Assembly (NCBI GenBank): GCA_029210015.1
Contig: JARGOE010000018.1
Span: forward strand, 1-39,709
DNA length: 39,709 bases
Source: Vicingaceae bacterium
Lineage (GTDB): Bacteria; Bacteroidota; Bacteroidia; Flavobacteriales_E; Vicingaceae
Direction of reading: 5' to 3'
Shown: piece by piece, positions 1-39,709 of the stretch
How the letters are laid out: every line of letters begins with the position of its first letter
Numbering within the stretch: the first letter of the stretch is position 1
Notes under the pieces: model-generated
The model's database searches: none
Told to the model about the DNA's origin: nothing
Seen by the model: the letters and a program-made list of their open reading frames with translations, nothing else
Position numbers and translations under genes: made by a program

Positions 1-52
1 TTAAAAAGGAAAAATATTTTAGCAAAATATCAAGAATTATATCAAAAAATAT

Positions 53-1999
53 ATGCTAGCTAAACTCAAGTTCATAGGCGTTTTTATTTTTGTTATGCTT
101 CATTTTGTTGGTTTTTCTCAAGAAAACTATAATGAAGTGTTACATGATATTGTAGAGGCTGAAATGAAAGGTCATTCAAAAAAACAACCGATTAACAAAG
201 GAGTATTACAAGCTGCTAATTATGATTTAAAATACCATAGATGTGAATGGGAAGTTAATCCAGAAGTTAATTACATAAAAGGAGCTGTAACATCTTATTT
301 TGTTCCTGTAATTGCTGGGTTTAATCAAATTTATTTTGATTTATCAAATTCTTTAACAGTAGATTCAGTAAAGTATAATGGTAGTAATGTTGTCTTTTCT
401 CAAGCAACTGCGGATGTTTTACAAATTAACTTACCTATTACATTGCCTCAAAATACATTGGATTCTGTAACTGTTTTTTATCAAGGAGTACCCATAAATT
501 CAACTTCACTAGGAGGAACATTTGTCCAATCATCACATTTAAATGACTCTATTATATGGACTCTATCAGAGCCTTATGGGGCAATGGAGTGGTGGCCTTG
601 TAAACAAGATTTGTATGATAAAATTGATTCTGTAGATATTATAGTAACTACACCTCAGAAATATAGAGTTGGTAGTCAAGGTTTATTGGTAAAAGAAACT
701 ACTGTTGGGTTAAATAAAGTTTATCATTGGAGGCACAGATATCCAATAGCAGCCTATTTAATATCGTTAGCAGTTACTAATTATGCAGTTTTTAGCAATA
801 ATGTGGCTTTATCACAAGGTAATTTAGAAGTCTTAAATTACGTTTACCCGGAAGACTCATCAAGTAATTATAATTTATCATTAGGAGTTATCCCTGTGAT
901 ACAAATGATGGATACACTTTTTGGGGTTTATCCTTTTATGAATGAAAAATATGGGCATGCTCAATTTAGTAGAGGAGGAGGTATGGAACATCAAACTATG
1001 AGTTCAATGTATGATTTTAGTCAAACATTAATAACACACGAATTAGCTCATCAATGGTTTGGTGATAAAGTAACTTGTGGTAGTTGGAAAGATATATGGT
1101 TAAATGAAGCTTTTGCTACTTATTCAGTAGGAATTATGTTTAAAAACATTAATCCAATATGGTGGAAGCCATGGAGAATAACAACTATTGATGCTGTTGT
1201 TCAGCAATCAGATGGCTCAGTTTACTGTCCTGACACAACTAATGTTTCAAGAATATTTGATAGTAGGCTAACCTATCATAAAGGAGCTTATGTATTAAGA
1301 ATGCTTGAGGGGAAAATTGGTTCCAATACTTTCTTTCAAGGTGTTAGAAATTATGTGACTGACTCTAATTTGTCATATAATTATGCTAGAACAGATCATC
1401 TAAAAGCTCACTTAGAAGCAGTAAGTGGTCAGAATTTAACTGAATTTTTTAACGATTGGTTTTATGGTGAAGGACATCCAAGTTATCAGGTGGTTTGGAG
1501 CCAGTTAGGCAATAATGCTACTTTCACAATAAACCAAACCCAATCACATGCCTCTGTTTCATTTTTTGATATGCCCGTTCCAATTTATGTGAAGGGGCAA
1601 AACAAAGATACTACCTTAGTCTTTTATAATACTTTTTCAGGAGAGGTTTTTAATGCTAATTTACCATTTACAATTGATTCGGTTTTCTTTGATCCTGAAT
1701 TGTGGATACTTTCAGCAAATCCAACTGTTTTATCTGTAGATGAGTTAGAAAACTCCGAAAACCAGTTTGATATTTACCCAAACCCTTCAGCAACAAATGT
1801 TAATGTTTGGGTTGCTAAAACTAAAAAGGTTAGTTCAATAAAAGTGTATGATGCATTGGGGCGAGATGTAACTCCATCTATCATTAAAAAAGCTAATAAT
1901 TTTTATGAATTACAAACCCAATCTTTTTCTCAAGGAAACTATATTATTGAAATAGAAATTAACAATAAGTTAATCAGACAAAAATGGAATAAATTGTAG
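53..1999 (+). CDS. Secreted M1 family zinc aminopeptidase with T9SS type A sorting domain
   Basis: This 648-residue protein should remove N-terminal residues from peptides outside the cell or at its surface. It begins with a signal peptide ending near GFSQ (about residue 22). The M1 core shows the exopeptidase motif GGGMEH (308-313), the zinc motif HELAH (H329, E330, H333) and the third ligand in NEAF (E352). A later YHKGA motif carries the likely transition-state tyrosine. From about residue 572 (FDIYPNPSA) a type A C-terminal sorting domain follows, which sends the protein through the type IX secretion system. The ATG at 53 gives a clean signal peptide. The next gene has its own promoter box, so this one is probably transcribed separately. 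M1 membership and secretion route are firm from motifs; the peptide substrate is unknown. Confidence 0.93.
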   Translation: MLAKLKFIGVFIFVMLHFVGFSQENYNEVLHDIVEAEMKGHSKKQPINKGVLQAANYDLKYHRCEWEVNPEVNYIKGAVTSYFVPVIAGFNQIYFDLSNSLTVDSVKYNGSNVVFSQATADVLQINLPITLPQNTLDSVTVFYQGVPINSTSLGGTFVQSSHLNDSIIWTLSEPYGAMEWWPCKQDLYDKIDSVDIIVTTPQKYRVGSQGLLVKETTVGLNKVYHWRHRYPIAAYLISLAVTNYAVFSNNVALSQGNLEVLNYVYPEDSSSNYNLSLGVIPVIQMMDTLFGVYPFMNEKYGHAQFSRGGGMEHQTMSSMYDFSQTLITHELAHQWFGDKVTCGSWKDIWLNEAFATYSVGIMFKNINPIWWKPWRITTIDAVVQQSDGSVYCPDTTNVSRIFDSRLTYHKGAYVLRMLEGKIGSNTFFQGVRNYVTDSNLSYNYARTDHLKAHLEAVSGQNLTEFFNDWFYGEGHPSYQVVWSQLGNNATFTINQTQSHASVSFFDMPVPIYVKGQNKDTTLVFYNTFSGEVFNANLPFTIDSVFFDPELWILSANPTVLSVDELENSENQFDIYPNPSATNVNVWVAKTKKVSSIKVYDALGRDVTPSIIKKANNFYELQTQSFSQGNYIIEIEINNKLIRQKWNKL

Positions 2000-2009
2000 C
2001 ACCTTTTGG

Positions 2010-2017
2010 TATATTTG
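2010..2017 (+). promoter_or_regulatory. -7 promoter box for the DUF1573-yajC-ybbR-coaE operon
   Basis: TATATTTG matches the Bacteroidota -7 consensus TAnnTTTG and lies 20 bases before the ATG at 2038. No convincing -33 TTG was found at the usual spacing, so only the -7 element is claimed. Confidence 0.5.
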
Positions 2018-2037
2018 CATTCCATAAAATTAAAGGA

Positions 2038-2502
2038 ATGAAAAATATAGTTTGGCCATTATTATTATTAACTTTAATATCTGCTTGCGGAAATTCAGAG
2101 GAAAAAGAAGAACGTTTAAGTGTAGATTTAATTGAGAATAATAATACAGGTGAAGATGGTGTAAAGAATTCTGATGATAATGCACCATTTTTTGAATTTG
2201 TTGAAGAAGTAAAAGATTTTGGTCAGATTACTCAAGGAGAAATAATTACAACAGTTTTTAGGTTTAGAAATGTTGGTAAATCAGATTTGATTATATCATC
2301 TGCACAAGGTAGTTGTGGTTGTACTGTTCCAGAGTGGCCTAAAGAGCCAATTAAATCTGGAGAAAATGGGGAAGTAACAGTTACCTTTGATTCTAATGGA
2401 AAATTTGGAGTTCAAAATAAAACAATTACGTTGGTAGCAAACACAATTCCCAATACAAAAGTAATCGCGTTAAAAGGAGAGGTTTTAGCTCCGTCAAAAT
2501 AA
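2038..2502 (+). CDS. DUF1573 lipoprotein
   Basis: This is a 154-residue lipoprotein with a hydrophobic N-terminus and lipobox LISAC, lipidated Cys at residue 17. An acidic linker follows, then a DUF1573 domain (about 50-150) with the family's immunoglobulin-like pattern: FDFGxI-type start (KDFGQI), the GSCGC motif (SAQGSCGCTVPEWP) and a terminal GEV strand. It is probably anchored in the outer membrane or periplasm. Its molecular role is unknown. It heads the yajC-ybbR-coaE group, an arrangement common in flavobacteria. Start chosen at the ATG right after a -7 box; 18 bases separate it from yajC. Confidence 0.85.
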   Translation: MKNIVWPLLLLTLISACGNSEEKEERLSVDLIENNNTGEDGVKNSDDNAPFFEFVEEVKDFGQITQGEIITTVFRFRNVGKSDLIISSAQGSCGCTVPEWPKEPIKSGENGEVTVTFDSNGKFGVQNKTITLVANTIPNTKVIALKGEVLAPSK

Positions 2503-2520
2503 TTATATAAAAAAAATAAA

Positions 2521-2850
2521 ATGAAAGGATTAGGAATTTTATTAATGGCAGCTCCAGAGGCTGGTGAAGAAGGTGGCGGAATGCAAACATTAATTATGTT
2601 TGGAGCAATCTTTTTGGTGTTTTATCTGTTTATGATAAGACCGCAAATGAAAAAACAAAAAGAAGCTAAAAAATTTAAAGAAAGTTTAGCTAAAGGAACT
2701 AAGATTGTTACTATTGGTGGTATACATGGTAAAATTATAGAGCTACAAGAAAATACTGCAACTATAGAAATAGAAGGCGGTAATAGACTTAAAATTGAAA
2801 AAGCAGCTATTTCTAAAGAATTTTCATCAGAAGAAATGGAAAAAAAATAA
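2521..2850 (+). CDS. yajC: Preprotein translocase subunit YajC
   Basis: YajC is the small accessory protein of the SecDF-YajC complex that helps Sec-dependent export at the inner membrane. The 109-residue product has a short periplasmic N-terminus, one membrane segment (about 22-41) and then the diagnostic RPQMKKQKE motif. The soluble part carries the conserved GxKIVTIGGIHGKI stretch. Length is normal for the family. It lies 18 bases after the DUF1573 gene and 9 bases before the ybbR-like gene, so it is part of the same operon. Confidence 0.93.
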   Translation: MKGLGILLMAAPEAGEEGGGMQTLIMFGAIFLVFYLFMIRPQMKKQKEAKKFKESLAKGTKIVTIGGIHGKIIELQENTATIEIEGGNRLKIEKAAISKEFSSEEMEKK

Positions 2851-2859
2851 GGTTGAGTT

Positions 2860-3840
2860 TTGTCTAAAAAACAAAATAAACTTATAACATTTTTTGATAA
2901 AGCTTCCGGTAATCGGAAGCTTTACGTGTTTTTATTCTGTTTGTTTTTAGCAACTTTTTTCTGGCTATTGAACTCATTAGGGAATAATTATAGTTCTGAA
3001 GTTATATGTGATGTTACCTATAAGAACCAACCTAAAGGGAAGGTAGTTTTAAATGATTTGCCTAAAGAATTTAAGATTGAAATTAAAGGTTTAGGGTTTG
3101 ATTTGTTAGCACTGAAAATGAGTTTTAATCACCCTCAGGTTTCTATAGATTTACAAAAATTAGGAGTGCTTAATGGGACTCAAAAAATATCTTCCATTCG
3201 ATATGCTACAGCAATTTCTAATCAGTTAGGTGATAATATAGAAATTAAATCAATTTTACCTGAAAGCATTAATCTTATGTTAGATGACCAAATGGAAAAA
3301 ACAGTAAAGGTAATTCCACAAACTAACTTAAAGTTTAAAAAGCAATATCAACTTTTTGGACAAATACTATCTAAACCAGTTATTACAAAAATATCTGGCC
3401 CAAAAATGATTATAGACACAATAACTCAAGTTTCTACAAGTTTAATAGAAAAGGAAGAGTTGTCGTCTACTTTAACTGAATCTATTGGGTTTGATAAAAA
3501 ATATGAGCTATTAAAAATTAAATTTAATCCATCAAAAGTATTGGTTCATATTCCTGTAGAAAAATTTACAGAAACTGCACAAAGAGCTATGATTGAGGTT
3601 GTAAATTTACCTGATTCAATAAAATTAAAAACGATACCTCATGAGGTAGAAATTAAATTTCAATTACCCTTGAGTAAAATGGCAAATTTAGCGAGTGCAA
3701 ATTTTAAAGTAGAAGTAGATTACAATGCTATAAGAGAAAGATTTAGTCATAAATTAAAGATTAACCTTGTAGAGTACCCTGATTACATTCAAAATATTTC
3801 ATTAACACCTGAAAAAGTTGAGTACATCATCAAAAAATAA
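2860..3840 (+). CDS. YbbR-like domain protein, single-pass membrane
   Basis: The 326-residue protein has a short basic N-terminus, one membrane segment (about 20-40, with the family's FWLLNSL pattern) and a long beta-rich region with weak YbbR-type repeats (SINLMLDD, KVIPQTN, SGPKMIIDTI). Known YbbR-family proteins (CdaR in Firmicutes) regulate diadenylate cyclase, but no cyclase gene is next door, so that role is not claimed. The start is TTG at 2860, nine bases after the yajC stop; no ATG lies near the membrane segment. Its end overlaps coaE by 23 bases, which suggests translational coupling. Confidence 0.75.
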   Translation: MSKKQNKLITFFDKASGNRKLYVFLFCLFLATFFWLLNSLGNNYSSEVICDVTYKNQPKGKVVLNDLPKEFKIEIKGLGFDLLALKMSFNHPQVSIDLQKLGVLNGTQKISSIRYATAISNQLGDNIEIKSILPESINLMLDDQMEKTVKVIPQTNLKFKKQYQLFGQILSKPVITKISGPKMIIDTITQVSTSLIEKEELSSTLTESIGFDKKYELLKIKFNPSKVLVHIPVEKFTETAQRAMIEVVNLPDSIKLKTIPHEVEIKFQLPLSKMANLASANFKVEVDYNAIRERFSHKLKINLVEYPDYIQNISLTPEKVEYIIKK

Positions 3841-4432
3841 TAAACCTTTATTAGTTGGTTTAACTGGAGGTATAGGTAGTGGTAAAACAACTATTGCTAA
3901 AGTTTTTATTGCAATGAATGTCCCAGTTTTTAATTCGGATCGTGTAGCTAAAGAAATAATTAATTCTGATAAAGAAGTTATTACAGCCATTACCAATCAA
4001 TTTGAAAATGTATATGATAATAATTTGTTGAATGCAAAAAAAATGGCAGATATAGTTTTTAATGATAAGTCTGCTTTGCAACTATTAAATAATATTGTTC
4101 ATCCAAAAGTAGCAGAACACTTTAATACTTGGGTCCAGAAACATCAATCAGAACCAATATTAATAAAAGAAGCAGCAATTTTAATTGAGAGTGGGGCTTA
4201 CAAACAAATGGATAAAATCATTTTAGTAACAGCTCCTGATCAGTTAAAAATAAATCGTGTAACGAGTCGAGATAATGTGACTGTGGAGAAAGTAAAAGAA
4301 AGAATGAGTAAGCAACTTTCTGATACTGAAAAATTAAGGTATGCAGATTATACAATTGATAATTGGAATAACCAATTAGTTATACCTCAGATAATAAAAA
4401 TTAAAGAGCAATTAAAAAGCCCATCTTCATAG
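3818..4432 (+). CDS. coaE: Dephospho-CoA kinase
   Basis: CoaE phosphorylates dephospho-CoA at the 3'-hydroxyl of ribose, the last step of coenzyme A synthesis, in the cytoplasm. The P-loop GGIGSGKT lies at residues 17-24, followed by the family motifs NSDRVAKEI, VHPKV, IKEAAILIESG and SRDNVTVEKVKERM. The 204 residues match the usual length. The only start that keeps the P-loop region is TTG at 3818, inside the 3' end of the ybbR-like gene. The TAG stop (4430-4432) lies inside the terminator hairpin that ends the operon. Confidence 0.95.
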   Translation: MSTSSKNNKPLLVGLTGGIGSGKTTIAKVFIAMNVPVFNSDRVAKEIINSDKEVITAITNQFENVYDNNLLNAKKMADIVFNDKSALQLLNNIVHPKVAEHFNTWVQKHQSEPILIKEAAILIESGAYKQMDKIILVTAPDQLKINRVTSRDNVTVEKVKERMSKQLSDTEKLRYADYTIDNWNNQLVIPQIIKIKEQLKSPSS

Positions 4433-4440
4433 ATGGGCTT
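4417..4440. terminator. Bidirectional terminator between coaE and THX gene
   Basis: A perfect 10-bp stem (AAGCCCATCT / AGATGGGCTT) closes on the loop TCAT. T-rich sequence follows on the plus strand and an A-run, read as U-run on the other strand, precedes it. It can serve both convergent genes. The coaE stop codon spans loop and stem. Confidence 0.85.
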
Positions 4441-4445
4441 TACTA

Positions 4446-4658
4446 TTATTTTTTAGCGGTTGCTTTCTTAGCTGGAGCTTTTTTTGCAGCTGTTTTCTTA
4501 GCTGTAGGTTTTTCTTTTTCTTCTGTTGCTTTTGGGGCAGCTTTTTTAGCTTTTGGTTTAGTAGCTACAAAAACATTTTTTTTAGCTTTCTTCCGGCTAA
4601 CACCATATGAACCTATTGTGATTTTTCCTTTTTTAGTCTTTTTGTCTCCTTTTCCCAT
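4446..4658 (-). CDS. 30S ribosomal protein THX with lysine/alanine-rich tail
   Basis: The first 26 or so residues (MGKGDKKTKKGKI, then GSYGVSRKKAKK) are the signature of bacterial ribosomal protein THX, which sits in the head of the 30S subunit. In Thermus the mature protein is only this segment. Here a low-complexity tail rich in Lys, Ala and Pro (KKAAPKA, AKKAPAKKATAKK) extends it to 70 residues and resembles the tail of histone H1-like proteins. It is a single-gene unit with its own promoter (4690-4719) and shares the coaE terminator. The THX assignment is firm; the tail's job is unknown. Confidence 0.88.
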   Translation of the reverse strand: MGKGDKKTKKGKITIGSYGVSRKKAKKNVFVATKPKAKKAAPKATEEKEKPTAKKTAAKKAPAKKATAKK

Positions 4659-4689
4659 AGTTTGTTGTGTGTTTTATTAATGTTCTATA

Positions 4690-4719
4690 CAAATATATAA
4701 AAATGAACCAATTATCAAA
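4690..4719 (-). promoter_or_regulatory. Promoter for THX gene
   Basis: On the minus strand TTTG (4719-4716) and TATATTTG (4697-4690) are separated by 18 bases, which fits the Bacteroidota -33/-7 promoter. The -7 box is about 30 bases before the ATG at 4658. Confidence 0.6.
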
Positions 4720-4931
4720 TTATTACGTATGCTAAATTTAAGAGAGTGTTCATTAAAGATTGTTAAGAATACAACAAAAAAAGTTAAATATGTTTAAAAT
4801 GTAATTTTAAACAACTTGTTATTTTTGTTCATCGAATCATATATAGAATTTGGTTGTAAAAATCTCAATCTTCGTCTAAAAAATAACAGCTTTTAGAAAT
4901 TAATAGTACTAGAAAAACTATAAAGTTCTTA

Positions 4932-4964
4932 TTGGTTTTAGAAAAATTAATGATAGTATTTTTG
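4932..4964 (+). promoter_or_regulatory. Promoter for the 1329-residue secreted protein
   Basis: TTGG at 4932-4935 and TATTTTTG at 4957-4964 (TAnnTTTG) are separated by 21 bases, the expected -33/-7 arrangement. Transcription would begin near 4970, leaving a 5' leader of about 50 bases. Confidence 0.5.
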
Positions 4965-5024
4965 TAAAAATTAAAGCAAGAATAAATTAAGATATAATTA
5001 AAAATTTAAACTAAAACTAAAACT

Positions 5025-8000
5025 ATGAAAAGAAAATTACTAATTGTATTGCTCTGTTTGTTTGGGATGACACAGATTAATGCGCAGATTTCTTCATTCC
5101 CATATACATATGGGTTTGAAAATGAAAATACCGGACCTACCGGTTGTAATCCTACTTATGTTATGCAGGAAGCTGGTTGGCTAAATGCAGCTGGTGATGA
5201 TATGGATTGGACCAATGATATTAATACTACTGGTTCTGGATATGGAGCTAGTCAGGATCATACTCCTGGAGCTGGTGTTTTATATATGTATTTAGAAGCA
5301 TCTTGTTCTGCAAACAGACAAGCTTGGTTAGAATCACCAGTTTTTGATTTTACTTCAACATCCAATCCTGAGGTATCTTTTTGGTACCATATGTATGGTG
5401 CAAATATTGGAGTTCTTACTTTAGAAATTGATACTACAGGAGCAGGTTCTTGGATATCTATTTTTACAATTTCAGGTCAACAACAAATTAATTCTGCTGC
5501 ACCATGGCTTGAAGCTAGAGTTGCTTTAGGTGGATATGCAGGCGCTAGTAATGTTAAATTTAGAATTACTGGGACAACATTATCTACTGGGCTTGCAGGA
5601 GATATGGGAATTGATGATTTTATGGTAGAAAATGTTTTAGCTAACGATGCGGGAGTTGTTTCTATTGATAACCCAATGAATCCTGTTACAGTTGGAATAA
5701 ATCCTGTAGATGTTACTATCAAAAATTTTGGATCAGATACATTATTTGGTGCAGATGTAGAGTGGTCAGTTAATGGAACTCCGCAAACAACTTTTGCGTG
5801 GACAGGTTCTTTAGCTAAAGATTCTTTAACAGGACCAATTCCTGTTACAATAGGTACATATAATTTTCCTAAAGGATTTACTACTATTAAAGCTTGGACT
5901 GCTTTACCAAACGCAATACCAGATTCAGCTAATGGAAATGATACTACTGAGTTAATAGTATGTACGCCTTTAAAAGGAGTTTATACTTTGGGTGGTGTTA
6001 CTGCAGATTTTAATACGTTTAACGATTTTTCAACAGCTATTAATACATGTGGAGTTGATTCTCATGTAGTTGTAAATGTTAATCCAGGTACATATAATGA
6101 AAGATTAATATTAAATAGAATTAATGGAACATCTGCAGCTGCAACGGTAACTGTAAATGGAGGTAATCCAAGTTTAGTTACTCTATCTAATAATACATTT
6201 AGTAATGTTTATTTAAATGGAGCTGATTTTATTACTATTAAAAACATGACTCTTGAAAATACGGGTACTGTTGATGCTTATGGTGTTCAGTTGAGAGATT
6301 CAGCAATGAATAACACTATTGATAGTTGTGTAATCAACATGTCAATGAATACAGGTTTATCTGATGTTATTGGTGTAAGTGCATCTAACATCGAAACTTC
6401 TTCTACTAGTGAAGGTTCTAACGCTTATTCAACTAGAGTTAGTAATAACATGATTAACGGTGGTGAAAAAGGAATTCATTTTGAGGGTGCCTTTGCTTCA
6501 AGAAATAGAGGGAATAGATTCATTAATAATGTAATAGATTCAGTTGAAGATTACGGTATTTATATTGATGATCAGGATGACATTTCGATTCTTCGTAATG
6601 AAGTTTCTAATATTAGAAATGTAAATGGTGACGGAATTTATTGTTTCGATATCATGGATTTTGATATATCTTATAATAAAGTAATAGATGCACCTGATTA
6701 CGGACTTTACATTTCTGATGGTAACTTTGATGCAGTTCCTAATGGGAGAGCAAGATTAATTAACAATATGGTTTCTAGTAGAAATGATTATGGAATATAC
6801 TTAGATGATGTAGAAGAAATTGATGTGTGGCATAATACAGTTTATAATAAAGCTGGTATTAATGGAGCATTTAGAGTGAATGATATGATTGGATTAGATA
6901 TTAGAAATAATATCTTTATGAGTGAAACGGATTATGCTTTTGAATCATTAGATAATATTACTTTAGGTGCAAATGTTGTTGATTACAATGCATACTGGAC
7001 CAATGGAGCTTTATTTGTTAGGGATGGTGTTAATAGCGCTACTTTAGCTGCATGGCAAACTGCACAGCCTACTGCTAATGTTAATTCTATAGAAATAGAC
7101 CCTTTATTTATAGCTACTAATGACTTACATCTTTATGCTCCTACAATTAATGATTTAGGAGATAATACTGTTGGTATATTACTTGATATCGATGGAGATG
7201 TTAGACCTGCAGGGCCAAATGTAGATATGGGTGCTGATGAATTTACTCCATTTAGTGATAATGCAGTGTTTGTTGGTTTTGCGGAGCCAGGATCTGTTGC
7301 TTGTGGTGATAGTGCAATGCCAATAACAGTTATTGTTAAAAATATTGGAGATACTATCTTTAATATGAACATTAATGTTGATGTTACAGGAGATTTAGTT
7401 ACATCATTGCCTTATGCTTACTCTGATACGTTATTATTTAACGAGTATGATACAGTTACAGTTGGTACAATTAATACTTATGCAGGTATTAACTATAATT
7501 TGTTAGGATATGTTGATTTATTAAATGATCAAGATTTAAGTAATGATACATCTTCTTTATATTCATTTATTGCAATTCCTTACGAACCAATTGGTATTGA
7601 CGGTGTAGGATGTGATGGTGATACGGCAACAATTTATGGGTTTAATTTACCAGTAGTATATGAATGGTATGATTCACTGGTTGGTGGTAATTTAGTTGGC
7701 ACAGGTAATTCTTACCAAATCCCTTCTGTTACTACTCAAAACACATATTATTTACAATATTCATCTGTTGGAGCTGATTCTTTGTCTACTGGTTTCCCAG
7801 GAGGAAATGGTCAGGCAGGAAATATGTTTGATGTTGTTGCAATAAACCCAGTAAATATTTTAAGTTTTGATGCTAATTTAAATGCTGGAACGCACGCAAC
7901 AGTTGATATTTGGTATAGAGTAGGAACACATGTAGGTTTTGAGAATTCAAGTGCCGGATGGACACTTATTGGTACAGCAACAAATGTTGTTAGTACTGGT

Positions 8001-9014
8001 AATGGAATAGGAACACCAATTCCACTTCCTATTAATCTTACTATACCAGCAGGTCAAACTTATTCCTTTTATGTAGACGCTTCAAATTCAGTTGCTTATA
8101 CAAATGGTGGTACAGTAGGTAATGTTTGGGCATCAAATGCTGATATGCAAATATTAGAGGGAATAGGTAAAGCATCTAACTTTGGTGGTACTTTCTCAGT
8201 TAGAAACTGGAATGGAACCATCCATTATGGTTCTTCTACTACTTGTTCTACATTTAGAACTCCAGTATCTGCAACATTAGATACTACAGCAGTAGCTTCA
8301 TTTACATCTGTACCAAACTACAATGTGGTTAGCTTTGATGGATCATCTACAACACATCAAGATTCAGTATCTTGGGATTTTGGAGATGGTAATACATCTA
8401 CTGCTTTAATGCCTACACATACTTATACGGTTGATTCTACTTATGTAGTATGTTTAACAGCATATTCTTATTGTGGAACTGATGTGGTATGTGATACTAT
8501 GACAGTTTGTGATTCATTAGGTGCAAACTTTACAGCATCTGTAAATGGGTTCATAACTAATTTTACAGACATGACTGCTGGTAACCCAACAGTTTGGTTC
8601 TGGGATTTTGGTGACGGTAACACAAGTAGTCAACAAAACCCTTCACATACTTACAATAATGACAGTACATACTTAGTAACCTTAGTAGTTCAAAACTATT
8701 GTGGGCAATTCTCTGTATACACTTTCAATGTTATTACTGTTGGTATTGAAGACTTTAACAATAATTCTGTTATTTCAGTATTCCCTAACCCAAGTGGTGG
8801 TGAGTTTACATTGAACTTAGCAAATTATAAGTCTGATAATGTTACTGTAGCAGTATTTAATCAACTTGGAAAAGCTGTTTACAATGAATCTCTTAACAGA
8901 GGTGAGCAATCATCTAATTATTCTCTTGATTTGACAGGAAATGCTAAAGGAGTTTACTTCTTAAGAGTTTCTTCTGACAAAGGAGTAATAACTAAGAGGA
9001 TTATTATCAAATAA
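5025..9014 (+). CDS. Large secreted mosaic protein: MAM-like, beta-helix, PKD and T9SS type A sorting domains
   Basis: This 1329-residue surface or secreted protein starts with a signal peptide (cut near INAQ, residue 21). In order it shows: a MAM/jelly-roll-like domain (about 30-200, WLESPVFDF, VSFWYHMYG); a CARDB-like domain (about 205-310, DAGVVSIDNP, VTIKNFGSDT); a right-handed parallel beta-helix (about 340-690, many N/D-rich short turns such as IRNNIF); a second CARDB-like domain (about 750-860); an Ig-like and a further beta-domain; two PKD domains (WDFGDGNTS at 1117 and WFWDFGDGN near 1191); and a type A sorting domain from about 1249 (VFPNPSGG). No catalytic site was seen, so adhesion or matrix binding is inferred. 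It has its own promoter and terminator. Confidence 0.85.
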   Translation: MKRKLLIVLLCLFGMTQINAQISSFPYTYGFENENTGPTGCNPTYVMQEAGWLNAAGDDMDWTNDINTTGSGYGASQDHTPGAGVLYMYLEASCSANRQAWLESPVFDFTSTSNPEVSFWYHMYGANIGVLTLEIDTTGAGSWISIFTISGQQQINSAAPWLEARVALGGYAGASNVKFRITGTTLSTGLAGDMGIDDFMVENVLANDAGVVSIDNPMNPVTVGINPVDVTIKNFGSDTLFGADVEWSVNGTPQTTFAWTGSLAKDSLTGPIPVTIGTYNFPKGFTTIKAWTALPNAIPDSANGNDTTELIVCTPLKGVYTLGGVTADFNTFNDFSTAINTCGVDSHVVVNVNPGTYNERLILNRINGTSAAATVTVNGGNPSLVTLSNNTFSNVYLNGADFITIKNMTLENTGTVDAYGVQLRDSAMNNTIDSCVINMSMNTGLSDVIGVSASNIETSSTSEGSNAYSTRVSNNMINGGEKGIHFEGAFASRNRGNRFINNVIDSVEDYGIYIDDQDDISILRNEVSNIRNVNGDGIYCFDIMDFDISYNKVIDAPDYGLYISDGNFDAVPNGRARLINNMVSSRNDYGIYLDDVEEIDVWHNTVYNKAGINGAFRVNDMIGLDIRNNIFMSETDYAFESLDNITLGANVVDYNAYWTNGALFVRDGVNSATLAAWQTAQPTANVNSIEIDPLFIATNDLHLYAPTINDLGDNTVGILLDIDGDVRPAGPNVDMGADEFTPFSDNAVFVGFAEPGSVACGDSAMPITVIVKNIGDTIFNMNINVDVTGDLVTSLPYAYSDTLLFNEYDTVTVGTINTYAGINYNLLGYVDLLNDQDLSNDTSSLYSFIAIPYEPIGIDGVGCDGDTATIYGFNLPVVYEWYDSLVGGNLVGTGNSYQIPSVTTQNTYYLQYSSVGADSLSTGFPGGNGQAGNMFDVVAINPVNILSFDANLNAGTHATVDIWYRVGTHVGFENSSAGWTLIGTATNVVSTGNGIGTPIPLPINLTIPAGQTYSFYVDASNSVAYTNGGTVGNVWASNADMQILEGIGKASNFGGTFSVRNWNGTIHYGSSTTCSTFRTPVSATLDTTAVASFTSVPNYNVVSFDGSSTTHQDSVSWDFGDGNTSTALMPTHTYTVDSTYVVCLTAYSYCGTDVVCDTMTVCDSLGANFTASVNGFITNFTDMTAGNPTVWFWDFGDGNTSSQQNPSHTYNNDSTYLVTLVVQNYCGQFSVYTFNVITVGIEDFNNNSVISVFPNPSGGEFTLNLANYKSDNVTVAVFNQLGKAVYNESLNRGEQSSNYSLDLTGNAKGVYFLRVSSDKGVITKRIIIK

Positions 9015-9036
9015 TAATTTTAATTATATAACAATT

Positions 9037-9067
9037 AAAAAGCCAATCGAAAGATTGGCTTTTTTTT
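9037..9067 (+). terminator. Rho-independent terminator of the 1329-residue protein gene
   Basis: An 8-bp stem AGCCAATC / GATTGGCT (9041-9060) closes on a GAAA tetraloop and is followed by seven Ts. A preceding A-run extends the stem. It lies 22 bases after the stop codon. Confidence 0.88.
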
Positions 9068-9220
9068 ATACCTTAAAGTCAAAACTTTTTTGCAAGGCTT
9101 TATTATAATTATGAGCCTTTTTATAGTTGAAAAAACTACTTCCAAAAAATAGATTTAATTCTTAACTTCGCAAGGCTTCGAATAAGGCAAATTTCTTATA
9201 ACAATTATTTCAGAACGGGT

Positions 9221-11641
9221 ATGAGTAACACAACAGTAGAAAAATCAGGAACAGCTAAGTTATCTAAAGAAGAATTTAAAACCACTGTTTTAAACGATTA
9301 TAAGTTGGCTTATATGAGTAGGGAGACTTCTTTATTAGGAAGAAGAGAAGTGTTGACTGGTAAGGCTAAGTTTGGAATTTTTGGAGATGGTAAAGAGCTA
9401 CCACAAATTGCATTAGCTAAACAATTTCAAAACGGAGATTTTCGTTCAGGCTATTATAGAGATCAAACATTAATGATGGCTATTGGACAACTAACTGTTC
9501 AGCAATTTTTTGCTCAGTTATATGCTCATACAGATGTTGAGGCGGAACCATGTTCTGCTGGGCGTTCAATGAATGGCCATTTTGGAACAAGGAGTTTAAA
9601 TGAAGATGGTAGTTGGAAAAATTTAATGGAGATGAAAAACTCTTCTGCTGACATTTCTCCTACTGCTGGTCAAATGGGAAGGCTTTTAGGTTTGGGGCAA
9701 GCTTCAAAAGTTTACCGAAACAATAAAGAGTTAGCCAGTTTTACTAACTTTTCTAATAAAGGAAATGAAGTAGCTTTTGGAACTATTGGGGATGCCAGTA
9801 CTTCTGAAGGACCTTTTTGGGAAGCAATAAACGCAATTGGAGTTTTAGAGGTTCCTGTTGTAATGTCTGTTTGGGATGATGGTCATGGAATATCAGTTTC
9901 TAAAGAACATCAAACTACCAAAGCAAGTATTTCTGATGCATTAGCTGGATTTCAAAGAGAAAAAGGGAAAACAAATGGTTATGAGATATTTAAGGTAAGA
10001 GCTTGGGATTATCCTGCTTTAGTAGAAACTTATGAGAAAGCGGTAAAAATTGCTAGAGAGGAGCACTGTCCTGTTTTGGTTCATGTTGAGGAAGTAACAC
10101 AACCACAAGGACATTCAACTTCTGGTTCTCACGAAAGATATAAATCTGAAGAAAGATTAAAATGGGAAACTGAATACTGTTGTGTTAGAAAGTTTAGAGA
10201 ATGGATTGAAGAAAATAAATTAGCTACTACTGAAGAAATAGATGCTCTAGAGAAAGAAGGAAAGAAAGATGTTAGTGCTCAAAAACGTGCTGCTTGGGAT
10301 GCTTATTTAAACCCTGTTAAAGCAGAACGTGATGAAATGGTTGGTTTGTTAGAACAAGTAGCAGCATCAAGTAGTAATGCTGCTTTTATTGAACCAATGA
10401 TTGCTTCTTTAAAAAGTAGCACAGAACCAATAAGAAAAGATATTATTTCTACTGCTAAAAAAGTAATGAGAAATACTCGTTTAGAAGATATTCCAGCAAA
10501 ACAACAATTATCATCTTGGTTAAATGAAGCAAAGGTTATTAACCATGACAGATATAGCTCTAAATTGCTTTCAGAGTTTGTAACATCACCTATGAATGTA
10601 ACTGAAGTTGTAGCTGAATTAACAGATAAAATGGAAGATGGAAGAGTTATCTTGCGAGATAACTTTGATAAAATTTTAGAAAAATACCCTGAAACTTTGA
10701 TTTTTGGTGAAGATGCTGGTAAAATTGGAGGGGTTAATCAAGGATTAGAAGGGTTACAAGACAAGTATGGAGAGATAAGAGTTAGCGATACAGGAATTAG
10801 AGAGAATACTATTATTGGTCAAGGGATAGGAATGGCAATGAGAGGTTTAAGACCAATTGCTGAGATACAGTATTTAGATTATTTGCTGTACGCTATTCAA
10901 ATTATGAGTGATGATTTATGTACGTTACAGTATAGAACAAAAGGAGGACAAAAAGCCCCATTAATTATTCGTACTCGTGGTCATCGTTTAGAAGGTATCT
11001 GGCACTCAGGCTCTCCAATGGGAATGATAATTAATGCAGTTAGAGGAATGCATGTATGTGTTCCGAGAAACTTAACTCAATCAGCAGGGTTTTATAATAC
11101 CCTTTTACAAGGGGACGACCCTGCAATAGTTATAGAGCCTTTAAATGGTTATAGAACAAAAGAAAAAGTGCCAAGTAACTTAGGTGAGTTTACAGTTCCT
11201 TTAGGAGTTGTAGAAACTTTATCTGAAGGTGATGATATAACAATTGTATCTTATGGTTCTACTTGTAATTTAGCATTGCAAGCAGTAAAACAATTGCAAG
11301 AAGTTGGAATAAGTGCTGAATTGATTGATGTAAGAACTTTATTACCTTTTGATATTAATCATGATATTGTAAAATCATTAGAGAAGACTAATCGTTTAAT
11401 GGTAATAGATGAAGATGTTCCTGGTGGAGCTTCTGCTTATATTTTAGATCAAATATTGGTACAGCAAAAAGGTTATTATCATCTAGACTCTGAACCAGTT
11501 ACATTAACATCTAAAGCTCATAGACCAGCTTACGGAACAGATGGCGATTATTTTTCTAAGCCAAGTATTGAAGATATATTCGATGCAGTTTACAATGTAA
11601 TGAATGAGGTAAATCCAACTGATTTTCCTGAAATTTATTAG
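9221..11641 (+). CDS. 2-oxoacid dehydrogenase E1 component, alpha and beta subunits fused
   Basis: E1 decarboxylates a 2-oxoacid with thiamine diphosphate and passes the acyl group to the lipoyl domain of E2. The 806-residue protein carries an alpha-type half (about 40-390; SGYYRDQTL, the TPP segment starting GD at 190-191 with ASTSEG, then WDDGHGIS from 218) and a beta-type half (about 470-800; LIFGEDAGKIGGV, GMAMRGLRPIAEIQYLDYL, VIDEDVPGGASAYI). Such fusions are widespread in Bacteroidota and are usually annotated as branched-chain 2-oxoisovalerate or as pyruvate dehydrogenase E1; sequence alone does not settle the substrate. E2 and E3 are not in the window. The gene stands alone; a possible weak -7 box TAACTTCG is at 9163-9170. 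Confidence 0.88.
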   Translation: MSNTTVEKSGTAKLSKEEFKTTVLNDYKLAYMSRETSLLGRREVLTGKAKFGIFGDGKELPQIALAKQFQNGDFRSGYYRDQTLMMAIGQLTVQQFFAQLYAHTDVEAEPCSAGRSMNGHFGTRSLNEDGSWKNLMEMKNSSADISPTAGQMGRLLGLGQASKVYRNNKELASFTNFSNKGNEVAFGTIGDASTSEGPFWEAINAIGVLEVPVVMSVWDDGHGISVSKEHQTTKASISDALAGFQREKGKTNGYEIFKVRAWDYPALVETYEKAVKIAREEHCPVLVHVEEVTQPQGHSTSGSHERYKSEERLKWETEYCCVRKFREWIEENKLATTEEIDALEKEGKKDVSAQKRAAWDAYLNPVKAERDEMVGLLEQVAASSSNAAFIEPMIASLKSSTEPIRKDIISTAKKVMRNTRLEDIPAKQQLSSWLNEAKVINHDRYSSKLLSEFVTSPMNVTEVVAELTDKMEDGRVILRDNFDKILEKYPETLIFGEDAGKIGGVNQGLEGLQDKYGEIRVSDTGIRENTIIGQGIGMAMRGLRPIAEIQYLDYLLYAIQIMSDDLCTLQYRTKGGQKAPLIIRTRGHRLEGIWHSGSPMGMIINAVRGMHVCVPRNLTQSAGFYNTLLQGDDPAIVIEPLNGYRTKEKVPSNLGEFTVPLGVVETLSEGDDITIVSYGSTCNLALQAVKQLQEVGISAELIDVRTLLPFDINHDIVKSLEKTNRLMVIDEDVPGGASAYILDQILVQQKGYYHLDSEPVTLTSKAHRPAYGTDGDYFSKPSIEDIFDAVYNVMNEVNPTDFPEIY

Positions 11642-11715
11642 TTATAACTATTTTAAGGGTGTTTTAACTCTATGTTTGGCAATAATTAGTCAAACTGAAA
11701 GTTATCTCGAATAAC

Positions 11716-11723
11716 TATATTTG
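11716..11723 (+). promoter_or_regulatory. -7 promoter box for the envelope operon
   Basis: TATATTTG fits TAnnTTTG exactly. It overlaps the TTG codon at 11721 that opens the longest reading frame, so translation must begin downstream. No good -33 TTG was seen at 19-21 bases. Confidence 0.5.
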
Positions 11724-11741
11724 TTGCACTCAAACTTAATA

Positions 11742-13181
11742 GTGAAGAAACTCTATAAATTCATATTACTTTCCTTTATAGGTCCTTTTATTATGACCTT
11801 TTTTATTGCTGTGTTTGTATTACTAATGCAATTTATATGGTTATATGTAGATGAAATGTTGGGTAAAGGAATTGAGTGGTATGTAATTGCTGAACTATTA
11901 TTGTATTCTTCTGCAAACGTTGTTCCGCTGGCATTACCTTTAGCAGTGCTTTTAGCCTCTTTAATGACTTTTGGTAATCTAGGAGAGCATTTTGAGCTAG
12001 TATCATGTAAAGCAGCTGGTATTTCCTTGCAAAAAATAATGAGACCAATTGGTGTCTTTGTAGTAATAGTTTGTGGAGTCGCATTTATATTTGCAAACTA
12101 CGCTGTTCCTGTTGCAAACCTTAAATTCTATTCTCTCCTATATGATATAAGGAGTACAAAGCCTGCGGTAAACATTAAACCAGGTGTTTTTTATAACGAA
12201 ATAGAAGGTTATACTATACGTGTGATGGATAAGGTTCCGCTTGAGAATGGTGATGAGATGTTAAAAGATGTAATGATTTATGATCATACTTCTAATACTG
12301 GAAATAGAAAGTTAACTGTAGCAGATTCTGCAGTGATGAAAATGGCTGATGATAAAGCCTATTTTTCAATAAAGATGTATCATGGTACAGATTATCAGGA
12401 TCAGCAAGAGAACACCACAAATAAGAATTATCCCTTGTCTAGGTTTTCATTTGAAGAGAATGAAATGAGAATTAGTTTGGTTGGGTTTGAACTTCAAAGA
12501 ACAGATGAAGACCAATTTAAACATGATTATAGGATGTTTAATTTAAGTCAATTAGCTAACAGAATTGATACGCTAAAAAAGGAATATGATAATCAAGTAG
12601 CTAGTTTCACATACTTATTTAAAAAGCCTTATACTTTTGCAGATAGTTTGTCAAAAGCAGCATTAAGTAATGATACCACTAAAATTGAATCACAAAAAAT
12701 TTTACCTTCCGCAAAAACTCAATATGAAAGGTGGAATCAGATTTATACGATTGCTTTAAATAATGCAAGGGTAAATCAAGGTAGAGCATCTGCTTCGGCA
12801 ACAGAGACGGTTAGTAGAGCTAGGGATACAGCAAGAATGGAAATTGAGTGGCATAGAAAGTTTTCTTTTTCATTAGCTTGTTTTTTAATGTTTTTAATTG
12901 GAGCACCTTTGGGGGCAATTGTTAAAAAAGGAGGCTTGGGTATGCCGGTTGTTATTTCGGTTATATTCTTTTTAATTTTCTGGGTATTATCTATAGTTGG
13001 AGAGGATATTTCTAAAGAGTTAGTTTTACCAGCACATATTGGTATGTGGATTTCTACTGCAGTATTGTTGCCTCTAGGTATCTTTTTTACCTATAAAGCT
13101 ACTACAGATTCTGCTATGTTTAACATGGGAGCTTACAAAGCATTTTTTGCTAAAATTTTTAAACGCAAATCTGCTAAATGA
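11742..13181 (+). CDS. LptF/LptG family lipopolysaccharide export permease
   Basis: This inner-membrane protein is one of the two permeases that, with the LptB ATPase, extract lipopolysaccharide and feed it to the periplasmic LptC/A bridge. It shows the YjgP/YjgQ layout: three membrane helices in the first 120 residues, a large periplasmic beta-jellyroll region, and three more helices at the end (HRKFSFSLACFLMFLIGAPLG is the family's fourth helix). The reading frame is open from TTG at 11721, but that codon lies in the -7 box; GTG at 11742 gives MKKLYKFILLSFIGPF, the usual N-terminus, and 479 residues. Whether it is LptF or LptG cannot be told here. Its stop overlaps the next gene (ATGA). Confidence 0.88.
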   Translation: MKKLYKFILLSFIGPFIMTFFIAVFVLLMQFIWLYVDEMLGKGIEWYVIAELLLYSSANVVPLALPLAVLLASLMTFGNLGEHFELVSCKAAGISLQKIMRPIGVFVVIVCGVAFIFANYAVPVANLKFYSLLYDIRSTKPAVNIKPGVFYNEIEGYTIRVMDKVPLENGDEMLKDVMIYDHTSNTGNRKLTVADSAVMKMADDKAYFSIKMYHGTDYQDQQENTTNKNYPLSRFSFEENEMRISLVGFELQRTDEDQFKHDYRMFNLSQLANRIDTLKKEYDNQVASFTYLFKKPYTFADSLSKAALSNDTTKIESQKILPSAKTQYERWNQIYTIALNNARVNQGRASASATETVSRARDTARMEIEWHRKFSFSLACFLMFLIGAPLGAIVKKGGLGMPVVISVIFFLIFWVLSIVGEDISKELVLPAHIGMWISTAVLLPLGIFFTYKATTDSAMFNMGAYKAFFAKIFKRKSAK

Positions 13182-14368
13182 GAGTTTTACAAATATGTTT
13201 AAAACCACCTTTGCCTTCAATAGATGGTGGCTGTTTGGCAATAAATGCGATAACTCAAGGATTAATTAATAATAATGTTGGGGTTAAATTACTTACTATT
13301 TCTACAGCCAAGCATCCTTTTATTGTAGAAAAATTACCAAAAGAATACCTTAACAAAACTCAAATAGAGCATGTATTTGTTGATACTAAGGTTAAGCCAA
13401 TAGAGGCTTTTTGTAATTTATTTTCAAAGGAATCATATAATATTAAGAGGTTTTACAATGATGAGTTTAAACAGTTAATTTTAAAAACTTTAAAAAATAA
13501 TAAATATGATATAGTATTACTTGAAAGTTTGTTTGTAGCACCTTATGTGGCGGATATAAGAAACTATTCTGATGCGAAAATTATATACAGAGCACATAAT
13601 ATTGAATATGAAGTATGGGAAAGAAATGCAAATCAAACAAAGGGCTTAAAGAAGAATTATATTAACTTACTGGCAAAACGTTTAAAAGCTTATGAGGTTG
13701 AGGCTATTAATCAGGTTGATGGAATAGTAGCAATTACTGAAAAAGATAAAACTGAGCTCATAAATCTAGAATGTAAAGTGCCTATAGTAGTTACTCCTTT
13801 TGGAATAGATAGTACTGTTTACGGTGCTGAATATAAAACAGAAAATAATACTGTTTTTCATATTGGAAGCATGGATTGGATGCCTAATCAAGAAGGTGTG
13901 AAGTGGTTTCTGTCAGAGGTTTGGGATAAAGTAGTACAAAAAAATTCTAACGCTCAATTTAACTTGGCAGGTAAAAAAATGCCGAGCTGGTTACAAAATT
14001 TACAGCAACAAAATGTTACTGTTGTTGGTCGGGTAGAAAGTGCAGTTGATTTTATGCTAGCAAACTCAATATTAGTTGTGCCATTATTTTCTGGCAGTGG
14101 TATGCGAATAAAAATAATAGAAGCAATGGCATTGGGTAAATTGGTAATTGCTACTGGTCTTGCTTTAGAGGGTATAAGTTGTTCTCACAAAAAAGAAGCA
14201 ATAATTGCTAATACTTCAGATGAATTTGTAGAAGCAATAACTTATTATTTAGCTAATGTTGATGAGCAAAAGCAAATTGCATTGGCTGGACAACAATTGG
14301 TGCAATCTAATTATGATAATCAAGTAATTGTAAATAACTTGGTATCGTTTTTTAAAGAACAAAATTAG
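13178..14368 (+). CDS. GT4-type glycosyltransferase
   Basis: The 396-residue cytoplasmic or membrane-associated enzyme has the GT-B fold of glycosyltransferase family 4: an N-terminal Rossmann half (MRVLQICLKPPLPSIDGG, RAHNIEYEVWERN) and a C-terminal donor-binding half with VFHIGSMDWMPNQEG, a VVGRVESA strand and the GSGMRIKIIEAMALG segment (about 306-320), whose Glu contacts the sugar nucleotide. Donor and acceptor are unknown. Its ATG overlaps the permease stop by four bases, and the next glycosyltransferase starts on the base after its stop. The context points to lipopolysaccharide or surface polysaccharide assembly. Confidence 0.87.
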   Translation: MRVLQICLKPPLPSIDGGCLAINAITQGLINNNVGVKLLTISTAKHPFIVEKLPKEYLNKTQIEHVFVDTKVKPIEAFCNLFSKESYNIKRFYNDEFKQLILKTLKNNKYDIVLLESLFVAPYVADIRNYSDAKIIYRAHNIEYEVWERNANQTKGLKKNYINLLAKRLKAYEVEAINQVDGIVAITEKDKTELINLECKVPIVVTPFGIDSTVYGAEYKTENNTVFHIGSMDWMPNQEGVKWFLSEVWDKVVQKNSNAQFNLAGKKMPSWLQNLQQQNVTVVGRVESAVDFMLANSILVVPLFSGSGMRIKIIEAMALGKLVIATGLALEGISCSHKKEAIIANTSDEFVEAITYYLANVDEQKQIALAGQQLVQSNYDNQVIVNNLVSFFKEQN

Positions 14369-15544
14369 ATGAAGATTTTTGTGTTGTTATCGCGCTTTCC
14401 TTACCCTTTAGAAAAAGGGGATAAGCTACGTGCGTTTCACCAAATTAAAGAATTGTCTAAGAACAATGAGATTATACTTTGTGCATTGTCTGATGAGAAA
14501 GTAAGTAAAGAATCCATAGCAATATTATCAGAATTTTGTTCTGAAATTAAAGTGATTCGCTTAAGAAAGTTGAGTGTTTATTTTAATTTAATTTTTAAAC
14601 TATTATTCTCAGATCAATCATTACAAGTAGCTTACTTCTATAACAAAAAAGCACAAAAAATAATTGATAGTTTAATTCAAAAGCAACAACCCAATCATAT
14701 TTATTGCCAGTTAATTCGTGTGACTGAATATGTTAGGAAAAGTAAAATTCCTAAAACATTAGATTATATGGATGCTTTAGCAAGAGGGATGGAGCGAAGG
14801 GTAGAAGAAGCACCATTTTATTTAAGATGGTTTTTAAAAACAGAGACTAAACGTTTAAAACGTTACGAGCATTTTGTTTTTGATGATTTTGATAATACTA
14901 CCATTATTTCTGAACAAGATAAAAATCTGATTGTAAACATTAAAAACATTACCACATTAGTAGTACCTAATGGAGTAGATTATCAAACCTATCAGCATAA
15001 AGATATCCAAAAAGAATATGAGTTAATATTTACTGGCAATATGGCTTATCCACCCAATGTGGATAGTGCTGTTTATCTAGCTAATGAAGTTATGCCATTA
15101 GTATGGAAACAAAAGTCTAATATTAAATTGGTTATTGTTGGAGCTAAACCAGCACCAAAGGTTCAAAAGTTAAAATCTGACAAAGTAATAGTAACGGGTT
15201 GGGTAGATGATATCTCAGAATATTATGCAAAATCAAAAGTGTTTGTTGCACCTATGCAAATAGGAACAGGTTTACAGAATAAGCTATTAGAAGCCATGGC
15301 AATGCAAATGCCTTGTATTACTTCGACTTTGGCAAATAATGCTTTAAATGCAGAACCTAACAAAAGTGTATTAATTGGTGAAAATCCTAACGATTACGCT
15401 AATCACATTGTACAGTTGTTAGATAATAAAGACCTTTACCAAAAAATTGCTAGTAATGGTTTCCAGTTTGTTAAAGAAAACTATACTTGGCAAGGCAGTA
15501 CATCAATTTTAGAAAAATTAATTACACAAAATAATAATGAGTGA
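14369..15544 (+). CDS. GT4-type glycosyltransferase, TIGR03087-like
   Basis: The 391-residue protein is a second GT-B glycosyltransferase. Its N-terminus, LLSRFPYPLEKGDKLRAFHQ, strongly recalls the sugar transferases first described beside PEP-CTERM/EpsH loci (TIGR03087), though no such system is visible here. The C-terminal half carries LIFTGNMAYPPNVDSA, a VTGWVDDISEYYA strand and GTGLQNKLLEAMAMQ (about 299-313). It is related to the preceding gene in fold but clearly diverged. It overlaps dapD by eight bases. Function is inferred as sugar addition in envelope polysaccharide synthesis. Confidence 0.87.
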   Translation: MKIFVLLSRFPYPLEKGDKLRAFHQIKELSKNNEIILCALSDEKVSKESIAILSEFCSEIKVIRLRKLSVYFNLIFKLLFSDQSLQVAYFYNKKAQKIIDSLIQKQQPNHIYCQLIRVTEYVRKSKIPKTLDYMDALARGMERRVEEAPFYLRWFLKTETKRLKRYEHFVFDDFDNTTIISEQDKNLIVNIKNITTLVVPNGVDYQTYQHKDIQKEYELIFTGNMAYPPNVDSAVYLANEVMPLVWKQKSNIKLVIVGAKPAPKVQKLKSDKVIVTGWVDDISEYYAKSKVFVAPMQIGTGLQNKLLEAMAMQMPCITSTLANNALNAEPNKSVLIGENPNDYANHIVQLLDNKDLYQKIASNGFQFVKENYTWQGSTSILEKLITQNNNE

Positions 15545-16352
15545 TTTAAGAGAAATTATAGAGCAAACTTGGGATAACCGAGAGTTATTAAAATCCGATG
15601 CATCTCAAAATGCAATTAGAGAAGTTATTGAGCAGTTAGATAAAGGTGTGTTGCGTGTAGCAGAACCTAGTGGAGATGATTGGCAAGTAAACGAATGGGT
15701 AAAAAAGGCAGTAGTAATGTATTTTCCTATTCAAAAAATGACAACCATTGAGGTGGGACCATTTGAGTTTCATGATAAGATGAAATTAAAAACCAATTAC
15801 GCTGAGTTAGGAGTTAGAGTAGTGCCACATGCAGTTTCTCGTTATGGTGCATTTTTAGCAAAAGGAGTAATAATGATGCCTTCTTATGTAAATATTGGAG
15901 CTTATGTAGATAGCGGAACAATGGTAGATACTTGGGCAACAGTTGGCTCTTGCGCTCAAATAGGTAAAGATGTACACTTGAGTGGTGGTGTAGGTATTGG
16001 AGGTGTTTTAGAACCATTACAAGCTGCACCTGTGGTTATTGAAGATGGCTGTTTTATTGGAAGTAGATGTATAGTTGTAGAAGGAGTAAGGGTGAAAAAA
16101 GAGGCTGTTTTAGGTGCTAATGTAGTATTAACAAAATCAACCAAAATAATTGATGTTAGTGGTGATGAGCCGGTTGAATATAAAGGAGAAGTACCAGAAA
16201 GATCTGTTGTAATACCAGGTTCTTATACGAAAGAGTTTAGTGCTGGTAATTTTAACGTACCTTGTGCATTAATCATAGGAAAACGTAAAGCAAGTACCGA
16301 TTTAAAAACCTCATTGAATGATGCTTTAAGAGAATATGATGTAGCCGTATAA
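15537..16352 (+). CDS. dapD: 2,3,4,5-tetrahydropyridine-2,6-dicarboxylate N-succinyltransferase
   Basis: DapD transfers succinyl from succinyl-CoA to tetrahydrodipicolinate in the lysine/meso-diaminopimelate pathway, feeding peptidoglycan synthesis. The 271 residues match the family length. An alpha-helical N-terminal domain (LREIIEQTWDNRELL) is followed by the left-handed beta-helix of hexapeptide repeats (about 100-200: MMPSYVNIGAYVDSGTMVD, GVGIGGVLEPLQAAPVVIED) and the typical VVIPGS end. It starts inside the previous gene (ATGAGTGA overlap) and ends three bases before the next glycosyltransferase, so a central amino acid gene is locked into an envelope sugar operon. Confidence 0.95.
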   Translation: MSDLREIIEQTWDNRELLKSDASQNAIREVIEQLDKGVLRVAEPSGDDWQVNEWVKKAVVMYFPIQKMTTIEVGPFEFHDKMKLKTNYAELGVRVVPHAVSRYGAFLAKGVIMMPSYVNIGAYVDSGTMVDTWATVGSCAQIGKDVHLSGGVGIGGVLEPLQAAPVVIEDGCFIGSRCIVVEGVRVKKEAVLGANVVLTKSTKIIDVSGDEPVEYKGEVPERSVVIPGSYTKEFSAGNFNVPCALIIGKRKASTDLKTSLNDALREYDVAV

Positions 16353-16355
16353 TAA

Positions 16356-17318
16356 TTGAAGAAATTTTTAGTCATACAAACTGCCTTTATTGGCGATGTA
16401 ATTTTAGCTACAGCTATTATTGAAAAATTACATCAATTTTATCCTGATGCACAAATAGATTTTTTATTGCGAGAAGGGAATGAAGGTTTGTTAGCTAACC
16501 ATCCATTTATAAATGAACTTTATATTTGGGATAAGAAAAACAAAAAGTACGACAATCTAAAGGCGTTAACCAAGTCTATAAAAAGAGTAAATTATGATGC
16601 TGTAATTAATTTGCAGCGTTTTGCTTCTAGTGGTTTAATTACTGCTTTTTCTGGAGCCAAAGAAAAAATAGGGTTTAAGAAAAACCCATTATCTTTTTCT
16701 TTTACTAAAAAGATTGAGCACAAAATTGGTAATGGAACACATGAGGTGGAACGTAATCAGTTATTGATTAAACATTTAACAGATTCGGTTGCTGCTAAAC
16801 CAAAACTGTACCCTAGTAATAGTGATTATCAAAAGGTAGAGCAGTATAAAACTGGCAATTATGTTTGTATGGCTCCAACATCAGTTTGGTTTACTAAACA
16901 ACTACCTAAAGAGCAATGGGTAAAGTTGATTAACAAAACGGATGATCAAACGAACATTTATTTATTGGGAGGACCATCAGACATAGAGCAGTGTGAGTGG
17001 ATTAAGAATGAATCAAAGAATAAAAATGTAGTTAACTTGTGTGGTGAGTTGTCGTTTTTAGAATCTGCTGCTTTAATGCAAAATTCAAGTATGAATTATG
17101 TAAACGATTCTGCACCCTTGCACATCGCATCAGCAACCAACGCACCTGTAACCGCTTATTTTTGCTCTACAATACCTGGCTTTGGTTTTACACCATTATC
17201 TGACAACCAAAAAGTAGTAGAACTAAAAAAACATTTAAAATGTAGGCCATGTGGTTTACATGGTAAAAAGGAGTGCCCTGAAGGACATTTTGATTGTGGG
17301 GTTAAAATTGAAATTTAA
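16356..17318 (+). CDS. GT9 heptosyltransferase-family glycosyltransferase
   Basis: The 320-residue protein resembles ADP-heptose:LPS heptosyltransferases (family GT9): the N-terminus FLVIQTAFIGDVILATAI, the middle strand VCMAPTSVWFTKQLP, VNLCGELSFLESAALM, and NDSAPLHIASA, which stands for the family's D(S/T)xPxHLA motif. The Cys-rich end (CRPCGLHGKKECPEGHFDCG) is also typical. It probably adds a core sugar to lipopolysaccharide; the sugar need not be heptose. The start is TTG at 16356, three bases after the dapD stop, with MKKFLVIQ as the expected N-terminus. It is the last gene of the operon, which ends in the hairpin at 17331-17358. Confidence 0.88.
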   Translation: MKKFLVIQTAFIGDVILATAIIEKLHQFYPDAQIDFLLREGNEGLLANHPFINELYIWDKKNKKYDNLKALTKSIKRVNYDAVINLQRFASSGLITAFSGAKEKIGFKKNPLSFSFTKKIEHKIGNGTHEVERNQLLIKHLTDSVAAKPKLYPSNSDYQKVEQYKTGNYVCMAPTSVWFTKQLPKEQWVKLINKTDDQTNIYLLGGPSDIEQCEWIKNESKNKNVVNLCGELSFLESAALMQNSSMNYVNDSAPLHIASATNAPVTAYFCSTIPGFGFTPLSDNQKVVELKKHLKCRPCGLHGKKECPEGHFDCGVKIEI

Positions 17319-17330
17319 CATTTTATCATA

Positions 17331-17358
17331 AAAAAAGCCTTGCATTTGCAAGGCTTTT
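17331..17358. terminator. Bidirectional terminator between GT9 gene and tRNA-His
   Basis: GCCTTGC / GCAAGGC forms a perfect stem (17337-17354) around ATTT, flanked by six As and four Ts. It can end the plus-strand operon and also the minus-strand tRNA transcript, whose 3' end is at 17369. Confidence 0.85.
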
Positions 17359-17368
17359 CGTTTTAAAG

Positions 17369-17443
17369 GGTGGAAGATGGGATTCGAACCCACGACATCC
17401 GGCACCACAAACCAGCGCTCTAACCAACTGAGCTACAACCACC
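17369..17443 (-). tRNA. tRNA-His (GUG)
   Basis: Read on the minus strand, the sequence folds as a cloverleaf: extra G at -1 opposite C73 (the mark of tRNA-His), D arm GCTC/GAGC, anticodon loop TTGTGGT with anticodon GTG, variable loop ATGTC, and T arm GTGGG-TTCGAAT-CCCAT. CCA is not fully encoded (CCC at the end). The acceptor stem GTGGTTG / CTTCCAC pairs at 1-4 and 7 but leaves two adjacent U-U oppositions (5-68 and 6-67), an oddity described in the findings. All other identity features look intact. Confidence 0.95.
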
Positions 17444-17464
17444 ATTTTTCCCGTTAAGGGACGG

Positions 17465-17494
17465 CAAATATAATTGTTTTTTTAAAAATAACAA
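17465..17494 (-). promoter_or_regulatory. Promoter for tRNA-His
   Basis: On the minus strand TTG (17494-17492) and TATATTTG (17472-17465) are 19 bases apart, matching the Bacteroidota -33/-7 promoter. The -7 box ends 21 bases before the tRNA 5' end. Confidence 0.65.
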
Positions 17495-17534
17495 TTAAAA
17501 AAATATAAATCTATTTATTGTGGTTCTGAGAAAA

Positions 17535-17900
17535 TCACTTAGTTTTTATAACGCCTTTCCGGTATAAATCTAATGCAGCATTTATTAGTTTTTCTATCGT
17601 TTTAATAGGAATATCCTTATTAGGGTTAACACTAAAAGTTTTCATTCTTTTACGTTTGCCTGTCTTTAGTTTTGGGTGGCTAAGGTGTGTGCCTTCAACA
17701 AATAATATATAAGGTTCAGTTGTTTTTTTATCAGTCCATAAATAACAAAACATTTTGTTTTTATAGCAAAAGCAAGGCATGCCGTATTTGGTAGTAGCCG
17801 TAATGTGTTCATCTTGTTTTAAGATAATATCTCGTAAAGCTAACAAACAACTTCTGTTGGGTTCACCTTTTGTTAGAAAGAAATTGTGCTGTTCGCTCAT
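17535..17900 (-). CDS. DUF1801 domain protein
   Basis: A small cytoplasmic protein of 121 residues with the DUF1801/YdhG-like pattern: a helical start (RSCLLALRDIILKQ), TTKYGMPCFCYKNKMFCYL, and the later strand YILFVEGTHLSHPKL. The domain has a known fold but no assigned activity. The frame is open from TTG at 17909, but ATG at 17900 gives the usual MSEQHNF start. It lies 43 bases downstream of mutB on the same strand and could be read through from the mut operon; nothing links it functionally. Confidence 0.72.
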   Translation of the reverse strand: MSEQHNFFLTKGEPNRSCLLALRDIILKQDEHITATTKYGMPCFCYKNKMFCYLWTDKKTTEPYILFVEGTHLSHPKLKTGKRKRMKTFSVNPNKDIPIKTIEKLINAALDLYRKGVIKTK

Positions 17901-17943
17901 TAAAAACAAGTGCTATAACAATCACTCTTGATTTTTATTAAGG

Positions 17944-20073
17944 TTAATTATAAGTCTCAATTAATATATCTAATATCTCTTGAGCTGCTTTACTTATCTT
18001 AGTTCCTGGTCCAAAAACACCTACAGCACCTGATTCAAAAAGGTAATCATAATCTTGTTGAGGGATAACACCACCTACAATTACCATAATATCTGGTCTA
18101 TTTAATCTTTTTAATTCTTCAATTACTTGAGGCACTAATGTTTTATGGCCTGCAGCTAACGAACTTACTCCTAAAATATGCACATCATTTTCTACAGCTT
18201 GTTTAGCTGCCTCAGCAGGTGTTTGAAATAAAGGGCCTATGTCCACATCAAATCCTAAATCAGCAAAAGAGGTTGAGATAATCTTTGCTCCTCTATCATG
18301 TCCATCTTGGCCCATTTTAGCAACCATAATTCTAGGGCGCCTTCCTTCTAATTCAGAAAATTTATCTGCAAGAGCTTTTGCTTTTATAAAATCTTTGTCT
18401 TCCATAGCTTCTGAACTGTAAATTCCACTTATAGATCGTATTTGTGCTTGGTATCTCCCAAATACATTTTCTAAAGCATCAGAAATTTCTCCTAAAGTAG
18501 CCCTTTCTCTTGCTGCAACAACTGCAGCTTCCAAAAGGTTCCCATTTTTGCTACGAGCAATTTCGGTAATATTATTTAAAGCAGCAACCACTTTATCGTT
18601 ATTCCGTTTTTCTTTAATCTCTTTTAAACGTTCAATTTGACCTAAGCGAACTTTCTGGTTGTCAACCTCTAAAATTTCCATAGGTTCCTCATCCTCTACC
18701 AAATATTCATTTACTCCTACAATAATTTCTTTACCTGCATCTATCTTCGCTTGTTTGCGTGCTGCAGCTTCTTCTATTCTTAATTTAGGAATTCCTTTTT
18801 CAATAGCTTTCGCCATTCCACCTAATTCTTCTACCTCTTCAATTAATTTCCATGCACGTTCAGCTATTTCATGTGTTAAGGTTTCTACATAATATGAGCC
18901 TCCCCAAGGGTCAACAGTTTTGCATATTTCAGTTTCTTCTTGTAAGTAAATTTGGGTGTTACGTGCAATACGTGCTGAAAAATCTGTTGGTAAAGCTATT
19001 GCTTCATCTAATGCATTTGTATGTAGGGACTGAGTTCCGCCCATTGCAGCAGCCATAGCTTCAATACAAGTTCGGGCAACATTATTGTATGGGTCTTGTT
19101 CAGTTAAACTCCAACCACTTGTTTGAGAGTGAGTTCTTAAAGCTAGAGATTTTGGGTTTTTAGGATTAAACTGTTTCACAATTTTTGCCCATAACATTCT
19201 TGCAGCACGCATTTTTGCAATTTCCATAAAATGGTTCATGCCAATACCCCAAAAGAAAGAAAGACGTGGAGCAAAACTATCTATATCCATTCCTGAAGCT
19301 ATACCAGTTCTTAAATATTCTAGACCATCAGCTAGGGTATATGCTAATTCAATATCGTTAGTACCTCCAGCTTCTTGTATATGGTAGCCAGAAATACTAA
19401 TAGAATTAAATTTAGGCATGTGCTGAGAAGTATATTTGAAAATATCTGCAATAATTTTCATTGAAGGTTGTGGAGGGTAGATGTAAGTATTTCTTACCAT
19501 AAACTCTTTTAAAATATCGTTTTGTATAGTTCCAGCAAGAAGCTCAGGTTTAACACCTTGTTCTTCTGCAGCTACAATATAAAATGCTAAAATTGGAATG
19601 ACTGCTCCATTCATTGTCATAGATACCGACATTTTATCTAATGGAATTTGGTCGAATAGTATTTTCATATCTTCAACCGAATCAATAGCCACTCCTGCTT
19701 TTCCAACATCACCAACTACACGTTCATGGTCAGAATCATATCCTCTATGCGTTGCTAAATCAAATGCAACAGACAATCCTTTTTGCCCAGCAGCTAAATT
19801 CCTTCTATAAAAAGCATTAGATTCTTCTGCAGTACTAAAACCAGCATATTGTCTTATTGTCCATGGTCGCATTACATACATGGTTGAGTAAGGGCCACGT
19901 AGATTGGGAGAAATTCCAGCTGCAAAGTCTAAATGATCAAGGTCTTTAATGTCAGCTTTTGTATAATTTGATTTAACCGAAATTTGTTCAGCTGTTAACC
20001 ATGTATTGCTATTGGTAATAGTACTTTGATCTTTTGCTTTATCGTATGTTAATTTTGAGAAATCAGGTTTCAT
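17944..20073 (-). CDS. mutB: Methylmalonyl-CoA mutase large (catalytic) subunit
   Basis: This adenosylcobalamin enzyme interconverts methylmalonyl-CoA and succinyl-CoA, linking propionate, odd-chain fatty acid and branched amino acid carbon to the TCA cycle. The 709 residues carry the substrate-binding TIM barrel ([44 protein letters not shown]) and a C-terminal cobalamin domain from about residue 577 with the DxHxxG motif (D590, H592, G595); H592 would be the lower cobalt ligand. Length and all motifs look complete. It starts three bases after the second small paralogue and ends the mut gene set. It pairs with MutA (20862-22217). Confidence 0.96.
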
Positions 20074-20076
20074 AAA

Positions 20077-20478
20077 TTAATTTTTTTCATTAAGCCAGTT
20101 GATAGCATCAGTTTTATTTGTAAATAATTTTGTAGGTATTTGGGGTTTAGTAAGATGCATAAACATGTTAGCTAAAAATGAAGATGTGCCAGATGTAATA
20201 ATTACAGCATATTTTTTAAAAAAGATAGGGGAGTTTTCTTGAGCAAAAACTCTTAGCTCAGAATCAAATTTTTGTAATCTTCGGCTATCTACTAAAAAAT
20301 TGTATTTTTCATTCTGGGTCCATTCTTTAAAAATTTCAAAATCTATCTTCATAGATTCAAGAGTTTGAATAGTCTCTCCCATTTTAGGTTCGAGTGTAAT
20401 AATTCCATCTTTTCTTAAATTAAGAAGAGATTTTTTTGAGGTGTCACTCTTTATTATTTCATCTGGGTTGTTAAGCAT
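20077..20478 (-). CDS. Small protein of unknown function, DUF7793/SpoIIAA-like, paralogue 2
   Basis: The 133-residue soluble protein has no signal peptide. It matches the preceding gene in outline: MLNN start, IIKS, a GIITLEP strand, a central helical region, and the end PTKLFTNKTDAINWLNEKN. This pattern resembles STAS/SEC14 or SpoIIAA-like DUF7793 proteins of Bacteroidota, but the link is by pattern only. It lies between mutA and mutB, overlaps the upstream paralogue by the eight bases ATGCTTAA, and ends three bases before mutB, so it must be made with the mutase. No catalytic residues are evident. A protein-protein or chaperone-like role is conceivable but unproven. Confidence 0.72.
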   Translation of the reverse strand: MLNNPDEIIKSDTSKKSLLNLRKDGIITLEPKMGETIQTLESMKIDFEIFKEWTQNEKYNFLVDSRRLQKFDSELRVFAQENSPIFFKKYAVIITSGTSSFLANMFMHLTKPQIPTKLFTNKTDAINWLNEKN

Positions 20479-20869
20479 TTTGTTTTAACCATTCAAAGGC
20501 CTCTTCCTCAGTTTTAAACATTTTAACAGGAAAAGGAGGTTTCCATAAAGTAAGCATGCTATGTGTCATAAATCTAGTAACAGCAGATTTTTCAGTCATT
20601 GCAAATGCTCTAGCAAATTTTGGCATATGTTCCATAATGTATGTTTTTGCATCGCTATCTATACTCTTTAAATTAACATTGTGAGAGAAGTATGGTACAG
20701 TTTTACCATCAGCTAAATCTAGTAAAATTGGTAACATTTTTTTTAAGTGAGGAACAGTAAACTTATCAACTTGTTTAGAAGGATAATAAGTAATTATATT
20801 ATCACTTCGTAATTCAATAGTCCCATAGTCGAAAGGGACTGATTTTATGATATGATCATTATTAAGCAT
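20471..20869 (-). CDS. Small protein of unknown function, DUF7793/SpoIIAA-like, paralogue 1
   Basis: The 132-residue soluble protein shares its start (MLNN), the IIKS and IITYYP segments, overall length and the C-terminal PVKMFKTEEEAFEWLKQNA with the next gene; the middles have diverged. The C-terminal strand-helix signature (FxxxxxAxxWL) recalls STAS/SEC14-like DUF7793 proteins. Its ATG overlaps the mutA stop by ATGCTTAA, and its own stop overlaps the next gene by the same eight bases. That shared junction suggests tandem gene duplication within the operon. Function unknown. Confidence 0.72.
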   Translation of the reverse strand: MLNNDHIIKSVPFDYGTIELRSDNIITYYPSKQVDKFTVPHLKKMLPILLDLADGKTVPYFSHNVNLKSIDSDAKTYIMEHMPKFARAFAMTEKSAVTRFMTHSMLTLWKPPFPVKMFKTEEEAFEWLKQNA

Positions 20870-22217
20870 TAGCTAATGCTTTTTGATTAATAATTTCTTG
20901 AGCTAAATTGATTGGGGTTAATGGATCTATAAAAGTGTTGTTTTCTTTTGTTGGAATTATAGCTTTTGGAGTAGTTTCCATTTTATTTGGATGTTTATTT
21001 ACACCTAATAATGTTTTAGAATTATTTGAATAATCTGCTAATCTTTTAGCATGTGAATTTTTTATACTTGATTGAATACTGCTATTTTCAATATTGATTA
21101 AAAAACCACCACTAGCTTCAATTTTCTTAAATAAATCTAAAGCCCCAATTACTAGCTTATCTGTTAATTCTTCAATATAATAAGCTCCTTTTGCTGCTTC
21201 GGTTACTTTATCTAAATAAGCTTCTTCTTTTAATAAAATCTGTATGTTTCTAGCAACTCTATTAGTAAAATCAGAAGGTTTTTCATACGCAGAATTAAAA
21301 GGAGTGATGCTCAAACTATTACACCCACCAATAATTGCAGACATTGCTTCTGTTGTAGTTCTTAAAATATTAGTTTGGGCATCAGGGGCAGTTATATTGT
21401 AACTTGTAGTTTGAGAATGTATGTATGGAGGCATTTCACAATCGTATTCTTTTGAAACTAATTTCCATAGTATTTTAAAGGCTCTAATTTTAGCTATTTC
21501 TACAAAGTAGTTTGAACTAACCCCTAAATTGAATTTTAGTTTTCCCAGCGAAGTATCAATGCTTAAACCTTCATCAGTTGCTTTATTAATGTATGCTAAA
21601 GCTTGATTTAAAGAATATGCTAATTCTTGAGTAGCAGTTGCTCCTGAATTGGTGTAATTAAATCCATTTACAGAAAAAGTATGTAATGGTTTTAGACTAA
21701 ATGATTTGTTTTTATTTCCAGATGTTAAATACTCACCAAAATAGTCATAGGAGATTGTGTAATTTAATTCTCTCGGATTGATGCTATTGGATTGAATATA
21801 AGAATCAAAATAGTTTTGAATATTTATAGGGTTAGGGGAATAAAAATGAAGATGAATAATGTTAATCATAATTCCATCTAGCAAGAGATTCATTTCTTGT
21901 TGAGATTTTATTTCGCCATTAAACTGAATGCTGTTAGCACCTCCTTTTAAAGCATGTATAGCTAGTCTATTAGCTTCTTTAATATTGTCTATGGAAATTT
22001 GTTCTTGAATTTCCCATTGAGTTTTTTCCTTTTCTAATGAGTATGAGTTAGATAAATTATTTGCTAAATTTTCGGAATTGTATATAGGTTGAATATCAAA
22101 TCCATCCTCTGTTTTTGAAATTAAATTTTCATTAAAATCTTTCCCTTTTAAATCGGAAGTAATTTTTTCTATCCACTGCTGATGTTTTACTCCATCAAAC
22201 TCATCAAATAAAGTCAT
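20862..22217 (-). CDS. mutA: Methylmalonyl-CoA mutase small subunit
   Basis: MutA is the non-catalytic partner of MutB. The 451-residue product has the mutase N-terminal segment (EFDGVKHQQWIEKIT) and a barrel parallel to MutB: IHSQTTSYNITAPDAQ stands for the HSQTSG region and RNIQILLKEEAYLDKV for its equivalent. It stops after NKHPN without the C-terminal cobalamin-like domain that longer MutA proteins keep in degenerate form. It follows the FtsB/DivIC-like gene by about 105 bases and overlaps the first small paralogue by eight bases. Start is the ATG at 22217. Confidence 0.9.
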   Translation of the reverse strand: MTLFDEFDGVKHQQWIEKITSDLKGKDFNENLISKTEDGFDIQPIYNSENLANNLSNSYSLEKEKTQWEIQEQISIDNIKEANRLAIHALKGGANSIQFNGEIKSQQEMNLLLDGIMINIIHLHFYSPNPINIQNYFDSYIQSNSINPRELNYTISYDYFGEYLTSGNKNKSFSLKPLHTFSVNGFNYTNSGATATQELAYSLNQALAYINKATDEGLSIDTSLGKLKFNLGVSSNYFVEIAKIRAFKILWKLVSKEYDCEMPPYIHSQTTSYNITAPDAQTNILRTTTEAMSAIIGGCNSLSITPFNSAYEKPSDFTNRVARNIQILLKEEAYLDKVTEAAKGAYYIEELTDKLVIGALDLFKKIEASGGFLINIENSSIQSSIKNSHAKRLADYSNNSKTLLGVNKHPNKMETTPKAIIPTKENNTFIDPLTPINLAQEIINQKALANA

Positions 22218-22322
22218 TCTTTAGATTTTGCCTTTCTAACAAATGTAGTGAAAATGATTAATAAAAAGTGGAAAAATAGACGTAAGCTAAGATAGTCAAT
22301 ATCAATGCAAATATTAGGGGTA

Positions 22323-22622
22323 TTACTCGGATTTTTTGTCAGTAAAAACAAAGACTTCTTCGTTTTCCTTTTTCATGTAATACTTTTCTCTTGCAAATTT
22401 TTCTAAGGTTGCAGGATTCTTGGTAAGTTCTTCTAGCTCTTTTCTTGTTTTAGTAATTTCTTGATTGAAATATTCTTTTTCAGTTTCTAATTTATCTAAT
22501 TGATCTCTATAGCTATATTGAGTTAAAATGTTATTTTGATCAAAAAATAAAAGGAATATTAAAAATACCAATATGGTGATAGCATATTTATTCTTTAACC
22601 AATTTGGAATCTTTTGTAACAT
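22323..22622 (-). CDS. FtsB/DivIC-type septum formation initiator
   Basis: A 99-residue bitopic division protein: short cytoplasmic N-terminus, one membrane helix (about 13-27, AITILVFLIFLLFF), then a periplasmic coiled coil (about 34-68, DKLETEKEYFNQEITKTRKE) and the family's EKFAREKYYM motif. FtsB/DivIC proteins form a complex with FtsQ/DivIB and FtsL at the septum. It is upstream of the mut genes on the same strand, a neighbourhood common in flavobacteria that may only reflect shared transcription. A TAATTTTG -7 box sits five bases before the ATG, implying almost no leader. Confidence 0.88.
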   Translation of the reverse strand: MLQKIPNWLKNKYAITILVFLIFLLFFDQNNILTQYSYRDQLDKLETEKEYFNQEITKTRKELEELTKNPATLEKFAREKYYMKKENEEVFVFTDKKSE

Positions 22623-22626
22623 ACAT

Positions 22627-22634
22627 CAAAATTA
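22627..22634 (-). promoter_or_regulatory. -7 promoter box before FtsB/DivIC-like gene
   Basis: On the minus strand TAATTTTG (TAnnTTTG) ends five bases before the ATG at 22622. If used, the transcript would be leaderless or nearly so. No clear -33 TTG was found, hence low confidence. Confidence 0.35.
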
Positions 22635-22701
22635 CTCTAAGTTTTAACTAATGCTTTTAAAGTAAAATGAACTAATTAACAGTTTATTGTTAAACAGTAA
22701 T

Positions 22702-22709
22702 TATCTTTG
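22702..22709 (+). promoter_or_regulatory. -7 promoter box for DUF4293 gene
   Basis: TATCTTTG matches TAnnTTTG. Its last three bases are the TTG codon (22707) that opens the longest reading frame, so the real start is the ATG at 22725, 15 bases downstream. Confidence 0.5.
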
Positions 22710-22724
22710 TCAAAAATTAAATTT

Positions 22725-23198
22725 ATGTTACAACGAATTCAAACAATATTTTTAGCATTAGTCGTAATTTTAGGAATACTTGCTTCTTTCATACCTGTTT
22801 TAAGTTTTGCTGATGCTGATTCAGTTTATATCATGAACTTATACAAAACAGTTTCTGTTTCAGAAACAGCTGATATGTTATCGAAAAATATGGGGGTAGG
22901 TGTGTTGCAAGGAGTTGTTCAGTTGTTAGCTTTGGTGATTATTTTTTTATTTAAAAACCGTTCACTACAGATGAAGTTAGCTAAGCTTAATATACTATTA
23001 ATAGCTTTAGAGATAGCAGCGATTGTAATGTATATTGATACAGTAAAATCTGCAATAGGTGAAGCTGCTAAGGATATAGAAATAGGTATAAAGTTTGGTG
23101 CAATTATTCCAATACTATCCTTAATCTTAACCTACTTAGCTATCCATTTTATTAAAAAGGATGATAAGTTAGTTCGATCTGCTGATAGGTTGAGATAG
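22725..23198 (+). CDS. DUF4293 integral membrane protein
   Basis: This 157-residue inner-membrane protein has four hydrophobic helices (about residues 5-27, 50-70, 75-97 and 115-140), a tail of charged residues, and the MLQRIQTIFLALV start shared by DUF4293 proteins of Bacteroidota. No activity is known for the family. The frame can be opened at TTG 22707 (six residues more), but that codon is in the -7 box. Its TAG stop (23196-23198) directly abuts the stop of the convergent peptidase gene, leaving no intergenic base. Confidence 0.82.
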   Translation: MLQRIQTIFLALVVILGILASFIPVLSFADADSVYIMNLYKTVSVSETADMLSKNMGVGVLQGVVQLLALVIIFLFKNRSLQMKLAKLNILLIALEIAAIVMYIDTVKSAIGEAAKDIEIGIKFGAIIPILSLILTYLAIHFIKKDDKLVRSADRLR

Positions 23199-25241
23199 TT
23201 ACTGATTAACTCCCACTAATAGTCCTGCTCTTTTTAGTAAGGCATCATTATCTGGTTCTTGACCTCTAAATCTTTTGTATAATTCCATAGGATGTTCAGA
23301 ACCACCTTTACTTAAGATGTTGTCTTTAAATTTTGCTCCAATTTCTTTATTGAAAATTCCATTTTCTTTGAAGTATTCAAAAGCATCTGCTTCTAATACT
23401 TCTGCCCATTTGTATGAATAATAACCAGAAGAATAACCTCCTTGAAAAATATGAGAGAAAGAAGTACTGAAATTGGTTTCGTCTATAACAGGATAAATTT
23501 GAGTAGAAGCGGCAGCTTGTTTTTCAAAATCTCCAACTGAGCTTATTTCATTAGGATTTGTAGTATGCCAAGCCATATCAACTAAACTAAAATTAATCTG
23601 TCTTACCATTCTTGTTGCTTCCATGTAAGTAGCAGACTCTTTAATTTTTTCAACTAATTCCATCGGAATTACTTCTCCTGTTTCATAATGGAAAGCAAAT
23701 AATTCTAATGCTTCTTTTTCGTAACACCAGTTTTCTAATATTTGTGAAGGCAATTCAACAAAGTCCCTAAATACATTTGTTCCTGAAAGGCTAGGGTAGG
23801 TAGTGTTTGCTAAAATACCATGTAATGCATGTCCAAATTCATGAAACAAAGTTGTAACTTCATTAAAAGTTAATAATGAAGGCTTAGTGTCAGTTGGTTT
23901 TGTAAAGTTACATACGTTAATAATATGTGGTCTATTATTTTCGCCATCTTTAATATATTGAGAGTTTAAAGAAGTCATCCATGCTCCGCCTCTTTTTCCC
24001 GCTCTAGGGTGATAATCAGCATAAAATATAGCCGCTAAATCACTATTATCGTAAGTTATTTTATAAGTGGTCACATCTTTATGCCAAGTATCTATATCAA
24101 AAATTTGTTCAAAATTTAAACCATATAGCCTTGCAGAAACTTCAAAAGCACCCTTAACCACATTGTCTAATTTGAAATATGGTTTGAGTTTCTCATCATC
24201 TAAACTAAATAATTCTTGTTTTAATTTTTCAGTATAGTAAGCACCATCCCAACCTTGCAAAGTCTCAATTCCATCTAGTTTATTAGCATAATCAGTTAGT
24301 TGTTTATTCTCTTTTAAAGCAACAGGTTTAGATTTAGCTAATAAGTTATCTAAAAAATTTAAAACAGTTTTAGGGTTAGAAGCCATTTCTTCTTCTAATA
24401 CAAAGTTTGAATGTGATTCATATCCTAATAGCTTAGCTCTTTGGTAACGTAGATTTACCATTTTTAAAACGTTTTCTTGATTATCTAAGTCATCGTTTTT
24501 GTAGTTTTTAGAACCGTAAGCCTTACTTATTTCTTCTCTTAAATCTCTGTTGTTCGCATAAGTGATAAAAGGGTAGTAGCTTGGAAAGTCTAGTGTAAAT
24601 ACCCAGCCATCTTTTTCCTTTTGCTGAGCAGTCATTTTCGCAGCTTCTTTAATTCCATCAGGCAAACCTTCTAAATCATTTTCGTCAGTAATTTGTAGCT
24701 CATACTTATTTGTTGCCGCTAATACGTTTTGACCAAAATTTAAAGATGTTTGTGATAATTCTTTATCTATTTTTCTTAAAGTTTCTTTATCAGTATCATT
24801 AAGATTAGCACCATTTCTTACAAACCCTTTATAGCTAGAATCTAATAAAGTTGTCTGTTCCGGAGTTAGATTCAGACTTTCCTTTTTGTCATAAACAGTT
24901 TTAATCCTAGTAAATAATTCTTCATTTAATCCTATATCATTAGAGAATTCAGCCAATAATGGAGATACTTCGTTAGCAATCGCTTGAACTTCATCAGAAG
25001 TTTCAGCTGAATTTAAGTTGAAGAAAATTTTAGAAATAGTATTCAATAAGCCACCACTATAATCTAAAGCCTCTAAAGTGTTTTCAAACGTTGGTGCTTC
25101 AGTATTTGATGTTATGGCATCAACTTCTTTTTTTGCTTGTTCAATTGCAAATTCAAAAGCAGGTTTAAAATGCTCATTTTTAATCCTTGAATAAGGGGCA
25201 GTATGGTAGGGTGTATTAAAACTTTCTAATAATGGATTCAT
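23199..25241 (-). CDS. M3 family metallopeptidase (Dcp/oligopeptidase A type)
   Basis: A 680-residue zinc peptidase that degrades short peptides. The active site is HEFGH (H467, E468, H471) followed by ALHG, with the third ligand E496 in FVELPSQ. Other family motifs are RAGKRGGAWM, HIINVCNFTKP, and FSHIFQGGYSSGYYSYKWAEVL near the C-terminus, which carries substrate-binding Tyr/His residues. There is no signal peptide, so it is probably cytoplasmic. Length equals that of Dcp and OpdA; which of the two it matches is not settled by eye. Its ATG overlaps the stop of the phosphodiesterase gene (ATGA), so the two are co-translated. Confidence 0.92.
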   Translation of the reverse strand: MNPLLESFNTPYHTAPYSRIKNEHFKPAFEFAIEQAKKEVDAITSNTEAPTFENTLEALDYSGGLLNTISKIFFNLNSAETSDEVQAIANEVSPLLAEFSNDIGLNEELFTRIKTVYDKKESLNLTPEQTTLLDSSYKGFVRNGANLNDTDKETLRKIDKELSQTSLNFGQNVLAATNKYELQITDENDLEGLPDGIKEAAKMTAQQKEKDGWVFTLDFPSYYPFITYANNRDLREEISKAYGSKNYKNDDLDNQENVLKMVNLRYQRAKLLGYESHSNFVLEEEMASNPKTVLNFLDNLLAKSKPVALKENKQLTDYANKLDGIETLQGWDGAYYTEKLKQELFSLDDEKLKPYFKLDNVVKGAFEVSARLYGLNFEQIFDIDTWHKDVTTYKITYDNSDLAAIFYADYHPRAGKRGGAWMTSLNSQYIKDGENNRPHIINVCNFTKPTDTKPSLLTFNEVTTLFHEFGHALHGILANTTYPSLSGTNVFRDFVELPSQILENWCYEKEALELFAFHYETGEVIPMELVEKIKESATYMEATRMVRQINFSLVDMAWHTTNPNEISSVGDFEKQAAASTQIYPVIDETNFSTSFSHIFQGGYSSGYYSYKWAEVLEADAFEYFKENGIFNKEIGAKFKDNILSKGGSEHPMELYKRFRGQEPDNDALLKRAGLLVGVNQ

Positions 25242-25774
25242 ATTTCTTCTTCTTTATTTTCTTTTGGCAAAGATACATTTTCTACCCTTGGACCTAATTC
25301 TATTACTTCTAAATCTTTTATCTCTTTTTTATCAATAGTAAAACGTATCAATGTTTTTACTTTATGAAAACCACTTTTACCTGCAGCTCCTGGATTGATA
25401 TGCAAAAAGTTAAGTTTTTTATCAAACATTACTTTTAATATGTGAGAATGACCACTAATAAATAGGTTGGGAGGGTTAGTTTTAATTCTATCTCTTACAT
25501 CTATAGAATAGCGATTAGGATAACCCCCGATATGTGTAATCCAAACCTTAACTTCTTCGCAAGTAAATTTTAAATGCTTTGGAAAAAGTTTACGTATCTC
25601 TTGTCCATCAATATTTCCGTAAACCCCTCTAACAGGTTTTATTTTAGTTAATTGTTTAATTACATCAATATTTCCAACATCTCCAGCATGCCATATTTCA
25701 TCACATTCTTCAAAGTATTTTGCTACCTTTTCATCTAAAAAACTGTGGGTGTCAGAAATTAAACCAATTCTCAT
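25238..25774 (-). CDS. YfcE/MJ0936-type metallophosphoesterase
   Basis: A small phosphodiesterase of 178 residues with the complete calcineurin-like motif set: SDTHS (D and H ligands), HAGDVGN, YGNID, ITHIGGYP and SGHSH. Relatives hydrolyse phosphodiesters in vitro with bound Mn; the physiological substrate is unknown. The frame opens at GTG 25780, but a -7 box ends only three bases upstream of it; ATG 25774 yields MRIGLISDTHS, the family's normal start (ATG 25777 is also possible). It is the first gene of a two-gene operon with the M3 peptidase. Confidence 0.88.
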   Translation of the reverse strand: MRIGLISDTHSFLDEKVAKYFEECDEIWHAGDVGNIDVIKQLTKIKPVRGVYGNIDGQEIRKLFPKHLKFTCEEVKVWITHIGGYPNRYSIDVRDRIKTNPPNLFISGHSHILKVMFDKKLNFLHINPGAAGKSGFHKVKTLIRFTIDKKEIKDLEVIELGPRVENVSLPKENKEEEI

Positions 25775-25782
25775 CATCACTT

Positions 25783-25790
25783 CAAAGTTA
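25783..25790 (-). promoter_or_regulatory. -7 promoter box for phosphodiesterase-peptidase operon
   Basis: TAACTTTG on the minus strand matches TAnnTTTG and lies eight bases before the ATG at 25774. Its closeness argues against GTG 25780 as the start and implies a very short leader. The -33 element is not obvious. Confidence 0.42.
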
Positions 25791-25901
25791 AATAATGCTT
25801 TAATTAATTTGGTTGATAGAGTGAGAAATAATTAATTTTCGCAACTATAGATAATAATTCGGTGTTTATCGAGTTTTAACTCAAATTCTTAAACTATACT
25901 A

Positions 25902-26651
25902 ATGAAAAAAATATGCCTTTCTTTTACTTTGATATTAAGCACAATACTAACGGTAAATGCTCAGCAAGACACTTTGAAATCTAGAGATGGAGATTGGGGC
26001 TTTGTTTTAAATCTTACAGGATTAATTAATAATATTTCTATAGGAAATTTAACTGATGGAAATACAAATAATGCGATTCTAGCTAAACATCACTTAACTA
26101 ATGATAAAGTATTACGATTAGGTTTTGGACTAAAATCTGTAAGTAATAATACGTTTACTGCAGATAGTGTTAACATAACAGCAGGAAGAGCTTTGCAAGA
26201 AGTCGACTCAACTGAAAAAAGGTTTGATTTTTCAATATCTGCAGGAATTGAAAAGCACTTAGGAACAACACGGAGGTTAGATCCTTATGTTGGTGGAGAA
26301 TTAGCAATAGGTAGAATAGGGGCGACAAAAATTGATGCAAATACTGATATATCTGATGTTACAGGAACTCGTACAATTTCAAGAATTATTCAACGTGATG
26401 GAGGTTTTAATTTTAGCTTAAATGCTATTGCTGGGTTTAATTATTTTTTTGCTGAACGAATTAGCTTAGGAGCAGAGTTTAGTTTAGGATATTTATATTC
26501 TGCAGTTGGAGGAGATGAAAGTGAAAGTGTTGTTGATACTCCAGTTAGTGGAAGTCAGATTTCTACATTTATAGATAGAAAAGCTAAATCTTCCTCAAAA
26601 GGCTTTGCAGTTAATTCAACAGCTGGATTAATGTTGTCATTTTATTTTTAA
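25902..26651 (+). CDS. Outer-membrane beta-barrel protein, function unknown
   Basis: The 249-residue protein has a signal peptide (cut near VNAQ, residue 21) and alternating amphipathic strands of an outer-membrane barrel: VLRLGFGLKSV, FDFSISAGIEKHLG, LDPYVGGELAIGRIG, ISLGAEFSLGYLYSAV, and a terminal strand ending in aromatic Phe (AGLMLSFYF). It looks like the OmpA/OmpW-size small barrels common in Bacteroidota. It could be a porin-like or structural protein; there is no neighbour to suggest a role. It is a single gene that shares a terminator with the convergent 1418-residue protein gene. Confidence 0.75.
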   Translation: MKKICLSFTLILSTILTVNAQQDTLKSRDGDWGFVLNLTGLINNISIGNLTDGNTNNAILAKHHLTNDKVLRLGFGLKSVSNNTFTADSVNITAGRALQEVDSTEKRFDFSISAGIEKHLGTTRRLDPYVGGELAIGRIGATKIDANTDISDVTGTRTISRIIQRDGGFNFSLNAIAGFNYFFAERISLGAEFSLGYLYSAVGGDESESVVDTPVSGSQISTFIDRKAKSSSKGFAVNSTAGLMLSFYF

Positions 26652-26663
26652 GAAAAATATTAT

Positions 26664-26697
26664 AAAAAAGCCCGACAATTAATTGTCGGGCTTTTTT
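26664..26697. terminator. Bidirectional terminator, perfect 34-base palindrome
   Basis: AAAAAAGCCCGACAATT is followed directly by its exact reverse complement. The GC-rich core with T-runs on both strands serves the barrel gene (plus) and the 1418-residue protein gene (minus), which ends three bases away. Confidence 0.92.
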
Positions 26698-26699
26698 GT

Positions 26700-29600
26700 T
26701 TATCTCAGCATTGTGACTGTTCCTTTATATGTCTCTCCATTAACTTCTATCAAGTAGAAGTAGGTTCCTTCAGTGCATAAAGCACCAGCTGTTGTTCTTC
26801 CATCCCAGCCACTATTTATTAGCTCTGATCTATAGATTAGCTCTCCCCATCTATTATAGATAGCCATGTATAAAGTAGAAATATTTGTTCCGTATGGTTT
26901 GAATAAATCGTTTTCTCCATCTCCATTAGGAGAGAATACATTAGGTATAATTAATACATCATCGATAATATTACAAGAATCTACCGTAATATAGTTTGCT
27001 ATATATATAGAATCATTTCCAAAAGCATTACTAACCATTAAAGATACACCGAAAGTCCCTAATGTATCATAACAAATATTGCTGGGGTTTTGTTGGCTTG
27101 ATGTATTAGGTGTTGCACCTTCAAAATACCAATTCCAAGAAGTAGGTGTTCCACCAGTACTAATATCTGTATAATCAACACAATCATTAATACAGACACT
27201 TGTATTGGTTGCTGATAAATTAGCTACAGGAGGAATTGAACAGTTTGTTATTGTAATAGAAACAGTGTCTGAACTCGGACAAGGACCATTCGTTGTGTAG
27301 GTAATAATATAAGATCCTGGTCCACTTGTTAGTAGATTAACTTCACCAGTAGTTCCATTAATGGTTCCACTATTGTCAATTGTAAATGTACCTCCTACTG
27401 TTACAATACCAGCTGGTAATGGGTTAGGATCAGTATCACAAAAGGTTGTTGGTGAATAGCTAAATGATGCATCATCACTTGGATTAACAACAATAGTCAT
27501 GGTATCAATATCACCACAAGAACCTGAGATAGTATAAGTAATCACATGATTACCAGGGCCAGCAGTATTTGGATCAAAATCTCCGGTTGTTGCGTTAGTT
27601 ATACCAGTTCCTGTCCAGTTCCCTCCAGGGTCAACTGCAGTTAAAGTTACACTTGGATCATTTTCACAGAATGGTCCTGCTTGAGTAATAGTTGCATCTG
27701 TAGTAGTTACAATGTTGATATTAAATGTAGCTGTATCAGGACAAGTTCCATTGGTAATATAAGTTACGACATAAGCACCAACACCACTTCCTGTAACATC
27801 AATTAATCCTGTACCGCTATTAATTACACCACTATTGTCAATAGTGAAAGATCCTCCTGTAGTACCAGTAATAGTTGGCAATGGATCAGGGTCTGTTAAA
27901 CAATAACTACCTGATGGATAAGTAAATGCTGCGGTGTCCTTCGGGATGACAACAATAGTCATTGTATCCACATCACCACAAGAACCTGAGATAGTGTAAG
28001 TAATCACATGGTTACCAGGGCCAGCAGTATTAGGATCAAAATCTCCTGTTGTTGCATTGGTTATTCCTGTTCCTGTCCAGTTCCCTCCAGGGTCAACTGC
28101 AGTTAAAGTTACACTTGGGTCATTCTCACAAAATGGTCCTGCTTGAGTAATAGTTGCATTAGCACTAGTAGTAATATTAATATTAAAAGTAGCTGTATCA
28201 GGACAAGTCCCATTAGTGATATAAGTGACCACATAAGCACCAACTCCACTTCCTGAAATATCAATTAAACCAGTGTTACTATTTATTGTACCACTATTAT
28301 CAATAGAGAAAGTTCCTCCTGTAGTACCAGTAATAGTTGGTAAAGGGTCAGGGTCTGTTAAACAATAACTACCTGATGAATAAGTAAATGCCGCTGTATC
28401 TTTTGGAATGACAACAATTGTCATGGTATCAATATCTCCACAAGGATCAGGTATTGTGTATGATATGACGTGACTTCCTGGTCCTGCAGTATTTGGGTCG
28501 AAAGTACCATTAATTGTATCCGTAATCCCAACTCCAGACCATACTCCTCCGCCATTAGCACCTGTTAAATTTAAACTAGGATCATTAAGGCAGAAAGGCC
28601 CTTCTTGATTAATGGTAGCATCAGTACTATTAAAAATACTTAAGCTAAAAGTAGCTGTGTCAGGACAACTTCCATTAGTAATATAAGTAACTGTATAAGC
28701 ACCGACACCACTTCCTGTGATATTTATTAAACCGGTTCCAGCATTAATTACACCACTATTATTAATGGTATACGTTCCACCTAATGTTCCGGTATTATTA
28801 GGCAATGGGTTAGGGTCGTTAGTACAAAATATCGTATCTGAATATGTAAATGCAGCAGTATCTAAGGCTGATACAGTAATAAAGTTCGATATAAAAAGTG
28901 AATCAGAATTTGTCCCATCACTAACTGCTAAAGCAACATTATAGTTTCCAGGTGAATTATAGCATATGTTAGTCGGATTTTGCACACTTGATGTCGGTGT
29001 TGAAGATCCGAAAAAGTGCCAGCTCCAACTTGTAGGAGTAATACCTGATGTTAAATCAGTAAAATCTATACAGTCACCAGCACATAATGTACTATCAGTA
29101 GAACTAAAACTAGCAACAGGACTTAAACAAGGGTCCATTGTTACTGTTACTGGAATTGAAAATGGAGATGGGCAAACTTTAATGTAATAAGTAGTGTTTG
29201 ATGATAATACAGGAGTAACAAAAGGATTTCCAGTAAATAATAAATTCCCTCCATACTCTGCATCATACCATTCTATAGATGATCCAACTGGTAAAACACC
29301 AGTAATCAGTGCTGTAAGAGTTACTGAGGTGTTATTGCAAATTAATGTGTCACGAATAGAAATATCAAAAGCGTTAATAGTTTCACTTGGCATTCCAATA
29401 CCACCATCAGTTGCTCCATTTGCATTAAAGTTAGTTAAAAAACTACTATTAGTTATACCATTAAATCCACCATTTGCAATTGTTGTTGGCGATCCACTTG
29501 TAATTGCTATGTAACCACCACCACCACCACCACCAGGACCTTCAGCTTCACCAATTGACGCGAGGAATCCTGCTTTTAAGATTTGATCTCCTCCGTTTCC

Positions 29601-30956
29601 TCCATTTGTAGTTACTGTTACACCAGAAACTGTTCCTGTAGATTTTATAATGACAGTTCCTCCAGCACCACCACCACCAGCAGCATCTTTTCCTGTTACA
29701 GTAAATGAAGGAGCAGAACCGATACCTTCACAATCACCACCATTTTGTCCGTTTGCAGTTATATTTCCAGCGCCATTAACATCTCCATATGTTACCATAA
29801 AAATAATTCCAGCTCCATTACCACCATCTCCAGGTGTTGCTCCATCTGTATTATCTTCACCATCACCAGCTCCACCAGCTCCACCCATGAATATTTTACC
29901 TGTACTATAATCTAAAGGTCTACCACCTAAACCACCAACTTGCCTTCTAGTGTCTCCTCCCCAAAAAGCATTACCTGGGCCAATAGTCAATTCATTTGCA
30001 TCTGATCCAGCATGAGAATAACCGCCTCTACCACCTCCAGAGCTATTTAATCCAACTATTGAAGGCGTTTCTAATGCCCAAGAAGTATTAAATGCAGGGT
30101 TTGGAACTCCGTTTCCTGTATTCCAATTTAATGGATTGCCTGCATTTGCACCTCCTCCACCACCAGCGTTGTGAGCATCTCCGCCGCCACCTGCATTAGC
30201 AGCAGCTCCTCTACAATATCTAGCACCGCCATTATTGAAAGTATCATAAAAAACTTGGTCCCCTCCAATACCCTCTCCTTTTTCAGCTCCTTCATTTGGG
30301 GAAGAATCCGCATATCTATCCCCTCCAAAAGTGGTATTAAATTCATGTTGTCCACCTCTAAAACCAAGAGCAGAAACATCGATATTTCCACCTGCATTGA
30401 TTGTTGTAGTACCATCAACTTCAATAGCTAATACTCCACCAGTAGAACCATTCCATGCAGGAACTGTTAATGTGTGTCCAGTATTTACTGTAAGACTAGA
30501 GTATCTGGGAACTCGAACAATAACAACATTTCCTGAAGCTGTATAGTTTAATGTTAGTGCACAATCTAAATTTATTGTTGTTCCGTTAGGAACTGCTCTT
30601 ACTTGAACAAATTCATAATTACCACAATTATTATAATCGATTATTTGCCCCCATTTAGGTTGCCATTTAGACCAATTATTAATGTTTCCAACAAGAGAAT
30701 CGTCTAAGCTTGCTCCTTGCACTTGGTAAATCATGATTAAATCTCCCTGCTCCAAATTGCCTAAAGAAGGGATGTTAAGAGTACTGTTTGCAACCGTAAT
30801 TGTGGTTGCTCCAATATTTGCATTAGCAGTAAGAGTAGTGTATGCGTTTACGACTTCTGATGCAACAGAAGTAGATTTAGCACCATCTTTTCCTCTTTGA
30901 CCAAATGTGTTTGAAACAATAAATGCAAAGCTTAATATTATAAGTAGTAATCTCAT
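26700..30956 (-). CDS. Giant secreted repeat protein with PKD domains and gliding-associated (T9SS type B) C-terminal domain
   Basis: This 1418-residue protein opens with a signal peptide (cut near TFGQ, residue 20). A beta region is followed by a glycine-rich stretch (about 165-500, e.g. NAGGGGGANAG, GPGGGGGGGY) like those of many Bacteroidota surface proteins. An Ig-like domain (about 540-610) and a PKD domain (about 615-695) come next. Then three exact 154-residue units and a half unit follow (699-1239), then a second PKD (about 1241-1325). The end from about 1335 (NVFSPNGDGENDLF, YNRWGELIY, GWDGR) is the gliding-motility-associated C-terminal domain used for T9SS export. No enzyme motif was seen. 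A surface adhesin or matrix role is inferred. A -7 box lies at 31005-31012. Confidence 0.87.
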   Translation of the reverse strand: MRLLLIILSFAFIVSNTFGQRGKDGAKSTSVASEVVNAYTTLTANANIGATTITVANSTLNIPSLGNLEQGDLIMIYQVQGASLDDSLVGNINNWSKWQPKWGQIIDYNNCGNYEFVQVRAVPNGTTINLDCALTLNYTASGNVVIVRVPRYSSLTVNTGHTLTVPAWNGSTGGVLAIEVDGTTTINAGGNIDVSALGFRGGQHEFNTTFGGDRYADSSPNEGAEKGEGIGGDQVFYDTFNNGGARYCRGAAANAGGGGDAHNAGGGGGANAGNPLNWNTGNGVPNPAFNTSWALETPSIVGLNSSGGGRGGYSHAGSDANELTIGPGNAFWGGDTRRQVGGLGGRPLDYSTGKIFMGGAGGAGDGEDNTDGATPGDGGNGAGIIFMVTYGDVNGAGNITANGQNGGDCEGIGSAPSFTVTGKDAAGGGGAGGTVIIKSTGTVSGVTVTTNGGNGGDQILKAGFLASIGEAEGPGGGGGGGYIAITSGSPTTIANGGFNGITNSSFLTNFNANGATDGGIGMPSETINAFDISIRDTLICNNTSVTLTALITGVLPVGSSIEWYDAEYGGNLLFTGNPFVTPVLSSNTTYYIKVCPSPFSIPVTVTMDPCLSPVASFSSTDSTLCAGDCIDFTDLTSGITPTSWSWHFFGSSTPTSSVQNPTNICYNSPGNYNVALAVSDGTNSDSLFISNFITVSALDTAAFTYSDTIFCTNDPNPLPNNTGTLGGTYTINNSGVINAGTGLINITGSGVGAYTVTYITNGSCPDTATFSLSIFNSTDATINQEGPFCLNDPSLNLTGANGGGVWSGVGITDTINGTFDPNTAGPGSHVISYTIPDPCGDIDTMTIVVIPKDTAAFTYSSGSYCLTDPDPLPTITGTTGGTFSIDNSGTINSNTGLIDISGSGVGAYVVTYITNGTCPDTATFNINITTSANATITQAGPFCENDPSVTLTAVDPGGNWTGTGITNATTGDFDPNTAGPGNHVITYTISGSCGDVDTMTIVVIPKDTAAFTYPSGSYCLTDPDPLPTITGTTGGSFTIDNSGVINSGTGLIDVTGSGVGAYVVTYITNGTCPDTATFNINIVTTTDATITQAGPFCENDPSVTLTAVDPGGNWTGTGITNATTGDFDPNTAGPGNHVITYTISGSCGDIDTMTIVVNPSDDASFSYSPTTFCDTDPNPLPAGIVTVGGTFTIDNSGTINGTTGEVNLLTSGPGSYIITYTTNGPCPSSDTVSITITNCSIPPVANLSATNTSVCINDCVDYTDISTGGTPTSWNWYFEGATPNTSSQQNPSNICYDTLGTFGVSLMVSNAFGNDSIYIANYITVDSCNIIDDVLIIPNVFSPNGDGENDLFKPYGTNISTLYMAIYNRWGELIYRSELINSGWDGRTTAGALCTEGTYFYLIEVNGETYKGTVTMLR
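27240..28862 (-). repeat. Three 462-base coding repeats plus a half repeat
   Basis: Units start exactly 154 codons apart: residues 699, 853, 1007, and a final 79-residue half unit at 1161 (27476-27240). Each unit is an A module (79 residues, DTAAFTY..., PLP, GAYxVTYxTNG) and a B module (75 residues, GPFCxNDPS, FDPNTAGPG, DTMTIVV). Every module has two Cys at fixed positions (13 and 66 in A; 12 and 62 in B). B modules of units 2 and 3 differ at five of 75 residues and A modules at nine of 79, with long near-identical DNA, so that copy is recent. Unit 1 and the half unit are more diverged. Confidence 0.93.
29515..29535 (-). repeat. (GGT)7 glycine trinucleotide repeat
   Basis: Seven CCA units on the plus strand encode, on the minus strand, a glycine run between Pro and Tyr in the glycine-rich part of the 1418-residue protein. 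Length changes by whole units would keep the frame. Confidence 0.85.
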
Positions 30957-31004
30957 AAACTCAAATGTTGTTTAATATAGACCATAAAAATTACTGAATG
31001 GTTG

Positions 31005-31012
31005 CAAATATA
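31005..31012 (-). promoter_or_regulatory. -7 promoter box for the 1418-residue protein gene
   Basis: TATATTTG on the minus strand matches TAnnTTTG and lies 48 bases before the ATG at 30956. The -33 region is a T-run without a clear TTG. Confidence 0.45.
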
Positions 31013-31082
31013 AAGTAGTTAAAGGTATTTAAAAAAAATTAAAAACACACAATTTAAGTGCTACCTTAAGAATAATAGCTAG

Positions 31083-32174
31083 CTAAATAGTATCGTACTT
31101 GCCTAGTTTTGATAAAAGTTTTGTGTGGCTTGCAACTGCACCCCAGAAAGAACTCTCATAGTATGGTAATTGAAATTCCTGAGCTGTGTTTTTAACTATT
31201 TTCGAGATTTTTTTATAATGGATATGACAGATGTTTGGAAACAAATGGTGTTCTATTTGATAATTTAATCCTCCTACAAACCAAGTGATTAAGAAGTTTT
31301 TTCTTGCAAAATTTGCAGTTGTATATAACTGATGTATAGCCCAGTTGTTTTCTATAGTTCCTGCCTCATTAGGTTTTGGAAAAGATGCTTCGGTCACTAC
31401 ATGTGCCAATTGAAAAATTACTGAAATAAACAAACCACATGCAAAATGCATTACAAAATAAAAGATTAAGGTCATCCACCAAGCTTGAGCAGAAAAAATC
31501 ATTGGGATTACTAAAATGAACGAATAGTAAAATAGTTTAGCCAATACTAATCTGGTGAAAGCTTTTTGGTAAGTGATACCTTGTGTTTTTAAAAGATCTT
31601 TTCCTTTATATCGTTCTAATTGAATAAAATCTTTTTTTATTGACCAAGAGATGGTTATTAACCCATATAAAAACCATGCGTAAAACTGTTGAAATTTATG
31701 TGCTTTTCTTCTTTTTTGGTCTGGAGAAAATCGCATTAAAGGGTCTGCATTTAAATCCTCATCATGCCCGTTAATGTTTGTGTATGTATGGTGTAACACA
31801 TTGTGCTGTATCTTCCAATTTACTGAGCTACCACCTATAATATTAATTAAGTAACCTAAATATTTGTTTACTTTCTGATTTTTTGAGTAAGAACCATGGT
31901 TAGCATCATGCATAATTGAAAAACCAATGCCAGCCATACCGATTCCCATTAAAATCCACATACTTAGAACTAGCCAAGGATTTTGAAATACATTAAAAAC
32001 AACTAAAAAGTAAGGAATAAAATAGATGCAAAGCATTGCAATAGTTTTTATCACCATACTAGCATTGGCTGTTTTAGGAATATTATTTTCTTTAAAGTAG
32101 CTATTTACTCTACTTCTTAGTTCTTTAACAAACTCAGGTCTATCTTTTGTGTTGAAGGATATTCTTTGTTCCAT
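31083..32174 (-). CDS. Membrane fatty acid (acyl-CoA/acyl-lipid) desaturase
   Basis: A 363-residue di-iron desaturase that would introduce a double bond into fatty acyl chains and so tune membrane fluidity. The three histidine boxes are complete: HDANH (89-93), HNVLHH (124-129) and QIEHH (306-310). The Q in the third box and the HHLFPNICHIHY context resemble front-end (delta-5/delta-6-like) desaturases, but there is no fused cytochrome b5 domain. Four membrane helices surround the boxes (about 43-63, 67-87, 160-178, 205-245). Electron donor and regiochemistry are not deducible. It has its own promoter box and is not joined to the formate dehydrogenase genes upstream. Confidence 0.88.
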   Translation of the reverse strand: MEQRISFNTKDRPEFVKELRSRVNSYFKENNIPKTANASMVIKTIAMLCIYFIPYFLVVFNVFQNPWLVLSMWILMGIGMAGIGFSIMHDANHGSYSKNQKVNKYLGYLINIIGGSSVNWKIQHNVLHHTYTNINGHDEDLNADPLMRFSPDQKRRKAHKFQQFYAWFLYGLITISWSIKKDFIQLERYKGKDLLKTQGITYQKAFTRLVLAKLFYYSFILVIPMIFSAQAWWMTLIFYFVMHFACGLFISVIFQLAHVVTEASFPKPNEAGTIENNWAIHQLYTTANFARKNFLITWFVGGLNYQIEHHLFPNICHIHYKKISKIVKNTAQEFQLPYYESSFWGAVASHTKLLSKLGKYDTI

Positions 32175-32205
32175 TATCTCTCTCTTTTTCCTATATAATA
32201 GGATG

Positions 32206-32213
32206 CAAATTTA
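32206..32213 (-). promoter_or_regulatory. -7 promoter box for desaturase gene
   Basis: TAAATTTG on the minus strand matches TAnnTTTG, 31 bases before the ATG at 32174. The leader contains a purine run (GAGAGAGA) just before the start. A -33 partner is not evident. Confidence 0.45.
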
Positions 32214-32245
32214 AGGTTTTTAGACTATGAATAATGCTAATTTTA

Positions 32246-32884
32246 TTAAAGTTTAAATCTATCTCGGAGAGAGTTTTTACAAATTTCGGATAAAGCACTT
32301 ATTTTTATTGCCTTTTCTGCGAGTTTATGATTCTTATCATCCGATGCAAACAAACTGTAAACGGAAGAAACGGACAAGCTATTTTCTTCTTGTTTGATTA
32401 ATTTTAAAGTGTCTCCTTTTTTGATTTTACCTTCCTGTAAAACTCTAACATAAATTCCAGGGTAGGGAGCATGATAAAATTCTTTAACTATTGCTTGTGT
32501 CCCAAAGCGGATACCCAAAATTGAACATGGTCTTCGAGGTTCTGAGACTTGAATAATAGCTGTTCCAACTTCATAAGCATCTCCAATATTAATTTTAGCT
32601 TCATTTAAACCCTCAATAGTCAAATTCTCTCCAAACATACCATGAGCCCAGTCTAAACCTGGAAATTTTGACTGCCAAAAAGGATAATGATCTGCTGAAT
32701 ACAGATAACAAGCCTTATTAATTCCTCCATGATGTTTTCTATCCACTACAATATCCCCAACAACATCTTCTAACCCTAAAGTAATACCTTCTTCAATATG
32801 TGTTTTATAAATACCAGTTTCAACTGATTTACCATTTTTAATAACAGTTAAAGGTCTAGCAATATTTGTTGACAGTACTCTCAA
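32246..32884 (-). CDS. MOSC domain protein (YiiM-like)
   Basis: The 212-residue protein has a MOSC domain (about 20-160): VDRKHHGGINKACYLYSADHYPFW, GMFGENLTIEGL, and the conserved Cys region PRRPCSILGIRFG. A helical tail follows (SVYSLFASDDKNHKLAEKAI). MOSC domains bind the molybdenum cofactor or transfer sulfur, and YiiM acts in a molybdoenzyme pathway that reduces N-hydroxylated compounds. The start is TTG at 32884, two bases after the stop of the formate dehydrogenase large subunit, so it is in that operon. Cofactor delivery or protection for the dehydrogenase is plausible but inferred. Confidence 0.82.
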   Translation of the reverse strand: MRVLSTNIARPLTVIKNGKSVETGIYKTHIEEGITLGLEDVVGDIVVDRKHHGGINKACYLYSADHYPFWQSKFPGLDWAHGMFGENLTIEGLNEAKINIGDAYEVGTAIIQVSEPRRPCSILGIRFGTQAIVKEFYHAPYPGIYVRVLQEGKIKKGDTLKLIKQEENSLSVSSVYSLFASDDKNHKLAEKAIKISALSEICKNSLRDRFKL

Positions 32885-32886
32885 AT

Positions 32887-35616
32887 TTAAGCTTCAGCTA
32901 AAACCTTATGCTTTCCTTTACTTTTTCTAATTCTGCAACTTACGACCTTATATTCTGGACACATAGCTTCAGAGCAATGCTCATCAGAAGTAATAATATT
33001 TAGCATTATTTCAGGAAAATGGAATGTTGAACTTAATATACCCGGTTTCATGTCTGTAGTAACAGCTGCCTTAATGTCTACTTTACCTCTTGGAGATTCT
33101 ACACAAACAAAATCACCGTCAGCTATCCCTTCTTTAGCTGCATCATCAGGATGAATTAATAATACATCCTCTGTTAATATTTCTACATTTCCAGTTCTGC
33201 GAGTCATTGCACCACAATTGTAATGCTCTAATTCTCTGTTAGTTGTGATTATGTATGGAAAATCTTTACTGTGAGTTTCTATTTCATGAGACTCAGCAAA
33301 ATCAAAATAATGGAATTTTCCTTTACCTCGTTTAAATTCTTTTATATGTAACATTTGAGTATCACTTCCATCTGCTAGAACTGGCCATTGTTTACCATTG
33401 TCTCCAAGTTCGTCCCATTTAACACCAGCAAAGAAAGGTACAATTTGAGAAATTTCCTCTAACATACCTTTAGCAGTATAATCAGGTTGTGGGTATCCCA
33501 TACGGTTCATAATATCAACAATAATTTGGCCATCAGGTTTAGTTCCTTGAATTGGTTCTACCACTTTTTGTACTTTTTGGATTCTTCTCTCGCCATTTGT
33601 AAATGTTCCTTCTTTTTCTAAGAAAGAAGATCCTGGGAGAATAACTGTGGCCCTCATCGCAGTTTCAGTCATAAATAACTCTTGAACAACCAGCAATTCC
33701 AAGTTTTCCATAGCTTTTATAACTTTGTTAGTATTAGGGTCTGTTTGAACCACATCTTCACCAATAATCCATAAAGCTTTTAAATCACCACTTATAGCAG
33801 CATCAAACATTTCAGGGATTTTATATCCTATATGGCTTGGAACATCAGCTCCATAAAACGCATTATACCTTTGATTCATTTCTGGATCAGTTACATCTAG
33901 GTAACCTGCTCCTTGGTGTGGTTGAGCTCCCATATCTGCAGCTCCCTGCACATTGTTCTGGCCTCTTAATGGATTTACTCCAGCTCCCTTTTTACCAATA
34001 TTCCCGGTAATCATTGCTAAGTCAGCTATCAATTGAACTGTAAATGTTCCTTGAGAATGCTCAGTTACACCTAAACCATGAAATTCCATAGCAGCTTTTG
34101 CATTTGCATAAGCTAAAGCAGCATCTTTAACCAAATTTTTATTTACCCCTGTGATTTTTTCTAGCTCATCAATATCTAATTTTAAAATATTGTTTTTAAA
34201 ATCTTCATATCCTTCGGTTCGATTATTAATAAAACTTGAATCTTCAGCACCTTCTTTAATAATGAAGTAAAACATCATGTTTAATAGTGCTACATTGGTT
34301 CCTGGACGAAGCTGTAAATGATAAGTTGCATATTTTGCTAATTCAATCTTCCTTGGATCAATTACGATACTTGTTACACCTTTCATAAACTGCTGCTTAA
34401 TTCTAGCTCCAGTTACAGGATGTGCATCAGTTGGATTTGCTCCGATAACAATAATACAATCAGTATGATCTAAATCTTCAATAGAGTTTGTCGCTGCACC
34501 CGTCCCAAAAGCTCTTTGCATACCTAATGCAGTAGGAGAGTGGCAGACTCTTGCACAACAATCTATGTTATTTGTCCCAACAACAGCTCGGATAAATTTT
34601 TGCATTAAATAATTTTCTTCATTTGGGGTTCTTGCAGAAGATATTCCCGCAATTGCATCTGGCCCATTTGAACTTTTTATTCTTGTTAATTCACTTGCAA
34701 TATGATCGTAAGCCTCATCCCATGATACTTCTTCAAATTCACCATTTCTTTTTATCATTGGACTTTTTAATCTGTCTGGATGATTATAGAATTTAAAAGC
34801 ATATCTACCTTTAAGGCAAGTGTGTCCTTGATTTGCTTCAGCTTCATAAGGCGCTTGAATTGAAAGAATTTCTCCATTTTTAGTGGATACTTCAAGGTTA
34901 CAACCAACTCCACAATAAGTACATATAGTTCTTGTTTTTTCTTCTGCTTTAATCGCTTTAGATTGGAACACATCAGATATGGCAGAAGTAGGACATGCTT
35001 GAGAACATGCTCCACAACTTACACAATCTGAATTCATAAATGTTTCGTCAAACCCTTTAATAATGTGAGCGTCAAAGCCTCTTCCAGCCATATTAAGTAC
35101 AAGTTCCCCTTGAACTTCATCACAAGCTCTAACACAACGGTAGCAATTAATACATTTTGATAAATCTGAAGTCATGTATGGATGACTTAAATCTTTTGTT
35201 CTGTCTAAATGGTTTTTTCCTTCAGGATATCTAACTTCTCTAATTCCAACTGAAGCAGCAACATCTTGTAGCTCACAATTTCCATTTACCTCACAAGTTA
35301 AACAGTCTAATGGGTGGTCAGTTAATACTAACTCAACAATGTTTTTTCTTAATTTTTGAATATTATCAGAATCTGGATAAATGTAAACGCCTTCATTTAT
35401 TGGGGTATGACATGAAGCTTGAGCTTTAGTTTTTCCACCTTCTTCAAATGCAACGTCTACACTACAAACTCTACAGGATCCAAAAGGGTCTAGATTTGGA
35501 GCGTCACAAAGTGTTGGAACAGATTTTTGACCTTGATGTCTTCTTAAAAAAGATAACATTGTTTCACCTTCATTAATTTCAAAAGGCTGATCGTTGATAT
35601 ATGCAATTTTAGTCAT
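32887..35616 (-). CDS. Formate dehydrogenase large subunit (molybdopterin, NuoG-like N-terminus)
   Basis: This subunit oxidises formate to CO2 at a bis-molybdopterin centre. It has 909 residues from ATG 35616. In order: NuoG-like [2Fe-2S] domain (DPFGSCRVCSVD), the His-Cys cluster (HPLDCLTCEVNGNCELQ), two [4Fe-4S] sites (CINCYRCVRACDE; CVSCGACSQACPTSA), then the catalytic domain with its own cluster (CTYCGVGCNLE ... HTCLKGRYAF). The metal ligand is Cys358 in RVCHSPTALG, coded TGC, with the essential His next to it. C-terminal MGD-binding domain: NRELEHYNCGAMTRRTGN. TTG at 35631 would add five residues and overlap the upstream gene; ATG 35616 follows its stop by four bases. It pairs with the NAD-binding subunit. 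Confidence 0.93.
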   Translation of the reverse strand: MTKIAYINDQPFEINEGETMLSFLRRHQGQKSVPTLCDAPNLDPFGSCRVCSVDVAFEEGGKTKAQASCHTPINEGVYIYPDSDNIQKLRKNIVELVLTDHPLDCLTCEVNGNCELQDVAASVGIREVRYPEGKNHLDRTKDLSHPYMTSDLSKCINCYRCVRACDEVQGELVLNMAGRGFDAHIIKGFDETFMNSDCVSCGACSQACPTSAISDVFQSKAIKAEEKTRTICTYCGVGCNLEVSTKNGEILSIQAPYEAEANQGHTCLKGRYAFKFYNHPDRLKSPMIKRNGEFEEVSWDEAYDHIASELTRIKSSNGPDAIAGISSARTPNEENYLMQKFIRAVVGTNNIDCCARVCHSPTALGMQRAFGTGAATNSIEDLDHTDCIIVIGANPTDAHPVTGARIKQQFMKGVTSIVIDPRKIELAKYATYHLQLRPGTNVALLNMMFYFIIKEGAEDSSFINNRTEGYEDFKNNILKLDIDELEKITGVNKNLVKDAALAYANAKAAMEFHGLGVTEHSQGTFTVQLIADLAMITGNIGKKGAGVNPLRGQNNVQGAADMGAQPHQGAGYLDVTDPEMNQRYNAFYGADVPSHIGYKIPEMFDAAISGDLKALWIIGEDVVQTDPNTNKVIKAMENLELLVVQELFMTETAMRATVILPGSSFLEKEGTFTNGERRIQKVQKVVEPIQGTKPDGQIIVDIMNRMGYPQPDYTAKGMLEEISQIVPFFAGVKWDELGDNGKQWPVLADGSDTQMLHIKEFKRGKGKFHYFDFAESHEIETHSKDFPYIITTNRELEHYNCGAMTRRTGNVEILTEDVLLIHPDDAAKEGIADGDFVCVESPRGKVDIKAAVTTDMKPGILSSTFHFPEIMLNIITSDEHCSEAMCPEYKVVSCRIRKSKGKHKVLAEA

Positions 35617-35620
35617 AGAC

Positions 35621-37270
35621 TTATTTTTCAAAATGGTTACTTAGTTCTTCTTTAAAATATTGTAATGCGTTTTTAGCAGGTAGCGGAATTCCTCCACCAT
35701 GTGCGCAAAGAGATCCTTGTTCAAGTGTGCTTAACAGATCATTAAATAATTCTTCACTTATTTTATAATCAGATGTGTTTGCTTTTCTTAACATTTCATG
35801 AGCTCTAGTTGTGCCTAACCTACAAGGAAAACATTTTCCACAGCTTTCATAAGCAGCAAAATCAAATAAATGTTCAAGATAATCAATCATTGGATAATCT
35901 TCAGGCACTGAAACAACTGAAGCATGACCTAGTAAAAATCCATTTGAAGCAAATGATTCAAAATCTATACTTAAGTCATTAATCATAGTTGTAGGTACTA
36001 AACCTCCAAGAGGACCACCAATATGTAATGCTTTTACATGAGATTTAAAACCACCTCCAAAATCATTTATTACTGTAGATAAAGATGTGCCCATTTCTAC
36101 TTCATAGATTCCAGGATTATTAAAAAAGCTATCTAAACAAACTAATTTAGTTCCAGTAGATTTCTCAGTTCCTAAAGCAGCATATGCATCGCCACCATTT
36201 TTAATAATCCAATATACTGCAGCTAATGTTTCAACATTATTTACAATAGTTGGCTTGTTAAATAAGCCTTGTTGAGTAGGGTAGGGAGGACGTGTTCTTA
36301 CTTCAGGTCTTTGTCCTTCAATGGAGTTAATTAAAGCAGTTTCTTCTCCACAAATATAAGCCCCTTGAGCTTTTATAATTTTAAAATCAAAATCAAATCC
36401 AGAACCATTTATGTTTTCTCCTAATAAATTGTTAGCTCTTAACTCATCAATAGCATTTTGCACTATTTCTACTGATTCAGGATATTCTGCTCTTATGTAG
36501 AGGATGCCCCATTTTGCATGTGTGCAATACCCAGCTATCATCATTCCAAATAAAACGGAGTGAGGTTTTTCTTCTAATAAATATCTATCTGAATAAGCTC
36601 CAGGATCACCTTCGTCTGCATTGCAAATAATAAATTTATCTTCACTTTTTTCATTTCTACATGATTCCCATTTAAAGCCCATTGGGAAACCTGCACCACC
36701 TCTTCCTCTAATGTTAGATAGTTTTATTTCTTCTAGAACTTTAGCTGAATCCTGTGTTATAACATTTTTTAATAAAGCATAGTGACTTTCAAAATCATCA
36801 CAAGGAGCAGTTAAAACTTCTTTGTTGCTTTTAACATTGTAATTGTCTGAATTTGAACCATTACCATTGATTACTTCTGCAATTTCAGTAGCTGATTTTG
36901 CTGAGTAATTTTTCCCACCAACATTAAAAGCTCCATTTTCATGACATCTTCCTAAGCAGGTCATGTGACCAATTTCTTCTGGTTTATAATGATTTTCTAA
37001 TTCTTTTTGAACCTCGTTTTGAGTTCCTGCACAAAGACATGCTGAACCATTACAGACGTAGGCTTTTTTACCTTTGTTTTCAGGTTTCATGAAATCATAT
37101 GCTGTAATAGTACCATACGCAGAAGATTTTCCAATTAAAAATTCTTCTGCTAATTGATCTAATTTTTCTTGTGTAGGAGTTCCCTCTGCTGATGCAGCTT
37201 GCCCCATTTTGTCAAAAAGGTTATCTACTATTCCTTTTCTTCCTGATAATTCGCTTAAATTCTTTGACAT
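35621..37270 (-). CDS. NAD-dependent formate dehydrogenase diaphorase subunit (NuoE-like/NuoF fusion)
   Basis: The 549-residue protein passes electrons from the large subunit to NAD+. The N-terminus has a thioredoxin-like [2Fe-2S] domain with C73, C78, C105 and C109 (YVCNGSACLC, CLGRCHENG). The NuoF part follows (about 150-549): FMN loop NIRGRGGAGFPMGFKW, NADH site IICNADEGDPGAYSDR, GAYICGEETALI, and the [4Fe-4S] ligands ESCGKCFPCRLGTTR with the later Cys in GSLCAHGGG. Fds-type enzymes usually carry the two parts as separate gamma and beta subunits; here they are one chain. It is the first gene of the operon. Confidence 0.92.
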   Translation of the reverse strand: MSKNLSELSGRKGIVDNLFDKMGQAASAEGTPTQEKLDQLAEEFLIGKSSAYGTITAYDFMKPENKGKKAYVCNGSACLCAGTQNEVQKELENHYKPEEIGHMTCLGRCHENGAFNVGGKNYSAKSATEIAEVINGNGSNSDNYNVKSNKEVLTAPCDDFESHYALLKNVITQDSAKVLEEIKLSNIRGRGGAGFPMGFKWESCRNEKSEDKFIICNADEGDPGAYSDRYLLEEKPHSVLFGMMIAGYCTHAKWGILYIRAEYPESVEIVQNAIDELRANNLLGENINGSGFDFDFKIIKAQGAYICGEETALINSIEGQRPEVRTRPPYPTQQGLFNKPTIVNNVETLAAVYWIIKNGGDAYAALGTEKSTGTKLVCLDSFFNNPGIYEVEMGTSLSTVINDFGGGFKSHVKALHIGGPLGGLVPTTMINDLSIDFESFASNGFLLGHASVVSVPEDYPMIDYLEHLFDFAAYESCGKCFPCRLGTTRAHEMLRKANTSDYKISEELFNDLLSTLEQGSLCAHGGGIPLPAKNALQYFKEELSNHFEK

Positions 37271-37322
37271 TCAAATAAAGTTTGCCCTAAATTTAATAAA
37301 TATATCGGTAATTAAGATTTTG

Positions 37323-37330
37323 TATATTCG
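37323..37330 (+). promoter_or_regulatory. Possible -7 box for murQ
   Basis: TATATTCG differs by one base from TAnnTTTG and lies 20 bases before the ATG at 37351. No -33 TTG at usual spacing, so tentative. Confidence 0.3.
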
Positions 37331-37350
37331 TATAATTATAAAATTGTTCT

Positions 37351-38157
37351 ATGTCTAACAAAACAACTGAATCAGACTCAAAATATAACCATCTAGAAAA
37401 GATGGGTATAACAGAGCTATTAGTAAATATTAATAACGAAGATAAAACGGTGCCGCAAGCCATTGAAAAAGTTATCCCTAATATTGAAAAATTAGTATCG
37501 GTGATTGTTTCTAAAATGAAACAAGGTGGTCGACTATTTTATATGGGAGCTGGCACAAGTGGAAGATTAGGAGTTGTAGATGCATCTGAATGTCCGCCTA
37601 CTTTTGGTGTGGAACATGGATTAGTTATAGGTTTAATTGCGGGGGGAGATTCTGCAATGTGGAAAGCCGTTGAGTTTGCTGAAGATAGTACAGATCAGGG
37701 CTGGGAAGATTTAGTTCAACATAATATTTCAAGTAACGATGTTGTAGTTGGCATAGCTGCTTCAGGAACAACTCCTTATGTTTTAGGAGCAATAAAAAAA
37801 TGTAATTTAAATGGTGTTGAAACAGGTTGTATAGTTTGTAATTCAAATAGCCCTATAGCTCAAGAAGCAAAATATTCTGTAGAAGTTGTTGTTGGACCTG
37901 AGTTTGTTACTGGGAGTACGCGAATGAAATCAGGAACAGCTCAAAAATTAGTGCTAAATATGATATCTACTTCTACTATGATAAAATTAGGTAAAGTAAA
38001 AGGGAATAAGATGATTGATATGCAGCTGAGTAATGATAAACTAGTTGATAGAGGGACGAAAATGATTATGAAAGAGCTTACTATAGATTACGATAAGGCA
38101 AATGAGTTATTATTGAAATATGGAAGTGTAAGAAAGGCTGTTGATTCTCAGAGTTAA
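37351..38157 (+). CDS. murQ: N-acetylmuramic acid 6-phosphate etherase
   Basis: MurQ cleaves the lactyl ether of MurNAc-6-phosphate to give GlcNAc-6-phosphate and D-lactate, a cytoplasmic step in recycling peptidoglycan sugars. The 268-residue protein has a SIS sugar-phosphate isomerase fold with the hallmark GRLFYMGAGTSGRLGVVDASECPPTFG region (catalytic Glu in ASECPP), GIAASGTTPYV, and TGSTRMKSGTAQK. It is complete, although it lacks the C-terminal extension of some MurQ proteins. No MurNAc kinase or transporter lies beside it. Its TAA is one base from the stop of the convergent gene. Confidence 0.95.
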   Translation: MSNKTTESDSKYNHLEKMGITELLVNINNEDKTVPQAIEKVIPNIEKLVSVIVSKMKQGGRLFYMGAGTSGRLGVVDASECPPTFGVEHGLVIGLIAGGDSAMWKAVEFAEDSTDQGWEDLVQHNISSNDVVVGIAASGTTPYVLGAIKKCNLNGVETGCIVCNSNSPIAQEAKYSVEVVVGPEFVTGSTRMKSGTAQKLVLNMISTSTMIKLGKVKGNKMIDMQLSNDKLVDRGTKMIMKELTIDYDKANELLLKYGSVRKAVDSQS

Positions 38158-38158
38158 T

Positions 38159-38647
38159 TTAAAGATCCTTTAAAGACTTCATTTTATATCCAACAACTAA
38201 TACTAAACAATCTTTAGTAATTGTCGCTTCATTTACTTTAGGAATAGAATAATTTATGTATAACTTTCGTGATCTCTGTGGCTCATATAAGTAAACATTT
38301 TTATCACTTTTTTTATCAAGAGAGTAAAGCAATTTTCGCTTTTTATGCCCCAAAGGTTTACTGAATATTTCAACTTTAACACTGTCACTTGTTATACCAT
38401 CTGTATTAAAAAGAAAACGATATTTTTCTCCCATATAGAGTGGAACTTCAACTTCTTTTAATTGAGTTTTGGTTTTGTAAGTAAAGCGAGTTGTTTTAGA
38501 TGAATCGTATTTGTAGTCAGGTTTTAATTCTTTTTTCAAAACTAATTTTAATGCCATAGCATCACATTGCTCGGCAACCTGAATTGCTCCCATCAATAAA
38601 ATAGGTAGGGTAAATAGAGATATGTATTTAAACTTAAATTTTGTCAC
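38159..38647 (-). CDS. Secreted/periplasmic protein of unknown function, paralogue 2
   Basis: The 162-residue protein begins with a signal peptide (KFKFKYISLFTLPILLMGAI, cut near VAEQ). The mature part parallels the preceding gene: CDAMALKLVLKKELKPDY, YDSS, EVPLYMGEKYRFLFNT, KLLYSL, LYEPQ, KLYINYSIP and a C-terminal CLVLVVGYK. Two Cys, one near each end of the mature chain, are kept in both paralogues and may form a disulphide. The frame is open from TTG 38680, but GTG at 38647 overlaps the upstream TAG stop (TAGTG) and begins a normal signal peptide. I do not recognise a named domain. Confidence 0.7.
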   Translation of the reverse strand: MTKFKFKYISLFTLPILLMGAIQVAEQCDAMALKLVLKKELKPDYKYDSSKTTRFTYKTKTQLKEVEVPLYMGEKYRFLFNTDGITSDSVKVEIFSKPLGHKKRKLLYSLDKKSDKNVYLYEPQRSRKLYINYSIPKVNEATITKDCLVLVVGYKMKSLKDL

Positions 38648-39111
38648 TATAGTTTGTACCCAATCATAAATGCTGCGCAAAAATCAGAAGGATTTTCTAA
38701 TGAAGGGGGAACTATATATGTGATGTAAAGTTTCTCTGCTTTTTTAGGCTCAAAAACATAAAGATCTTTTCCTTCTTCCCTATATTCCTTTAGAGAGTAT
38801 AAAAACTTACCAGATTTGGCTCCATCTTTTTTGTTAGAAATATAAATTTGAAAGTTTTTGTCAGCACCTTTAGTATTGAATACAAAACGGTATTTTTCAC
38901 CATCAAATAAAGGTACTTCAATTTTTTTTCCTTGAAATTGACCAGTAGCTTTAAAAGGTGTTATGCTAGAAGAGTCATATCTGTAATCAGGTTTTAACTC
39001 TTGTTTTAATTCAGATTTAATAGCAGCAGAATCACAGAAACTACTAGTTTGAAATGCTGAAGAAATAATAACAACACTACCAAGTAAAAAATATTTTATA
39101 GAGTTTTTCAT
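38647..39111 (-). CDS. Secreted/periplasmic protein of unknown function, paralogue 1
   Basis: The 154-residue protein has a signal peptide (MKNSIKYFLLGSVVIISSAFQ) and a mature part that starts SSFCDSAAIKSELKQELKPDY and continues with YDSS, IEVPLFDGEKYRFVFNTKG, KFLYSLKEY, YVFEPKKAEKLYITYIVPP and CAAFMIGYKL. It looks like one beta-rich domain of about 130 residues. It is a tandem copy of the next gene at roughly the same length. It lies 19 bases after the partial gene upstream on the same strand, and translation of the next gene is coupled to it. Function unknown; envelope location is inferred from the signal peptide. Confidence 0.72.
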   Translation of the reverse strand: MKNSIKYFLLGSVVIISSAFQTSSFCDSAAIKSELKQELKPDYRYDSSSITPFKATGQFQGKKIEVPLFDGEKYRFVFNTKGADKNFQIYISNKKDGAKSGKFLYSLKEYREEGKDLYVFEPKKAEKLYITYIVPPSLENPSDFCAAFMIGYKL

Positions 39112-39130
39112 AATAGTAATTCAAGGTTTA

Positions 39131-39709
39131 TTATTCTCCAATTATTTTAGTTCTTAAAGCAGTAATATCGACTGCCATAGCAGCAAATTGTTCGTCAGAT
39201 AAGACGAATTCTTCTTCACTATCCTCATTAAATCCAGCAAAATGTTTGTTAATACCTTCTAAATCAGCTATCAAGTCAGCATAATCACCATCTTCATCAG
39301 TTTGCTTAATGGCTTTAATTACACCATCAATAATAATAGCTTGTTCTGATAGTCTGCTTATTAACTTTTCGTTTCTTTCATTTTCATTCACTTTAGTTCC
39401 TAAATACATAGTTTCTACCCATGCTCCAGCAAAAATGATGTATCCTGTTGATCCCATACCATTTTCTTCTAAATAGTCATCCATCTGCATTTGTAAATCA
39501 GCCATGATATAAATTAAAGAATCTTCATTACCAACGTTAGACTCTAATCTTTCACTTAAACCAAGTGAATTAAACACGTCAGTCATCCACATTTTTTCAG
39601 ATAACTTTCTAAGAGTATTTAAGTAATTAATAGATTCTTGCGTCTGATTATTCATAATGCAATATGCCATGTCAGCAGAATAAACACCAAAATTTAATTT
39701 TTGAGTTTT
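39131..39709 (-). CDS. Putative periplasmic protein of unknown function, 5' end cut by the window
   Basis: The frame stays open to the last base, so the N-terminus is missing; translation runs through KTQKLNFGVYSADMAYC, then helical sequence (SINYLNTLRKLSEKMW, SLIYIMADLQMQMDDYL, GSTGYIIFAGAWVETMYLG) and an acidic end. The LNFGVYSADMAY pattern recalls a family of helical putative lipoproteins of Bacteroidota without known function; that is recognition by pattern only. The internal ATG at 39670 is not the start, because conserved-looking sequence precedes it. It is first in a probable three-gene operon with the tandem secreted pair. Confidence 0.65.
   Translation of the reverse strand, partial: KTQKLNFGVYSADMAYCIMNNQTQESINYLNTLRKLSEKMWMTDVFNSLGLSERLESNVGNEDSLIYIMADLQMQMDDYLEENGMGSTGYIIFAGAWVETMYLGTKVNENERNEKLISRLSEQAIIIDGVIKAIKQTDEDGDYADLIADLEGINKHFAGFNEDSEEEFVLSDEQFAAMAVDITALRTKIIGE

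Follow-up and report, generated by a model that had tools for sequence, protein, structure and literature searches.

The window analysed here, a stretch of 39,709 nucleotides from a Vicingaceae bacterium, carries on its minus strand the genes for the small and the large subunit of methylmalonyl-CoA mutase (mutA and mutB) and, between them, two small genes, which we refer to as D1 and D2 (Table 1). The distances between one stop and the next start are -8 bases for mutA/D1 and D1/D2 and +3 for D2/mutB, where the start lies 3 bases past the D2 stop. All of these are inside the range of -8 to +6 that permits termination-reinitiation (PMC10666635). The mutA product matches positions 3-457 of the 620 positions of TIGR00642 with a score below the cut-off, and a B12-like domain at the C-terminus is missing from this MutA as well as from those of loci L147-L155. 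In most members of the genus MutA is a further 50-90 residues shorter (20862-22217, loci L147-L155). A connection between the loss of the MutA C-terminus and the gain of D genes was rejected, as no clear correlation was seen and short MutA proteins occur with and without D.

Table 1 Features of the mut operon in the window. Columns give the feature, its position, the strand and the profile match or a remark.
Feature	Position	Strand	Match or remark
mutA, methylmalonyl-CoA mutase small subunit, 451 aa	20862..22217	minus	PF01642 6e-86
mutA/D1 stop/start overlap, 8 bases, ATGCTTAA	20862..20869	minus	A at 20870 is the ninth letter
D1, DUF7793 protein, 132 aa, predicted SpoIIAA/STAS-like fold	20471..20869	minus	PF25056 3.6e-17
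D1/D2 stop/start overlap, 8 bases, ATGCTTAA	20471..20478	minus	A at 20479 is the ninth letter
D2, DUF7793 protein, 133 aa, predicted SpoIIAA/STAS-like fold	20077..20478	minus	PF25056 1.8e-19
mutB, methylmalonyl-CoA mutase large subunit with B12 domain	17944..20073	minus	PF01642 8e-237, PF02310 6.5e-21

A sequence-only reading of this locus had pointed out that the two junctions are identical, and this is correct: both 20862-20870 and 20471-20479 read AATGCTTAA on the minus strand, the TAA stop and the next ATG overlap by the same eight bases, and the ninth letter is A in both. The MLNN starts, the IIKS motif and the FxxxxxAxxWL ends of D1 and D2 are likewise present as claimed. In an 8-base overlap of this kind, six letters are fixed by ATG and TAA, and three of the nine are free (two inside the overlap and the flanking base). 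That AATGCTTAA might be a rare string was ruled out, with 3 copies in the window against 1.84 expected. As a background we collected ATG-started overlaps between long open reading frames from 1.18 Mb (49%) of the same assembly; these 116 overlaps comprised 47 of 1 base, 30 of 4 bases, 17 of 8 bases and 22 of all other lengths. A distance of -8 is also the third commonest gene distance over 49 phyla (Huber et al. 2023, PMC10666635). Pairwise comparison of the fifteen other 8-base overlaps gave agreement in all nine letters in 4/105 pairs (~4%) and in the eight letters of the overlap in 8/105, while AATGCTTAA itself was not found at any further overlap in the sampled 1.18 Mb. Since six letters are forced, 8-base overlaps are common and about 4% of pairs match, the identical letters are a weak sign of copying. 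Given two 8-base overlaps, the agreement exceeds expectation mildly, at the level of a few per cent and as judged after the fact, and is largely ordinary. The two genes part beyond the nine letters: the Asn-Asn codons are AAT AAT versus AAC AAC, the Ser codon of IIKS is TCA versus AGT, and 25/51 bases just downstream of the junctions are identical. Identical junctions between neighbouring genes at an 8-base overlap should thus be read with caution as evidence of copying.

D1 and D2 share 28% identity over 131 columns. Both score above the gathering cut-off of 26 bits for PF25056 (DUF7793; D1 62.9 and D2 70.3 bits), and for PF11964 (SpoIIAA-like, cut-off 25) D2 reaches 25.7 and D1 22.9 bits. 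Structure models, computed with the two window proteins as a two-row alignment, have a pLDDT of 72 (D1) and 83 (D2). Both models find their closest solved structures in 4xs5 (Z 10.5 for D1 and 10.6 for D2) and 2q3l (Z 10.3 and 10.2), and 4xs5 superposes on the models with an rmsd of 2.4-2.5 over about 110 residues. D1 and D2 are paralogous members of a single family and, as modelled, share a SpoIIAA/STAS-like fold; differing folds, which had been named as a possible objection to their common origin, are not what the models give.

In partner-switching anti-anti-sigma factors, a phospho-acceptor Ser/Thr is conserved where helix 2 begins. The STAS phosphosite of the mut-linked D proteins would be expected at the start of their second helix, where 8/15 members have Ser/Thr and the rest A, F, Y or N, and no kinase or phosphatase gene adjoins the D genes in the mut operon. 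The source assembly contains at least nine DUF7793 genes. Three of them, other than D1 and D2, lie close together (L164 2038-2809, 3705-4091; G000 C45), and the first two of these share an 8-base overlap (2426-2433) with other letters, ATGAATAG. A literature search found no paper on DUF7793 by that name, and the sole match for methylmalonyl-CoA mutase and a STAS domain in one paper concerns Streptomyces antibiotic clusters.

The nearest relative of D1 is the single D gene in the mut operon of G059, a genome of another genus, and that of D2 is the first of two D genes in the congener G011, with 59% identity in each case. The order in G011 is D2 then D1, the reverse of the order in the window. 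In the tree, D2 grouped with the D2-type gene of G011 (100/98) and further out with both D genes of G019, whereas D1 grouped with the gene of G059 (92/95) and then with the D1-type genes of G005 and G011. Constraining D1 and D2 to be sisters lowered lnL by 89.6 (p-AU 1e-81). This was rejected again (lnL 81.2 lower, p 3e-5) when the first 14 residues were cut from the mut-linked rows, by which the junction region was kept out of the test. A clade of D1, D2 and their two orthologues was rejected as well (p 0.005); a single clade of all 15 mut-linked D genes was not (p 0.23). The mutB tree had weak resolution inside the genus. Because sisterhood is rejected with or without the first 14 residues, the split between D1 and D2 predates the divergence of these genomes, unless both orthologues came by transfer. 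Compared to other members, the D1-type gene of G011 (L152, reverse strand) is missing some 16 residues around the third strand and may be decaying or mis-assembled.

The junctions of the orthologues resemble those in the window in form. The mutA/D1 letters AATGCTTAA correspond to CATGCCTAA in G059, and the mutA/D2 junction of G011 reads TTTGCTTAA, with an 8-base overlap and a TTG start; each of the two differs from AATGCTTAA in 2/9 letters. Overlaps of 8 bases between mutA and D occur in G059 (ATGCCTAA), G061 (ATGTTTGA) and G011 (TTGCTTAA). The remaining mutA/D junctions overlap by 1 base (G005, G013) or 11 bases (G012) or do not overlap (G060, G009, G019), and D/D junctions elsewhere overlap by 4 bases (G005 and G011) or 1 base (G019). 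As several mutA/D junctions have 8 bases with differing letters, the 8-base form appears to be inherited while its letters drift. The sequence-only reading had regarded separate deep clades with unrelated junctions as contrary evidence; the clades are indeed separate, but the junctions are not unrelated, the orthologues having 8-base overlaps too.

How the two junctions came to agree can be explained in several ways. Recent tandem duplication of a gene together with its junction would account for the adjacent position, the common start and end motifs and the nine identical letters, but D1 and D2 share 28% identity against 59% between each of them and an orthologue in another genome, and their sisterhood is rejected. 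We therefore regard it as very improbable, the trees ruling it out unless both orthologues came by transfer. A much older event, in which the ancestor of these mut operons copied a D gene with its 8-base junction, after which the proteins diverged to 28% and the overlaps were kept, both of them letter for letter in this genome, seems unlikely to us. The mut-linked D genes being mutually related in the tree, with one clade of 15 tolerated, is in its favour, as is the small distance of the orthologous junctions from AATGCTTAA, two of nine letters in each case; the data also fit AATGCTTAA as the ancestral sequence of both junctions, followed by two substitutions in each orthologue. It requires, however, that junctions stayed unchanged amid diverged coding DNA, and it is at odds with the reversed gene order in G011 with its 4-base D/D overlap and with the D/D overlaps of 4 and 1 bases in G005 and G019.

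Local recombination or gene conversion in the source lineage, overwriting the initial 15-30 bases of one D gene with those of its neighbour, seems quite improbable. It would explain why the first ten residues are 9/10 alike between D1 and D2 (after one gap) and about 6/10 alike between each of them and its orthologue, the opposite of what the remainder of the protein shows. The Asn-Asn and Ser codons nevertheless differ in their synonymous letters, a 3-base indel falls within the tract, and most mut-linked D proteins carry IIK(S/E), which is thus ancestral. Of the original proposal, the paralogy of the two genes and their linkage to mutA by overlaps have stood, while there is no support for explaining the match simply by a tandem duplication in which the junction travelled with the gene.

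We read the mutA-mutB stretch in 37/46 genomes of the family, including cases at contig edges, and found D genes between mutA and mutB in 11/37. Two D genes are present in the source genome (G000; D1, D2), G005, G011 and G019, and one in G059, G060, G061, G012, G009, G013 and G007, where the contig ends upstream. D is absent between mutA and mutB in G002, G010, G017 and deeper branches. A profile search of 61 mutA-mutB loci from other groups detected no D gene, the same profile being positive on control loci, and none of these 61 loci has a MutA-MutB fusion. Outside the family, the stretches retrieved for the two strong class-level matches G251 and G301 contain neither a mutA nor a mutB ORF. 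In six genomes of the family (G008, G004, G006, G016, G049, G045; loci L153, L154, L156, L170, L172, L173), which belong to two genera, a single reading frame of about 1046-1087 aa encodes MutA fused to MutB, and no DUF7793 gene intervenes. In G048 (L171 2330-3191), the close relatives of which are fused, mutA and mutB lie 860 bases apart with no long ORF on the same strand. The C-terminus of MutA in G010 (L151), NEEDAISWLKSIDIK, resembles the C-termini of the mut-linked D proteins, with a profile E of 3.7e-4, the best of eleven MutA tails, and a pairwise score reached by 0/500 shuffles; a D gene was probably deleted here, leaving its final codons fused to mutA as a scar. Because G002, G010 and G017 have no mut-linked D and six genomes have MutA-MutB fusions, D is dispensable; its repeated loss shows that the mutase does not require it in every species. 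A kept stoichiometry with MutA and MutB, as once supposed, is doubtful in view of relatives with 0, 1 or 2 copies, either order and several losses.

Taken together, we think it probable that D1 and D2 are old DUF7793 paralogues that are coupled by reinitiation, inherited their 8-base overlaps gene by gene and likely serve as accessory partners of the mutase. A ribosome ending mutA would restart 8 bases back on D1, and a ribosome ending D1 would do the same on D2, as judged from the geometry, by which D1 and D2 would be made in step with MutA. That the orthologues of D1 and D2 have the same overlap with other letters suggests that the two overlaps were inherited separately. The nine-letter identity would then consist of six forced letters and three whose agreement is due either to chance or to a common ancestral junction, and would be no mark of a recent copy. 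D1 and D2 would likely be small accessory partners of the MutA/MutB heterodimer in assembly or regulation, with which several relatives would dispense. The operon arrangement is more informative than the junction match. More tentatively, it may be speculated that DUF7793 is a lineage-specific extra component of the mutase, encoded between the two subunits and translated in concert with these, and that some relatives later fused MutA and MutB instead. If D acts on the mutase, this would be the first function for the uncharacterised DUF7793; the B12 enzyme concerned is tractable, and nature offers variants with none, one or two D copies or a subunit fusion for comparison.

Overlapping genes are enriched among subunits of complexes, and -8 overlapping pairs with termination-reinitiation have been described (PMC10666635). 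The junctions reported here have the same overlap length and lie within the reinitiation range; they differ in that two consecutive overlaps carry the same free letters and in that their coupling is a prediction. Proteins of the SpoIIAA/STAS fold (4xs5 and the Shewanella SpoIIAA-like protein 2q3l, PMC2954212) resemble the D1 and D2 models with Z >10, but the identity is 10-18%. With other DUF7793 (PF25056) members, D1 and D2 have length and C-terminal motif in common, whereas they fall in a mut-operon group that is distinct from most of the genome's other DUF7793 genes.
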